Source: Cyanobium sp. Aljojuca 7A6 (GTDB taxonomy: Bacteria > Cyanobacteriota > Cyanobacteriia > PCC-6307 > Cyanobiaceae). From it: 64,000 nt of DNA. The translations under genes and the position numbers were made by a program. Of this stretch, positions 1-64,000 are shown piece after piece; the stretch's first letter is position 1, and every line of letters begins with the position of its first letter. The notes below the pieces were generated by a model. It saw only the letters and a list, made by a program, of their open reading frames with translations, ran no database searches and was not told the origin of the DNA. The DNA is taken from NCBI RefSeq assembly GCF_024346455.1, contig NZ_JAGQCY010000003.1, positions 186,001-250,000 on the forward strand, given 5' to 3'.

Positions 1-326
1 CCAGGGCTGTCGCTGCCGCTCCGCAACGGCAGCGCCGTGCCCATCGCCATGGCGGCGGGAATGCGGTGCTCGGCCGTTGGGTTGGCCGCCTTGCCGGGCG
101 CCTGCAACTGCAGCTCCAGCTGGCGGCTGGTGCTGTTCATCGAAGGACGTCCGCCCATCATCATCCGCATGATGTCGGCGCCGCCCATGGCCGGCGCCGA
201 CATCCCCGAACTGGTCACGGCCTCGATGGAATAGGTGGCCGCCAGGGACGGCAGGGCCAGGCCGGTGCTGAGCAGAACCACCAGGGGCCCCAACGCCTTC
301 CGGATCCTCCGCTGAGCTGCACCCAT
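1..326 (-). CDS. Secreted protein of unknown function, C-terminus outside the window
   Basis: The reading frame starts with ATG at 326 and runs off the left edge, so about 108 residues are visible. The N-terminus has arginines and lysine (RRIRK), a hydrophobic stretch (LVVLLSTGLALPSLA) and a likely cleavage site after residue 29-30, so export is expected. The mature part begins YSIEAVTSSG, continues with a Met-rich patch (IMRMMMGG), and holds a segment typical of an extended beta strand (RQLELQLQAPGK). I do not recognise a family. It is divergent from the cupin gene at 381, with a short shared intergenic region. Confidence 0.6.
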   Translation of the reverse strand, partial: MGAAQRRIRKALGPLVVLLSTGLALPSLAATYSIEAVTSSGMSAPAMGGADIMRMMMGGRPSMNSTSRQLELQLQAPGKAANPTAEHRIPAAMAMGTALPLRSGSDSP

Positions 327-380
327 GCCGCCGCCGCCCCTATGGCCATTCAATCTATGGGCAGTTGCTGATGGCTGCCC

Positions 381-911
381 GTGCCCCCGCTGGAGTCCGC
401 CGCCCCCTCCCCCCTGCAGCGCATCGATCAGGCGCTGGTCGACACCGTGGCGGCCGGCGCTGCCAGATCACCGCGCCGGCGCCTGAACCACAACTTCCAT
501 GCCCCCGCCGATCGGGTGCAGCGCTTCCTCAATGTCCTGCAGATCGGCACCTATGTGCGGCCCCACCGCCACCGGCGCGAAACCCCCGGGGCCGGTTTCG
601 AGTGCTTCCTGGTGCTGCAGGGGGAGGTGGGGCTGCTGCTGCTTGATGGCGGCGGTCGGGTGCTGGGGTGTGAACGGATCAGCGCCGGCGGGCCCCTGTT
701 CGGGATTGAGCTGGCCGAAGGGGTGATCCACACCCTGGTGGCCCTGAGCGCCGATGCGGTGCTCATGGAGATCAAGCAGGGGCCCTACGAGCCATCCGCC
801 GACAAGGACTTCCTGGCTGGTTTCCCCCTGGAGGGCAGTGAGGCCGCGGCGGCCCAGGAGAGGGCCTGGCGGGCCCTGTTCGACGACGACCACGAGGTTG
901 GCGGCCCCTGA
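381..911 (+). CDS. WbuC-like cupin-fold metalloprotein
   Basis: The 176-residue product looks like the WbuC family: an RRRLNHNFH segment (residues 32-40), then QRFLN and TYVRPHRH, which match the family's conserved block. His62, His64, Glu67 and His118 (GVIHTL) are the likely metal ligands of the cupin barrel, which spans roughly residues 45-130. WbuC genes are often found with O-antigen genes, but the reaction is not established and no such genes adjoin here. The start is GTG at 381. The protein looks cytoplasmic, with no signal peptide. Confidence 0.7.
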   Translation: MPPLESAAPSPLQRIDQALVDTVAAGAARSPRRRLNHNFHAPADRVQRFLNVLQIGTYVRPHRHRRETPGAGFECFLVLQGEVGLLLLDGGGRVLGCERISAGGPLFGIELAEGVIHTLVALSADAVLMEIKQGPYEPSADKDFLAGFPLEGSEAAAAQERAWRALFDDDHEVGGP

Positions 912-930
912 AGAGCCCCGGGTGAGGCGT

Positions 931-1503
931 TCAGGCCAGCTCAGCGCGGCGGCAGAAGCTGCAGTGGCCCCAGCGGGCCATCTCCCCGGCCGGCGCCGGC
1001 CGACCGCAGGCCGGGCAGTCCGCCATGCCGTGAACATCGCAGCGGCTCGGATGGACGGCCCACACCTCCGCCTCGCTCTGGCCGCCCGGGGTGGTGGGGG
1101 CAGGGTGGTGCTGTTGCACCCGCACGTCCCGCACGGCAAAGCCGGCGGCCCGCAGCGAACCCAGCAGCTGGTGGCGGTTGTACTGCAGGGCCTGCAGCCA
1201 GGGTCCCGGCGCGGCGCCCACCGTCAGCAGGCCCCCCTGCAGCTGCAGAGGGCGGCAATGGGGGGCCAGCTGGGGGCCGGCGATGCGGGGCCAGTCCCGC
1301 CATAGTCCCGCCAGGTGGCCGTCGCGGCGCCAGTCCTGCTGGAGGCTGTCGAGGCAGCTCCCCAGGGCACTGGCCGGCGGCCGGGGAGGCGGCATCAGCA
1401 AGGAAATGTTCCCCACCCGGCGCGTCTGCACCGCCTCGCTGATCCAGCGACGGGAGCCGCCGCTGTCGGCTTGGCGGCGCTGGCGGGAACGGGACGGCTC
1501 CAT
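931..1503 (-). CDS. DciA-like (DUF721) protein with C-terminal zinc ribbon
   Basis: Residues about 45-130 show the DUF721 pattern: a helix with QDWRRDGHLAGLWRDWPRIAGPQLA, then LQGGLLTVGAAPGPWLQALQ, then a basic helix. The family includes DciA, which helps load the replicative helicase in bacteria lacking DnaC/DnaI. After a Pro/His-rich linker come Cys163-x2-Cys166 and Cys181-x2-Cys184, which would form a zinc ribbon. The long start at 1503 is ATG. Met37 (at 1395) is an alternative closer to the domain edge. The role is inferred from the family. It lies between a cupin and Vipp1, with no replication neighbours. Confidence 0.7.
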   Translation of the reverse strand: MEPSRSRQRRQADSGGSRRWISEAVQTRRVGNISLLMPPPRPPASALGSCLDSLQQDWRRDGHLAGLWRDWPRIAGPQLAPHCRPLQLQGGLLTVGAAPGPWLQALQYNRHQLLGSLRAAGFAVRDVRVQQHHPAPTTPGGQSEAEVWAVHPSRCDVHGMADCPACGRPAPAGEMARWGHCSFCRRAELA

Positions 1504-1598
1504 GGGCCCACGCTAGGGGTGCGGCAATCCGCTGACCGTTGCAGGGGTGCGCCCGGCCAGTTCTGGCTACTGTCAGTTTCTGCAATAGCCCCGCCTCC

Positions 1599-2372
1599 AT
1601 GGGTTTTTTCGATCGGCTGAGCCGCCTTCTGCGCGCCAACCTCAATGACCTGGTGAGCAAGGCCGAGGATCCGGCCAAGATCCTGGATCAGTCCGTGGCG
1701 GACATGCAGTCCGATCTGGTCAAGCTGCGCCAGGCCGTGGCCACCGCCATCGCCAGCCAGAAGCGGCTCCAGAATCAGGCTGAGCAGGCCGAGGCCCAGA
1801 GCCGCACCTGGTACGAGCGCGCCGAACTGGCCCTCAAAAAGGGTGAGGAGGATCTCGCCCGCGAGTCCCTCTCGCGCCGCAAGACCTACACCGACACCGC
1901 CGCCGCCCTCAACGCCCAGCTCAACGGCCAGGCCGGGCAGGTCGACACCCTCAAGCGCAGCCTCACCGCCCTTGAGGGCAAGATCGCCGAGGCCAAGACC
2001 AAGAAGGACATGCTCAAGGCCCGTGCCCAGGCGGCCCAGGCCCAGGAGCAGCTCCAGAACGCCGTGGGCAGCCTGAACACCAACAGTTCGATGGCCGCCT
2101 TCGACCAGATGGAGGAGAAGGTGCTGAACATGGAAGCCCGCAGCCAGGCCGCCGCCGAGCTGGCCGGGGCCGATCTGGAAAGCCAGTTCGCGGCCCTCGA
2201 GGGCAGCAACGTCGACGAAGAACTGGCGGCTCTCAAAAACCGGCTCGAAGGTGGCAAGACCCCCATCTCCCTTCCCATGGAGGGCGGACCGGCCCCCCAG
2301 CTGGAGCCGGTGAAGGTGGCTGAGGTGAACGCCGAGCTCGAGGAACTGCGCCAGTCCATCGACAAGCTCTGA
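1599..2372 (+). CDS. vipp1: Vipp1/IM30 (PspA family) thylakoid membrane-shaping protein
   Basis: The product begins MGFFDRLSRLLRANLND, the classic PspA/IM30 amphipathic N-terminal helix, so ATG 1599 is chosen over in-frame starts 60 bases upstream. Of 257 residues nearly all predict as long charged coiled-coil helices rich in Ala, Gln, Lys and Glu. A final helix (about residues 235-257, VAEVNAELEELRQSIDKL) separated by a Pro-rich linker is the extension that distinguishes Vipp1 from PspA. Vipp1 polymerises into rings or rods on membranes and is needed for thylakoid biogenesis and repair. Confidence 0.9.
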   Translation: MGFFDRLSRLLRANLNDLVSKAEDPAKILDQSVADMQSDLVKLRQAVATAIASQKRLQNQAEQAEAQSRTWYERAELALKKGEEDLARESLSRRKTYTDTAAALNAQLNGQAGQVDTLKRSLTALEGKIAEAKTKKDMLKARAQAAQAQEQLQNAVGSLNTNSSMAAFDQMEEKVLNMEARSQAAAELAGADLESQFAALEGSNVDEELAALKNRLEGGKTPISLPMEGGPAPQLEPVKVAEVNAELEELRQSIDKL

Positions 2373-2407
2373 ATTCATACAATCGGGGCACCGCTGTTCC
2401 GAACGCC

Positions 2408-2758
2408 GTGCCCGCCGACGTCGACTCCCCCGTCCTCGCCCTCACCGACGCCAACTTTCAGGCTTCGGTTCTTGAGGCTCCGGGCCCGGTGCTGGTCGAC
2501 GTCTGGGCGGCCTGGTGCGGCCCCTGCCGGCTGATGGCCCCCCTGATGACCTGGGCCGCCACGGCCTATGCCGAGACCCCCGGGGGTGCTCTGACCGTCG
2601 GCAAGCTGGAGGCCGATCCCAACCCCGTCAGCCGGGACAGCCTGAAGGTGCAAGGTCTGCCCACCTTGATCCTGTTCCGGGCTGGCCTGGAAGTGGCCCG
2701 CCATGAAGGTGCCATGGCCCAGTCCCAGCTCAAGGCCTTCCTTGATGCCCATCTCTGA
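2408..2758 (+). CDS. Thioredoxin-family protein
   Basis: The 116-residue protein has the redox motif WCGPC (Cys37 and Cys40) after strand VLVDVWAAW, and the conserved cis-proline at Pro85 (GLPTLILF). It is the length of a single thioredoxin domain and has no signal peptide, so it should act in the cytoplasm. The start is GTG 2408. Its end overlaps the aminotransferase start by 14 bases, which suggests translational coupling. It is somewhat divergent from typical TrxA (the helix after the active site reads RLMAPLMTW), so a specialised thioredoxin is possible. Confidence 0.85.
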   Translation: MPADVDSPVLALTDANFQASVLEAPGPVLVDVWAAWCGPCRLMAPLMTWAATAYAETPGGALTVGKLEADPNPVSRDSLKVQGLPTLILFRAGLEVARHEGAMAQSQLKAFLDAHL

Positions 2759-3956
2759 GCGCCTGTCGCGGCTCGGCAGCGGCGTCTTCGCTCGCAACGA
2801 CCAGCGCAAGGCCGCCTACACCGCCAGAACTGGCCACGCGTGCGCCATTGACGGCGCTCCCCTGCCGCCGCTGCTGGATCTCTCCCTCGGCTCCACCGAC
2901 CTGCAGCCGCCTGCGGTGGCCCTCGACGCCATCGCCGCGGGTCTGGGCCGGCCCGAGAGTGCTTCGTACTGCCTCCACGCCGCCACCCTGCCCTTCCGTG
3001 AAGCGGTGGCGGCGTGGGCGCGGCGGCGATTCGACGTGGCGGTGGATCCGGAAACGGAGGTGCTGTTGCTGGTGGGTTCCCAGGAGGGCACGGCCCATCT
3101 GCCGCTGGCGGTGCTCAACCCCGGCGATCCGGCCCTGCTGCTCGACCCCTACTACCCCTCCCACATGGGGGGCCTGCATCTGGCCAGCGCCGATCCGGTG
3201 TTGCTGCCCCTCGACGCCGGGGCCGGCTGGCGTCCGGATTTTGACCGACTGGCCCCCAGCCAGTGGCAGGCCCTCAAGCTGATGGTGCTGGGCTTTCCCC
3301 ACAACCCCACGGCCACCACTGGCGAGCAGGCCTGGCTGGATGCGGCGGTGGAGCGGGCCCTGCGCCACGACGTGGTGCTCGCCCATGACAACCCCTACGT
3401 GGATCTGGCCCTGGACGGTGAGGCCCCTGCCCTGCTGCGCCATCCCGCCTGGCGGCGCTGCGGCATCGAGTTCTTCTCCTTCTCCAAGAGCTGGTGTCTG
3501 GGGGGGTACCGGCTGGCCTTCGCCATCGGCGCCGAGGACTTGATCAGCGCCTTACGCCAGCTCAAGGGGGTGGTGGATTTCAACCAGTCCCTGGCCCTGC
3601 AGGCCGGGGCCATCGCCGCCTTGGAGCTGGCCCCCCACTGGCCGCAGCAGTTGCGCGTGGTCTACCGGGAGCGCCGTGATCGCATGGCCTCTGCCCTCGA
3701 GGCCCAGGGCTGGCCCGTGCGGCTGCCCTCAATGGCCCTCTACCTGTGGCTGCAGATCCCTGAGCCGGCGCGGGCTCGGGGTCTGGATTCGGAGCGTTTC
3801 TGCGCCGCCCTGCTGGAGGGCACTGGCGTCTGCCTCACCCCCGGCAACGGCTTCGGCCCCGGCGGCGAGGGCTGGCAGCGGTTGGCCCTGGTGCACCCGG
3901 CCGCGGAACTGGAGGCGGGGGCGGCCCGCATCGGCGACTGGCTGCGGCGGTTTTGA
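2745..3956 (+). CDS. Class I/II (fold type I) PLP-dependent aminotransferase
   Basis: The 403-residue protein has the fold-type-I landmarks: HNPTATT (Asn187), AHDNPYVDL (Asp215, Tyr218), and the PLP Schiff-base lysine at Lys248 in SFSKSWCLGGYR. The closest types are the LL-diaminopimelate, succinyldiaminopimelate or aspartate aminotransferases, but the substrate cannot be decided from sequence alone. ATG 2745 was chosen because it yields the expected N-terminus and a 14-base overlap with the thioredoxin. Its stop overlaps the TTG start of the biotin ligase by four bases. Confidence 0.8.
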   Translation: MPISERLSRLGSGVFARNDQRKAAYTARTGHACAIDGAPLPPLLDLSLGSTDLQPPAVALDAIAAGLGRPESASYCLHAATLPFREAVAAWARRRFDVAVDPETEVLLLVGSQEGTAHLPLAVLNPGDPALLLDPYYPSHMGGLHLASADPVLLPLDAGAGWRPDFDRLAPSQWQALKLMVLGFPHNPTATTGEQAWLDAAVERALRHDVVLAHDNPYVDLALDGEAPALLRHPAWRRCGIEFFSFSKSWCLGGYRLAFAIGAEDLISALRQLKGVVDFNQSLALQAGAIAALELAPHWPQQLRVVYRERRDRMASALEAQGWPVRLPSMALYLWLQIPEPARARGLDSERFCAALLEGTGVCLTPGNGFGPGGEGWQRLALVHPAAELEAGAARIGDWLRRF

Positions 3957-4744
3957 TCGGCGCGATCGGGGCCCAGCGACGAGCGACACCAAACGCCCTG
4001 ACGCCTCCCCTGCACTGGCGGCTGCGGGCCCTGCCGGTGTGCGCCAGCACCGAGACGCAGCTCGATCGCTGGCTGGCCGATGACCCGCGTCTTGCGGGCG
4101 ACGGGCCGCTGCGGGCCCCCCGGGCCGTGATCGCCCGCCGCCAGCGCTTCGGCCGCGGCCAGCAGGGCCGCCCCTGGTGCTCCCCGAGCGGGGGGGTCTG
4201 GCTGAGTGCGGCCCTGCCCTGGCCCGCCGCTGCCGAGCTGGCCGCCGCCCCCGGCCTGGCGGCGGCGGTCGGACTGTGCCTGCGGCTGGAGTCCCGGGGG
4301 CTGGCGGTGCGGATCAAATGGCCGAACGATCTGCTGCTGGTTGCCGCCGATGGGGCCACACCGCTGAAGTTGGCGGGCCTGCTGCCCCGGCTGCGGCTAC
4401 GGGGGGGCGCCTGCCGCTGGGCCCGCGTGGGTGTCGGGCTCAATGCCGCCAACCGGGTGCCAGCCGGTGCGGTGGCCGTGGCGACGACGTTGCTGGGCCC
4501 CCGGCGCGCCGATCCGTTGCTCTGGTGTGGGGAGGTGCTGGCGGCCCTGGAGTGGGCCATGGCCTGGGCCGGGGAGCCCGAGGAGGTGCGCCGGCAGGCG
4601 GAGCGGCGTCTGCTGCTGCCTGCTGGGCCCATCCACCTCAACGGGGAAGACTGGTGTCCCATCGGGCTGACGGCCGATGGGGGTCTGCGGCTGGTTCACG
4701 GCCCACGGGAGCAGGTGCTGCAACGCACGTTCGGTGCCGGTTGA
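3953..4744 (+). CDS. birA: Biotin--[acetyl-CoA carboxylase] ligase
   Basis: The signature is RRQRFGRGQQGRPW (residues 62-75; the family's GRGRxGRxW loop that holds biotinyl-AMP), followed by KWPNDL (Lys122) and a GVGLN segment. There is no N-terminal helix-turn-helix, so it is a monofunctional ligase that biotinylates the carrier protein of acetyl-CoA carboxylase and does not repress bio genes. The start is TTG 3953 inside the stop of the aminotransferase, indicating coupled translation. At 263 residues it is normal for the class. Confidence 0.85.
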   Translation: MIGAIGAQRRATPNALTPPLHWRLRALPVCASTETQLDRWLADDPRLAGDGPLRAPRAVIARRQRFGRGQQGRPWCSPSGGVWLSAALPWPAAAELAAAPGLAAAVGLCLRLESRGLAVRIKWPNDLLLVAADGATPLKLAGLLPRLRLRGGACRWARVGVGLNAANRVPAGAVAVATTLLGPRRADPLLWCGEVLAALEWAMAWAGEPEEVRRQAERRLLLPAGPIHLNGEDWCPIGLTADGGLRLVHGPREQVLQRTFGAG

Positions 4745-4780
4745 GCACCCCCCTTACAGTGTGTTTCGCCTTTCCCTGAT

Positions 4781-5992
4781 ATGGCCCCCCAGCCCCTCAC
4801 CGTTCTGACGGCCCTCACGGCCGGGGCCACCGCCTCGTGGCTGGCGATGCCCCTGGTGCTGGCCCAGGCCGTTCCCGGCGTGGAGGTGACGGAAACGCCG
4901 TCCACGGCGCCGGTGCTGCGCCCTTCGGTGAGGCTCTCCGCGCCCGTCACGCGCCCCGAGTTTCAGGCGCCTGTGCAACCCCTGGCGCCTCCGCCACCGG
5001 TCAGCGGTGAGGCCCCTCCGGCGATGCTGCGTCCTGGAACGGCCGAGCGCCGTCCCGAACCGGTCCGCCGCTTTGATGCCTCCCTCGATGCCCTGGTGCG
5101 GGAAGGGGTTGTGACCCCTGGCGAGCGGGTCCGGGTGCGCGGCTCCCTGCTCTCGCCCCAGCAGGCGGCCTCCCGCAGCCAGGCCTGCCGTGCCGGGGCC
5201 CTCTCAGTACAGGAATGCAATACCGGTGTGATCATCATCGGCCGCGGCCGCAAGGATGGCCTCGCGGACGGACTGGGCGAGGGGGATCTGGCGGCCGGGG
5301 GCCGCGGCATCGGCTTCGGCGGTTTCGGACCTGATGCCTCCCCCCTGCCGCCGATCACCGTTCCCGTCAGCGCCCTGCTCACCGGAGCCGGCGGCAGCTT
5401 CCGGCTCACCGACGTGTTTCGCGTCACCCCCCGGCCCGCCCCGATCGGTGGCAACGGCAACCTGCGCCTGCTTTTCCCCCTGATCGGCTCCGCGGTCACC
5501 ACGAGCGACTTCGGCTGGCGCCTGCATCCGATCATCGGCAGCTGGCTGATGCATGCGGGCCGCGATCTGGCGGCCCCGGAGGGTACGCCGGTGGTGGCAG
5601 CCCTCTCCGGACGCGTCGTCAGCAGCGGTCTGGCGGGCGGCTACGGCCTGGCGGTGGAGATTGAGCACGACCGCCCCCGTCGCCGCACCCTCTATGGCCA
5701 CCTCTCCGAGCTCTATGTCAAGGACGGGGAGATGGTGCGTCAGGGCGAAGTGATCGGCCGCGTCGGCAGCACGGGCCTGAGCACTGGCCCCCACCTGCAT
5801 TTCGAGCTGCGCCTGCCCCAGGATGGCGGCTGGGTCGCCACCAATCCCGGCGATTTCGACCCCGGCGGCAGCCTGTTCGCCGGCATGGCCGGTCCGGATG
5901 GCCGTGGGTCCACCGATGCGGTGGCCCTGCTGATGGGCCAGCTCATCGCCACCCTGGAGCGTCCCCGTTTCCCCCTGTCCTCACCTGGCTGA
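4781..5992 (+). CDS. Secreted M23/LytM-type peptidase
   Basis: The N-terminus has a hydrophobic export segment (about residues 5-30, ending VLAQA). A Pro-rich region (35-95) and a less conserved middle follow. The C-terminal LytM domain (about 230-360) carries the zinc ligands His258 and Asp262 in HAGRD and His338/His340 in GPHLHFEL, so all key residues are present. Enzymes of this family cut peptidoglycan peptide crosslinks, and the product should act in the periplasm. The gene ends 14 bases before the convergent ABC ATPase gene, with no obvious terminator between them. Confidence 0.85.
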   Translation: MAPQPLTVLTALTAGATASWLAMPLVLAQAVPGVEVTETPSTAPVLRPSVRLSAPVTRPEFQAPVQPLAPPPPVSGEAPPAMLRPGTAERRPEPVRRFDASLDALVREGVVTPGERVRVRGSLLSPQQAASRSQACRAGALSVQECNTGVIIIGRGRKDGLADGLGEGDLAAGGRGIGFGGFGPDASPLPPITVPVSALLTGAGGSFRLTDVFRVTPRPAPIGGNGNLRLLFPLIGSAVTTSDFGWRLHPIIGSWLMHAGRDLAAPEGTPVVAALSGRVVSSGLAGGYGLAVEIEHDRPRRRTLYGHLSELYVKDGEMVRQGEVIGRVGSTGLSTGPHLHFELRLPQDGGWVATNPGDFDPGGSLFAGMAGPDGRGSTDAVALLMGQLIATLERPRFPLSSPG

Positions 5993-6006
5993 GTCGGGAG
6001 TGCGGG

Positions 6007-6690
6007 TCAGGCGCTGATGCGTCCGTCGCGGAAGTGCACGACCCGATCGGCCCTGGCGCCCACCTCGTTTTCGTGGGTGACGATCAGGATCGTGATCCCC
6101 TGGGCATTGAGATCACCGAACAGGCTCAGCACCTCCTCGGTGGTGTGGGAGTCGAGGGCTCCGGTGGGCTCGTCGGCCAGCAGCATGGCCGGATCGTTGA
6201 TGATCGCCCGGGCCAACGCCACCCGCTGCTGCTGGCCGCCGGAGAGCTGGTTGGGCTTGTTCTCCAGCCGGTTGGAAAGGCCGACACGATCGAGGGCCGC
6301 CAGGGCCCGCCGGCGCCGCTCCTCCTTGGGGATGCGGGCATAGATCATCGGCAGCATCACGTTGTCGATGGCACTCAGCTGGGGCAGCAGATGGAACTGC
6401 TGGAACACGAAACCCAGCTGCTGGTTGCGCAGGTCGGCCAGCGCATCGTCGTCGAGGCTGTCGACATCGGTGCCGTTCAGCCGGTAGCTGCCGGAACTCG
6501 GCCGGTCCAGGCAGCCGAGGATGTTCATGGCCGTGCTCTTGCCGGATCCGCTGGCCCCCATCACCGCCAGGTAGTCGCCCTGCTGCACGATCAGCGAAAG
6601 GTCGTCGAGGGCACGAACCTCTGTGTCGCCACTGCCGTAAACCTTGGAGACGTGCGCCAGCTCGGCCACCGGGGGCTTGGGGAGATCCAT
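6007..6690 (-). CDS. MacB/LolD-type ABC transporter ATP-binding protein
   Basis: The 227-residue protein has Walker A (MGASGSGKST, about residues 44-53), a Q-loop region (FVFQQFHLL), signature LSGGQQQR and Walker B MLLADEPTG. This form (long LSGGQQQRVALARAI, GALDS) belongs to the MacB/LolD/DevA group that works with FtsX-type permeases. No permease or adaptor lies beside it. It follows ndhB by 18 bases and may be co-transcribed with it. An HlyD-like adaptor occurs at 51.8-53.0 kb, but pairing the two is only a guess. Confidence 0.85.
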   Translation of the reverse strand: MDLPKPPVAELAHVSKVYGSGDTEVRALDDLSLIVQQGDYLAVMGASGSGKSTAMNILGCLDRPSSGSYRLNGTDVDSLDDDALADLRNQQLGFVFQQFHLLPQLSAIDNVMLPMIYARIPKEERRRRALAALDRVGLSNRLENKPNQLSGGQQQRVALARAIINDPAMLLADEPTGALDSHTTEEVLSLFGDLNAQGITILIVTHENEVGARADRVVHFRDGRISA

Positions 6691-6708
6691 GGCCGAAAGG
6701 CTAGGAAG

Positions 6709-8334
6709 TCAGCCCAGCGGGGCGATGGCCGCCGCGGCGATGGCCTGCTGCAGGATTGGGGTGCCGGCCACGGTGGAGCTGGCCCAGTCGAACAGCGGGC
6801 TGGAGAGGACGCCACCCACGGCGGTGATCACCACGCAGCCCACGAGGGCGGCGCGCAGGGGCTGCATGCCGGCCACATTCCAGGTGATGGCGGGGTAAGC
6901 CTTGACCACATCGGAGGCCTCCTGGGGTTCTTTCACCACCATCATCTTGATCACCGAGATGTAGTAATAGATCGACACCACGGAGGTGACCAGACCCACC
7001 ACCACCAGCAGGTATTGGTGGTCGGCCCAGCCGGCGAAGAAGAGGTAGATCTTGCCGAAGAAGCCCAGCATCGGTGGGATGCCGCCAAGGGAGAGCAGGC
7101 AAAGACTCAGGCCCAGGGTGATGAGGGGATCCTTCTGATAAAGACCGGCGTAGTCGGCGATGCGGTCGCTGCCGGTGCGCAGGGAAAACAGGATGATGCA
7201 GGCGAAGGCGCCCAGGTTCATGAACAGATAGGCCGCCATGTAGAGCACCATCGCCGAGAAGCCGTCCTCGGTGCCGCACACCAGGCCGATCATCACGAAA
7301 CCGGCCTGGCCGATGGAGCTGTAGGCCAGCATCCGTTTCATCGAAGTCTGGGCCAGGGCCACCACGTTGCCCAGCACCATGCTCAGCACCGCCAGCACGG
7401 TGAACAGGAACTTCCACTGGGCATCGAAGCTCTCGAAACAGCCCACCAGCAGTCGCACCGCCAGGGCGAAACCGGCGGCCTTGGAGCCAACCGACAGAAA
7501 GGCGACCACCGGCGTGGGGGAACCCTCATAGACATCGGGGGTCCACTGGTGGAAAGGAACCGCGGCGATCTTGAAGGCCACGGTGGCCAGCACGAACACC
7601 AGGGCCAGGGCCGTGATCGGCGAGGCACTGGTCTGCAGCGCCAAACCGATGGTCGCCAGGCTGGTGGCACCGCCGCTGAGGCCGTAAAGGAGCGAGGCGC
7701 CGTAGAGGAACACCGCCGCGGCGGCCGATCCCACCAGCAGATACTTCAGGGCCGCCTCGGAACTGCGGGCATCCCGCTTCATGTACCCCGCGAGCAGATA
7801 GCTGGCGACCGAGAGGGTTTCCAGGGAAATGAAGATGCTCACCAGGTCGGTGGAGCCGCACAGGAACATGGCCCCGAGGGTCGCGGCCAGCAGGATCGCG
7901 GCGTATTCGCCCATCGGTGTGCCGCTGCGCTCCACGTACCGCCAGCTCAGCAGAAGGGAGATCAAGGTGGAGGCGGCCACCACCGCCCGGAAGGCGATGG
8001 CCAGGTTGTCGGCCAGGAAGGATCCGAGGAAGGAGGGCTCCAGGGGGCTGTTCCACTGCAGCGCCAGCAGCACCAGGGAGGCTCCCAGGCCGCCGTAGCA
8101 AATGGGCGGCACCCAGCGGCTGGCCGCCTTCTCCCCAGCCAGGTCAACCACCAGGCAGACCACCAGTGTCAGAAGGACGGCCACTTCCGGAGCGATCGCC
8201 CCGGCGTTCAGCTGCAGGGCCAGGCCGCCGGTGCCAAGACCTGAGGCAATGGCTTCCGCGGCGGAAGCGGCCGTGGTGACGGCGCTCGCTGCTGCCAGAA
8301 ACAGGACTGACACAGGGATCGGGGAGGCACGCAA
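6709..8334 (-). CDS. ndhB: NAD(P)H-quinone oxidoreductase subunit 2 (NdhB)
   Basis: This is an antiporter-like membrane subunit of NDH-1, with about 14 membrane segments. Recognisable stretches include LNAGAIAPE near the N-terminus, [27 protein letters not shown] (the central Lys helix), [14 protein letters not shown] and [15 protein letters not shown]-1 feeds electrons into plastoquinone for respiration and cyclic electron flow in the thylakoid. The frame is open to TTG 8334. The GTG at codon 8 is another possible start, because homologs usually begin only a few residues before LQLNAG. The gene is divergent from topA. Confidence 0.93.
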
Positions 8335-8434
8335 TGTGGCGGACTGTAGCCGCCATCTGGGGGGTCAGTCTGGTGCCCCGATACCCGCTGGGTCCGCCGA
8401 TGCGATAAAGAAGGAAGCGGTATCGCGCCTTCCC

Positions 8435-11176
8435 GTGGCCCACACCCTGGTCATCGTCGAGAGCCCCACCAAGGCCCGCACCATTCGGGCGTTCCTGCCC
8501 AAGACCTTCCGGGTGGAGGCGTCGATGGGCCATGTGCGTGACCTGCCCAACAACGCCAGCGAGATTCCTGCGGCCCATAAAGGAGAAAAGTGGGCCAACC
8601 TCGGCGTCAACACCGCTAACGCCTTTGAGCCCCTCTACGTGGTGCCGAAGGACAAGAAAAAGGTGGTGAAGGAGCTCAAGGACGCGCTCAAGGATGCCGA
8701 CCAGCTGCTGCTGGCCACGGACGAGGACCGGGAAGGGGAGAGCATCAGCTGGCACCTGCTCCAGCTCCTGGGGCCGAAGGTGCCGGTCAAGCGGATGGTG
8801 TTCCACGAGATCACCAAGGAGGCGATCGGCCGTGCCCTCGACCAGACCCGTGATCTCGACATGGAGCTGGTCCATGCCCAGGAGACCCGCCGCATCCTCG
8901 ATCGCCTGGTGGGCTACACCCTGTCGCCCCTGCTCTGGAAAAAGGTGGCCTGGGGCCTGTCCGCCGGACGGGTCCAATCGGTGGCGGTGCGGCTGCTGGT
9001 GCAGCGCGAGCGGGCCCGCCGCGCCTTCCGCAGCGGCAGCTACTGGGATCTCAAGGCCGGCCTTGAGCAGGCGGCGGTGCCGTTTGAAGCACGGCTGACC
9101 CATTTGGGGGCTGAGCGCATCGCCGGCGGCTCCGATTTCGACGAGACCACCGGCGGCCTGAAGCCCGGCAGCAAGGTGAAGCTGCTCAGCGAGGCCGAGG
9201 CCGGCGCCCTCAAGGCCGCCGTCGAGAGCTCCCCCTGGCGGGTGTCGGCGGTGGAGGAGAAGCCCACGGTGCGGCGGCCCGTGCCCCCCTTCACCACCAG
9301 CACCCTGCAGCAGGAGTCCAACCGCAAGCTGCGGCTCTCGGCCCGCGACACCATGCGCACGGCCCAGGCTCTCTATGAGCGGGGCTTCATCACCTACATG
9401 CGCACCGACTCGGTGCACCTGTCCGACCAGGCCCTGACGGCGGCACGCAACTGCGTCGGCGCCATGTATGGCAAGGAATTCCTCAGCCCGGCGCCGCGCC
9501 AGTTCAGCACCAAGGCCCGCAATGCCCAGGAGGCCCACGAGGCGATCCGCCCCGCTGGCGAGAGCTTCCGCACGCCCAAGGATTCCGGCCTCGACGGCCG
9601 CGACCTGGCCCTCTATGAGCTGATCTGGAAGCGCACCGTGGCCAGCCAGATGGCCGATGCCCGGCTCACCCTGCTGGCGGTCGACATCGAAGCGGCGGGC
9701 GCCACCTTCCGCTCCAGCGGCAAGCGCATCGACTTCGCCGGCTTCTTCCGCGCCTATGTGGAGGGCAGCGATGACCCCGACGCGGCCCTGGAGGGCCAGG
9801 AGGTGCTGCTGCCGTCGCTCGCCGTCGGTGACAGCCCCCTCTGCCGCGGCGTCGAGGCCCTCGGCCACCAGACCCAGCCCCCCGCCCGCTACAGCGAGGC
9901 GGCCCTGGTGAAGACCCTGGAGAAGGAGGGCATCGGCCGTCCCTCCACCTACGCCAGCATCATCGGCACCATCGTCGACCGGGGTTACGCCACCCTGCAG
10001 AACAACGCCCTCACCCCCAGCTTCACGGCCTTTGCGGTGACGGCCCTGCTGGAGGAGCACTTCCCCGACCTGGTGGACACGGCCTTCACCTCGAAGATGG
10101 AGCACACCCTCGACGAGATTTCCACCGGCAAGGTGTCCTGGCTGCCCTATCTGGAGGGCTTCTACAAGGGCGAGAAGGGCCTGGAGACCCAGGTGCAGCA
10201 ACGGGAGGGCGACATCGACCCCGGCATCTCCCGGACGGTGGTGCTGGAGGGTCTGCCGTGTGTGGTGCGGATCGGCCGCTTCGGCGCCTACCTGGAGACC
10301 AAGCGGGTGGCCGAGGACGGCAGTGAGGAGCTGCTCAAGGCCACCCTGCCCCAGGAGATCACCCCCGCCGATCTCGATGCCGAGAAGGCCGAGCTGCTGC
10401 TGCGCCAGAAGGCTGAGGGGCCCGAGTCCCTCGGCGAGGACCCCGAGACCGGCGAGCAGGTGTACCTGCTGTTCGGCCAGTACGGCCCCTACGTGCAGCG
10501 CGGCCAGGTGAGCGAGGAGGTGCCCAAGCCCAAGCGGGCCTCCCTGCCCAAGGGCGTCAAGCCCGAAGACCTCAGCCTGGAGGACGCCTTGGGGCTGCTG
10601 CGGCTTCCCCGTCTCCTGGGCGAGCACCCGGAGGGGGGCAAGGTGCAGGCCGGGCTGGGGCGCTTCGGCCCCTATGTCGTCCACGACAAGGGCAAAGGGG
10701 AGAAGGACTACCGCTCCCTCAAGGCCGAGGACGACGTGCTGGCCGTGGGCCTGGGCCGGGCCCTGGAGCTGTTGGCCATGCCCAAGAAAGGCCGCGGCGG
10801 TCGTACGGCGCTCAAGGATCTGGGGGCGCCGGAGGGCTCCGAGGAGACCATCCAGCTGTTCGATGGTCCCTATGGGCTCTACGTCAAACAGGGCAAGGTG
10901 AACGCCTCCCTGCCGGAGGGCACCACCGCCGACACCATCAGCCTGGAGCAGGCGGTGGAACTGCTGGCCGCCAAGGCCGCCACCAGCAAGACCGCCGCCA
11001 AGGCCCGCAGCGCCACCCGGGCGGCCGCCAAGGGCACCGCGGGAGCCGCCGCCAAAAAAGCAGCGGCCAAGCCAGCCGCCACCAAGGCCGCCGCCGCCAA
11101 GAAGCCTCCCGCCACCACCAAGTCCGGTCGCCTGCGGGCCAGCGCCGTGCGGGTGATCAAACCCGCCAGCAGCTGA
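8435..11176 (+). CDS. topA: DNA topoisomerase I with Lys/Ala-rich C-terminal tail
   Basis: The TOPRIM domain opens the protein ([17 protein letters not shown], and DEDREGE further in). The catalytic tyrosine is about residue 321 in FITYMRTDS. It relaxes negative supercoils as a type IA enzyme. The C-terminus lacks clear four-Cys zinc fingers and instead has repeated topoisomerase C-terminal modules ([33 protein letters not shown]), then a histone-H1-like tail of Lys, Ala and Thr over the last 70 residues. GTG 8435 is chosen because [13 protein letters not shown] is the family N-terminus. The stop overlaps the next ATG. Confidence 0.95.
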
Positions 11177-11691
11177 TGGCGTCAACCCGCCCCTCCCTTC
11201 CGCTGGCGGGAACCCTGCTGACGCTGCCCCTGCTGCTGTCCGCCTGCGGCGGCACACCGTTCGGCGAGGCCCTGTCGCGCAGCTTTTCCCGCGCCCCGGC
11301 CGCCCCAGCCTCCCCCCCAGCCACCGCCCCCCGGGCGCTGACGCCCGCCAACCCGGCCCCCACCCCAGCGAGCCCGGCCCGTCCGGCGGCCAACGAACCC
11401 CCGGCCCGTTCTCCGGCCACCGCCACCCCGGAGACCCCGGTGGCCCCGGCGGTCCGTCCGGCCCCCTACCGCGTCACCATCCGCCTGCCCCTGGCTGATC
11501 CCTCGGCGCCCGCCGAGGTGGTCACCAAGGCGCTGCGGGCCGCTGGGGTGCCGTTCGAGGTGGAGACGATCGAGCGCATGCCATCGGCTGGCACCCCGGC
11601 CACGGAGACCCCCGCCCCCGCCACCGGCAGCGCGGTCCCCGCCACTGGCAGCGCGGCCCCCACCTCCCGTCCGGCGCCAGCGCCGCGCTGA
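11176..11691 (+). CDS. Proline/alanine-rich putative lipoprotein
   Basis: The 171-residue product has a lipoprotein signal peptide ending in LLSACGG (lipobox Cys at about residue 25). A long low-complexity region of Pro, Ala and Thr follows (residues 35-95). A short conserved-looking segment, PYRVTIRLPLADPSAPAEVV to VPFEVETIERMP, could be a small ligand-binding or ferredoxin-like fold. The function is unknown. ATG 11176 overlaps the last base of the topA stop (TGATG), so it is probably translated with topA. Confidence 0.7.
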   Translation: MASTRPSLPLAGTLLTLPLLLSACGGTPFGEALSRSFSRAPAAPASPPATAPRALTPANPAPTPASPARPAANEPPARSPATATPETPVAPAVRPAPYRVTIRLPLADPSAPAEVVTKALRAAGVPFEVETIERMPSAGTPATETPAPATGSAVPATGSAAPTSRPAPAPR

Positions 11692-11695
11692 GCCG

Positions 11696-12352
11696 ATGAC
11701 CCCTCCCTCCCGGCGGCAGCTGAGCCCTCGCCAGGCGCGCCAGCTGATGGACACCGCCTACCTGGCGGCCTCCACCGCCCTGCTGTGGGTGGCGCTCTAC
11801 TACCTGCCGGTGGGCAGTCCCCTGTTCCGCCTCGCCCTGCCCCTGCCCCTGGCCCTGTTGCAGCTGCGCCATGGCTGGCGCTGTGCCCTGGAGGGGGTGG
11901 TGGTGACGGCCCTGTTGCTGGTGGCCCTGATGGGGCCGATCCGCGGCCCCCTGGTGCTGTTCCCCTATGGCCTGCTCTCGCTCTGGCTGGGCTGGGGCTG
12001 GCGTCGTCGCAGCAGCTGGTGGCTCACCCTGGGGGTGGGCGGCCTGATCGGCGCCGGCGGCTTCCTGGTGCGGGTGGCGGTGCTTTCGGTGCTGGTGGGG
12101 GAGAACCTCTGGGTGGTGATCACCACCGCCGCCGCCAACCTGTTGGACCGCCTGGCCGGGGTGGTGGGTCTGGCCGGGGGCTTTGACCTGGCCCAGGTGC
12201 AGGTCGCGGCCCTGCTGCTGGTTCTGTTGCAGAACCTGATCGTGGTGCTGGCCCTCCACGCCGTGGCCTACTGGATCTTCCCCAGGCTCGACCTGCCGAT
12301 CAGCGAACCACCGCCGGCCCTGCGCGGCCTGGTGGCCCTCGACCCCCTTTGA
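11696..12352 (+). CDS. DUF2232 (YybS-like) multi-pass membrane protein
   Basis: The 218-residue protein has about six hydrophobic segments and a short basic N-terminus (PPSRRQLSPRQARQLMD). The LPLPLALLQLRHGW segment, the GPIRGPLVLFPYGLLSLWLGW region and the general layout match the DUF2232 membrane family, which resembles small-molecule transporter S-components. No substrate is known. The gene starts 4 bases after the lipoprotein, and its stop overlaps the TTG start of the CobT-family gene, which ties the two together in translation. Confidence 0.7.
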   Translation: MTPPSRRQLSPRQARQLMDTAYLAASTALLWVALYYLPVGSPLFRLALPLPLALLQLRHGWRCALEGVVVTALLLVALMGPIRGPLVLFPYGLLSLWLGWGWRRRSSWWLTLGVGGLIGAGGFLVRVAVLSVLVGENLWVVITTAAANLLDRLAGVVGLAGGFDLAQVQVAALLLVLLQNLIVVLALHAVAYWIFPRLDLPISEPPPALRGLVALDPL

Positions 12353-13509
12353 GCCAGGTGCGGCGGATCTGCGGTTCCGCGGCCGCCGCCGACCGCTGGT
12401 GCGGCCCCTGGTGGCAGGGTTGGCGCCACAGCGATGTGCTGCTGCTGCTGGCAGCTACCGACACCGCCGCCGTTCCCGGCATCTCCGCCGCCGGCGCCAC
12501 CCCCAGCTCCCGGCTCCGCACGGCGGCGGCTGATGCCGAGCTGCTGCTGCTCGGCCCGTCCGCTGAGCGTCCCCATGCCCTGCCGCCCCTGCCCGCCGGG
12601 GTGTCGCCCGCCCTGATCAGCCATGTGGTGCTGCGGGAGTTGGCCCTGACCCCCCTGGTGGTCGACCTGGGCTGCCCGGTGGCCCCGGCGGTGGCCCACC
12701 TGCGGCTGCCGGGGCTGGCCGGGGGTGGCCCGGCCCGCTGCCTGAGCGGCGGTGAGGCCCTCGATCCGGCCCGGCTGGAGGCCCTGCTGGCCCTGGGCCG
12801 TCGCTGGGGGGAGCGCCTGCCCCCCGGGCGCCCGCTGCTGCTGGCGGAATGTGTTCCCGGGGGCACCAGCACCGCCCTGGCCGTGCTGGTGGGGCTGGGG
12901 GTGGCGGCCCATGGGCTGGTGAGCGGCAGCCTGCGCCACCCCGACCATGGCCGCAAGGGGGCGCTGGTGGAACGGGGGCTGCGGGCAGCGGGCCTGGAGG
13001 GCGCCGCGGCAGGGGATGGGGACGCTGCCGTGCGGGTGGCCGCTGCCCTCGGGGATCCGATGCAGCCCCTGGCTGCCGCCATGGTGCTGGCCGCCGCCGC
13101 GGATGGCCGGACCGTGCTGCTGGCGGGCGGCAGCCAGATGGCGGCAGTGCTGGCCCTGGCCCTGGCCCTGGCGCCCCCTTCCCTGCGCCCGGCGATCGCC
13201 GCCGGCACCGCCCTGGGCACCACCGCCTGGGTGGCCGACGAGGCGGGCAGCGACCTGGCGCTGCTGCTGCGCCGCATCGGAGACCGCTGGGGGGTGGAGC
13301 CCCTGGCCTTCGCGGCCGACCTGCGCTTCACCGATCCCTGCCATCCGGCCCTGGCGGCCTACGAGCGGGGCTATGTGAAAGAGGGGGTGGGGGCGGGGGG
13401 GCTGGCCCTGCTGTGGCAGCTCAGCGGCCGCCCAGGCCCGGCCCTGGCCCGCCTCTGCGACCAGGCCTGCGCCACGCTGCTGGGGCCGCCGCCGCCTACG
13501 GTCCGCTGA
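12349..13509 (+). CDS. CobT-family nicotinate-nucleotide phosphoribosyltransferase-like protein
   Basis: The 386-residue protein resembles the cyanobacterial/archaeal branch of CobT: LLLAECVPGGTSTALAVL, GSLRHPDHGRKGALV, then VLLAGGSQMAAVLAL, and a late Gly-rich PLAFAADLRF segment. The classical enzyme moves phosphoribose from nicotinate mononucleotide to the lower-ligand base of cobamides. Cyanobacteria make pseudocobalamin, with adenine as lower ligand. The TTG start at 12349 overlaps the DUF2232 stop. The PotD-like gene begins immediately after the stop. The biochemical role of this branch is less certain than the family assignment. Confidence 0.75.
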   Translation: MSQVRRICGSAAAADRWCGPWWQGWRHSDVLLLLAATDTAAVPGISAAGATPSSRLRTAAADAELLLLGPSAERPHALPPLPAGVSPALISHVVLRELALTPLVVDLGCPVAPAVAHLRLPGLAGGGPARCLSGGEALDPARLEALLALGRRWGERLPPGRPLLLAECVPGGTSTALAVLVGLGVAAHGLVSGSLRHPDHGRKGALVERGLRAAGLEGAAAGDGDAAVRVAAALGDPMQPLAAAMVLAAAADGRTVLLAGGSQMAAVLALALALAPPSLRPAIAAGTALGTTAWVADEAGSDLALLLRRIGDRWGVEPLAFAADLRFTDPCHPALAAYERGYVKEGVGAGGLALLWQLSGRPGPALARLCDQACATLLGPPPPTVR

Positions 13510-14532
13510 ATGGGTGCCCCCTTCCCGCCACCACCATCCCCGGGCCTCAGCCGCCGCACCCTGCTGCGCCTCGGTGCCGCCTCCGCCCTCACCTTGCTGG
13601 CCGGCTGCGACCGCCAGGAGCCGTTGCTGCTGGGCAGCCGGGGCGATCTGCCCGCCGCCTGGGTCCGCCGCCTGCCCAAACCCTGGCGCAGCCAGCTCCT
13701 GGAGGATCCCGCCCAGGTGCTGGCCCGGGCGGCCGCTCCCCTGACGGGCCTGGTGCAGCTCAGTGATGGCTGGGCCGGCGAGCTGAAGTCCGCCGACCTG
13801 CAGCCCATCGGCACGCCAGCCCTGATCGAGCGTCTCGCCCCGATGGCGGCTCCGCTGGCCCGCCTCCATGGCCCGCCCGGCGCCGCCCCCCTGGCCTTCC
13901 CCTGGTCCTACGGCCCCTGGGTCCTGGTGCTGCGTAGTCGGCCCGACCTGGACCGGCGGCGGGCCGAGGGTTGGGATCTGCTGCTCGACCCCAGCCTGGC
14001 CGGGCGGCTGGTGCTCCCCTCCTCCCCCCGGGTGACGATCGCCTTGGTGGGGGAGGATCCGGAGCGCCTGCGACGCCTGCGGCGCTCAGCCCTGGCCTAC
14101 GACGAGCGGGATGGCCTGAGCCTGCTGCTCACCGGCGAGGCCGAGGCCGCCGTGCTGCCCCGCCAGCGGGTGGTGGGTTTGCTGCGCCGCGATCCCCGGC
14201 TGCAGGTGCTGCTGCCCGAGGGCGGCTCTCCCCTGAGCTGGAACCTGCTGCTGCGGCCAGCCGGTCCCCATCCGGAGCCGCCCCTGGAGTGGCTGGGAGA
14301 GGCCCTGGAGCCCCCCCTGCTGCCCGCCCTGCTGGCGGGCGGCTGGGTGCCGCCCTTGCCCAGGGAGCAACTGCAGAGGGTCCTGGCGGAGTTCCCGGCG
14401 GCCATCGCCGCCCTGCTGCTGCCCCCCCAGTCGGTGCTGGAGCGCTGCTTCAGCCTGCCGCCGCTGGCGGCCGCCGAGCGCCGCAGGCTGCAGCAGCTCT
14501 GGGATGGGGCGGCCCCCGTTCCTGCCGCCTAG
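13510..14532 (+). CDS. PotD-like periplasmic substrate-binding lipoprotein
   Basis: The N-terminus has a twin-arginine motif (SRRTLLRLG) followed by a hydrophobic stretch and lipobox LLAGC (Cys at about residue 37), so it is probably a lipidated exported protein. The rest resembles an extracellular solute-binding protein of the spermidine/putrescine type: LAFPWSYGPWVLVLRSRPDL, GWDLLLDPSLAGRLVLPSSPR, then GEAEAAVLPRQ. No transporter permease or ATPase is adjacent. It follows the CobT-family gene with no gap, and its TAG stop shares the bases CTAG with the stop of the convergent aldo/keto reductase. Confidence 0.65.
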   Translation: MGAPFPPPPSPGLSRRTLLRLGAASALTLLAGCDRQEPLLLGSRGDLPAAWVRRLPKPWRSQLLEDPAQVLARAAAPLTGLVQLSDGWAGELKSADLQPIGTPALIERLAPMAAPLARLHGPPGAAPLAFPWSYGPWVLVLRSRPDLDRRRAEGWDLLLDPSLAGRLVLPSSPRVTIALVGEDPERLRRLRRSALAYDERDGLSLLLTGEAEAAVLPRQRVVGLLRRDPRLQVLLPEGGSPLSWNLLLRPAGPHPEPPLEWLGEALEPPLLPALLAGGWVPPLPREQLQRVLAEFPAAIAALLLPPQSVLERCFSLPPLAAAERRRLQQLWDGAAPVPAA

Positions 14533-15638
14533 TCCCACAGGCGGCGACGCGGTGCGGCCGCCAGCCGCCGGTGGGTGTCGGCCAGGAGTTCGGGGATGGG
14601 CAGCTGGAGCGGGCAGCGGGGCAGGCAGGCGCCACAGCCGCCGCAGGCGGAGGCATCCACCTGCTCCCACCAGTGACCGGCCCGCCCGATCAGGTTGTAG
14701 CGCTCGCCTGCGAACGCTTCCATGCCATGGCCAACGGCCAGGTTGCGCAGCCGCAACAGGGCGGGGATCGGCACGGTGTTGGGGCAGGGCAAGCACTGGC
14801 GACACTGGCCGCAGCGGTCGGCCCCGAGGCGCTTCTGGCCGGCCGCTTCCAGCCGGGCCAGCGCCGCCGCGAGGTCCTGGCGATCGCCGGCGCTCAGGAC
14901 ATCGGCGGTGGCACCCAGGCGAAGGGCCCAGGCCAGGTCCTGCGGCCGGGCGGCCCCCAGGGAGAGGGTGCTGATCCCTTCGGCCAGCAGGAAGCGGTAG
15001 GCCAGTTCCAGGGGGGCGAAGGGGGCACAGTCGGCCGTGAGCTCAGGCGGGGGGGCATACAGACGGCCGCCCTTGTCGGCCGGGGAGATGGCCATCACGC
15101 CGAGTCCCGCCGCCAGGGCCTGGCGGGCCAGGGGCAGCCGCTCCTGGTCGAACAGATGCACGTGCAAGCTGCAGAAGCTGAAGCGGTGGCTGTCCAGGGC
15201 CGCGGCGATCAGTGCCGTGTCGCCGTGGCTGCTGAAGCCCACCTGGCCCACCAGCCCCTCCCCCATGGCCCAGGCCAGCAGCTCGGCCCCTGGCCCCGAA
15301 ACGGCCCAGGCCAGATGGTCCGGCCGGTTGAGGCCGTGCACCGCCAGATTGTCGAGCCGTTCGATCCCGAGGCGCTTCAGGCAGGCCCGCAGCTGGCTGC
15401 GGCCGTCCTCCAGCTCCAGGCCGGGCAGCAGCTTGCTGGTGAGCACCAGGGCGGCGCGACCAGCCGGATCGTGCGCCGCCAGACGCTGCAGGGCCCGACC
15501 GAGGAAGGCCTCGGCGGGGCCGTAGGCGGGGGCGGTCTCGATGTGGTTGATCCCGGCCGCCAGGGCCGCCACCAGCACGGCGTCCATGGCCTCCGGGGAG
15601 TCCAGGGCCCGCATCGTGCCGAGGGTGAACGGCGACAC
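14529..15638 (-). CDS. Aldo/keto reductase with C-terminal 4Fe-4S cluster motifs
   Basis: The first 290 residues form an aldo/keto reductase barrel: SPFTLGTMRAL, NHIETAPAYGPAE (catalytic Asp replaced by Glu, Tyr kept), SKLLPGLELE, HGLNRPDH and GEGLVGQVGFSSHG. The C-terminus carries CGQCRQCLPCPNTVPIP and CGGCGACLPRCPLQLPIP, two Cys clusters typical of 4Fe-4S ferredoxin-like domains. The frame is open back to TTG 15770, but that would overlap the upstream nuclease gene by 71 bases, so GTG 15638 is used. The in-frame residues just before it (WRSFGTGRP) look conserved, so the true start may lie slightly upstream. Confidence 0.75.
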   Translation of the reverse strand: MSPFTLGTMRALDSPEAMDAVLVAALAAGINHIETAPAYGPAEAFLGRALQRLAAHDPAGRAALVLTSKLLPGLELEDGRSQLRACLKRLGIERLDNLAVHGLNRPDHLAWAVSGPGAELLAWAMGEGLVGQVGFSSHGDTALIAAALDSHRFSFCSLHVHLFDQERLPLARQALAAGLGVMAISPADKGGRLYAPPPELTADCAPFAPLELAYRFLLAEGISTLSLGAARPQDLAWALRLGATADVLSAGDRQDLAAALARLEAAGQKRLGADRCGQCRQCLPCPNTVPIPALLRLRNLAVGHGMEAFAGERYNLIGRAGHWWEQVDASACGGCGACLPRCPLQLPIPELLADTHRRLAAAPRRRLWD

Positions 15639-15699
15639 CGGCCTCCCCGTCCCGAAGGATCGCCATCCTGCCGGCAGCGGCGGCCCTGGGTCTTGGGGA

Positions 15700-16251
15700 T
15701 CAGGCGCCAGAGCCGCCGCCCTCGGGGGCTTCCTCCGGGCCGAGATCAGGCTCCGCAAGCGTGCGGCCAATGTGGCGGATCAGGTCGGCCGGGCTGGTGC
15801 GGTCGAGGAAGCGGCGAAAATCCTCCTGATCTTCGGCATCGGCCTCTGCATCCACCGGGATCGAGGCATCGGCTACCACCTCCTCAAGCATCCAGATGCC
15901 GCTGTCCGTGCGCAGGGCCAGGGCGATGGCATCGCTGGGCCTGGCGTCCAGTTCGATCGGGCCGTCGCTGCCATCCTGCAGCTTGAGCACGGCCCGGAAG
16001 GTGTTGTCCTCGATCGCATGAATGATCACGCGCTCCAGTTGCAGGCCCCCGGCTTCCAGCAAGCGGGCCATCAGGTCGTGGCTGAGGGGCCGGGGCGGCC
16101 GTTCCCTGTTGAGGCCAGAGAGGATGTTCTGCGCCTGGGCCTGGTCGATCCAGATCGGCACCTGCCTGCGGCCGGCAGGATCGCGCAGCAGGACGATCGG
16201 GCTTCGGCTGGCCGCGTCCAGGGCGATCCCGGCGACACACATTTCAACCAT
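15700..16251 (-). CDS. Bifunctional nuclease family (DUF151) protein
   Basis: The product begins MVEMCVAGIALDAASRSPIVLLRD and continues with PIWIDQAQAQNI, the hallmark of the DUF151 bifunctional nuclease family. The family block RPSDAIALALR is also present. A Glu/Asp-rich segment and a C-terminal helix (DFRRFLDRTSPADL) complete a 183-residue protein. Plant relatives have RNase and DNase activity, but the bacterial role is not settled. ATG 16251 is chosen; GTG 16272 is an in-frame alternative. It is divergent from riboflavin synthase. Confidence 0.85.
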   Translation of the reverse strand: MVEMCVAGIALDAASRSPIVLLRDPAGRRQVPIWIDQAQAQNILSGLNRERPPRPLSHDLMARLLEAGGLQLERVIIHAIEDNTFRAVLKLQDGSDGPIELDARPSDAIALALRTDSGIWMLEEVVADASIPVDAEADAEDQEDFRRFLDRTSPADLIRHIGRTLAEPDLGPEEAPEGGGSGA

Positions 16252-16320
16252 GGTCGGGCCCGCTCCTCGCACGTGATGGTCCCCGTGAAACGATTATGGC
16301 CAGTGCCGCCGCCTCAGGGG

Positions 16321-16962
16321 ATGTTCACCGGACTGGTGCAGGCCATCGGCAGGCTGGAGCGGAGTCCGGCCGGTGTGCGGGTGCGCACCGACCTCGGCCC
16401 CCTGGCCCTGGGGGACAGCGTCGCTGTTGACGGGGTCTGCCTCACGGTGGCCGAACTGCTCTCTGACGGCTTCCGGGCCGATGTCAGCGCGGAGACCCTG
16501 GGCCGCAGCACCCTGGCCGAGCGGGCCGCCGCCGGCGGCTGGGTGAACCTGGAGCCGGCCCTGCGCCTGGTCGACCGCCTCGGCGGCCACCTGGTCAGTG
16601 GTCATGTCGACGGCCTTGGAGAGATCACCACCATCCAGCGGCAGCCCGACGCCTGGCGGCTGGAGGTGGCCTGGTTGGATCCTGCCTACGGCCGCTACGT
16701 GTGCGAGAAGGCGAGCGTGGCGCTTGATGGCATCAGCCTGACCGTGGCGGGATGTGAGGCCGACGGCAGCCACTTCTGGATGGCCGTGATTCCCACCACC
16801 TGGAACGGCACCACCCTGGCGGGGCGCCGGGTGGGCGAGAGGGTCAATCTGGAGGCCGATCTGCTGGCCAAGTACACCGAGCGGCTGCTGCGGCCGGCTG
16901 GGACGACGGCGCCGGAGGCCACGCTCTCCTCCGCCTGGCTGGCCGAGCACGGCTGGGGTTAG
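16321..16962 (+). CDS. ribE: Riboflavin synthase, alpha chain type
   Basis: The 213-residue enzyme starts MFTGLVQAIGRLERS, the conserved N-terminus. It is built of two similar lumazine-binding halves (residues about 1-95 and 96-195), with VDGVCLTV in the first and LDGISLTVAG in the second. GHVDGLGEI marks the junction. It catalyses dismutation of two 6,7-dimethyl-8-ribityllumazine molecules to riboflavin. The C-terminus retains NLEADLLAKYTERLL. It stands alone between divergent and unrelated genes. Confidence 0.95.
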   Translation: MFTGLVQAIGRLERSPAGVRVRTDLGPLALGDSVAVDGVCLTVAELLSDGFRADVSAETLGRSTLAERAAAGGWVNLEPALRLVDRLGGHLVSGHVDGLGEITTIQRQPDAWRLEVAWLDPAYGRYVCEKASVALDGISLTVAGCEADGSHFWMAVIPTTWNGTTLAGRRVGERVNLEADLLAKYTERLLRPAGTTAPEATLSSAWLAEHGWG

Positions 16963-17065
16963 ACGGCCCGCGCCGGAACCAGACCGCCCAGATGCTGCGA
17001 GTCATCAACGCCCCTGGTCAGCGTCGGTCTCCCTTGTCACGCTGGCGACAGCGCCAATCGCGAAG

Positions 17066-17656
17066 ATGCTCACTCCCGAAGCCCAGTCCTCCCGCCAGGC
17101 CATGGGGGCAGCCCTGCGCGCCTTCACCCTGGCCGAGGGGGTGATGCTGCTCGTGCTGGGGGTGCTGGCCCTCGTGTTTCCCGTGCTGGCCTCCAAGTGG
17201 GTCACGGCCGTGGTGGCGATCGCCTTCCTGGTGGGGGGCCTGGTGGGGTGGATCAGCTCCCTGCTGCGCTCCCCAGGGCTGAGCAGGGCCATCACCTTCT
17301 GGCGCCTGGTGACCTCCACCCTGTTCCTGGTCCTGGGGGTGTGGATGTTCCAGCAGATGGCCTCCGGTCCGGCGGCGGCGGCCATCCCGATGGCCGGCCT
17401 GGCACTGGCCATTGGTGTGGTGTTTGTGGTGGAGGGGTTGGTGGAGGCCCTGGTCGCCACCTCCCACCGTCACATCACCGGCTGGCGCTGGGGGCTGGTG
17501 AACGGTCTGGTGACGCTCGCCCTGGGCCTGCTGATCCTGACGCTGAAGTTCTGGAGCCTGCTCTGGGTGGTGGGCACTCTGGTGGGGATCAGCTTCCTGT
17601 TCAGCGGTATCGACCTGCTGCGTTTCAGCGCCAGCTTCCACCCCGAAGCCGATTGA
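17066..17656 (+). CDS. HdeD-family (DUF308) membrane protein
   Basis: The 196-residue protein predicts six membrane helices in three hairpins with short loops, the layout of DUF308/HdeD repeats. Features include LAEGVMLLVLGVLALVFP in the first repeat and VVEGLVEALV in the second. E. coli HdeD is linked to acid tolerance, but the cyanobacterial function is unknown. It ends 18 bases from the convergent cyAbrB gene. Confidence 0.75.
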   Translation: MLTPEAQSSRQAMGAALRAFTLAEGVMLLVLGVLALVFPVLASKWVTAVVAIAFLVGGLVGWISSLLRSPGLSRAITFWRLVTSTLFLVLGVWMFQQMASGPAAAAIPMAGLALAIGVVFVVEGLVEALVATSHRHITGWRWGLVNGLVTLALGLLILTLKFWSLLWVVGTLVGISFLFSGIDLLRFSASFHPEAD

Positions 17657-17674
17657 CGACCCACGGGACCCGGC

Positions 17675-18106
17675 TCAGGAGAGGGTGTCCCCGACGGCCC
17701 CATCCAAGGGCAACAGCCAGATCGAACCGGTTTCCTTGTGGATCTCGATTCTGAACTCCTGACCCGGTTCCAGCCCCATGCGCCGGGTGTAGGCCTGGCC
17801 GATCAGCAGGTTGCCGTTGCCGTGCACCCGGGTGCGGAATTCAGCCTGACGTCCCTTCCCGACCCCACTGGCAGCGCCGCTGGCGGCCCCACTCGACGGC
17901 AGGGTGTAGCCCTTGGCGGCCACCAGGGCCCGGTAAAAATTCTTCTTGAGCACCCTTCCGCTTGGCCCCACATAGCCGCAGGCACGGGCGATCTGGTCCT
18001 CCGGCCGGTTGCTGAGCGAGCGGGCCCTCTCCAGCAAGGCCTGGCCCTCCAGCATCACCGCCCCGGCTGAGTTGTCCTCATTGGCTGGTCCTTTCTGGGC
18101 ACCCAT
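17675..18106 (-). CDS. cyAbrB-like transcriptional regulator
   Basis: The N-terminal half has the cyanobacterial pattern LEGQALLERARSLSNRPEDQIARACGYV followed by NFYRALVAAKGY. The C-terminal half, about residues 92-143, is the AbrB-type swapped-hairpin DNA-binding domain (FRTRVHGNGNLLIGQAYTRRMGLEPGQEF). Such C-terminal AbrB domains are specific to cyanobacteria and regulate carbon, nitrogen and redox genes. ATG 18106 gives 143 residues; ATG 18055 (MLEGQ) would give the shorter classical form. The AT-richer 70 bases between this gene and ctaE probably hold its promoter. Confidence 0.8.
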   Translation of the reverse strand: MGAQKGPANEDNSAGAVMLEGQALLERARSLSNRPEDQIARACGYVGPSGRVLKKNFYRALVAAKGYTLPSSGAASGAASGVGKGRQAEFRTRVHGNGNLLIGQAYTRRMGLEPGQEFRIEIHKETGSIWLLPLDGAVGDTLS

Positions 18107-18176
18107 CAGCCGGTCAGACGGAGACTTCTGAATTGATTGTGCCGATCGTTGTGCTGAACAGGCAACAGTCAGGGAA

Positions 18177-18779
18177 TCAAAGCAGGTAAAGAATGCCGTA
18201 AAGCACCACCCAGATTCCGTCGACGAAATGCCAGTAGAGCTCTGCGGCTTCCAGACCGAAGGGGGCGGCACTGGTGACGCGACCTCCCTGGCGGGTCTGG
18301 AACCAGACCAGGAGGATGCAGATCACCCCGAGGGTGACATGCAGCCCGTGAAAGCCCGTCAGGGCATAGAACGTGCTGGCGAAGAGGTTGTCGGTGAGGC
18401 CGAAGGGCAGAGTGAAGTACTCGATCATCTGCCCGGCCAGGAAGGCGGCTCCGAGGCCTGCGGTAAGCAGCAGCCAGGCGCGGCAGGGGCCCATCTGGCC
18501 CAGCAGCAGATGGCGGCCCGAGCGGTGGAAGGTGTAGCTGCTCACCAGCAGCAGCATCGTGTTGATCGATGGCAGCAGCAGTTCCAGCTCGTAGGTCGAC
18601 CCCGCCGGCAGCGGATTGACCGCACGGAAGGTGAGATAGGCGGCGAAGAAGCCGGCGAAGGTCATGCCGTCGGCCACCAGGAAGGTGGCCAGACCAAAAA
18701 GCCTCAGGTCCGCATGGCCTTCGTGGGCCTCGGCGGTGACCGCTTCGGCGGCGCTGGTGCTGGTGGCGAGGCTGGTCAT
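18177..18779 (-). CDS. ctaE: Cytochrome c oxidase subunit III
   Basis: This 200-residue subunit of the aa3-type terminal oxidase has five predicted membrane helices. Family landmarks include LFGLATFLVADGMTFAGFFAAYLTFR, a conserved Glu in GQMIEYFTL, and FYALTGFHGLHVTLGV. ATG 18779 gives MTSLATSTS; upstream in-frame residues are Pro-rich and overlap ctaD, so they are excluded. It is the last gene of ctaC-ctaD-ctaE. Confidence 0.93.
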   Translation of the reverse strand: MTSLATSTSAAEAVTAEAHEGHADLRLFGLATFLVADGMTFAGFFAAYLTFRAVNPLPAGSTYELELLLPSINTMLLLVSSYTFHRSGRHLLLGQMGPCRAWLLLTAGLGAAFLAGQMIEYFTLPFGLTDNLFASTFYALTGFHGLHVTLGVICILLVWFQTRQGGRVTSAAPFGLEAAELYWHFVDGIWVVLYGILYLL

Positions 18780-18828
18780 GGGACGACGGACAGGGGACGG
18801 CGGGGGTGAGGAAAGCGGTGGGGGCGAT

Positions 18829-20496
18829 TCAGCGGCGACCGGCGCCACTCCAGAGGTCCTTGCCGGTGGCGGCCTCCAGGCTCAGGGTTTCTTCATCAAC
18901 GCCGTAACCGTAGGGGTGTTCGACCAGCGGCGCTGCACCGATCCAGTTCTCCACAGGCGGTGGCGAGGAGGTGAGCCATTCAGGGGTGAGGGCGTTCCAG
19001 GGGTTGTCGCCGGCCACCTGGCCCCGGAAGGCACTCACCAGCACGTTGTAGAGGAAAGGCAGGCTGCTGATCGCCATCAGCAGGGCCCCCACACTGCTGA
19101 TCTGGTTGAGGGTGGTGAAGCTGGGGTCGTACTCGGCCACCCGACGGGGCATGCCGTTGAGGCCGAGCCAGTGCTGGGGGGCGAAGCAGAGGTTGAAGCC
19201 CACGAAGGTGAGCAGGAAATGCAGCCGACCTAGATCTTCATTGAGCATCCTGCCGGTGAACTTCGGATACCAGTGATAGATGGAGGCGAAAATCACGAAC
19301 ACCGTGCCGCCATAAACAATGTAATGGAAGTGGCCGACCACGAAGTAGGTGTCGTGCACGTGGATGTCGAAGGGCACCTGGGCCAGGGCCACCCCAGTGA
19401 TCCCACCGAACACGAAATTGACGATGAAGGCGCAGGAGAACAGCATGGCGCTGTTCAGGGCCAGCTTGCCGCCCCAAAGGGTGGCCAACCAGTTGAAGAA
19501 CTTGATGCCCGTCGGTACGGCGATGAACGAGGTGGCGATCGTGAAGAACAGACGCATCCAGGGAGGCGTGCCACTGGTGAACATGTGGTGGGCCCAGACC
19601 ACCAGGCCCAGTACCACGATGGCCATGATCGAATACACCATGGTGGTGTAGCCGAACAGAGGCTTGCGGGCGTGGATGGGCAGAATTTCACTCACCAGGC
19701 CGAAGGCCGGGAGCACCATGATGTACACCGCCGGGTGTGAATAGAACCAGAAAAGGTGCTGGTAGACCACCACATTTCCCCCCAGAGCCGGATTGAAGAA
19801 GCCGGTGTGGGCAACGATGTCGAAGCTGAGAAGCAGCAGGGTACCGGCCAGTACGGGGGTGGAGAGCACCACCAGGATGCTGGTGCCGAGCATCGCCCAG
19901 CAGTACATCGGCAGCTGCATCAGCTTCAATCCCGGACGCCGCAGCTTGAGAACGGTGGCGATGAAATTGATGCCACCGAAGATCGAGCTGCCCCCCAGCA
20001 ACAGCACACTCACGATCCACACCACCTGACCCAGGGCGGGGGTGGTGAGGCTCAGCGGCGGGTAGGCCGTCCAGCCGGATTGGGCGGCTCCAGTGATGAA
20101 GTAGCTGCCGATCAACAGGATCCCGGCTGGTGGAATCATCCAGAAAGCCACGGCGTTGAGCCTGGGGAAGGCCATGTCCCTGGCGCCCACATAGAAGGGA
20201 ATCAGGTAGTTACCGAAGCCCCCATTGACCACCGGAACGATCCACAGAAAGATCATCACGGTGCCATGCAGCGTGAGAACCTCGTTGTAAGTTTCCCGGC
20301 TGACGAAATCGGAGATCGGGCTGGCCAGCTCGGCGCGGATCACTCCCGCCATGGCACCGCCAATGAAATAGAAGAGGAAGCCCGTCACCAGGTACTGGAG
20401 ACCGATCACCTTGTGATCGAGGCTGAAGCTGAAATAGCGCAGCCAGCCCTGGGGTTGGAGGCTGTCCTGGAAATCGTTGGGGGAGGCGACAGTCAT
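18829..20496 (-). CDS. ctaD: Cytochrome c oxidase subunit I
   Basis: The 555-residue catalytic subunit has the heme ligands and copper site: LTLHGTVMIFLW, the CuB/His-Tyr crosslink region FWFYSHPAVYIMVLPAFG, VWAHHMFTSG, and the double heme-ligand segment VVGHFHYIVYGG. It reduces O2 at the heme a3-CuB centre and pumps protons. ATG 20496 is chosen because MTVASPNDF precedes the conserved GWLRYFSFSLDHKVIG. The gene lies 49 bases upstream of ctaE and 46 bases downstream of ctaC. Confidence 0.96.
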   Translation of the reverse strand: MTVASPNDFQDSLQPQGWLRYFSFSLDHKVIGLQYLVTGFLFYFIGGAMAGVIRAELASPISDFVSRETYNEVLTLHGTVMIFLWIVPVVNGGFGNYLIPFYVGARDMAFPRLNAVAFWMIPPAGILLIGSYFITGAAQSGWTAYPPLSLTTPALGQVVWIVSVLLLGGSSIFGGINFIATVLKLRRPGLKLMQLPMYCWAMLGTSILVVLSTPVLAGTLLLLSFDIVAHTGFFNPALGGNVVVYQHLFWFYSHPAVYIMVLPAFGLVSEILPIHARKPLFGYTTMVYSIMAIVVLGLVVWAHHMFTSGTPPWMRLFFTIATSFIAVPTGIKFFNWLATLWGGKLALNSAMLFSCAFIVNFVFGGITGVALAQVPFDIHVHDTYFVVGHFHYIVYGGTVFVIFASIYHWYPKFTGRMLNEDLGRLHFLLTFVGFNLCFAPQHWLGLNGMPRRVAEYDPSFTTLNQISSVGALLMAISSLPFLYNVLVSAFRGQVAGDNPWNALTPEWLTSSPPPVENWIGAAPLVEHPYGYGVDEETLSLEAATGKDLWSGAGRR

Positions 20497-20542
20497 CGGG
20501 GCTGGAAGGATCGGGAGAAATGGGGACCGGCAGAACGGACGC

Positions 20543-21421
20543 TCAGGCGGTGGGGGTGCTGGGAGCACTGGCGACCGTGGCTGTCACAGGGCTGTTCTTC
20601 TGGAGCCAGGCGTCGTAGGCATCGGGTTCGTGCACGATCACGGTGGAGCGCATGCCGCCGTGGTACGGACCACAGAGCTCGGCGCAGATGATCGGGTAGC
20701 TGCCCGCCTTGGTGGGGGTGAAGGTGAGCACGGTGGGCTGGCCGGGGATCACGTCCTGCTTGAGCCGGAACTGGGGCACCCAGAAGGCATGGATCACGTC
20801 ATTGGCCTTCATGCGCAGCTCCACCGGCCGGCCATTGGGCACGTGCAATTCGCCGCTGGTGATGTCCCCTTCCGGGTAGTGGAAGATGAAGGCGAACTGC
20901 ATGGCCGTCACCTCCACCGGCAGGACATTGGCTTCGCCGGCTCCGGTGCCGATGCCCCCCCAGACCCGGGCTGCGGGCTCCTGGCCTCCCTCGGCGGAGC
21001 TGACGGACGCCTCCATGGTCTCCATCGCGGGCATCTGATGCATGGCGGAATGGTCGTTGAGGCTGCTCATGCCGCCCATCCGCTCATAGATGTCGTAGCT
21101 GTAAATGCCCACGAACAGGACCACGATCGCGGGGATCGCGGTCCAGACGATCTCGAGCAGCAGGTTGCCCTCGATCGCCAGCCCGTCGGTGTGGTCCCCG
21201 GCCCGACGACGGAACCGCACCAGGCTGAACACCACCAGGCCGACGATGCCCAGGAACAGGATCGTGCCGATGCTGAACAGGACCCGGAACAGGGAGTCGT
21301 AGACAGGCGCGTTGGCGCTGGCGTCGAGGGGCAGGAGGTCGACGTTGTAACCCACCCAGAGGCCGGAGAGGACGAGCGCCATGCCCACCAGCAGGGTGAC
21401 CAGGGAGGAGGGAATCGGCAC
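20543..21421 (-). CDS. ctaC: Cytochrome c oxidase subunit II
   Basis: The 292-residue subunit has two N-terminal membrane helices (about residues 5-25 and 50-75) and a periplasmic cupredoxin domain with the complete CuA motif CAELCGPYHGGM. A loop between these parts is Met- and His-rich. It accepts electrons from cytochrome c or plastocyanin. The frame is open far upstream, but homologs start near IPSSLVTLLVG, so GTG 21421 is used. Repeat copy A with its palindromes lies 70-160 bases upstream and is the likely promoter/operator of ctaCDE. Confidence 0.92.
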   Translation of the reverse strand: MPIPSSLVTLLVGMALVLSGLWVGYNVDLLPLDASANAPVYDSLFRVLFSIGTILFLGIVGLVVFSLVRFRRRAGDHTDGLAIEGNLLLEIVWTAIPAIVVLFVGIYSYDIYERMGGMSSLNDHSAMHQMPAMETMEASVSSAEGGQEPAARVWGGIGTGAGEANVLPVEVTAMQFAFIFHYPEGDITSGELHVPNGRPVELRMKANDVIHAFWVPQFRLKQDVIPGQPTVLTFTPTKAGSYPIICAELCGPYHGGMRSTVIVHEPDAYDAWLQKNSPVTATVASAPSTPTA

Positions 21422-21488
21422 GGAGTCGGCGGCGGGACGGCTGTCGGGAGGGTGGAGGGCTCCTGAGGTCAACAGCTTATGGAAGGCC

Positions 21489-21582
21489 GTTCGCGGGCCG
21501 TGCGTTCGTTGTAGCCAGAGAAGCAATTTCGGAGAAATTTCACATTCAGTTCGCACGATGTGCGGATTCGCACATCTTTCAA
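21489..21582. repeat. 94-bp direct repeat, copy A, upstream of ctaC
   Basis: This segment matches 22800-22893 without gaps, with about nine mismatches by eye. It contains two inverted repeats. One is AATTTC-GGA-GAAATT at 21525-21539. The other is GATGTGC with GCACATC at 21557-21576. It lies 68-161 bases upstream of the ctaC start, on the opposite strand to ctaA's copy. Because the elements are palindromic they can act in either direction. An operator shared by both arms of the cta cluster is the simplest reading. Confidence 0.8.
21525..21576. promoter_or_regulatory. Candidate palindromic operator for ctaCDE
   Basis: Two inverted repeats (6-bp arms with a 3-bp spacer, and 7-8-bp arms with a 4-6-bp spacer) sit in an AT-rich island in otherwise GC-rich DNA. 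Both are kept in the second copy near ctaA. The rest of the 470-base gap 21422-21893 shows no supported gene or terminator. Confidence 0.45.
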
Positions 21583-21893
21583 GGCCAGGCAACTTCGTTG
21601 CCCGCCATCGCGCCTGTCCAGGGCCAGGGCCGCTGCTGCCCTGCCGCCGTTGTTCGTCAGCGCTGGCGGACCAGGCTGGTGAAGTTGGCGAGGGTCTGGC
21701 CTGAGTCTCTCGGCAATGGTGGCAAGAGCCGGGCCAGCAGGGCCGCCATCGTGATGTCCCCCTCAGCCCTGTGTCGTGGCCCATGGTCACTGCGAACATG
21801 AGCCAGACCCACGCCCGGCTGAGGCGATCGGCTGCCGGGATCCCGTGAGCCTGAAGAGCCTCACGCCTCCAGCCGCACCTGAGCGGAGCTGCG

Positions 21894-22790
21894 ATGCCCT
21901 TCACCCACGAGCAGATCCAGAGGCTCCGCCACCGCCATCGCGGCTACATCCTCACCCTCGCCACCGAGGTGCTGCTCATCCTGATGCTGCCGTTCTGCCA
22001 GTCGCACGTCTGGCTGCTCTCGGTGCTGCTGATTGGCCTGGCGGTGGTGCTTGTCACCACGGTGACGCGCTACTCACCCCTGATCAGCACCCGTCCTCTG
22101 CTGTATGGCCTCGGTGGCCTGGCGCTCGCCCTGGAGGTGGTGTGGCATCTGGCCCTGGCCTTCGATCCACCCCTGGGGCGCCTCATCACGGTGCCGCATG
22201 TGATCGCCTGGCTGCTGTTTTTTCTGGTGGCGCTGATGCGCAAGGTGAAGACCCTGGTGCGTGAGCCCTTCGTGACGCTGGCCGTGGTGATGGGTGCCAC
22301 CTCCGGCTACCTCTTGATCGGCATCGCCGGCGGGGTGATGCTGGTGGCCCTGTGGGTCCTGCATCCGGGCGCCTACGACCTCTCCGCGCTGCCGGTGCTC
22401 CAGGATCGCGGCTCTGACGCCGTGGCGATGGCGCCGGCGCTGATGGCCGCTTCGTTCACGATCCTGACCAGCGTGGGGTCGGAGGTGCTCCGCAGCAGCG
22501 ACGTGACCGGGCAGGTGATCACGGTGGTGATCACCATTGCGGGGCAGCTGTACATCGCCATCCTCATTGCCCTGATCCTGGGCCGCTTCCACAGCAGGCC
22601 AGGGGGGGGAGGGCCTTGCCGCCGTCCCGTTCCCATCGGGAGGGCCACCAATCCTCGATCCGCTGACCCGGGATCACCCCACGCCCCACTTCGGCGTCCG
22701 TCAGGGGGCGGACCTGGTGCCGGGGATCTCCAGTGGCGATCGCCTCCGCAGCTGGAGCGCAGGGCTGGCTGGCGATGGCGCGCCCGTTGA
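21894..22790 (+). CDS. Ion-channel (two-membrane-helix pore) family protein
   Basis: Residues 18-150 contain several hydrophobic helices. Residues 183-232 look like a K+ channel pore unit: a pore helix (LMAASFTILTSVGSE), then the exit helix GQVITVVITIAGQLYIAILIALILG. The filter position reads TSVGSE (192-197) rather than TVGYG, so ion choice is uncertain. After residue 235 the sequence becomes Pro/Arg/Gly-rich, starting at a run of eight G at 22602-22609. That tail may come from a frameshift (one more G would bring a stop at 22664). The gene sits between ctaC and ctaA and is flanked by both repeat copies. Confidence 0.7.
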   Translation: MPFTHEQIQRLRHRHRGYILTLATEVLLILMLPFCQSHVWLLSVLLIGLAVVLVTTVTRYSPLISTRPLLYGLGGLALALEVVWHLALAFDPPLGRLITVPHVIAWLLFFLVALMRKVKTLVREPFVTLAVVMGATSGYLLIGIAGGVMLVALWVLHPGAYDLSALPVLQDRGSDAVAMAPALMAASFTILTSVGSEVLRSSDVTGQVITVVITIAGQLYIAILIALILGRFHSRPGGGGPCRRPVPIGRATNPRSADPGSPHAPLRRPSGGGPGAGDLQWRSPPQLERRAGWRWRAR

Positions 22791-22799
22791 GGCAGGGCG

Positions 22800-22893
22800 G
22801 TTCGCGCACCGCGTGTTCGTTGTAGTCAGAGAGGCAATTTCGGAGAAATTTCACATTCACTTCGGACGATGTGCTGATTCGCACATCTTTCAA
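22800..22893. repeat. 94-bp direct repeat, copy B, upstream of ctaA
   Basis: This is the second copy of the element at 21489-21582, in the same orientation. The first inverted repeat is at 22836-22850 and is identical to copy A. The second is at 22868-22887 and differs by one base in the loop-proximal position. It ends 37 bases before the ctaA start, so it probably holds the ctaAB promoter. Confidence 0.8.
22836..22887. promoter_or_regulatory. Candidate palindromic operator for ctaAB
   Basis: It carries the same two inverted repeats as near ctaC. Conservation of both arms between the copies, while flanking bases differ, suggests selection on a protein-binding site. No matching regulator gene can be named from the window; the cyAbrB gene at 17675 is nearby, but linking it is speculative. 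Confidence 0.45.
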
Positions 22894-22930
22894 TGCCCGC
22901 TAACTTGGGCACCCGGAAGACCATTCGTTC

Positions 22931-23896
22931 ATGGCTGTGGCGCCGTCCACGCAACCCCTGCCCTTGCCCCGGTCCGCCCCCGGGGAGAGCTGGCCCGTGC
23001 GTCTGGTGCCCCTCCTTACTGCCCACCTCGTCGTCGCCCTGGTGGCCCTGGTGGCCATCGGTGGCGCCACCCGGGTGATGGAGGCGGGACTGGCCTGCCC
23101 GGACTGGCCCCTCTGTTACGGGGTGCTCTGGCCGGGCCGCCAGTGGAATCTGCAGGTGTTCCTGGAGTGGTTTCACCGCCTCGACGCCTTCCTGGTGGGC
23201 ATCGCCCTTCTGCTGCTCTTCGCCCTCAGCCTGCGGTTCCGTGACCGCTTTCCCGCCTGGCTGCCCTGGAGCTCTGGCCTCGGCCTGGCTCTGGTGGCTG
23301 TGCAGGGAGCTCTTGGGGCCCTCACCGTGCTCAGCCAGCTGGCCGCCCCGACCGTCACCCTGCACCTGGCCACCGCCCTCTGCCTGGTGCTGTTGCTGAG
23401 CGCGATGCACCAGGGCTTGGAGCGCCCGGAGCCGGCGAAGGCGGGTGCCGATGGCAGGGCCCTGCCGCGCTGGTGGTCCACCCTGCCGGTTCTGGCCGCC
23501 CTGCTTGTCGGAGGCCAGTGCCTGTTGGGTGGTGCCATGGCCAGCCGCTGGGCCGCCGATCTCTGCCTCCAGGCCGGAGAGGGTTGCCGCTGGTTGCTGC
23601 TGCATCGTCAGGGGGCCTACCCGGCAGCCGTTGTGGTGCTGCTGCTGGCCGCCAGCGCCCTGGCCCTGCCGGCCGGCCACCGTCGTCTCCAGGGCCTGTC
23701 CTTTGCCGCTGCCGCCTTGGTGGTGGTTCAGGTGGCCCTCGGGGTCTTCACCCTGCGGCTCCAGTTGACCGTTCCCGCCGTCACCGTCGCCCACCAGCTC
23801 ACGGCCGCCCTGCTGGTGGCCGTGCTTGGTGGTCTCTGGGGTCTTTCGTTCCAGTCCCCTTCCGTCCCTACCCGTCTTGAGGTGGCCCATGGTTAG
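22931..23896 (+). CDS. ctaA: Heme A synthase (COX15/CtaA)
   Basis: The 321-residue membrane protein has eight predicted helices. It shows the family segments [21 protein letters not shown] and [10 protein letters not shown] (heme-ligating His and adjacent Glu) in the first half, and [10 protein letters not shown] and [11 protein letters not shown] in the second half. It oxidises the methyl group of heme O to give heme A for cytochrome oxidase. ATG 22931 follows repeat copy B. Its stop overlaps the ctaB start by eight bases. Confidence 0.93.
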
Positions 23897-24884
23897 TGTC
23901 AGCGCCGTGTCGGCCATCGCCGCGCCCCCGGCGCCAATAGCAATCCGTCCGTCCGTGAAGTTGCCGGCCTGGCTTGAGGTGGCCAAGCCGCGGCTCATCC
24001 CGCTGCTGCTTGCCACCACGGTTGGTGGCATGGCCCTTACCGCGGCCTGGCCCCTGGATCCGGTGCGGATGGTCTGCACCCTGGTGGGGGGCTCGATGGC
24101 CTCGGCGGCGGCCGGTGTCCTGAATTGCCTCTGGGAGCAGGAACTCGACGGCCGCATGCAGCGCACCAGTCGCCGGGCGCTGCCTTCGGGCCGGCTGGCC
24201 CAGCGCCAGGCCTTCGCCCTGGCCGTCGGCCTCACGGTCGCCTCGGTGCTGGTGCTCGTCCTGGGGGTGAACGCCCTGGCCGCCTCCCTGGCCCTGCTGG
24301 GACTGTGCAGCTATGTCCTGCTCTACACGGCCCTGCTCAAGCCCCGGACCACCCAGAACATTGTCATCGGCGGCATCGCCGGGGCCATTCCCCCGCTGGT
24401 GGGGGCGGCTGCCGCCACCGGCCACCTGGGCTGGAGCAGCTGGTGGCTCTTCAGCTTGGTGATGGTCTGGACCCCAGCCCATTTCTGGGCCCTGGCCCTG
24501 CTTCTGCATGAGGACTACCGCTCCGTCGGCATCCCGATGCTGCCGGTGGTCAAGGGTCTGGAGGTCACGGCAGGGGCGATCCGCCGCTACAGCTGGGTCA
24601 CGGTGGCGATGAGCCTGGCCGGGGTGGTCGCCCTGCCCAGCGGCGGCTGGCTCTACGGGCTGCTGGTGCTTCCCTTCAATGCCAGGTTGCTGCAGCTGAG
24701 CGGCAGCCTGCTGGAGGACCCGAGCGATCCCCGTCGGGCCCGCAGCATGTTCCGCTGGTCGATCTTCTACCTCTTCGGCATCTGCCTGCTGCTGGTGCTG
24801 GCGCGCACGCCCCTGGCCAGCGCCGGCGCGCCGGCTACCCTGCTGGCCGCTGCGCTCCATCTGGCTCCCGCAGCGTCTGCCTAG
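23889..24884 (+). CDS. ctaB: Heme O synthase (protoheme IX farnesyltransferase)
   Basis: The 331-residue UbiA-superfamily membrane enzyme keeps the family's prenyl-binding loops: [25 protein letters not shown] (the NxxxDxxxD-type loop in Asn/Glu/Asp form) and the later [18 protein letters not shown]. It adds a farnesyl chain to protoheme. ATG 23889 gives an eight-base overlap with ctaA and a short Ala/Pro-rich leader before [14 protein letters not shown]. Confidence 0.94.
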
Positions 24885-24922
24885 ATTGACATCGCTTCCG
24901 GCCCTTCGCGATTGATCCCGGC

Positions 24923-25945
<1,023 letters not shown>

Positions 25946-25964
25946 CCCGATTCCCTGATTCCCC

Positions 25965-26828
25965 ATGACCAGCGCCAGCCCTTCCCTCGCCCCCGTCCCC
26001 TCCCTCAGCGCTGAGCCCTCGGCCTTCGCCGAGATCTCCCAGGAGACGCTCGCCCTCACCCGGCGGCTGTTCGTTCAGCTGGCCCGGCGTCCGTCCACCC
26101 TTGTGGCGGGGGTGTTGCAGCCACTGATCTGGCTGGTGCTGTTCGGAGCCCTGTTCGCCAACGCCCCCGAGGGCCTGCTTCCCGGCGGCATCAGCTATGG
26201 CCGCTTCCTGGGGGCCGGAGTGATCGTCTTCACGGCCTTCAGTGCCGCCCTCAATGCCGGCCTGCCGGTGATGTTCGACCGCGAGTTCGGCTTCCTCAAT
26301 CGGTTGCTGGTGGCGCCATTGCGCTCCCGCAGTTCGATTGTCTTTGCCTCGGTGCTCTACATCACCAGCCTGAGCCTGGTGCAGAGTCTGGCGATCATGG
26401 GCACCGCGGCCCTGCTGGGCTATGGCTGGCCAAGAGGGGCGGGGCTGCTGCTGGTGCTGGTCACCCTGCTGCTGCTGGTGTTCGCCGTCACGGCCCTCAG
26501 CCTCGGCCTGGCCTTCGCCCTGCCGGGCCACATCGAGTTGATCGCTGTGATCTTCGTGGCCAATCTTCCCCTGCTGTTTGCCAGCACGGCCTTGGCACCG
26601 ATTTCTTTCATGCCGCCCTGGTTGGGCTGGCTGGCGGCCCTGAATCCCCTTACCTTCGCGATTGAACCGATTCGCGCCGCCTACGCGGGGTCGTTCCGCC
26701 TCACCGACGTGGTGCTGGTGGCTCCCTACGGATCCCTCAATGCCGCCACCTGTCTCGCCATCCTGGCGGGCCTGGCTGCGGGTCTGTTCCTGTTGATCCG
26801 CCCGATGCTGGATCGCAAGCTCACCTGA
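25965..26828 (+). CDS. ABC-2 type exporter permease
   Basis: The 287-residue membrane protein has six predicted helices and matches the ABC-2 permease family (DrrB/NodJ type): LTRRLFVQLARRPSTLVAGVLQPLIWLVLFG, then FDREFGFLNRLLVAPLRSRS and the late WLAALNPLTFAIEPIR. It should form the channel for the upstream ATPase. The exported substrate is unknown. Cyanobacterial homologs commonly occur as exactly this two-gene unit. Confidence 0.87.
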   Translation: MTSASPSLAPVPSLSAEPSAFAEISQETLALTRRLFVQLARRPSTLVAGVLQPLIWLVLFGALFANAPEGLLPGGISYGRFLGAGVIVFTAFSAALNAGLPVMFDREFGFLNRLLVAPLRSRSSIVFASVLYITSLSLVQSLAIMGTAALLGYGWPRGAGLLLVLVTLLLLVFAVTALSLGLAFALPGHIELIAVIFVANLPLLFASTALAPISFMPPWLGWLAALNPLTFAIEPIRAAYAGSFRLTDVVLVAPYGSLNAATCLAILAGLAAGLFLLIRPMLDRKLT

Positions 26829-26838
26829 CGCCCCCTCC

Positions 26839-27345
26839 GTGTCCCTGCCCCCATCCCGGCCCGAGCTCTCCAGCCTGCTTCTCGAGGCCGTCCACCGCAG
26901 GGATGCCACCGCTACGGCCCGTCTGACCCGGCAGTGGGCCCATCGCCATGGGGTCGGTTCCCTTGAGAGGTTCCGAACCGACAACCTGATCGCCCAGCAG
27001 GGCATCGGGGCCGGCGACTGGCTCCGTCAGCAACTGGAAGGAGCGGCAGGGGCCCCCACCGCAGCTCCACCTGTCACCAGCCCAGCTGCCGCCAGGGTGG
27101 ACGATGCCTTCGCGGCCCTCGAGGCGGCCTTCTCGACCGCGCCGGAGTTTGCTGGGGTAGCCCCGGACGCCCCCGCGCTGGTCTCCCAGTTGGCAACTGA
27201 TCCGGCGCCCTTCCCCACGTCCCTTCCCGAGGCCTCCCGCCTCAGCGTCCTGCCACCGGGCACGCCCCCGGCCCCGGCACCCTCCACCCTGGCCGACCTG
27301 CGCTCCTGGCTCTCCGGCGACCCCCAGCATCGCCGCGCCAGCTGA
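26839..27345 (+). CDS. Hypothetical protein with Ala/Pro-rich C-terminal half
   Basis: The 168-residue product starts at GTG 26839, 10 bases after the permease stop. The first 65 residues look folded and helical (ELSSLLLEAVHRRDATATARLTRQWAHRHGV, then LIAQQGIGAGDWLRQQL). The rest is Ala/Pro-rich and likely disordered until a final helix (LADLRSWLSGD). It has no signal peptide or membrane helix. Its position between an exporter and nanE, with gaps of about ten bases, suggests one transcript. I recognise no function. Confidence 0.6.
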   Translation: MSLPPSRPELSSLLLEAVHRRDATATARLTRQWAHRHGVGSLERFRTDNLIAQQGIGAGDWLRQQLEGAAGAPTAAPPVTSPAAARVDDAFAALEAAFSTAPEFAGVAPDAPALVSQLATDPAPFPTSLPEASRLSVLPPGTPPAPAPSTLADLRSWLSGDPQHRRAS

Positions 27346-27364
27346 TCTCCCCTTGCCGCCTTTG

Positions 27365-28069
27365 ATGGTGTCATCTGTTCCCTTGCCTGAACGCGCCGAA
27401 CTGAACGGTCGCCTGATCGTCTCGGTGCAGGCCCCGGAGGGCTCGCCCCTACGTGATCCGGCCGTGATCGCCGCGATGGCCGAGGCCAGCCTGCGCCAGG
27501 GGGCCGCCGGGGTACGGCTCGAGAGTCCGGAGCACATTGGCGCGGTGCGGCGCCGCTGCCCCAAGGCCCTGATCGTGGGCCTCTGGAAGCGCACATTCCC
27601 TGACAGCTCCGTGTACATCACCCCTGGCTGGGAGGAGATCCGCGCCGTCTGGGCGGCCGGAGCCGATGTGGTGGCCCTCGATGCCACCGACCGTCCCCGG
27701 CCTGAGGGCCAGGAGCTCGAGGCCCTGATCCGGCGAGCACGCCAGGATCTGGGCGCTCCGCTGATGGCGGATGTGGACAGCGTGGCGAATGGCCTGCGGG
27801 CGGCGGCCCTGGGTTGTCGGTGGGTGGGCACCACCCTCTACGGCTATACGGAGGCCACCGCCGCGGTGGCTCCCCCGGCCTGGGACCTGCTGGGCCCGTT
27901 GCGGCGTGAGCTTCCTGAGGCGGTGGCGCTGATCTGTGAAGGGGGCATCGCCAGCAAGCAGGAGGCTTGCCGCGCCCTGGATGGTGGCGCCGATGCCGTT
28001 GTGGTGGGAACCGCGATCACCGGTGTGGATCTGCAGGTGGCCGCTTATGTGCGGGCCATGGCCGGCTGA
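27365..28069 (+). CDS. nanE: N-acetylmannosamine-6-phosphate 2-epimerase (NanE) family
   Basis: The 234-residue TIM-barrel protein begins with LNGRLIVSVQAPEGSPL. It has GAAGVRLESPEHI, GLWKRTFPDSSVYITPG, ALDATDRPRP, then LMADVDSVANGLRAAALG, GTTLYGYT and VALICEGGIAS, all characteristic of NanE. The family interconverts ManNAc-6-P and GlcNAc-6-P. ATG 27365 is chosen over TTG 27353. No sialic-acid lyase or kinase gene is near, so its in vivo job may be amino-sugar recycling. Confidence 0.85.
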   Translation: MVSSVPLPERAELNGRLIVSVQAPEGSPLRDPAVIAAMAEASLRQGAAGVRLESPEHIGAVRRRCPKALIVGLWKRTFPDSSVYITPGWEEIRAVWAAGADVVALDATDRPRPEGQELEALIRRARQDLGAPLMADVDSVANGLRAAALGCRWVGTTLYGYTEATAAVAPPAWDLLGPLRRELPEAVALICEGGIASKQEACRALDGGADAVVVGTAITGVDLQVAAYVRAMAG

Positions 28070-28108
28070 GCTTCGGCTCCACCGGCCCCGTCCAGATCCT
28101 CTGGGGGC

Positions 28109-29911
<1,803 letters not shown>

Positions 29912-29918
29912 TCACTCC

Positions 29919-30161
29919 ATGGAAGACCTGCTGCAGCAGACCCTCGACAGCGCGGCCACCGAATCGGTCCTGGTACCCAGCACCACCGCCGATGGCATGG
30001 TGTTCCTGCTGATCGCCACCCTCGGCCTGCTGATGGCCCTGGTCTATGTGCCGATCCGGCTGTTCCTCACCCTCACGGCCCGCAGCCGGCGCCTGCGCTT
30101 GCTGCAGCGCATCCGCAAGCTGCGGGAAGACCTCGCCCAGCCCCTGGCACCCGAATCCTGA
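29919..30161 (+). CDS. Small single-helix membrane protein
   Basis: The 80-residue product has one hydrophobic helix (about residues 27-50, MVFLLIATLGLLMALVYVP) followed by a very basic amphipathic segment (ARSRRLRLLQRIRKLRE). An AGGAGG ribosome-binding site lies about 12 bases before ATG 29919. I recognise no named family. It is divergent from groEL and its stop abuts the stop of the convergent fabG. Confidence 0.6.
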   Translation: MEDLLQQTLDSAATESVLVPSTTADGMVFLLIATLGLLMALVYVPIRLFLTLTARSRRLRLLQRIRKLREDLAQPLAPES

Positions 30162-30971
<810 letters not shown>

Positions 30972-32096
30972 TCAGTCGGCCATCAGGTCGGAACTCTTGA
31001 GGGCTTGGCCGAGCACCCCGGCGAAGCGCTGCAGCTGCTCCTTGCTGCCCATCACCACCAGCAGCTGGCCGGCCTCCAGCCGGGTATCGCCGCCGGGGTT
31101 GGTGACCAGGGTGGCCTCCGGGGTGCCATAGGTGGTCCCCCGGTAGGAGTAGGGATTGACCACCGCCGGTGCCGGTGTGCGGATGGCCAGCACCTGGGCG
31201 CCGCTGCGGCGTCCGAACTGCATCTCCGCCAGGGTGCGTCCCTGCAGCTCGCCCAGCTGAGCGCTGTCGTCGCTGAGCTGGAATTCCTCCACCTCGCAGT
31301 TGGAGCCGGCCAGCAGCTCCATGAAGTCGACGGCGAGCGGCCGCAGGGCAGTGGCGGCCATCACCCGACCCCCCGCCACATAGGGGCTCACCACCTGATC
31401 GGCGCCGGCCAGGCGCAGCTTGCGCCCTGCCTCGGCGCTGTCGGAGCGGGCGATCAGGCGGCAGCGGGGGGCCAGCCCCCGGGCGCTCAGCACTACGTAG
31501 AGGTTGGCCGCATTGTTGGAGAGGGCTGCCACCAGGCTGCGGCAGTGGTGGATGCCCGCCTCCAGCAGGGTCTCGTCGAGGGTGGCGTCGGCGAACAGCA
31601 CCGGCAGCCCCCGTTCCTCGGCCGCATCCCGGCAGGCCTGGTCCATCTCCACCACCAGCAGGGGCACCTTCTCCCGGATCAGCTGGTCGGCGATCTCCTG
31701 CCCGATGCGGCCGTAGCCACAGAGAATCACGTGGTTGTTCATGCTTTGGACCCAGGTGCGGAATCGGCGCTGCCGCAGGCGCCGGAAGTAGCCGGTTTCG
31801 GAGAGGCCCACCAGGTTCTGGATGGTGAGCTGGACCACCACGAGCCCTCCGGCGATGGAGAACACGGTGATCAGCCGTCCGGCGGTGGAGAGGGGCTCCA
31901 CCTCGCCATAGCCGATGGTGGCGATGGTGATGGCCACCATCCAGTAGCAATCGCCCCAGTCCCAGCCTTCGGTGATCCGGTAGCCGATCGCGCTGGCGTT
32001 GACCACCAGGATCAGGGCGATCAGGGGGGTGAGCCAGGGACGGCGCACCCTGGCCGAGGGGGGGCGCTTCCTGCGGGCGAACCACAGGCGGCTCAT
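30972..32096 (-). CDS. Potassium channel with RCK (TrkA-N) domain
   Basis: A short basic N-terminus leads to two membrane helices (about residues 21-40 and 72-96) with the canonical K+ filter TIGYGE (residues 60-65). A TrkA-N Rossmann domain follows (HVILCGYGRIGQEIA, from about residue 122), then a C-terminal regulatory domain with QLLVVMGSKEQL. It resembles MthK/GsuK-type ligand-gated channels. It starts 9 bases after the GT9-like gene stop, so the two are probably in one transcript. Confidence 0.88.
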   Translation of the reverse strand: MSRLWFARRKRPPSARVRRPWLTPLIALILVVNASAIGYRITEGWDWGDCYWMVAITIATIGYGEVEPLSTAGRLITVFSIAGGLVVVQLTIQNLVGLSETGYFRRLRQRRFRTWVQSMNNHVILCGYGRIGQEIADQLIREKVPLLVVEMDQACRDAAEERGLPVLFADATLDETLLEAGIHHCRSLVAALSNNAANLYVVLSARGLAPRCRLIARSDSAEAGRKLRLAGADQVVSPYVAGGRVMAATALRPLAVDFMELLAGSNCEVEEFQLSDDSAQLGELQGRTLAEMQFGRRSGAQVLAIRTPAPAVVNPYSYRGTTYGTPEATLVTNPGGDTRLEAGQLLVVMGSKEQLQRFAGVLGQALKSSDLMAD

Positions 32097-32105
32097 GGGC
32101 GCCGC

Positions 32106-32948
32106 TCAGCCCAGGCCGAGGGCCTTGAGGACGTCGCTGGAGGGGAGGTCAAGCAGGTGGCCGGGGGAACCCAGCCCTTGTACTCCGCTGCGGGCCGGCA
32201 GGCTGTCGCCCCTGCGACCCAGGGCCACCACCGGTGTGCCGCTGAGCAGGGCCAGTTCGATGGTGACAGGATCGCTGGCCAGCACCACGTCGCTGGCGGC
32301 CACGAGGGCGGCCCGGTCGGGCAGATGGGCCGAAGCCGCCGGAGTCACCTGCAGGGAGCGCAGGCTGGGAAGGGTGGCGGCGATGCGGCCGGGCAGCTCC
32401 TGCCAGGCCGAGACAGGCCAGTCGTCCGGGCCGCCGCAGGGGGCCAGCAGCAGCATCGGCCCGTCGCCGGCCGGCAACGTGGCGACCGCTTCGTCGAGGG
32501 CGTCCTTCGACAGGCTCAGGCGGAAGGCAGCGGCATCCAGGCTCACCCCGATCGGCCGCAGGTAGGCCTCCAGGGCCTGGGCCGGCCAGAGACCCTCGGG
32601 CACCTGCACCTTCTCGGTGGCGGAGAAGCCCCCGGCCGCCATGCGGTTGGGGATGTGGCTCATCGAGAGCATCAGATCCACCTGACGGCCGCTGGCCAGG
32701 TTGATGCAGGCCTGAAAATCGGGCTCCCGCACGCATCCGAGCAGGTTGGCCCAGTCGGCCAGGGTGGCGCCATCGAAGTTGAAGGGAAGCACCTTCTCCA
32801 CCGCCGGCAGCAGTTTCCAGAGGGTGATCAGTGACGGATGGCAGGCCACCTGAATCTGGAAGTGGAGTTGCTCGGCGATGGCCGCCACAGCGGGGAGCGC
32901 CTGCAACTGGCTGGCGCCATCGCCCGGGATCAGAAACAGTGCTCGCAT
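32106..32948 (-). CDS. Glycosyltransferase family 9-like protein
   Basis: The 280-residue protein begins [24 protein letters not shown], like ADP-heptose:LPS heptosyltransferases. The C-terminal half contains [25 protein letters not shown], then [27 protein letters not shown], the nucleotide-sugar-binding face. It is shorter than typical heptosyltransferases, and the usual His/Gly loops are weak, so activity is uncertain. ATG 32948 is chosen from this N-terminus. It is divergent from ispD. Confidence 0.7.
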
Positions 32949-33000
32949 CGGGCGTTGGGTCGGGCGGGCCTGGCGGCCTGATTGTATGGAGGAGATTCCA

Positions 33001-33735
33001 GTGTTCCGCCCGGGCGGGCCATCGCTTGTGCATTTGCTGATCGCCGCCGCCGGCAGCGGGCGCCGCATGGGGGCCGCCACCAACAAGCTGCTGCTCCCCC
33101 TGGCCGGCCGCCCCGTCCTGGCCTGGACCCTCGATGCCGCCCTGGCCTGCGGGGCGATCCGCTGGATCGGGGTGATGGGCCGGCCGGAGGATGAGGCGGC
33201 GATCAGGGCGATCCTGGCCGCCAGCGAGCCCCGCCGCTGCCAGGCCGAACCGGTGGCCTGGATCGTCGGGGGCGACACCCGCCAGGAGTCGGTGCGACGC
33301 GGCCTGGAGGCCCTGCCAGCCGATGCGGAGGCGGTGCTGATCCACGACGGCGCCCGCTGTCTGGCGGAACCTGATCTGCTGGAGCGCTGTGCCACGGCCC
33401 TGAGGCAGGCCGTGGTGGAAGGAGCCGGCATCATCGCTGCCACCCCGGTGACGGACACCATCAAACAGGTGGATGGCCGAGGCCTGATCACCGCCACCCC
33501 CGAACGCAGCGGCCTCTGGGCGGCCCAGACGCCCCAGGGTTTCGGCGTGGCCCAGCTGCGGGAGGCCCACGGGCGGGCTGAGCGCGAGGGCTGGAGCGTC
33601 ACCGACGATGCGGCGCTCTACGAGCGGCTGGGGCTGCCGGTCCGGGTGCTGGAGGCGCCGCCTTCCAACATCAAACTCACCACCCGCTTCGATCTCACCA
33701 TCGCCAGCGCGGTGCTGGCGGCCCGCGGCACCTGA
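33001..33735 (+). CDS. ispD: 2-C-methyl-D-erythritol 4-phosphate cytidylyltransferase
   Basis: This IspD makes CDP-methylerythritol in the plastid-type (MEP) isoprenoid pathway. It has [13 protein letters not shown]-x5[16 protein letters not shown], VIHDGARC, and TDTIKQV with [16 protein letters not shown], then TDDAAL. GTG 33001 has a GGAGGAG site six bases upstream; ATG 32986 is also possible and would add five residues. At 244 residues it is normal. The CpcT-like gene starts 8 bases after its stop. Confidence 0.93.
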
Positions 33736-33743
33736 GGCCAGCC

Positions 33744-34406
33744 ATGGACAGCGCCGCCCAGCTCGAGACGATCGCCGCCTGCTGGCAGGGGGCCTTCCAC
33801 AACCAGCGCCAGGTGGCCGCCACCCTGGCCAGGGGCGGCCAGGTGGCTCCCGAGCTCACCCGGGAGTTGCGCACCCTGGAGGTGGAGCGGTTGGAGGCGC
33901 CCCAACTCGGTGCGGTGGTGCTCTATTTCCAGGAGTTCCGCGCCAGCGCCCCACAGTTGGCGCACCGCCAGCGGGTGGTGGTGCTGCGGGTGGATCCCCA
34001 GCGTGGGGTGGTCCGGGCCGAGCAGCTGTTCTTCCAGGGCGGGCCCACCTACGACCGCCCGCCGCTCGGGACGGTCCGGGTGCAGACCCTGGGGCCGGAG
34101 GCCTTCGATCGCCATCCGGGCTGTGATCTGTTCTTCGAGGCGGAGCCAGCCCACGGCCGTTTCCGCGCCCGTATGGATCCCGGCGCCTGCCGCTATCGGC
34201 ATCCGCAGGATGGTGAGGTCTGCGCTGATTTCGAGATGCTTCTGTATCCCGACCAGCTCTGGTACCGGGACCGCAGCCTGCGCCTGGCCGATGGCTCGGT
34301 GCGGGGCGAGGTCGACGGCTTCAGCTGGCTGCTGTTTGACCGCGCCGACGGGGGTCTGGGGGCCGACCTGCCGGCGCTGATGCGGCAGCAGGGTCTGTGG
34401 GGGTGA
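33744..34406 (+). CDS. CpcT/CpeT-like phycobiliprotein lyase family protein
   Basis: The 220-residue protein contains AACWQGAFHNQRQ near its start, GVVRAEQLFFQ in the middle, CRYRHPQDGEVCADFEMLLYPDQLWYRDRS (Cys, Phe, Trp and Arg of the family core) and a final FSWLLFDRAD. These match the beta-barrel CpcT/CpeT family that attaches bilins to phycobiliproteins or acts as a chaperone for that step. No phycobiliprotein genes are in the window, so the partner is unknown. It has no signal peptide. Confidence 0.65.
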   Translation: MDSAAQLETIAACWQGAFHNQRQVAATLARGGQVAPELTRELRTLEVERLEAPQLGAVVLYFQEFRASAPQLAHRQRVVVLRVDPQRGVVRAEQLFFQGGPTYDRPPLGTVRVQTLGPEAFDRHPGCDLFFEAEPAHGRFRARMDPGACRYRHPQDGEVCADFEMLLYPDQLWYRDRSLRLADGSVRGEVDGFSWLLFDRADGGLGADLPALMRQQGLWG

Positions 34407-34446
34407 GTCAGGAGCTGAAGGATGGGCAGCAGATCGGCCCACGGCC

Positions 34447-35370
34447 TTAACCGATGAGGCTCAGACGCCCCCGGTCGCCGTCGATCCGGGCGTGGACCCC
34501 CAGGGGCAGGGCGGCATTGACGTCGCCGTGGCCCACCGGCAGACCGGCCAGCACGGGGATACCCAGATCGGCGGTCCGCTCCCGCAGCACCTGCTCCAGG
34601 CTGAAGTGGGGCGCGTCGCCGCCGGTGTCCTGGGGGTCATCGCAGCCCTCGAAGCTGCCGAAGCCGATGCCCCCCAGGCGCTGCAGGGCGCCGCAGAGGC
34701 GCCAGTGGGTCAGCAGGCGGTCGATGCGGTAGGGCGCTTCCCCCACGTCTTCGAGGATCAGGATCGCCCCGTCCAGGTCCGGCAGATGCGGGGTGCCCAG
34801 CAGGTGGGTCGCCACGGTGAGGTTGGCGGCCAGCAACGGCCCTTCGGCCTGGCCGCCCCCCCAGCTCTCCCCCTCCAGGTCGCCCAGGGGCTCGCCGAAC
34901 AGCAGGGCCCGCAGCCGCTCCTGGCTCCAGGCCGGCTCGGCCGCCAGGGTGGTGAGCAGGGGGCCGTGGATGGCGCCCCCCCGGCCCATCGCCAGCCGGT
35001 GCCAGAGCAGGGAGGTGACATCGGAGAACCCCAGCAGCCAGCCGCCTGCCGCCTCCAGGGGGCGCTCCAGTAACCGGGCCGACCCCCAGCCACCCCTCAC
35101 GCAGGCCAGCAGCGCCGGGGGCACCCCGGGGTCGTCGCTGGTGGGCCGCAGATCACCGGCCCGCTCGGCGTCCCGGCCCGCCAGGTAGCCCCAGCGGCGC
35201 GCCGGCAGCCGGGTGGGATCGTCATCCAGCTCCAGGCCCCAGCTGGCCAGCACCGCCAGTCCGGCCTGCAGCCGCTCCAGGTCGGCCAGAGCGGAGCTGG
35301 CGGCCACCAGCCTCACCCGGTCGCCGGGCTGGAGGGGAGGTGGCTGGAGGGGGGGAGGTCCGGCGGCCAT
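34447..35370 (-). CDS. LD-carboxypeptidase (peptidase S66)
   Basis: The 307-residue protein begins with a Pro-rich leader and LQPGDRVRLVAASS. RGGWGSARLLE and LLGFSDVTSLLWH (nucleophile Ser) follow, then ILEDVGEAPYRIDRLLTHWR (Glu) and LAGLPVGHGDVNAALPLGV (His), so the S66 triad is complete. The enzyme removes the terminal D-Ala from peptidoglycan tetrapeptides during recycling, in the cytoplasm. It lies six bases downstream of the ubiA stop on the same strand. Confidence 0.9.
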   Translation of the reverse strand: MAAGPPPLQPPPLQPGDRVRLVAASSALADLERLQAGLAVLASWGLELDDDPTRLPARRWGYLAGRDAERAGDLRPTSDDPGVPPALLACVRGGWGSARLLERPLEAAGGWLLGFSDVTSLLWHRLAMGRGGAIHGPLLTTLAAEPAWSQERLRALLFGEPLGDLEGESWGGGQAEGPLLAANLTVATHLLGTPHLPDLDGAILILEDVGEAPYRIDRLLTHWRLCGALQRLGGIGFGSFEGCDDPQDTGGDAPHFSLEQVLRERTADLGIPVLAGLPVGHGDVNAALPLGVHARIDGDRGRLSLIG

Positions 35371-35376
35371 GGCGGA

Positions 35377-36270
35377 TCAGGCGCTGGTGGAGAGGATCAC
35401 GGCCAGCAGCAGCAGTGCGCCAAGCCACACCTGGACGGCGAAGTGGCGGCCGTAGGCACTGCGGGGCAGGTCGGGGCGACGCAGCCGGGCTGCCTGCTGC
35501 TGCATGGCCAGGGCGGCGACGGCCCAGGGCAGCCAGAACGGCAGACCCGCCCGCCCCTGCAGCAGCACCGCCAGGGCCAGGGCCGCGCAGGTGAGTCCGT
35601 AGCAGAGGGCCACCGCCAGGGGCGCCTGGGTCCCCAGGCTCAGGGCACTGCTGCGCACCCCGAGGCTCCGGTCGTCGTCCCGGTCGCTCATGGCGTAGAC
35701 GGTGTCGAAGCCGAAGGTCCAGCTCACTGCCGCCAGCCAGGTGAGCAGCAGGGGCCAGCCCCCCAGCGCACCCCGCAGGCCCCCCTGGGCGGCCGCCCAG
35801 GGGATCAGCACGGCGAAGCCCCAGCACAGGGCCAGCACCAGCTGGGGATAGGCGAACCAGCGTTTGGCGGAGGGGTAGAGCAGCACCAGGGGCAACGTGG
35901 CCAGGGCGAGCCCCACGCACAGCACCCTGCTGGTGGCCGGCAGGGCCAGCAGGGCCGCCAGGGCCACCACCAGGCAGAGCAGCAGCAGGACGGTGGCGGT
36001 GCCCACCCCGAGGCGGCCATCGGCCAGGGGCCGGTGGCGGGTGCGCTCCACCAGGGGATCGATGCGCCGGTCCCAGAGATCGTTGGCCACGCAGCCGGCG
36101 CCGCTCACCGCCAGGCCTCCCAGCACGATCCAGCCCACCAGCAGGCCTGATGGCGGCACCACAGGTCCCAGCCACAGGCCCCAGCCGGAGGGAATCAGAA
36201 GGATGAGCCTGCCGCTGGGCTTGTGCCAGCGCAGCAGCTCCAGCCAGGCCTGGGCCCGGCCTGGCGCCAT
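35377..36270 (-). CDS. ubiA: 4-hydroxybenzoate polyprenyltransferase (UbiA), plastoquinone synthesis
   Basis: The membrane enzyme has the two Asp-rich loops: NDLWDRRIDPLVERTRHRPLADG (NDxxDxxxD) and YAMSDRDDDRSLGVRSSA (DxxxD). RWHKPSGRLILLIPSGW near its start is typical of the 4-hydroxybenzoate branch. It attaches the polyprenyl chain to 4-hydroxybenzoate, an early step of cyanobacterial plastoquinone synthesis. ATG 36270 is chosen; GTG 36282 and TTG 36291 are in-frame alternatives. The gene is divergent from ppx. Confidence 0.9.
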   Translation of the reverse strand: MAPGRAQAWLELLRWHKPSGRLILLIPSGWGLWLGPVVPPSGLLVGWIVLGGLAVSGAGCVANDLWDRRIDPLVERTRHRPLADGRLGVGTATVLLLLCLVVALAALLALPATSRVLCVGLALATLPLVLLYPSAKRWFAYPQLVLALCWGFAVLIPWAAAQGGLRGALGGWPLLLTWLAAVSWTFGFDTVYAMSDRDDDRSLGVRSSALSLGTQAPLAVALCYGLTCAALALAVLLQGRAGLPFWLPWAVAALAMQQQAARLRRPDLPRSAYGRHFAVQVWLGALLLLAVILSTSA

Positions 36271-36344
36271 CGGAACGTTCACCGCCTGCAACGGTTGTAT
36301 TCCGGCACCCTATCCAACTCCTGAGGGCGGCGTTCCCACGCCCA

Positions 36345-38072
36345 GTGGCAGAGAGGCCCATGCCCAGTGGCAAAGTAGCGCCGCCGCTGCCCGGGCCCAC
36401 CCCCATGCCCCCGATCCCCGATCCGGCGTCAGCCGCGTTGGCTTCGGTCCCCGCCACGTCCAGCACCGCGGAACGGCGGGTGGCGGCCATCGACATCGGC
36501 ACCAATTCCATCCACCTGCTGGTCGCGGCGATCGATCCGGTTCTGCGCAGTTTCTCGGTGGTGCTGGCGGAAAAATCCACCACCCGTCTGGGGGAAAGGG
36601 ACCCGGACTCCGGCGACCTCACACCCGAGGCGATGGAGCGCGCCTACCTGACCCTGCGCCACTGCCGGGACCTGGCCACCAGCCATGGGGTGGAGCAGAT
36701 CGTCACCGCCGCCACCAGCGCTGTGCGGGAGGCTCCGAACGGCCGCTCGTTCCTGCAGGGGCTCCAGGACCAGCTGGGGCTGGTGGTGGATCTGGTGAGC
36801 GGGCCGGAGGAGGCCCGACTGATCTACCTGGGGGTGCTTTCGGGCCTCTCCTTCGGCGATCAGCCCTACTTCATTCTCGACATTGGCGGTGGCTCCACCG
36901 AGCTGGTGCTGGCGGATGGCCGCGATGCCCGCGCCCTCACCAGCACCCGCATCGGAGCGGTGCGCCTGCAGCGGGAGTTCTGCCGGGAGGACCCCCTGAC
37001 GCCGGCCCGCCGTGGTTTTCTCAAGGCCTACATCCAGGGGGCGATGGATCCGGCCGTCGCCGAGGTGAAACGGGAATTGCGGCCGGGGGAGAAGCCGGTG
37101 CTGGTGGCCACCAGCGGTACGGCCATGGCGATGGCGGCCCTGGCCTCCGCCCAGGACCCCAATCCGCCCTTGAAGCTCGACGGCTACCGCCTGAGCCGGG
37201 CCCGCCTCGATGGCATCGTCGAGCGGCTCGTGGTCATGACCCCGGAGCAGCGCCGCGCCCTCACCGCCATCAACGAACGGCGGGCGGAGATCATTGTTCC
37301 CGGCGCCCTGATCCTCCAGACCACCATGGAGATCCTCCAGGTCCGGGAGCTGGTGGTCTGTGAGCGGGCCCTGCGGGAAGGTCTGATCGTCGACTGGATG
37401 CTGCGCAACGGCCTGCTCGTCGATCGCTTCAGCTTTCAGAGCACGATCCGCCGCCGCACGGTGCTGCACCTGGCCCGCACCTATGGCGTGGACACGGGCC
37501 GGGCCGACCGGGTGGCCAGCCATGCCCTCAGCCTCTACGACCAGACCCGGGGTCTGCTTCACGATGACGACGGCGACGGCCGGGCCCTGCTGTGGGCGGC
37601 GGCCCAGCTCCATGCCTGCGGTAAGCACGTCAACATCGCCGCCTACCACAAGCACACCTGGTACCTGATCCGCCACGGGGAGCTGCTTGGTTATTCCGAA
37701 TCCGAGCACCTGATGGTGGCGGCGATCGCCCGCTACCACCGGCGCGGCCTGCCCAAGAAGCGCCACGAGTCGTGGCAGCTGATTGAGGCCGGCCAGCACC
37801 GTCACACCGTGTTCACGATGGGGCTGCTGCTGCGGTTGGCGGCTGCCCTCGACCGCAGGCCCGCCCCCGGCATTGAGGCCATCAGCGTGTCTGCGGACGC
37901 GGAGCGGACCGCTCAGACCCGAGGCTTCACGATCAGCCTGCAGCCGCACGCGCCGCAAGCCGGTGAGCCCCCCCAGGACCTGAGCCTGGAGGAATGGAGT
38001 CTCCGCTCCTGCGCCGATCTGGTGCTGGAGGCCACGGGCCTGAGGCTCACGGTGCGGCAGGCGACGCCTTGA
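36345..38072 (+). CDS. ppx: Exopolyphosphatase / guanosine pentaphosphatase family (Ppx/GppA)
   Basis: The 575-residue protein has a Pro-rich leader (residues 1-45), then AAIDIGTNSIHLLVA (phosphate 1 motif) and YFILDIGGGSTELVL in the ASKHA-fold half. The C-terminal half (about residues 345-575) is the HD-type helical domain with RVASHALSLYD, LLWAAAQLHACGKHV and HTWYLI. It hydrolyses polyphosphate or pppGpp. The start is GTG 36345; ATG 36360 is an alternative. Its last 26 bases overlap the end of the convergent RodZ-like gene. Confidence 0.9.
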   Translation: MAERPMPSGKVAPPLPGPTPMPPIPDPASAALASVPATSSTAERRVAAIDIGTNSIHLLVAAIDPVLRSFSVVLAEKSTTRLGERDPDSGDLTPEAMERAYLTLRHCRDLATSHGVEQIVTAATSAVREAPNGRSFLQGLQDQLGLVVDLVSGPEEARLIYLGVLSGLSFGDQPYFILDIGGGSTELVLADGRDARALTSTRIGAVRLQREFCREDPLTPARRGFLKAYIQGAMDPAVAEVKRELRPGEKPVLVATSGTAMAMAALASAQDPNPPLKLDGYRLSRARLDGIVERLVVMTPEQRRALTAINERRAEIIVPGALILQTTMEILQVRELVVCERALREGLIVDWMLRNGLLVDRFSFQSTIRRRTVLHLARTYGVDTGRADRVASHALSLYDQTRGLLHDDDGDGRALLWAAAQLHACGKHVNIAAYHKHTWYLIRHGELLGYSESEHLMVAAIARYHRRGLPKKRHESWQLIEAGQHRHTVFTMGLLLRLAAALDRRPAPGIEAISVSADAERTAQTRGFTISLQPHAPQAGEPPQDLSLEEWSLRSCADLVLEATGLRLTVRQATP

Positions 38073-38835
38073 AGCTGCGCCACACCACCTGATCGATCCG
38101 TCCCAGGGACCGGGGACCCTGGCTGCCGGCGGTGGCGGTCACCAGGTCTGGACGGCCGGCCAGCACCTTGAGGCCCTGCCCCATGGGGAAGCGCTTCTCG
38201 CCAGTGAAGGTGCCGCGGAACAGCGTGACCCCGTTGGCGTTGCGGACCTCCAACCAGCTGGGCTGGTTGCTCTGCAGCACCAGCGCCTCAGGGGCCTCCT
38301 GGGACGGTGCCCCAGCGGCCAGAGCCTGCTTCGGAGCCGTGCTCAGGCCCTGGGCCGTGTTCTGGTTGGTGGCTGCGGCCGGTGATGGGGCCCTAGACGC
38401 CTGGGGGGAGAAGATCTTCCCCTGCAGGGCAGCCATTGCGACGGCGCCGGCCCCCAGCAGCAGCGCAGCCGCCCATAGCCAGCCGAGGGGCCTGCCTTGG
38501 CTGGAGGGGGCGGCGGGGGTCCCTCGCAGGAGGGGCGTCATGGGGAGCTGGCGCCGCTTGACGCGCATCAAGCGGCTCCCCTGCAGATCGCTGATCTGCT
38601 GGCTGACATCGATCCCAAGGGCGCCAGCTACGCGTTTGGCCTGGGCCACCACGAACACCGCTTCCGGCAGGTGCGTGTGGTCCCCCGCCTCGAGTGCCGT
38701 CAGCTGCTCGGTTCCAAGCCGTAGCCGGTTGGCCAGCTCCTCCAGGCTGAGGTTCTGGTCGCGACGTGCCTTGCCGAGCGTTTCGCCCAGCTGGACGAGT
38801 TGCGGGATCGGTGCGCTCCAGTCCTCTGCGGCCAT
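38047..38835 (-). CDS. RodZ-like helix-turn-helix membrane protein
   Basis: An N-terminal Xre-type helix-turn-helix (about residues 10-75; LGKARRDQNLSLEELANRL, then TALEAGDHTHLP) is followed by a basic stretch (RLMRVKRRQLP). One membrane helix follows (about 117-137, LGWLWAAALLLGAGAVAMAAL), then a Gln/Ala linker and a C-terminal beta domain (DUF4115-like: WLEVRNANGVTLFRGTFTGEKRFPMGQGLKVLAGRPDLV). This is the RodZ architecture, which connects MreB to the cell wall machinery. ATG 38835 is chosen as start. Confidence 0.8.
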   Translation of the reverse strand: MAAEDWSAPIPQLVQLGETLGKARRDQNLSLEELANRLRLGTEQLTALEAGDHTHLPEAVFVVAQAKRVAGALGIDVSQQISDLQGSRLMRVKRRQLPMTPLLRGTPAAPSSQGRPLGWLWAAALLLGAGAVAMAALQGKIFSPQASRAPSPAAATNQNTAQGLSTAPKQALAAGAPSQEAPEALVLQSNQPSWLEVRNANGVTLFRGTFTGEKRFPMGQGLKVLAGRPDLVTATAGSQGPRSLGRIDQVVWRSFKASPAAP

Positions 38836-38855
38836 GGTTGCGGCAGGAGATTTGC

Positions 38856-38977
38856 ACAAGGGCACTGATTCTTGAAGCGCTGCATGGCCAGCAGTATGAC
38901 GAGCGGAGCCGTAAGCGACCAGCGATCAATAAGTTGCTTGGTAGTGTGCTAAGAAGCGAAAAACTTATTGAAAGACA
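38856..38977 (+). pseudogene. Possible winged-helix gene remnant abutting the tRNA
   Basis: This stretch is much AT-richer than its neighbours. It reads, on the plus strand, as a plausible protein segment: ILEALHGQQ, then RSRKRPAINKLLGSVLRSEK and LIERHGRYW, the pattern of the last helix and wing of a winged-helix domain. It has no start of its own, because upstream it runs into the antisense of the RodZ-like gene, and it enters the tRNA gene at 38978. It could be the end of a gene left by integration or deletion at the tRNA, or chance. The segment may also carry RodZ promoter signals. Confidence 0.35.
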
Positions 38978-39049
<72 letters not shown>

Positions 39050-39168
39050 ATCGTTACTGTCGGCACCTCGGCATCGCCTGAAAGAGAAACTTTCTGCGGC
39101 AGGGGTTTCGACCAGGCCCAATGGCCTGAACCCTCCTACACGGTCGCCGATCACACTGTCAAATCCCC

Positions 39169-39828
39169 TCAGCCGGCGCTGTCGCAGCCGGCGCGCACCC
39201 GCTGGAGTGCCATGGGGTCGAACTCGATGCTGGCGGGGGCGGTGAACAGATCGGGCTGGAGCTGTCTGAGGGCCTGGGCGTCCCGGTCGAGCTGCCCTTG
39301 GGCGGCTGCGATGCGTTCGACGCGCTGCTGGCGCCACTGGGCTCGCTGGGAGGCCACCTGCTGTTCCCAGGCGCCGAGGGCGGCCTCGTAACGGTCCCGG
39401 TCGAGCCGCTGGTCTTCGGGGCGATAGCGGGATTCCTTGCCTGCATCCAGGGGCTCGGGTGGCGCCTCACTGGGGCGGAAGGAGCTGTTACGGGCTGCCG
39501 CCAACGCCTGTTCTGCGTTGCGCAGGCTGGCCATCAGGGTGTTGATTTGCCGTTGGCGGTTGCGGCAGCTCTCCAGGGCTTCCCTTCGGGCCGCAGCCGC
39601 CTGCTCGTCAGCCGCCTTCTCGGCCGCCAGGCTGGAGTCGGAGCCAGGCAGGCAGCGGACGTAGCTGAGAGCTGCCATGGGGGGATTGCCGGCGGCGGCG
39701 CTGAGTTTGCGGCAGCGCTCCCGGCCGGCTTCGCTCACCCCGGTGAACTGACAGCCACCGCTCAGCAGGGTCACGCCCAGCAGCACCGGCAGGAGGCGCC
39801 GGTGTCGGCTACCACGGGAACTGGCCAT
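39169..39828 (-). CDS. Putative lipoprotein with coiled coil
   Basis: The 219-residue protein has a basic N-terminus, a hydrophobic segment and lipobox LLSGGC (Cys at about residue 26). Further Cys residues occur in the mature part (RCRKL, RCLPGS, SCRNR, GCDSAG). Residues about 65-190 are a long helical region with heptad-like Ala, Gln, Arg and Glu, probably coiled coil, including RNAEQALAAARNSS and WEQQVASQRAQWRQQRVERI. I recognise no family. It is probably membrane-anchored and periplasmic. Confidence 0.6.
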   Translation of the reverse strand: MASSRGSRHRRLLPVLLGVTLLSGGCQFTGVSEAGRERCRKLSAAAGNPPMAALSYVRCLPGSDSSLAAEKAADEQAAAARREALESCRNRQRQINTLMASLRNAEQALAAARNSSFRPSEAPPEPLDAGKESRYRPEDQRLDRDRYEAALGAWEQQVASQRAQWRQQRVERIAAAQGQLDRDAQALRQLQPDLFTAPASIEFDPMALQRVRAGCDSAG

Positions 39829-39936
39829 CGCCCTCGGAACTCCGCTCAGAGGTACACGGTCTCCATTGTTGCCGTCCTGCCGGCGCCCGGAGGCCCGCCG
39901 CGGCCGCCCTCCGTGGCGGCACCAGCACCCCCGTTT

Positions 39937-40521
39937 TCAGGCCGGCCATCGCACCAGCCGAAAGGTCAGGTTGAGCCGGGCGGCGTCAACCTTCAGGCGC
40001 CGCGGCAGCCCGTGCTGCCAGTGCCGCTGGGTCGGTGGATCCATCAGCAGCAGATCCCCGTGCCCCAGTTCCACCGCCAGCGTGGGGGCCGTGTCCCGCT
40101 GGCGGGGACGGAAGCGCAGGGTGCGGCTGGCCCCCAGACTGAGGGAGACGATGCAGGCGTCCGGATCCAGCTCAGGCTCGTCATCGGCGTGCCAGCCCAT
40201 GGCATCACGGCCGTTGCGGTAATAGTTGAGCAGCAGGGAGTTGAACTCCTGGTCCGCGGCTGCCGCAACGCGCCGGCGGATGGCGCTGATGAGCGGTGTC
40301 CAGGATTCGATGGTGTTCTCCAGCCCGGAGTAGCGGTAGCCGCAGCCAGGATCCGCCATCCAGCAGGTGAGACGGGGCATTGCATGGCGACGCCCGTACA
40401 CGGTGATGCACTCCTGTTTCCAGGGCACCTCCCGCTGCAACTGCTCCAGCCAGCCATCGGCTTCGTCGGCGCCCACCCAGCCCCGCCAGTGGCGCAGGCA
40501 GGGCTGGCTGGACGGAGTCAC
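39937..40521 (-). CDS. AlkB-like 2-oxoglutarate/Fe(II) dioxygenase
   Basis: The 194-residue protein has LLLNYYRNGRDAMGWHADDEPEL, containing the HxD iron motif. RTLRFRPR and GDLLLMDPPTQRHWQHGLPRR follow with the distal His, and RLNLTFR ends the fold with the 2-oxoglutarate-binding Arg. These match the AlkB family, which repairs alkylated bases by oxidative demethylation, with closest resemblance to the ALKBH2/3-like type. Its start overlaps the cobM stop by four bases, so it is the last gene of the petC-petA-lgt-cobM series. Confidence 0.85.
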   Translation of the reverse strand: MTPSSQPCLRHWRGWVGADEADGWLEQLQREVPWKQECITVYGRRHAMPRLTCWMADPGCGYRYSGLENTIESWTPLISAIRRRVAAAADQEFNSLLLNYYRNGRDAMGWHADDEPELDPDACIVSLSLGASRTLRFRPRQRDTAPTLAVELGHGDLLLMDPPTQRHWQHGLPRRLKVDAARLNLTFRLVRWPA

Positions 40522-41282
40522 TCGGCTCCGCCGCGGAACAGGTGGTTGTGGCTGGCGGAATAGAGCAGGGATCGGGACTCCTCAGCCGCCCGCAGCGCCG
40601 GGCTTACCACATAGAGAGTGGTGCGGATCAGGTTCCGCTCGCGGCTGACCCGGGCCATGCTCTCCAGGGGCACCACCGTGAGCCACTGGTCGGGCCAGCT
40701 GACCCGATAGCCGATCGCCACCGGCGTGTCTGCCGGGTAGTGCAGCAGCAGCTCGCTCTGCACCTCCTCCACGTGGCGGGCGCTGAGGTAAAGGCACAGG
40801 GAGGCCTGCAGGGCGGCGAGTCGGGCCAGGGATTCGCGCTCCGGTACGCCGGTGCGGCCACCTGCCCGGCTCAGCACGATGGTCTGCACGCGGCCGGGAA
40901 TGGTCAGCTCGGCGCCGAGGGCGGCGGCGGTGGCCTGGTAAGCACTCAGGCCCGGCACCACCTCCACCGCCAGGCCAGCGTCGGCCAGCCGGCAGATCTG
41001 CTCCTGCAGGGCGCCGTACAGGGAGGGATCCCCGTCGTGGAGGCGCACCACCCGCCGACCCTGCCTGGCCCGTTCGACCACCACGGCCATCACCTCCTCG
41101 AGGGTGAGCGTGCTGGTGCGGACCGTTTCGCACGCGCTTGGTGCCAAGGCAGCGATCTGGGGATTCACCAGGGAATCGGTCCAGACCAGCACCTCGGCGG
41201 CCTCAATGGCTCTGGCGGCCCTCAGGGTGAGCAGGTCCGGGGCCCCGGGGCCCGCTCCGACGATCTGAACAGTGGCTGTCAT
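40518..41282 (-). CDS. cobM: Precorrin-4 C11-methyltransferase
   Basis: The 254-residue SAM-dependent methyltransferase of corrin synthesis begins [51 protein letters not shown] and [22 protein letters not shown] are the CobM/CbiF signature. It methylates C-11 of the corrin macrocycle. It overlaps lgt by four bases at its start and AlkB by four bases at its end. It is linked in function to the CobT-family gene at 12.3 kb but not adjacent. Confidence 0.92.
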
Positions 41283-42139
41283 GCGGTCAGGCCGGAGGGA
41301 TCAGGGAGTGGACGTTTGAAGCGGTAGAGCCAGAGCAGACCTGCCCCTCCCATGGCGATGAGCAGCAGGCTCATCAGCTGGGCCATGCGCAGGCCACCGG
41401 CGCAGAAGGGCGGCTGGGAGAACAGGCAGAGGGGATCGAGCCGGAGCCCCTCGATCCAGAAGCGGCCGGCGCTGTAGGCCATCAGGTAGACGCAGCTCAG
41501 GGCTCCGGCCGGCAGCCGCAGCCGGCCCTGGCTGCCCAGGCGGAACAGGAGCAGCAGCAGGACGCAGACCGCCAGGTTCCAGAGGGACTCATACAGAAAG
41601 GTGGGGTGAAAGGAGGCCTGCTCCAGGAACTCGGGCGGTCGGTTGGCCATCGGAATGGTCAGGGCCCAGGGGAGGTTGGTGGGCAGGCCGAAGGCCTCCG
41701 AGTTGAAGAAATTGCCCCAGCGGCCGATCGCCTGGCCCAGGGCCACGGCGGGAACGAGCACATCGAGCAAGGGCCAGAAGGCCTGGCGACGCCAGCGGCA
41801 GAAGAGCAGGGTGACCAGCGTCCCCCCGATCAGGGCACCGTGGATGGCGATGCCCCCCCGCCAGATGGCGAAGACATCGAACCAGTTGTTGTGGAACTGG
41901 CGCCACTCCAGCGCGACGTAATAGAGGCGGGCGCCGACCACGGCACCGAGCACCATCAGCGGCAGAAGATCGGCGATCAGGGCGGGCTCGATGCCCCTGA
42001 TGCGGCCCAGGCGGGTGGCCAGGAGCAGGCCCAGCAGCACCGCCAGGGCGATTAGCAGGCCGTACCAGCGCACAGAAACGGGACCCAGCTGAAAGAGCAG
42101 GGGTCCCGGGGAGGTGAAGAGGCCGAAAAGAACGCTCAG
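41279..42139 (-). CDS. lgt: Prolipoprotein diacylglyceryl transferase, probable CTG start
   Basis: The membrane enzyme moves diacylglycerol to lipoprotein cysteines. It has [12 protein letters not shown], the signature [13 protein letters not shown] and the C-terminal [11 protein letters not shown]. The usual N-terminal block [13 protein letters not shown] precedes RWYG in frame. No ATG, GTG or TTG lies upstream of it, while GTG 42073 would cut it off. CTG 42139, overlapping the petA stop as CTGA and five bases after GGAGG, is the best start (286 residues); GTG 42073 is the fallback (264). See findings. Confidence 0.85.
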
Positions 42140-43077
42140 AAGCCCTCCGCCGCCTGGACCTTCTCGACCTGGCGCTTCTTGAGCACCAGCATGATCTGGG
42201 CCAGGGCCACGGCGGCGAAGAAGGCCAGCAGCCCGTAAATGCGGACCGGGTTCTGGAGCACCACTTCGGCGTCTATCTGACCGAAGCCGCCGACGTTGGG
42301 GTCGTTGGTGATCGGGGCACCGGCCTCGACCGCGTCGCCAAGCGCAACGGTGAGGCTGGGCCCTGCGGGCACGGTTTCGGTGACGGTGCCGCCTGCACCG
42401 GTGATCTCCACCACCGTGGCTCCGTTCTCACCGGCGCTGATGGCGCTGACCGTGCCGGCCGCAGGGGCGGTGTAGACGGTGTTGTTGGTCTTCTCACCCT
42501 CGACGGTCACCTGGCCGCGGCCGCGGTTGGCCCCCACATGCACCTGGTACTTGCCGAAGTGGATGGCGCTGTCGGTGGCGGGATCAGGGGACAGGATCGG
42601 GAAGACGATTTCCTGGTGCTGGTCACCCGGGAGGGGGCCGACCAGAAGGATGTTGGGCTGGTCGTCGCTGTACTGGGTGTAGTAGACGCCGGCGGTTTCC
42701 TCCTTGAGCTCGTCGCTGAGGCGGTCCTGGGGGGCCAGGGTGAAGCCGTCAGGGAGCATCACCACAGCGCCCACGTTCAGACCGGCGGGGCTGCCGTTGC
42801 CGGACACCTGCTGCACCGAGGTGTCGTAGGGGATTTCCACCACCGCCTTGAAGACCGTGTCGGGGAAGACCGCCTGGGGCACTTCCACCCGGGTGGCCTT
42901 CTTGGCCAGATGGCAGTTGGCGCAAACGATCTTGCCGGTGGCTTCACGCGGGGAGGCGTAATTCTGCTGGGCCCAGAAGGGGTACGCCCAGCTGGGGCTG
43001 GCTCCCAGGAGCAGCGCGCCCACCGAAAGGCTGAGGGTGAGCAGGGTGCCGAACAGGGGAGAGAGGAAGCGGCGCAT
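42136..43077 (-). CDS. petA: Cytochrome f of the b6f complex
   Basis: The 313-residue precursor has a signal peptide ending SPSWA, just before [27 protein letters not shown]. The mature protein's N-terminal Tyr is an axial heme ligand and CANCH binds the heme covalently. A C-terminal membrane anchor spans about residues 280-300 ([20 protein letters not shown]), followed by KKRQVEKVQ. It passes electrons from the Rieske protein to plastocyanin or cytochrome c6. It lies 58 bases downstream of petC. Confidence 0.97.
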
Positions 43078-43135
43078 GGGGGTGGAGGTGGCGGGCGTCG
43101 GAGAGGGAAGCGGGGGAGAAAGATTCAGGCGCCGA

Positions 43136-43696
43136 TCAGGCCCACCAGGCCTTCTCGCCGGTGCGGAAGTCGGTTTCGGTCCAGGGGCTGAGAAACACGT
43201 TGTCGTTCTCGACACTGACGTGGGCCAGGGCCAGGGAGAGGGGGGCGGGTCCGCGCACCACCTTGCCGGCGGCGTCGTACTGGCTGCCGTGGCAGGGGCA
43301 GATGAACCGATTGGCGCCGCTGTTCCAGGGCACGACGCAGCCCAGGTGGGTGCAGATGGCGTTGATGCCGTAGTCGCCGATGGCCTCGCCACCCTCCACC
43401 AGCAGGTAGGTGGGGTCACCCTTGAGACCCTGCACCAGGCTGCGGTCGCCTTCCTTGTGGGTCGCCAGCCAGCCGGTGGCGGTGACGCTGTTGCCCAGCT
43501 CGTCCTTGGCGGTGACGCCGCCACCGCTGCCCGCGGCCTTCGGCGGGATGAAATAGTTCACCACGGGATAGAGGGCACCCAGGGCCACCCCAGTGACGGA
43601 GCCGAAGGTCAGCAGGTTCATGAACTGCCGGCGGCCCATCCCGGGCACATCAGCCGCTCCGCCGCCGTTCGAGGAGGCCGCAGGAATCTGGGTCAT
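43136..43696 (-). CDS. petC: Rieske iron-sulfur protein of the b6f complex
   Basis: The 186-residue protein has the N-terminal anchor with a twin-arginine-type motif ([12 protein letters not shown]) followed by one membrane helix. The Rieske domain carries CTHLGCVVP and CPCHGSQYD, which supply the Cys-His pairs for the 2Fe-2S cluster. It takes electrons from plastoquinol. ATG 43696 is chosen over an in-frame upstream ATG. Its Tat-type leader fits with tatC lying nearby on the other side of DUF3067. Confidence 0.96.
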
Positions 43697-43822
43697 AGGG
43701 AACGGCGCGGTGTGACCGATTGACGTGGCGCCCATTATGAACCTTGCCCTTCCCGGGCCGGGTCTGAGTCGCGCCTGCCGCAGGCCGGCTGCAACATGCT
43801 GTTGTGGAGTGTGCCTGCCGCC

Positions 43823-44152
43823 ATGACCTCAGCTGAGCCGCTTCGCCGGGAGGAACTGATGGCGTTGCTGCGGAGCCGCTGGCAGGCCACCTATGACCTG
43901 CAGCTTGTCCAGCGTCGCGGCCGCCTGTATCTGCATGTGATGTGGGGCTACCTGGAGCAGCAGTCCTTCCCGCTCAGCCCCGAGGCCTACGAGGAGCATC
44001 TCGAGGCGCTGGTGGGCTCCCTCAATGGCCTTGGCGTGGCGGCCCAGGTGCGCCACTGGCTGCAGACCACCACCGACAAGCCTCGCCTGGGCAAGGCCCT
44101 CTCCCTGCCCCTGGAGCTGCCGGCGGGACGCGCCAGCGAGTTCATGCTCTGA
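43823..44152 (+). CDS. DUF3067 family protein
   Basis: The 109-residue protein matches the cyanobacterial/chloroplast DUF3067 family: [42 protein letters not shown], then [16 protein letters not shown] and [17 protein letters not shown]. It has no signal peptide or membrane helix. ATG 43823 is used; ATG 43796 is in frame upstream. It lies between divergent petC and convergent tatC, which suggests a link to biogenesis of the Rieske/b6f complex, but no function can be shown from sequence. Confidence 0.8.
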
Positions 44153-44161
44153 GCCGGCGCC

Positions 44162-44920
44162 TCAGGTGGAGGGCGACGGGGAGGGCCGCAGTCCCTCGGC
44201 CAGGGCCACCAGCGCCACCCCCAGCAGGTAGAGGGCCGTGATCGCCCCGGTGAGCAGCAACATCGTGATCGGATCGGTGGAGGGCGTCAGCACCGCCCCA
44301 GCCAGGGCCGCCGCCAGCACCACCCAGCGCCAGGCGCCCAGCATCGTGCGCCAGTCGATCAGGCCAAGGGCGCCCAGCAGCAGCTGCAGCACCGGCAGCT
44401 GGAAGGCCAGGGCCGTGGCCACCATCAACAGCAGCACGAAATCGAGGTAGCGCTCGATCGACCAGATCGGCTCGACCACGTCGGCGCCGTAGGACACCAG
44501 GAAGCGCAGGGCGGCCGGCACCAGGGCCCACCAGGCAAAGGCCAGACCAGCGGCGAAGAGCACCGTGGAGCCGGCGACGGCGGGGGCCACCAGCCGCCGT
44601 TCCCGCCGGCTCAACCCCGGCAGCACGAAGGCCAGGATCTCGAACAGCACGTAGGGCAGGGCCAGAGTGAGCCCCGCGTAGCCGGCCACCTTCAACGACA
44701 CGAACAGGAATTCACCGGGGGCCAGCTGCAGGAAGCGGATCCCTTCCGCCGGCACCTCCAGCAGCTTCACCAAGGGCCGCACACCCACCAGGCAGGCGGC
44801 GGCACCGACCACCACCGCCAGCAAGCTGCGCAGCACCCGCCGGCGGAGCTCCTCAAGGTGCTCCACCAGGCTCATCTGCACCTCGCCGGGGAAATTGTCC
44901 TCGGGGATGGAGTCGCTCAT
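44162..44920 (-). CDS. tatC: Sec-independent (twin-arginine) translocase subunit TatC
   Basis: The 252-residue protein has the N-terminal cytoplasmic helix [18 protein letters not shown], including the Glu used in recognition of the twin-arginine signal. Six membrane helices follow, with [12 protein letters not shown] between helices two and three, and [12 protein letters not shown] near the end. TatC recognises folded Tat substrates such as the Rieske protein at the thylakoid membrane. Its ATG overlaps the NFACT gene stop (ATGA). Confidence 0.95.
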
Positions 44921-46593
44921 GGCCGTTCCGATCCCGGCAGCCTAGGGGGCTCCACCAGGAGTCCAGCGGCCCGCTCCGGCACCGCCCACATCACGTCGCC
45001 GCCGCGGTGGCGCACCGTTCCGGGGCCGGCGCCGGCGATGCGTTGCAGATCCCCGGTCGGCACCATCACCACCGCCACCCGGCCGTTGGCCCGGCCGCGG
45101 CTGAAATGGGCCGCCAGGTCGGCCGCCTCCCGCAGGTCCTCCTCGCTGGGGGTGCCCTCAGAGCCCTTGAGCACCACATGGCTGCCCGGGCACTCCTGGG
45201 CATGGAACCAGAGATCGCCGCGCCGGGCCTGCTGCAGGCTGATCCACTCGTTCTGACGATGGTTGCGGCCCACCTGCAACCGCAAGCCACCGCTGCTGCG
45301 CAGCTCCAGGGGGCTCGGAGCGCTGCCGGCCGGACCGCGCCGCGTGCGCCGGGAGGAGCCCGCTCCCTTGCCGTGGCGGGAGGGGAGCAGGGCCGGCAGA
45401 TCCTCCTCGACGGCGGCGAGCTGCGCCTCGTTTTCCGCCTGCTCGACAAAGGTGAGGCTGGTGTCAATGGCGGCCAGCCGCTGCTGATGCAGCTCCAGCC
45501 TGGGGGTGATCGCGGCCACCGAACGGCGCAGCTTGCGGGCCCGGCGGTAGAGGCGCTGGGCTTCGTCGATTGCCTCCCGGGAGGGCGCCGGCTGGCTCAG
45601 CAGGCCATCGGCCCGGCGCTGCATCGCCTCGCTGCCGGGCACCGCCTCCAGCAGGCTCTGCTGCTCATCGGCATTGCGACGTTCCCGGACGGCGGCGTTC
45701 TGGAGGCGTTGCCGCAGGCTCGCCCGCCGCTGCTCCAGCTCCCGACGCCCCAGCCGATCGGTGTAGTAGCTCGCCAGGCCCCGGTTGATCGCCCAGGAGC
45801 TGGGCGAGGCGGCCGTTGCAACGGGATCCCAGCAGCGGTAGTCGCTGGGGCCGCCCCAGGCCAGGGCGAAGCGCTCCTGCTCCACCGTCTCCAGCCAGAG
45901 GCGCCAGCGCTGCCAGAGCCCCTGCCACTGCTCCGCCTGCAGGGTCTGCACCGGCAGCGGCAGCCAGGCGTCCGCCAGCTGGCGGGCCAGGGCCGGACCG
46001 ACCCCCTGGTAGGCGCCCATCAGTGCCTGGCCCACCGTCTGGGGCAGCAGGCTGAGGCGCCGGCTCCAGGAGGCGAAATCCTCCTGGAGCCGGGGAGGTT
46101 CACCGGCCATGGGCGGCGGCGGCCCGTAGGCATCCCCGGTGCCGATCGGCCGCAGGCGCGAGCGGTCCTGGCGGACCTGGCGGGCCAGGGTGATCACCCG
46201 CCCGTCCTCGTCGAGCAGGAACAGGTTGCTGTGGCGCCCCATCACCTCAAGCACCAGCTGCCTGGCGATCGGCTCACCGGGCCTGGGGGCGAAGCCCAGG
46301 GTCACCACCCGCTCCCAGCCCAGCTGCTCCAGGCTCACCAGGGCCAGACCCCGCAGGCCATGCTGCAGCTGCTGGGCCAGGGTGCTGCCATCCCCCAGCC
46401 GCAGGGGCGGGTCGATGGCCAACAGGCGTGGGGCCTCCGCCAGCCAGCTGAGTTCCAGCCAGAGGGTTCCCTGCAGGCTGCGCAGGCCGAGCTGCAGCCG
46501 ATGGGCATCGGGCTGCTGGGCCTTCTCAAAGCGACTGGGCAGCAGGCCGCGGCGCATCTCGACCAGCACGGCGCGCAGGCTGGTCACATCCAT
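44917..46593 (-). CDS. NFACT/RqcH-like ribosome quality-control protein
   Basis: The 558-residue protein has NFACT-N ([26 protein letters not shown], then [18 protein letters not shown]), a helical coiled-coil middle (residues about 270-410), and the C-terminal NFACT-R domain ([37 protein letters not shown]). Bacterial RqcH adds alanine tails to stalled nascent chains on 50S subunits; older annotation calls it fibronectin-binding. ATG 46593 gives the usual N-terminus; ATG 46620 is an alternative. It is divergent from gmk. Confidence 0.9.
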
Positions 46594-46680
46594 GGCCTGG
46601 ATGGGCAGGGATGGGGCCATCGCCTCCACTGTCGCTTCCGTGCGGTCCACCCCTACTGTGCGCCCCAGCGCCAGCGATCC

Positions 46681-47256
46681 ATGTCCTCCCCCCCCCGCCC
46701 CGGTCGGCTCACGGTGATCACCGGCCCCAGCGGGGTGGGCAAGGGGACCCTGGTGGCCAGGCTGCTGCAGCGCCATCCCGGGATCTGGCTGTCGGTGTCG
46801 GCCACCACCCGATCGCCCCGCGCCGGGGAGATCGACGGCCAGCACTATTTTTTCCTGACGCGGCCCGACTTCGAGCAAAGGGTGTCCAGTGGGGGCTTCC
46901 TGGAATGGGCCGCCTTCGCGGGGCACCTGTACGGCACCCCGAGGGACCCAGTGGAGGAGCATCTTGCCCAGGGCCAGCCGGTGCTGCTGGAGATCGAGCT
47001 GGAGGGGGCCCGCCAGGTGCGGTGCACCTTCCCGGCGGCTTTCCAGCTGTTGATCAAGCCGCCCAGCTTCGAGGAACTGGAGCGCCGCATCCGGGGCCGC
47101 GGCACCGACGCTGAGGAGGCGATCCAGAAGCGCCTGGCCCGGGCCCGGGTGGAACTGGAGGCCGAGGCCGAGTTCGATGCGGTGCTGGTCAACGGCGACC
47201 TTGATCTGGCCTTGCAGGAGCTGGAGGCGCTGCTGGGATGTCGCGACGCCGTCTGA
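46681..47256 (+). CDS. gmk: Guanylate kinase
   Basis: The 191-residue enzyme has the P-loop [12 protein letters not shown] near its start, [19 protein letters not shown] (GMP binding), [15 protein letters not shown], and the late [19 protein letters not shown]. It phosphorylates GMP to GDP. The start is ATG 46681, and upstream in-frame codons are antisense to the NFACT gene. It is convergent with psaJ, 89 bases away. Confidence 0.96.
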
Positions 47257-47276
47257 CACCCCAGCCAGGGGAAAGT

Positions 47277-47296
47277 GCCGCCATGAAAACGGCGGC
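47277..47296. terminator. Possible hairpin between gmk and psaJ
   Basis: A perfect six-base inverted repeat, GCCGCC and GGCGGC, encloses an eight-base loop between the convergent gmk and psaJ genes. In the psaJ direction it is followed by ACTTTCCCC, only a weak T-run, so it may be a bidirectional or Rho-type terminator or a stabilising hairpin. Confidence 0.35.
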
Positions 47297-47345
47297 CCGT
47301 CCAAGTGCCGCCGGGGGGAATTGGGTCAGACCTCTGGTGCAGGCT

Positions 47346-47462
47346 TCAGAGGGGATGGATGATCAGATCGGGGAAGAAGCGGAAGACCTCGATCGTGATG
47401 CCTGCGGTCAGGGTGAACCAGACGGCGGCCACGACGGGTGCGGTGGTGAGGAATTTTTTCAT
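47346..47462 (-). CDS. psaJ: Photosystem I subunit IX (PsaJ)
   Basis: The 38-residue single-helix protein begins [20 protein letters not shown] and continues [18 protein letters not shown], the standard PsaJ pattern, where the N-terminal helix spans the thylakoid membrane and the RFFPDL region faces the lumen. It stabilises PsaF in photosystem I. It starts 11 bases after the psaF stop, the usual psaF-psaJ pair. Confidence 0.96.
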
Positions 47463-47473
47463 GGCTATTGGAA

Positions 47474-47983
47474 TCAGCGGGGTGAAACGGTCACTTTGGA
47501 GTCGGACTCCACCATGGCTCCGCTGGTGAACTCCTTGAGGGCCGCCAGGGGCCAGACAGCGGCAGCCAGGGTGGTTTTGAACGCCAGGGGCAGATCGATC
47601 TGGATCTCCCGCATGGTGGCGTCCTTGCTGCCGCGGATGGCGATCAGGTAGCCACGGCCGGCCCAGCCGATCGTGCCGGCGATGTACAGAAAAAGGAGGC
47701 CCGGGATCGTGAAGTCGCCGGCGTGGCTCCAGCGGCCGTCCGTGATCAGGTGGGGCAGGCCGTCGGTGCCACAGAGGGCCTGCCCGTAGTACGCGAACCG
47801 GGCCTTGGCCTGATCGGTGCTGGCAGCGGCGGCGCGCTGCTGGAAGCGGGGGGTCTCGCTGCAGGGGGTGAGTCCGCCGATGTCGGCCTGGGCCGAAGGA
47901 GCGAAGCCGAAGAGCAGGAACGCCGAAGCGAGCAGGGCGAAAAGCCTGCTGGCGAACGGACGGCTGGAAAGAAGACGGCGCAT
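47474..47983 (-). CDS. psaF: Photosystem I subunit III (PsaF)
   Basis: The 169-residue precursor has a signal peptide ending APSAQA, then [21 protein letters not shown] lumenal domain with two conserved Cys (in LTPCSE and [10 protein letters not shown]) follows, with [28 protein letters not shown] before the membrane helix. PsaF contributes to docking of plastocyanin or cytochrome c6. ATG 47983 is chosen. It is divergent from tsaD; 73 bases separate them and must contain both promoters. Confidence 0.96.
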
Positions 47984-48056
47984 GGAGAGGGGCCGCGGTG
48001 GAACTGCCGCGGGGCAGGATGGCTCGTGCGGACAGTAGGGGAGCTCTTCAGGGCGC

Positions 48057-49112
48057 ATGAGCACGGTTCTGGCCCTCGAAACAAGTTGTGACGAGTCGGC
48101 GGCGGCGATCGTGTCCGGACGGCGGGTGTTGGCGGGGGCCGTCGCTTCCCAGATGGAGGAACATGCCCGCTGGGGTGGGGTGGTGCCGGAGATCGCCTCC
48201 CGCCGCCATGTGGAGGCGTTGCCGGGCCTGATCGCCCAGGTGCTGGAGGAGAGCGGTCTGGCCATGGCCGACCTCGATGCCATCGCCGCCACGGTCGCCC
48301 CCGGCCTGGCGGGGGCCCTGCTGGTGGGGTCGGTGACGGCCCGAACCTTGGCCCGACTGCATGCCAAACCGTTCTTGGGTGTGCACCACCTGGAGGGCCA
48401 TCTCTGCTCGGTGCACCTGGGTGACCCCCTGCCGGAGGGGCCCTACCTGGTGCTGCTGGTGAGTGGTGGCCACACCGAGCTGGTCAAGGTGGAGGCTCCG
48501 GGGAGCTACGCCCGCCTGGGCCGCAGCCGCGACGATGCCGCCGGAGAATGCTTCGACAAGGTGGCCCGGCTGCTCGGGCTGGGCTACCCGGGCGGGCCGG
48601 CGATCGAGGCGGTGGCCGAGGACGGGGATCCAGGTCGCTTCCGCTTTCCCAAGGGGAGAGTTTCCCTGCCCCAGGGGGGCTACCACCCCTACGACTTCAG
48701 CTTCAGCGGCCTCAAGACGGCGGTGCTCCGCCAGGTGCAGACCCTCAGCCGCGACGGCGGCAGCCTGCCGGTGGCCGACCTGGCGGCGAGCTTCGAGCAG
48801 GTGGTGGCCGAGGTGCTCGTGGAGCGCAGCTGCCGCTGCGCCGTCGAGGCGGGGCTGAAGACCGTGGTGCTGGTGGGGGGCGTGGCCGCCAACCGACGGC
48901 TGCGCCTGCTCATGGCCGCGGCCACCGCCGCCCGGGGCCTCTGCTGGCGCGTTGCGCCCCTGACTTACTGCACCGATAACGCCGCCATGGTGGGCCTGGC
49001 CGCGATCGAGCGCTTCGAGGCGGGGGGGCGCAGCGGGATCGCCCTGGGGGTGGCGGCCCGGCTGCCCCTGGAGCAGGCCGGCACGCTCTATGCGCCACAA
49101 CCTCCCTTTTGA
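48057..49112 (+). CDS. tsaD: tRNA N6-adenosine threonylcarbamoyltransferase TsaD
   Basis: The 351-residue ASKHA-fold protein opens [16 protein letters not shown]. It has the metal-binding HHLEGHL (HxxxH), [29 protein letters not shown], and a final [11 protein letters not shown] and TDNAAMV. It transfers threonylcarbamoyl to A37 of tRNAs that read ANN codons. The start is ATG 48057. Confidence 0.97.
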
Positions 49113-49151
49113 TGCCCTTAATGTGGGCTGATCGCCTCAAGGTCTGGCCCC

Positions 49152-49349
49152 ATGGCCCCCGCGAATCCCCTGCCCATCGAGCAGATTGATCCAACGCTCA
49201 GCGACACGGAGCCTGTGTCCCAGCAGGAACTCAACTCCTGGCGTCGCGGTTTCACCCCCCAGGCCGAGATCTGGAATGGCCGTCTGGCCATGCTCGGACT
49301 TTCCGTCGGTCTTGGCGTTCTGTTGCTGGTTCGTCTGGTCGGAGGCTGA
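49152..49349 (+). CDS. High-light-inducible protein (Hli/Scp)
   Basis: The 65-residue protein has one chlorophyll-binding-type helix with the ExxNGRxAM consensus (EIWNGRLAMLG), preceded by RRGFTPQA. Hli proteins bind chlorophyll and carotenoid and protect photosystem assembly under strong light. The N-terminal 28 residues are variable and acidic. Its end lies four bases from the end of convergent pilT. Confidence 0.92.
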   Translation: MAPANPLPIEQIDPTLSDTEPVSQQELNSWRRGFTPQAEIWNGRLAMLGLSVGLGVLLLVRLVGG

Positions 49350-49353
49350 GGGC

Positions 49354-50565
49354 TCAGGTCCGCCCCCGCAGGGTCTGGGCCAGTTCGTCGGGCTTGAGGC
49401 TGGCGGCGAGGGCTTCTTCAGGATGAACCTTCCCGGCTGAAACCAGATTGGCCAGGTATTGGTTGGAGGTGATCATGCCGTCAAAACCACTGCGGGCCAT
49501 GATGGCTTCAACCTCATCAAGATTGGCGCGCATGATGTAGTCCTTGCAGGCGTCGGTGTTGATGAAGACATCGTGATACGAGGCCCGTTTCCCATCCACG
49601 GTCTTGATCAGGCCCTGGGAGATCACCCCCAGCAGCGAATCAGCCACGGACCGCCGAATGATGTCCTGTTCATCGGGGGGGTACATCCCCAGCATCCGCT
49701 CCACGGAGCGCACCGCTGAATTGGTGTGCAGGGTCCCCAGCAGCAGGTGCCCAGTCTGGGACGCTTCGATGGCGGTGGTAAGGGTGTCCTGATCGCGGAT
49801 CTCCCCCACCAGGATCACGTCGGGATCTTCCCTCAGGGCGGCCCTGAGAGCGGTCTTGAAGTATTTTGTATGGGTGCCAAGTTCTCTCTGGCGGATCAGG
49901 GACTGGCGACTCTGATGCACGAATTCCACCGGATCCTCAATGGTGAGGATGTGGCGCTTCATCGTGCGATTGATGTGGTCAATCACCGCAGCCAGGGTGG
50001 TGCTCTTGCCAGAACCGGTGGGTCCGGTGACCAGCAGCATTCCCTTGGGCCGTTGGGCCAGATCCTTCAGCACCTGCGGCAGGCTGAGCTCGTCGATGGT
50101 GGGAATGGACTGGGGAATCAACCGCAGCACCATTGCTGGACCCTGCAGCGACTCCAGCAGGTTGATCCTCACCCGCACGAAGCTGAAGGCGAACGATCCG
50201 TCGTGTTCCTTGTGCTGGACGAAGCGGTCGATCTGGGAGGGTTCCATGATCTCCCGCAACCAGTCTCGGAATGTGCCGGCATCGGTGACACCCAAGCCGG
50301 CCAGAATCATGTCGCCGCGATGGCGAAATCTGGGTTGTTCACCAACGCCGAGGTGAACATCGGAGAAATTGCGCTCGAAGGCCACCCGAACGATCTGCTC
50401 CAGCGTCGTCGGAGATGCACCATCCGAGGCCATCGGCGGGGTCTGAGCCGACCGCGCTCCTACCCCTTCCACCGGTGGGGGTGGTGGTGGTGCTTGGGCG
50501 TGTGACGTGGAAGAACGCTGCAAATCGGATGGGCGACCCAGCTGAAGGGTTCGGCTATCCGACAA
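49354..50565 (-). CDS. pilT: Type IV pilus retraction ATPase PilT
   Basis: The core starts at about residue 53 (LEQIVRVAFERNFSDVHLGVG). It contains Walker A GPTGSGKST (181-189), the Asp box (DPVEFVHQS), Walker B DPDVILVGEIRD, the His box HLLLGTLHT and the AIRNLIRE-like FKTALRAALRED. PilT disassembles the pilus fibre to drive twitching motility and DNA uptake. The frame begins at TTG 50565 with a Pro-rich leader (residues 24-32) that has an ATG alternative at 50433, so the exact start is uncertain. Confidence 0.9.
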   Translation of the reverse strand: MSDSRTLQLGRPSDLQRSSTSHAQAPPPPPPVEGVGARSAQTPPMASDGASPTTLEQIVRVAFERNFSDVHLGVGEQPRFRHRGDMILAGLGVTDAGTFRDWLREIMEPSQIDRFVQHKEHDGSFAFSFVRVRINLLESLQGPAMVLRLIPQSIPTIDELSLPQVLKDLAQRPKGMLLVTGPTGSGKSTTLAAVIDHINRTMKRHILTIEDPVEFVHQSRQSLIRQRELGTHTKYFKTALRAALREDPDVILVGEIRDQDTLTTAIEASQTGHLLLGTLHTNSAVRSVERMLGMYPPDEQDIIRRSVADSLLGVISQGLIKTVDGKRASYHDVFINTDACKDYIMRANLDEVEAIMARSGFDGMITSNQYLANLVSAGKVHPEEALAASLKPDELAQTLRGRT

Positions 50566-50672
50566 ATCCTAGGTGCGGATTCGCTGCTTGGAACATCAGC
50601 GTGGAGCGGTGACCTCCGCATGGGGGAGGGTCGATCGGGGGCTCCCTAGGATCGCTGGACCTGCTTCGGCCC

Positions 50673-51794
50673 GTGTCCCCACAGCCCCTGGTCAGCATCG
50701 TTCTGGGCACGCGCCCGGAGGCCATCAAGCTGGCGCCGGTGATCCTGGCTTTTCAGCGGGCCAAGGAATTCCGTACCCGGGTGGTGCTCACGGGGCAGCA
50801 CCGCGAGATGGTCACCCAGGTGATGCGCCTGTTCGGCCTCAGCGCCGACCATGACCTGGCCCTGATGGCTCCCAAGCAGACCCTCACCCATGTTACCTGT
50901 GCGGCATTGCAGGGCCTGAAGGAGGAGTTTGAGGCGCATCGCCCGGATCTCGTCCTGGTGCAGGGCGACACCACCACGGCCTTCGCCAGTGCCCTGGCTG
51001 CGTTCTACGAGCAGATTCCCGTCGGCCATGTGGAGGCCGGCCTGCGCACCAACGACCTGCTCGATCCGTTTCCGGAGGAGGCGAACCGGCGTCTGATCTC
51101 CCAGCTGGCCCGGCTCCACTTCGCCCCCACGGCCCAGTCGGCGGCGAACTTGAAGGCCTCAGGGGTGGTGGGCGAGATCCTCACCACCGGCAACACGGTG
51201 ATCGATGCCCTGCTGTTGATGGCCCGCACCGCTCCCGAATGGGACCTGCCCGGGCTCGACTGGCAAAACCAGCGGGTGCTGCTGGCCACCGTGCACCGTC
51301 GTGAGAACTGGGGAGAGCGGCTGCTTGAGATCGGCCAGGGCTTCCTGGCTCTGCTGGAACGCTTTCCTGACACGGCCCTGCTGCTGCCGCTGCACCGCAA
51401 TCCCACGGTGCGTGAGCCCCTGCAGGCCCTGCTCGGCACCCATCCCCGCGCTTTCCTCACCGAACCCCTCGACTACGACCGCCTGGTGGCGGCGATGCGC
51501 GGCTGCACCCTGTTGCTCACCGATTCCGGTGGTCTGCAGGAGGAGGCGCCTGCCCTGGGCAAGCCCGTGCTGGTGCTGCGCCGCACCACCGAACGGCCCG
51601 AGGCGGTGGCGGCCGGCACGGCGAAGCTGATCGGCACCGACAGCGCGGTGATCCTGGCGGAGGCCAGTCGCCTGCTGGACGATCAGGAGGCTTACCAAGC
51701 CATGGCCCACGCCCACAATCCCTTTGGCGATGGTGCGGCCAGCGGCCGGATTGTGGAGGCGGCACGCCGCTACCTGGGGGTCGCCGCCGCTTAG
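50673..51794 (+). CDS. wecB: UDP-N-acetylglucosamine 2-epimerase (non-hydrolysing)
   Basis: The 373-residue GT-B-fold enzyme has VSIVLGTRPEAIKLAPVI, VVLTGQHREM, LVQGDTTTAFA, GHVEAGLRT and DPFPEEANRRLI. A later TDSGGLQEEAPALGKPVLVLRRTTERPEAV completes the WecB pattern. It interconverts UDP-GlcNAc and UDP-ManNAc for cell-envelope polysaccharides. The start is GTG 50673. Its stop overlaps the stop of the convergent HlyD-like gene. Confidence 0.94.
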   Translation: MSPQPLVSIVLGTRPEAIKLAPVILAFQRAKEFRTRVVLTGQHREMVTQVMRLFGLSADHDLALMAPKQTLTHVTCAALQGLKEEFEAHRPDLVLVQGDTTTAFASALAAFYEQIPVGHVEAGLRTNDLLDPFPEEANRRLISQLARLHFAPTAQSAANLKASGVVGEILTTGNTVIDALLLMARTAPEWDLPGLDWQNQRVLLATVHRRENWGERLLEIGQGFLALLERFPDTALLLPLHRNPTVREPLQALLGTHPRAFLTEPLDYDRLVAAMRGCTLLLTDSGGLQEEAPALGKPVLVLRRTTERPEAVAAGTAKLIGTDSAVILAEASRLLDDQEAYQAMAHAHNPFGDGAASGRIVEAARRYLGVAAA

Positions 51795-52987
51795 GGACGC
51801 TTCTTCGCCCAGGGGGGCAGATCAATGAACACCCTGGTGCCGCTCTCCAGGCCCGTGAGGATCTGGGTGTCCTTGCCACTGCTGGAGCCGAGCTCCACCG
51901 GCTGGAAGGTGGGTTCCTGACCCTTGCCCACCAGCAGCACCCCAGGGCGGCCGTCCTCGGTGACGATCGCGACGGTGGGCACCACGGTCCTGGCCTGGAG
52001 GGTGCCGGTCTGGAAGTCGATGTCGGCGGTCATGCCGATGCGCAGTTCCGGGGCTGGATCGACGAGCTGGAGCTTCACCTCGAAGGACGTGACGTTGTTG
52101 GTCTTGACGGCCCTGGGGGCGATCTGACGCACCCGGGCGTCAAAGCGCCGGTCAGGGAAGGCATCGACGCGCACGCTGGCGGGCAGGCCCACCTTGAGCC
52201 TGCCGATGTCGCTCTCGGGCACCTTGGCAACCACTTCCAGGCCCTCGGACAGTTCCACGATCGAGGAACTGGTGGCGCCGGCGGTGGCCGACGCGGTGGT
52301 GGTGGGGGTGACGAAGGCGCCGGGCTCGGCGTAACGCTGGCTGATCACCCCGTCGAACGGGGCTCTCACGGTCAGCTCGCTTTTCTCCACCTGCCGTTGT
52401 TCGAGCCGTTGCTGGGCCGCAGAGGTGGCCAGCCGTCGGACTTCCGCGTCGGCCCGGAAGCGGTTCATGTCGTTGAGGCTGATCGCCCCCTGGCGGAACA
52501 GGGGTTCGTTGCGGCGCAGCTCGCTGTCGCTGCGGCGTTGTTCGGCCTGCGCCGACAGCACGTTGGCCTGCAGTTCGGTCAACCGGTCGAGCAGGTCGCC
52601 GTCGTCCATCAGGGCCAGGGGCTGGCCCTTGCGCACCGTGTCTCCCTCGTCGACCAGCAGCTCCACCAGGATGCCCTGCCGCTTGGGGCTGACATTCACC
52701 CGCTGGACGGCATCCAGTTCACCGCTGGCGGTGATCACTCCGGGCAGGGATCCTTCGCGGGCGACCACGGTGAAGGGGGCCAGGTCGCGCCCCGTCTGCA
52801 GCCGTTGCCGCTGCCAGAGTCCGGCTGAGGCGAGCAGGGCCAACCCCACCACCAGGCCAATCCAGACGCGACGACGGACACGACGCTTGGCCCCGACGGG
52901 GGCGGCCGGTGGCGACGGGCTCCGGGTGGGAGCTGGAGCCGGCGGCAGGGGGGTGATGGCGGGAATGGGCCGGCGTTTCGCTGCCAT
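51791..52987 (-). CDS. HlyD/MacA-type periplasmic adaptor (membrane fusion protein)
   Basis: The 398-residue protein has a Pro-rich, then basic, N-terminus (AKRRVRRRVW), one membrane anchor (about residues 43-58), and a lipoyl/barrel-sandwich domain split by a helical hairpin: SGELDAVQRVNVSPKRQG, then helices about 130-195, then VRAPFDGVIS. A beta-barrel domain (about 240-330) and a C-terminal proximal domain follow. It should link an inner-membrane pump (RND or MacB type) to an outer channel. No pump gene is beside it, and it is convergent with wecB. Confidence 0.85.
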   Translation of the reverse strand: MAAKRRPIPAITPLPPAPAPTRSPSPPAAPVGAKRRVRRRVWIGLVVGLALLASAGLWQRQRLQTGRDLAPFTVVAREGSLPGVITASGELDAVQRVNVSPKRQGILVELLVDEGDTVRKGQPLALMDDGDLLDRLTELQANVLSAQAEQRRSDSELRRNEPLFRQGAISLNDMNRFRADAEVRRLATSAAQQRLEQRQVEKSELTVRAPFDGVISQRYAEPGAFVTPTTTASATAGATSSSIVELSEGLEVVAKVPESDIGRLKVGLPASVRVDAFPDRRFDARVRQIAPRAVKTNNVTSFEVKLQLVDPAPELRIGMTADIDFQTGTLQARTVVPTVAIVTEDGRPGVLLVGKGQEPTFQPVELGSSSGKDTQILTGLESGTRVFIDLPPWAKKRP

Positions 52988-53067
52988 CAGTTTCGCTCGC
53001 CTGGGCCGCTGTTGTGGACGGGGGGAGACCGAAAGGGGCCTGGCACGGTGACCCCTAGATTTCGCCG

Positions 53068-54159
53068 ATGCTCAAAGCCGGAATCGTCGGGCTGCCCAAC
53101 GTGGGCAAGTCGACCCTCTTCAACGCCCTGGTGGCCAACGCCCAGGCCCAGGCGGCCAACTTCCCGTTCTGCACCATCGAACCCAATGTGGGGGTGGTGG
53201 CGGTGCCGGATGAGCGCCTGCAGAAGCTCTCCGATCTCTCCCGTTCCAAGGAGATCGTGCCGACGCGCGTGGAATTCGTGGACATCGCCGGGCTGGTGCA
53301 GGGGGCGAGCCAGGGGGAGGGGCTGGGCAACAAGTTCCTGGCCAACATCCGCGAGGTGGATGCGATCGTCCACGTGGTGCGTTGCTTCGACGACGACGAC
53401 GTGATCCACGTCTCCGGCAGCGTCGATCCGGAGCGGGATGCCGAGATCATCAACCTGGAACTGGGGCTGGCGGACCTGGCCCAGATCGAGAAGCGGCGCG
53501 ACCGTCTCAAGAAGCAGACGCGCACCAGCAAGGAGGCCGCCGCCGAAGATGCGGCCCTGGCCAGACTGCAGGCCGAACTGGAGCAGGGCGGTGCCGCCCG
53601 CCGGGTGTCCCTGAGCGAGGAGGAGCAGGCCCTGGTGCGCAACCTCGGCCTGCTCACCGCCAAGCCGATCATCTACGCCACCAATGTGAGCGAGGACGAC
53701 CTCGCCAGCGGCAACGCCTGGGTGAGCGCTGTGGAGGCCCTGGCCGCCCGGGAGGGGGCCGAAGCCGTTCGCATCTCCGCCCAGGTGGAGGCCGAACTGG
53801 TCGACCTGGCCGCTGAGGAGCGCTCCGACTATCTGGCCGGGCTGGGGGTGAACGAAGGCGGCCTGCAGAGCCTGATCCGCGCCACCTATCGCCTGCTGGG
53901 TCTGCGCACCTACTTCACCACGGGCGAGAAGGAAACCCGGGCCTGGACGATCACCGCCGGCATGACCGCCCCCCAGGCCGCCGGCGTGATCCACACCGAT
54001 TTCGAGCGGGGCTTCATCCGTGCCCAGACCATCTCCTACGGCCAGTTGCTGGAGGCCGGCACCCTGGCCGAGGCCCGCAACCGGGGCTGGCTGCGCAGCG
54101 AGGGCAAGGAGTACGTGGTGGCCGAGGGGGATGTGATGGAGTTCCTGTTCAACGTCTGA
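53068..54159 (+). CDS. ychF: Redox-regulated ATPase YchF (Obg-like)
   Basis: The 363-residue P-loop protein starts [22 protein letters not shown]. It has [32 protein letters not shown] and, in place of NKx[10 protein letters not shown], which gives ATP preference. The C-terminal TGS-like domain ends in [16 protein letters not shown] and DVMEFLFNV. It associates with ribosomes and responds to oxidative stress in other bacteria. The next gene starts ten bases after its stop. Confidence 0.97.
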
Positions 54160-54169
54160 CCACCAGGCC

Positions 54170-55048
54170 ATGTCCCTACCCGTCGGTTTCATCGGCCTGG
54201 GGGCGCTGGGAGCTCCGATGGCGGCCAACCTGCTGGCGAAGGGTTTTGCGCTCACGGTTCATAACCGCCAGCGGGACCGGGAGCTGCCCCTGGCCGCCGC
54301 CGGGGCCCGTCGCGCGGCCACACCGGCGGCGGCGGCCCAGGGCGCCGCTGTGCTGGTGCTCTGCCTGAGCGACGACGTGGCGGTGGCGGCGGTGCTGCTG
54401 GGTGAGGGGGGCGACAACGGCGTCGCCGCCCTGGCGGGCCTGGTGCCCGGGTCCCTGGTGGTGGATGTCTCCACCATCGCGCCGGCGACCTCCCGTGCCA
54501 TGGCCGCTGCCCTGGCCGAGCGCGGCGTGGCCTATCTCGATGCGCCGGTGACGGGTGGCACCGAGGGGGCCCAGGCGGGCACCCTCTCGGTGCTGGTGGG
54601 TGGAGCGGCCGCCGACCTGGAGCGGGCCCGGCCCCTGCTGGAGGCGGTGGGCCGGACGATCACCCACCTCGGCCCGGTGGGGGCCGGCCAGGAGGCCAAG
54701 GCCGTCAACCAGGTGCTGGTGGCGGGCTGTTATGCGGCGGTGGCGGAGGCCTTGGCCCTGGGGCAGCGTCTGGGGCTGCCGATGGAGGAGGTCCGTCAGG
54801 CGCTGGTGGATGGGGCCGCCGGCTCCTGGGCCCTGGAGCACCGCGGTGGTTTGATGCTGCGGGGCGAATTCCCGCTCGGCTTCCGGGTGCGCCTGCACCG
54901 CAAGGATCTGGCGATCGCCCTGGAGTCCGCCGCCGCCGCTGGCCTGGAGCTGCCGGTGGCGCGCCAGGTGGCGGCGATGGAGGACGACCTGATCGCAGCC
55001 GGGCACGGCGATGAGGACGTGTCGGCCCTGGCCCGCTGGTTCCTATGA
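54170..55048 (+). CDS. Beta-hydroxyacid dehydrogenase (3-HIBADH / glyoxylate reductase type)
   Basis: The 292-residue protein has the NADP-binding PVGFIGLGALGAPMAANLL, a DVSTIAPATSRAMA segment, LDAPVTGGTEGAQAGTLSVLVGG (substrate-binding), and the catalytic Lys in GAGQEAKAVNQVLV. The C-terminal helical domain contains FRVRLHRKDLAIALES. Substrate could be glyoxylate, succinic semialdehyde or 3-hydroxyisobutyrate. It follows ychF by ten bases. Confidence 0.88.
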   Translation: MSLPVGFIGLGALGAPMAANLLAKGFALTVHNRQRDRELPLAAAGARRAATPAAAAQGAAVLVLCLSDDVAVAAVLLGEGGDNGVAALAGLVPGSLVVDVSTIAPATSRAMAAALAERGVAYLDAPVTGGTEGAQAGTLSVLVGGAAADLERARPLLEAVGRTITHLGPVGAGQEAKAVNQVLVAGCYAAVAEALALGQRLGLPMEEVRQALVDGAAGSWALEHRGGLMLRGEFPLGFRVRLHRKDLAIALESAAAAGLELPVARQVAAMEDDLIAAGHGDEDVSALARWFL

Positions 55049-55166
55049 CAGTCCAGGGACAAATGAAGGGTGATCCGCTCTTTCCCCAAGCGGCGGAGTC
55101 GGAGATTGCTTTCGGCCTGTCTTAGCTTTTGTCTGACGCTATTGCTGAGGAGGTGACAAGGGAGTT

Positions 55167-56168
55167 ATGAACATCGCATGCGTGATGATGCAGAAAAACG
55201 AATCCATTCTGCTCGAAGCATGGATTCGTTATCATGCTGAGATGGTCGGTAAGGAGAATTTATTCATTTTTGATAATGGCTCGACCATCTCTTCTGTGAT
55301 TCAAGTTCTCAAAGAAGCAGAGAGTAGTGGAGTCAGGATCTTCTGGGAGTATTCAACGGTTAGGAACTTCCTTGAGAAGGGAGCTTTGATCGCTGATTTG
55401 ATTCAGAGGTTAGACCGCGAAGAGGACTTTGATTTCTACTTTCCGCTTGACTGCGATGAATTTCTCGCTTGCCAAACGGAATCCGGACCATCCTGTTGTC
55501 GAAAGGATATCGAAGAGGCATTGCGGCCTTACAAAGGCAGTGCGGACGTGCTTGTTATTCAGCACAAATATTGGAATCATCCTTACCGACAAAACTTCTA
55601 CTCAATCCCGACGTCTAGCCGGAAATGCTTTTTTGCCAATGGAGCTTGTGATTATCTTGATCTGGGTTATCACAAGGGACGTTCGCGACTTGGGGCCGGT
55701 CAGGCGAAAACTGCAATTATCTATTTTGAATTCCACTATTTACCCTATCGTTTTCATAGGCAATACTGCAGGCAGAAGCTTTCCGGTCGCTTGACAGACT
55801 TTTCAAGGAGATCATTGCGAGCCTACGAGGCCAAGCAAATGGGCGGCTTTCATAACGCAGGTCATCTCCTGGAGGGCAAGTACGATTATGTGCGATCATT
55901 CCTCCGATCAGAATATCAACTGGAGATACCCACGATCCTGTGTTCGTTTGATCGTCTTGGGATTGATCACGGCTCATTGTGTGAGCCTGAACCGCCTATC
56001 CCCAGACTCTTGTGGCTCTTTCTGCTGAGATCAAGGCAGACCTTCATGCATCGAATCGATGACATCATCGACGCACTTCACCGAGCCCCCGGGGAGCTGA
56101 AGAGACTCATGGTGAGGTCCTTCAAGTCGTTGATCCGTCTGCTCCGTAGGCTATGGCAGCCAGGCTGA
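55167..56168 (+). CDS. Family-2-type glycosyltransferase, probably acquired
   Basis: The 333-residue protein begins MNIACVMMQKNESILLEAWIRYH and has LFIFDNGS, then DFYFPLDCDEFLA, the DxD region, like the glycosyltransferases with a single GT-A domain (Glyco_tranf_2_4 type). The C-terminus is basic (MVRSFKSLIRLLRRLW). A strong ribosome site GAGGAGGTG lies upstream. The codon use and base composition are far richer in A and T than in all its neighbours, the clearest sign of recent transfer in the window. The acceptor sugar is unknown. Confidence 0.75.
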   Translation: MNIACVMMQKNESILLEAWIRYHAEMVGKENLFIFDNGSTISSVIQVLKEAESSGVRIFWEYSTVRNFLEKGALIADLIQRLDREEDFDFYFPLDCDEFLACQTESGPSCCRKDIEEALRPYKGSADVLVIQHKYWNHPYRQNFYSIPTSSRKCFFANGACDYLDLGYHKGRSRLGAGQAKTAIIYFEFHYLPYRFHRQYCRQKLSGRLTDFSRRSLRAYEAKQMGGFHNAGHLLEGKYDYVRSFLRSEYQLEIPTILCSFDRLGIDHGSLCEPEPPIPRLLWLFLLRSRQTFMHRIDDIIDALHRAPGELKRLMVRSFKSLIRLLRRLWQPG

Positions 56169-56277
56169 CCGAGGCTTTCCCACTTCGGATTGCCCTGATT
56201 CCTTTCGCACGATGGAGCTGATCAGATGCCTACCTTGATGTGGCCCATCCAGTAACTCAAGACTCAAGCCTGTCCCA

Positions 56278-57008
<731 letters not shown>

Positions 57009-57012
<4 letters not shown>

Positions 57013-59639
57013 GCGAAGGACATCCTTTGGCCGTGGTCCGTAACGGCCCCCTCTGGCGCCTGGCGGCCCGTCGCTGGCGCCGCCGTCCCTTGCAGTACCT
57101 GCTCTGCATCCTGGGCATCGCCCTGGGGGTGGCGATGCTGGTGTCGATCGATCTGGCCAGTGGCTCGGCCCAGCGGGCCTTCTCCCTGTCCACTGACGCC
57201 ATCACTGGCCGCACCACCCATCGGTTGGTGGCGATCGGGCCCGGTGGCGTTCCCGAGACCACTTTTGTTGAGCTGCGCCGCCGCTTCCCCGAGATCCCAG
57301 CCGCACCAGTGATCGAGACCTACGGCCGGGCCCAGGAACTGGACGGTGAGCTGATGCGGGTCGTCGGCGTTGATCTGTTCAGTGAAGCGCCCTTCCGCGG
57401 TCTGCTGGGAGGCGGTGGCGGTGGTGAACGGGGAGGTGGCGGTGGCAAGGGTTTCGTGCCCTTCCTCACCGAACCCGGCACGGCCGTGATCGCCACCGAG
57501 ACCGCCGAGCGCTACGGCCTCCATCCCGGCGCCGCCGACGGCTCCGGCACGTTGCATCTCGATCTGGCCGGGCGCATGTCTGAGCTGCAGCTGGTGGGCA
57601 GTGTCAGCAGTGACGCGGCCCTGGAGCGCCGCGGCCTTGAAACGCTGCTGCTGGTTGACATCGCCACCGCCCAGGACCTGCTCAACCCCGCCGGTGCCAA
57701 GGCGGTGCCGGCGGTGGGTCACATCGATCTGATCCTGGAGAGCCCCGCCCAGGAGGCGGCCCTCAGCGAATGGCTGCCCAGCGGGCTCAAGCTGGAGACG
57801 GCGGCAGCGCGCGGCAACGCTGTGCAGCAGATGACGGCCGCCTTCGAGCTCAACCTCACCGCCATGAGCCTGCTGGCGATGGTGGTGGGCATCTTTCTCA
57901 TCTACAACACGGTCACGTTCAGCGTCGTGCAGCGCCGCAGCCTGTTCGGGGTGCTGCGCTGCCTGGGGGTGACCCGGGGCCAGCTGTTTACCCTCATCCT
58001 GGGCGAGGCGGCCCTGTTCAGCCTGGTGGGGTCTCTGCTGGGCCTGGTGCTGGGGGTGGTGCTGGGGCGCACCGTCGTGGGTCTGATCACCCAGACGATC
58101 AACGACTTCTATTTCGTGGTCTCGGTGCGACAGATCAGCCTGTCAGGGATCACCCTGGCCAAGGGAATGCTGGTCGGGGTGGCCTCCGCCCTGGTGGCCT
58201 CAGCCCTGCCCGCCTGGGAGGCGATGGCTACCCCACCGCAGATGACCCTGCAGCGCTCCAGCCTGGAGGCTGGCTGGCAGCGGCTGCTGCCCTGGTTCCT
58301 GCTGGCGTCCTTGCTCAGCGCCGGCCTCGGGGTGTTGTTGCTCCGCTGGGACAGCAGCGGTCTGGTGCCCGCCTTCGCCGGCGTGTTCGCCGTGCTGATG
58401 GGCGCCGCCCTGTTGATGCCGCCGGTGCTGGTCGCCGCCATGGAGGCTCTGGGCCGGGCCAGCCGCGGCCTGGGGGTGGTGGCCCGCCTGGCTCCCCGCG
58501 ACATCCTGCGCTCCCTCAGCCGCACCGCGGTGGCCGTGGCGGCCCTGATGGTGGCGGTGTCGGTGATCGTGGGCCTTTCGATCATGATCGGCTCCTTCCG
58601 GGGCACGGTGGTCACCTGGCTCGACCAGACCCTGCAGGCTGATCTGTTCGTCTCCCCCCCCAGCACCACGGCCAACCGGGTGCTGGGCAAGGTGGATCCC
58701 GCCATTGTTGAGGCCATCGCCGAGCGCCCCGACCTGCGGGCCATGGTCACCTACAACAACTTCGATGTGCACCTGGTCGACCAGGACCGGGACATCACCC
58801 TGATCGCCGCCGGCGGCGATGTGTCCGCCGGCCGCCGGCCCTACGCCTGGATCCGCCCTGGGCTCGGCGACCCCTTCGCCGCCCTGGAGGCCCGCGAGGG
58901 GGTGATCCTCTCCGAGGCCGTCTACCGGCGCGATGGCCACAGCGCCATCCCCGAGCAGGTCAGGCTTGAAACCCCCGAGGGCGAGCAGAGTTTTCCGGTG
59001 ATCGCGGTCTTTTACGACTACTCCTCCGATCGCGGCAGTGTGCTGATGGACCGCTCCCAGGTGGCGGAGCTCTGGCACGACGACAGCGTCGCCTCCCTGG
59101 GCCTGTTCCTGGCCCCCGGCGCCGATGCCGAGACGGTGGCCGCCGAGCTGCGCCAGGGCTTCGGCTCCCGCCAGACGCTGCTGGTGCAGACCAACGGCTC
59201 CCTGCGCCAGGGCTCGCTGGAGATCTTCGATCGCACGTTTGCCATCACCGGCGCCCTGCAGTTGCTCACGGTGCTGGTGGCCTTCATCGGCATCTTCAGC
59301 ACCCTGATGAGCCTGCAGCTGGAGCGGGGCCGGGAATTCGCCGTACTGCGGGCCACCGGCATGACACCCCGCCAGCTGGGGCGCCTCACCCTGCTGGAGA
59401 CGGGCCTGATGGGTCTGCTGGCCGGGGCCTGCTCGATGCCCCTGGGCTTCGTGCTGGCCTGGGTGCTGGTGCATGTGATCAACGTGCGCTCCTTTGGCTG
59501 GACCCTCCAGATCGCGCTGGAGCCGCGCTTCTTCATCCAGTCGTTGTTGATCGCCGTGGGGGCGGCCGTGCTGGCGGGCCTCTATCCGGCCCGGCGCCTC
59601 GGCCGGATGAACATCAGTGAGGCGTTGCGGCAGGAATGA
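57009..59639 (+). CDS. FtsX-like ABC permease (two-FtsX-domain type)
   Basis: The 876-residue membrane protein has an N-terminal helix (about residues 27-45), a large periplasmic MacB-like domain, and a first FtsX block (about 275-400, MSLLAMVVGIFLIYNTVTFSVVQRRSLFGVLRCLGV). Middle helices, a second periplasmic domain and a final FtsX block (about 745-870, LQLERGREFAVLRATGM) follow. It has a Gly-rich loop (GGGGGGERGGGGG) after residue 134. Such permeases move lipids or lipoproteins out of the membrane. Its ATGA overlap links it to the AttH gene. Confidence 0.9.
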
Positions 59640-60805
59640 ATCACCGCCATCCCGTGCGCGCCCTGCTGGCCCTGGTGGTCGTGTTGCTGCTGGGCCTGGT
59701 TGGCCCCAGCCCAGCTGGAGCCAGCAGCCGCATCCAATGGGGGGAGACGCCGGTGCCCCAGGGCTTCGCCCGGGCCCTCACCCCTCGCCAGTGGCGCTTT
59801 CCCGCCGATTTCGGTGCCCATCCCGACCACCAGACCGAGTGGTGGTACTACACGGGCAACCTGGAATCCGCTGACGGACGGCCCTTCGGCTATCAGTTCA
59901 CGATTTTCCGCCAGGCCCTGGTGCCCACGGGGCCCTCGGCCCAGGCTTCCGGGGGCGCCGCGTCGGCCTGGCGCACCCCCCAGGTGTATTCCGCCCATTT
60001 CACGGTCAGCGACATCGCCGCCGACACCTTTCTGCAGGAGGAGCGCTTCGCCCGCGGCGCCCTCGGCCTGGCCGGGGCCGAGGGTGATCCCTATGCGGTC
60101 TGGCTCAACGACTGGCGCATCAGCGCCGAGGGGTCCGACCAGGTGAGGCTGCGGGCCGCCACCGGCGCCATGGCCATCGATCTGACCCTGCGCCAGAGCC
60201 GGCCCCCGGTGCTCCAGGGCCAGGACGGCCTCAGCCGCAAAGGGCCGGAAGCGGGCAACGCCTCGCACTATTACTCCCTCGTGCAGCAGCCCACCGAGGG
60301 CACAATCACGGTGGCAGGCCGCGACCATGCCGTTCGCGGTGTCAGCTGGAAGGACCATGAGTTCTCCACCAGCGTCCTGAGCCCGGGCACCGTCGGCTGG
60401 GACTGGTTCTCCGCCCAGTTCGAGGACGGCTCCGCCCTGATGCTCTACGGCCTGCGCCGGGAGGACGGCGGCAAAGAACCGTTCAGCGGTGGCCGCTGGA
60501 TCGATGGCGACGACGAGCTGGAACTGGGCGCCGAGGACTACGACCTCACGGTCATGGCCACCTGGCGCAGCCCCCACAGCGGCGCCCGCTACCCCGCCGC
60601 CTGGAGGCTCACCATTCCACGGCTGGACCTGGAGCTGGTGATCACGCCGCAGATGGCGGATCAGGAGCTGAGCACGTCGTCGGCCACCTATTGGGAGGGA
60701 GCTCTGCGCTACAGGGGCCATCGCGGTGAGCAAGAGCTCCGGGGCCGGGGCTACGGCGAACTCACCGGTTACGCCGACCGCCTCGACAGCCTGCGGGGTG
60801 GGTGA
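59636..60805 (+). CDS. AttH/CrtC lipocalin-like secreted protein
   Basis: The 389-residue protein has a signal peptide (ALLALVVVLLLGLVGPSPAGA). HPDHQTEWWYYTGNL, GYQFTIFRQAL, YSAHFTVSDI, and SHYYSLVQQPTEGTI follow, then SWKDHEFSTSVLSPGTVGWDWFSAQFEDGSALMLY. These are signatures of the lipocalin-like AttH/CrtC family, which includes carotenoid 1,2-hydratase. Being co-encoded with an FtsX transporter it is probably its periplasmic partner rather than a hydratase. ATG 59636 overlaps the permease stop. Confidence 0.85.
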   Translation: MNHRHPVRALLALVVVLLLGLVGPSPAGASSRIQWGETPVPQGFARALTPRQWRFPADFGAHPDHQTEWWYYTGNLESADGRPFGYQFTIFRQALVPTGPSAQASGGAASAWRTPQVYSAHFTVSDIAADTFLQEERFARGALGLAGAEGDPYAVWLNDWRISAEGSDQVRLRAATGAMAIDLTLRQSRPPVLQGQDGLSRKGPEAGNASHYYSLVQQPTEGTITVAGRDHAVRGVSWKDHEFSTSVLSPGTVGWDWFSAQFEDGSALMLYGLRREDGGKEPFSGGRWIDGDDELELGAEDYDLTVMATWRSPHSGARYPAAWRLTIPRLDLELVITPQMADQELSTSSATYWEGALRYRGHRGEQELRGRGYGELTGYADRLDSLRGG

Positions 60806-60839
60806 TCGGCGAGGATGGATCCAACAGGAGCGCAGGGCC

Positions 60840-61061
60840 ATGGCAGCAACGGACCACCCCAACACCCCGTCTCCCCTGCCGGATGCCGCGGGCGAAACCT
60901 CCGAGCATCCCCATAACTTCGAGGCCCAGAAGGAGATCCATCGCCGCATCCGCAATGATCCGGACTACGACGACTGGGAGTACGGCACCGAGCCCCTGCC
61001 CCATGAGGCCTGGGTAGAAAAGCAGGCGGCAGCGTCAGCCGAACGTCCTGCGGGGGCCTAG
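60840..61061 (+). CDS. Small acidic protein of unknown function
   Basis: The 73-residue soluble protein contains NFEAQKEIHRRIRNDPDYDDWEYGTEPLPHEAW at its core (read as EAQKEIHRRI, DPDYDDWEYG, LPHEAWVEKQ). It has a CAGGAG ribosome site about 11 bases before ATG 60840. It follows the AttH gene by 34 bases and its last 27 bases overlap the end of the convergent MFS gene. I do not recognise a family. Confidence 0.6.
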   Translation: MAATDHPNTPSPLPDAAGETSEHPHNFEAQKEIHRRIRNDPDYDDWEYGTEPLPHEAWVEKQAAASAERPAGA

Positions 61062-62258
61062 GTCCCGCACCAGCAGCAGACCCCCCAGACAGGCCAGGGC
61101 CATCAGCAGCCACAGGCCGGTGCCATGGCCCTGGCCATCCAGCAGCCGGCCGGCGAGCAGCGGTGCCCCGAAGCCGCTGATGGCGAAACACTGGGAGAGC
61201 AGGGCCATGCCCAGTCCCTGGTGCTCGAGCGGGCAACGCTCCACCACCGCTTCGGTGGCGGTGGGCAGGAAGGCGGTCACCCCGAGGGCCAGCGGCAGCT
61301 GGGCCAGCAGCAGCAGAGCCAGGCCGCGTTCGCTGAGCGCGGAGGCCGCCAGCAGCAGGTTGCCGGCGGCAAAACTGAGCAGGCTGAGGTTCAGGCCGGC
61401 CGTCACCGGCCGCCGGGCCAGGGCCTGACCCACCGGCCACTGGAGCAGCAGCACCAGGCCCAACTGCAGGCCGATGGTGAGGGCGCCGAGGCTCACCGGC
61501 AGGGCACGGCGCTGCAGGCTGCCCCGCACCAGCTCCAGCGGCAGGGCGCTTTGCATCAGGGCCGGCATCGCCGTGGCCAACACCGCAATGGCCAGCAGTG
61601 GCACCAGGCCAGGGATCCACTGGCCCCAGGGACTGGGGTGGGCCAGGGACTCCCTGGGCCTGGGATCCGGCAGGCCCTGCCGCAGCAGCACCAGCAGCAA
61701 CAGGAGCATGCAGCCGATGTCCACGGCATAGATGCCCCGCAACCATCCCCGCCAGGCGAGCCCGGCCCCCACCAGCGCCCCGGTGGCGATGCCGAGGGCA
61801 TCGGCGCTGCGGGTCAGGGCGAAGGCCCGCCCCGAGCTCACCGGCGCGCAGCTGAGCGGCACCGCCAGCTCCATCGCGGGCCAGTAGAACCCCATGGCCA
61901 TACCGAGCAGCACCTGCCCCTGCAGGTAGCCAGCGAAGGACCCGGTGCCCATCAGTCGGGTGTCGCCGGCGATGGCCATCAGCGCCGCCAGCAGCACCGG
62001 CACCGAACAGTTCAGTCCCCGATCCAGCAACACGCCACTCAGGAACCGGCCCAGGGTGCCCGCCACCGCCGCCAGGGCCAGCCCCTCGGTGACCCGGCCG
62101 GCGCTGAACTGCGCCTGGTGGAACACCATCGGCGTCAGATACAGCACGCCACCGGCCCCGAGCATGGCGATCGTGCGGATCAGGGCCACTTCGCGCAGGG
62201 CTGCTGGAAACTGGGTGAACCAGGACCGCGCCCTGGCCCTCCCCTGTGCCTGTCTCAC
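61035..62258 (-). CDS. Major facilitator superfamily transporter
   Basis: The 407-residue protein predicts 12 membrane helices in two halves, with a Pro/Arg-rich central loop. Motifs include GRFLSGVLLDRG (loop 2-3 motif A equivalent), GLALVLGVTAFLPTATEA-like PLALGVTAFLPTATEAVVERCPLEHQGLG and GYLQGQVLLGMAMGFYW. It is similar to sugar or drug efflux MFS proteins, but the substrate is not recognisable. The start is ATG or equivalent at 62258; it overlaps the hydrolase gene start by 13 bases on the other strand. Confidence 0.85.
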   Translation of the reverse strand: MRQAQGRARARSWFTQFPAALREVALIRTIAMLGAGGVLYLTPMVFHQAQFSAGRVTEGLALAAVAGTLGRFLSGVLLDRGLNCSVPVLLAALMAIAGDTRLMGTGSFAGYLQGQVLLGMAMGFYWPAMELAVPLSCAPVSSGRAFALTRSADALGIATGALVGAGLAWRGWLRGIYAVDIGCMLLLLLVLLRQGLPDPRPRESLAHPSPWGQWIPGLVPLLAIAVLATAMPALMQSALPLELVRGSLQRRALPVSLGALTIGLQLGLVLLLQWPVGQALARRPVTAGLNLSLLSFAAGNLLLAASALSERGLALLLLAQLPLALGVTAFLPTATEAVVERCPLEHQGLGMALLSQCFAISGFGAPLLAGRLLDGQGHGTGLWLLMALACLGGLLLVRDLGPRRTFG

Positions 62259-63826
62259 ACCGCCGCCGCCAACTCAAGGGCCTGCTGGCCAGTCTGCTGA
62301 TCGCCGTGCCCGGCCTGGTGCCCGCGGCCATGGCCGCAGAGGTGCTCGAGCTGCGGTTCGATGGCCTGGAGCTGCCGGTGAATCTGGAGCAGCTCGATGG
62401 TTGGGCCAGGAGCCCCGGTGGGCGGTCCGGCGGCGGCGGCGACCTGGCGGTCTGGCTGGATCTGCTGGATCCCCGCAGTCGCCAGGACTTGAAAATCCTG
62501 CTGCGCGCCCCCCTGCTGCGGGACACCAGCTTCGGCCAGCAGCTGCTGGACAGCTGGACCGGGAGTCAGATGCTGGCTCGCCTGGGCGACCTGCTCACCA
62601 CCTCCGAGGGCCGCAGCACCACGGCGGTGCTGCAGACCACCCTGCGGCGGATGCTGGAGACGCGTCAGGACGTCTCCACCATCGGCCTGTTGCGGGCCCT
62701 GCCGGTGCAGCGGCTGAGCCTCCAGCTCGATGGCCTCTACGACCTGGCCCTGCAGTGGCGCCAGCAGATCGACCTGCAGCGCCAGGCTCTGCGGCGCCTC
62801 CAAGCCCTGGCGCTGCCGGAGCGCCGCACCGTTCCCTTCGCCTTCGGTGAACGCACCTCCCTGCGGCCGCGCCGGCAGTTGCTGGCGGTGGCGCACCGTT
62901 CGCAGCCCCTGCCCCTGGAGATCTGGCCGGCGCTGGCCCCGGCGAATCGGCCCTGGTTGCTGATGATGCCCGGCTTGGGGGGCAATGCCGACCAGTTCGG
63001 CTGGCTGGCCAGTGAGCTGGCCGAACGGGGCTGGCCGGTGGTGGTGATTCAGCACCCCGGCAGTGACGGCCCTGCGCTCAAGGCCGCCCTCGACGGCCAG
63101 CGGCCCCCGCCGGGCGCCGAGACCCTGGCCATCCGGCTGGCCGACATCACCGCGGTGCTGGCGGCCCAGCGGCGCGGTGATCTGCCGGTGCAGGGCAAGG
63201 GCGTGGTGCTCCTTGGCCATTCGATGGGGGGCCTCTCCGCCCTGCTGGCGGCTGGTGTGGTGCCGGAACCCGGCCTAAGTGAGCGTTGCCGCAAGGCCCT
63301 CGACCGCCTGCCGATCGCCAATCCCTCCCGGCTGCTCCAGTGCCAGTTGTCCAGCACGGAACTGCCGGAGCGCTCCTCCCCTCCCGCGGACCTGCGGGGG
63401 CTGGTGCTGCTCAACGGCTTCGGCAGCCTGCTCTGGCCCCGTCGGGGCCTGGCCTCGCTCGGGGTGCCGGTCCTGATGGTGGGGGGCAGCCTCGATCTGG
63501 TCACGCCGCCCCTGGAGGAGCAGCTGCGCCTGTTTCTGCAGGGGCGGGATCCCCGCAGTCGCCTGGTGATGGTGGAAGGCGGCAGCCATTTCTCGCCCGT
63601 GCGGCTGATGCCCACCGACGAGGTGCTCTTTCGCCTCGATGAGGAGCTGGTGGGGGTGGATCCGGCCCGGGTGCAATCGGCGCTGCTGCGTCTCACCACC
63701 GAGTACCTCCACACCCTGGAGCAGCCCCTGCTGCTGCCTGCCCAGCGGCGGGTGCAGCAAGGGGTCACCCTTGATGTGCTTGATGCCGCCGCTGCCCGGC
63801 GCTGGAAAGCTGGCCTGAAGCCCTGA
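62246..63826 (+). CDS. Secreted alpha/beta hydrolase with DUF1400 domain
   Basis: The 526-residue protein has an export signal (LLASLLIAVPGLVPAAMAA), then a cyanobacteria-type DUF1400 domain (about residues 30-155; EVLELRFDGLELPVNLEQL). The hydrolase domain has LMMPGLGGNADQF, the nucleophile Ser in LLGHSMGGLSA, acid residue in GGSLDLVTPP and His in EGGSHFSPV, so the triad appears complete. It is probably a periplasmic esterase or lipase. GTG 62246 is the start. Confidence 0.85.
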   Translation: MPVSHRRRQLKGLLASLLIAVPGLVPAAMAAEVLELRFDGLELPVNLEQLDGWARSPGGRSGGGGDLAVWLDLLDPRSRQDLKILLRAPLLRDTSFGQQLLDSWTGSQMLARLGDLLTTSEGRSTTAVLQTTLRRMLETRQDVSTIGLLRALPVQRLSLQLDGLYDLALQWRQQIDLQRQALRRLQALALPERRTVPFAFGERTSLRPRRQLLAVAHRSQPLPLEIWPALAPANRPWLLMMPGLGGNADQFGWLASELAERGWPVVVIQHPGSDGPALKAALDGQRPPPGAETLAIRLADITAVLAAQRRGDLPVQGKGVVLLGHSMGGLSALLAAGVVPEPGLSERCRKALDRLPIANPSRLLQCQLSSTELPERSSPPADLRGLVLLNGFGSLLWPRRGLASLGVPVLMVGGSLDLVTPPLEEQLRLFLQGRDPRSRLVMVEGGSHFSPVRLMPTDEVLFRLDEELVGVDPARVQSALLRLTTEYLHTLEQPLLLPAQRRVQQGVTLDVLDAAAARRWKAGLKP

Positions 63827-63852
63827 TTCCGGGGGCCAGTTCCGGCTTGGAC

Positions 63853-64000
63853 TCAAAAGCGGATGCGTGGATCCAGCAGAGCCACCACCAGGTCGACCAG
63901 CACAGACACCAGCACCACCAGGGCTGCCACCACCACCACGATCCCCTGCACCAGGGGGTAATCGCGTTGGGCGATCGCTTCCTGCAGGCGGAAGGCGATG
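63853..64000 (-). CDS. DppB/OppB-type ABC permease, C-terminal end only
   Basis: The last 48 codons of a minus-strand gene enter from the right edge. They read AFRLQEAIAQRDYPLVQGIV, then a hydrophobic helix and VDLVVALLDPRIRF before the stop. EAIAQRDYPLVQG and LLDPRIR are the standard end of dipeptide/oligopeptide/nickel permeases. The upstream part lies outside the window. Confidence 0.8.
   Translation of the reverse strand, partial: IAFRLQEAIAQRDYPLVQGIVVVVAALVVLVSVLVDLVVALLDPRIRF

Follow-up and report, generated by a model that had tools for sequence, protein, structure and literature searches.

The 64-kb stretch of DNA analysed here (the window) carries the cytochrome oxidase genes on both strands, with ctaC (COX2), ctaD (COX1) and ctaE (COX3) on the minus strand and ctaA (COX15-CtaA) and ctaB (UbiA) on the plus strand. 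The family match places ctaA, the gene for haem A synthase, at 22931-23896 (+). For ctaC, the gene for cytochrome oxidase subunit II, the longest open reading frame (20543-21904, minus strand) extends across one of the repeated blocks described below, and a conserved GTG start codon lies at 21421. Because conservation points to this GTG as the start, which would give a ctaC of 20543-21421 (-), both blocks are considered intergenic.

Two blocks in the same orientation, 21489-21582 and 22800-22893, lie between these operons, with ctaCDE on one side and ctaAB on the other, as the first-pass annotation had described. It had also estimated that the two match without gaps at about 85 of 94 positions, and our recount gave exactly 85/94; the runner-up ungapped match to the block within the window, on either strand, reached 42/94. 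A repeat search lengthened the pair to direct repeats of 120 nt at 85%. Taking repeat search and alignment together, we refer to 21485-21604 as the C copy (ctaC side, conserved core 21505-21579) and to 22796-22915 as the A copy (ctaA side, conserved core 22816-22890); blocks and palindromes are given without a strand. The two inverted repeats noted earlier inside the blocks were exact in both copies. The first, P1 (AATTTCGGAGAAATT), is located at 21525-21539 in the C copy and at 22836-22850 in the A copy. The second, P2, is a 20-bp dyad of the form GATGTGC-N6-GCACATC, located at 21557-21576 in the C copy (GATGTGCGGATTCGCACATC) and at 22868-22887 in the A copy (GATGTGCTGATTCGCACATC). Allowing three mismatches or fewer, TTTCNNNGAAATTTCACAT matched twice in the window, against 0.05 matches expected by chance.

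We searched the 120-bp block in 300 genomes of the family and obtained matches in 16 of them, 15 of which belong to the same genus; the sixteenth, 26 bp long and located elsewhere, was at chance level. The genomes with the block belong to the Cyanobium group, a set of freshwater cyanobacteria; among the matching records are Cyanobium sp. Cruz CV13-4-11, Aphanothece saxicola, Synechococcus sp. BO 8801 and Microcystis elabens FACHB-917. In Synechococcus sp. CS-1328, the block was not detectable. Two blocks are present in each of the 12 genomes in which a channel-like gene separates ctaC from ctaA. In five genomes that lack this gene at cta (G005, G113, G208, G226 and G268), ctaC and ctaA are directly divergent, with a single block between them. 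The gap between ctaC and ctaA spans 1009-1509 bp with the insert compared to 197-212 bp in the one-block genomes. Direct divergence was also found in all 39 further relatives measured, at a distance of 103-340 bp.

Palindromes, a length of about 100 bp and the presence of two copies are features that the block shares with MITE-like elements, and the arrangement could in principle have arisen from two insertions of a dispersed or mobile repeat near cta. In nine genomes, P2 (one mismatch or fewer) and an extended P1 (three mismatches or fewer) were found only at cta, twice with the insert and once without it. Because both motifs are restricted to cta in this way, the block does not qualify as a dispersed repeat, which would require multiple unrelated loci; no copy was found elsewhere in the nine genomes, even for 20-bp parts. 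The single copy is moreover ancestral at cta and P2 is conserved there in distant relatives, and we therefore find an origin from mobile repeats hardly credible. The pattern named beforehand as speaking against a control element, a block absent from the cta region of relatives and abundant as a dispersed repeat, was looked for and not found. P2 matches in G023 and G258 and a P1-like match in G135 lie away from cta and are most likely due to chance.

The alignment of all copies showed that the single block combines the left flank of the C copy with the right flank of the A copy. Because the flanks of the single block are hybrid in this sense, we infer that a shared promoter already present in the ancestor was duplicated when the insertion took place. 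The corresponding proposal of the first-pass annotation, that an ancestral divergent promoter was duplicated when the channel gene was inserted, is thus strongly supported by the 12 two-block genomes, the five one-block genomes and the 39 divergent relatives.

A consensus scan of the region yielded no sigma-70 promoter, and candidate -10 boxes were recognised by conservation instead. The putative ctaC box, TAAGCT, is located at 21474-21479 on the minus strand (plus-strand AGCTTATGG, 21474-21482) and is present in 12/12 C copies and 5/5 single blocks, but in 0/12 A copies; a CTATGG-type ctaC box occurs in 15/20 more distant congeners. Conversely, the putative ctaA box, TAACTT, at 22901-22906 on the plus strand (inside CGCTAACTT, 22898-22906), is present in 12/12 A copies and 5/5 single blocks, but in 0/12 C copies. 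Its form GCTANNTT was found in 19/20 congeners and in 13/19 genomes of other genera, and both -10-like boxes can still be made out in most of the other genera sampled (13/19 and 14/19). By alignment, a decayed ctaA box can be located in the C copy at 21587-21595 (+), where AGGCAACTT stands against CGCTAACTT, and a decayed ctaC box in the A copy at 22785-22793 (-), where the plus strand reads CGTTGAGGC against AGCTTATGG. In G307, the A copy still matches 29 of 38 left-flank positions. Because the decayed boxes are still visible, the duplicated unit probably held both boxes, of which each copy later lost the one that had become useless. Since the 12 two-block genomes share ancestry, these reciprocal losses may represent few events.

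Between the boxes, a 75-bp core (TTCGTTGTAG to CATCTTT) is kept in both copies. The mean identity of this core between genomes was 0.915 for the A copy and 0.882 for the C copy compared to 0.749 at fourfold sites of ctaC and ctaA, and it exceeded fourfold-site identity in 55/55 genome pairs for both copies. The A and C copies of the same genome were 0.905 identical, which is higher than in shuffled pairings (permutation p = 0.007, not phylogeny-corrected). Because this likeness within genomes is above expectation, some gene conversion contributes. It is quite unlikely, in our judgement, that the two-block state is mainly kept by such homogenisation, with the A or C core not being needed by both operons, because gene conversion alone would not keep the core alike between species above the level of fourfold sites and leaves unexplained why differing flanks stand beside a kept core. 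Gene conversion may thus add to selection on the core but does not replace it. Conservation of this kind suggests that the core serves the cta operons as a dedicated operator.

The two palindromes differ in age. P1 is kept in 7/12 C copies (imperfect in the other 5/12), 10/12 A copies and 5/5 single blocks, and as a palindrome it is confined to this clade. P2 is perfect in 10/12 C copies and 12/12 A copies, and as GATGTGCGGGATCGCTCATC or a close form it occurs in the cta intergenic region of 15 of the 20 more distant congeners, where its offset to the ctaA box TCGCTANNTT is fixed at 11 bp. Within the genus g45, P2 was found in two genomes (G158 and G223) and, in a weaker form, in a third (G205). 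Because P2 reaches distant congeners and a second genus while the P1 palindrome is clade-limited, P2 is the older of the two and predates the insertion. Its depth and specificity argue for a site dedicated to cta. P2 could also form a 7-bp hairpin followed by TTT, and the palindromes might accordingly be read as RNA hairpins in the ctaA or ctaC leaders, serving as an attenuator or stability element and not as a DNA operator. Because P2 precedes the conserved ctaA box at a fixed spacing, it would not be transcribed from that box; in addition, the T-run after P2 is absent in relatives, and an Rfam search of the region returned only a chance-level miRNA match far below the gathering score. We therefore regard an RNA element as very unlikely.

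The gene inserted between the two copies encodes a channel-like membrane protein and is located at 21894-22601 on the plus strand. Its open reading frame misses the usual stop and continues to 22790; in the genome of the window, the frame passes this stop after a G-run near 22602. Searches of Pfam, NCBIfam and PDB sequences with the inserted protein gave no convincing match. The AlphaFold model, which is confident (pLDDT 86.7), consists entirely of long membrane-type helices, and Foldseek detected a weak likeness to six-helix cation channels (best E 0.09; SthK, HCN and hERG). The potassium filter is absent, with TSVGSE in the inserted protein and TTTGYGD in a relative at 29%. As both a TVGYG-type filter and a Pfam channel match are missing, we rejected an identification as a potassium channel. 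Of the earlier designation as a channel gene, the weak likeness in fold stands, but a profile or sequence match and the potassium filter do not back it.

The inserted stretch 21878-22678 (+) is shared, at 86.5% identity, with a TolC/HlyD locus of Synechococcus sp. CS-1328 (L142:3985-4786), and this homology stops about 16 nt before and about 70 nt after the gene. The CS-1328 gene copy itself (L142:4001-4714) is 89% identical and is flanked by a TolC-like gene on one side and an NHLM-type HlyD gene on the other. In G148, G280, G257 and G308, homologues likewise adjoin TolC genes. Because these more distant homologues also adjoin TolC genes, a secretion locus is a plausible source of the insert, and the data suggest a filterless channel-like family linked to export loci.

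To reconstruct the history of the insertion, we compared two trees. In the tree of ctaC and ctaA, the one-block genomes G226 and G268 are basal and outside the two-block genomes, G113 and G208 are nested beside the two-block genome G132 (99% ultrafast bootstrap), and G005 is also nested, although weakly placed. Monophyly of the two-block genomes was rejected by this tree (AU test, p = 1.7 × 10−5) and also by an independent permease gene 35 kb away (p = 1 × 10−4). Because both trees reject it, G113 and G208 are read as nested losses. The spacer 5′ of the inserted gene is homologous among the two-block genomes, which fits a single insertion. The simplest history is thus a single insertion followed by one or more losses. 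In the nested one-block genomes, both boxes are intact and a remnant of the insert is absent; most simply, the insert would have been lost through recombination between the repeats. The inserted gene is broken in G090 (C1:3131149-3131653) and G286 (C78:38512-39240) while both blocks persist, apparently an intermediate state on the way to loss.

The channel-gene tree partly differs from the cta tree, as would be expected if G005, G113 and G208 had never had the insert and two-block alleles had spread laterally by homologous recombination at cta. The nesting of one-block genomes in the cta tree and the independent marker tree, the rejected monophyly and the homologous spacers make this course of events rather unlikely, although the two trees argue only in part against lateral spread of the insert alone.

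We consider it likely that the blocks are an ancestral bidirectional promoter that was duplicated at the insertion, followed by reciprocal box loss, selection on the core in both copies and reversal by recombination. According to this model, an ancestral control region between divergent ctaCDE and ctaAB would have carried both outward -10 boxes. The channel-like gene would have been inserted once, in the ancestor of a Cyanobium subclade, leaving the whole control region on both sides, and each copy would then have dropped the -10 box no longer facing a cta operon. The palindromic core would remain under selection in both copies because each operon needs it. A dimeric regulator would bind P2 immediately upstream of the -10 box of ctaA (about -26 to -45, assuming a transcription start 7 nt past this box). 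Probably acting with P1, the regulator would also serve ctaC, on the opposite side. Once the operons were separated, both copies would have been needed, and the two operons would still respond together. The direct-repeat orientation of the copies allows recombination to delete the insert and rebuild an intact single promoter, a step that at least one nested lineage appears to have taken.

A shared operator with joint control of both operons, the other possibility raised by the first-pass annotation, fits the retention of the whole core in both copies together with the loss of the unneeded box. A table in PMC13421787 lists RpaA as controlling both ctaAB and ctaCDE in Synechococcus elongatus PCC 7942, the same two operons under one listed regulator, and joint control therefore has a precedent. 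We looked for a link between RpaA and P2 and found none. A cyAbrB-like gene (PF14250) is located at 17675-18271 (-) directly after ctaE. Most genomes of the genus have a close homologue next to cta, which makes the gene a candidate for a local regulator; we weighed it as the regulator acting on P2, but nothing was found that connects it to P2. More tentatively, P2 could be the sole genomic target of an oxidase-dedicated regulator, and the two copies could have kept coordination while enabling expulsion of the insert and restoration of the promoter.

With 12 split, five closely related unsplit and 39 more distant unsplit genomes, the locus is a natural experiment on what a shared bacterial promoter needs, in which parts required for a single direction can be told from those required for both. 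A candidate 20-bp operator, apparently reserved for the main respiratory oxidase of picocyanobacteria, is a further outcome, and the locus suggests a route by which a gene can enter or leave a tight divergent pair without breaking its control.

The geometry of P2, TGTGC-N6-GCACA within about 20-22 bp, resembles that of CRP/FNR-type operators, for which the dyad is TGTGA-N6-TCACA. P2 was rejected as a member of this type because a letter of its half site differs (TGTGC/GCACA), and it has one target locus per genome in contrast to the global CRP regulon. A literature search for cta promoter motifs in picocyanobacteria retrieved none. Duplication-degeneration-complementation is a concept from gene-duplication theory, and a literature search for its application to a bidirectional promoter in bacteria returned nothing relevant. 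To the first-pass annotation we add that the single block is a hybrid, that the -10-like boxes were lost reciprocally, that P2 is old and was found only at cta, and that nested one-block genomes point to reversals. The locus follows duplication-degeneration-complementation in that sub-elements were lost in a complementary manner (12/12 versus 0/12, in both directions) and common parts were kept, but it departs from the usual case because the bidirectional promoter alone was duplicated and the genes that it serves stay single-copy.

The nrsRS/nrsBACD promoters of Synechocystis have been named divergent promoters (PMC4182526). The one-block relatives conform to such a shared divergent promoter, as both operons diverge from one intergenic region of 197-212 bp, and the interval between the ctaC and ctaA starts displays conservation of a regulatory type, in the core relative to fourfold sites and in the occurrence of P2 among congeners. 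Two outward -10-like boxes, a central palindromic core and functionally linked operons complete the likeness; unlike in other shared divergent promoters, two copies here flank an inserted gene, with one outward box per copy.
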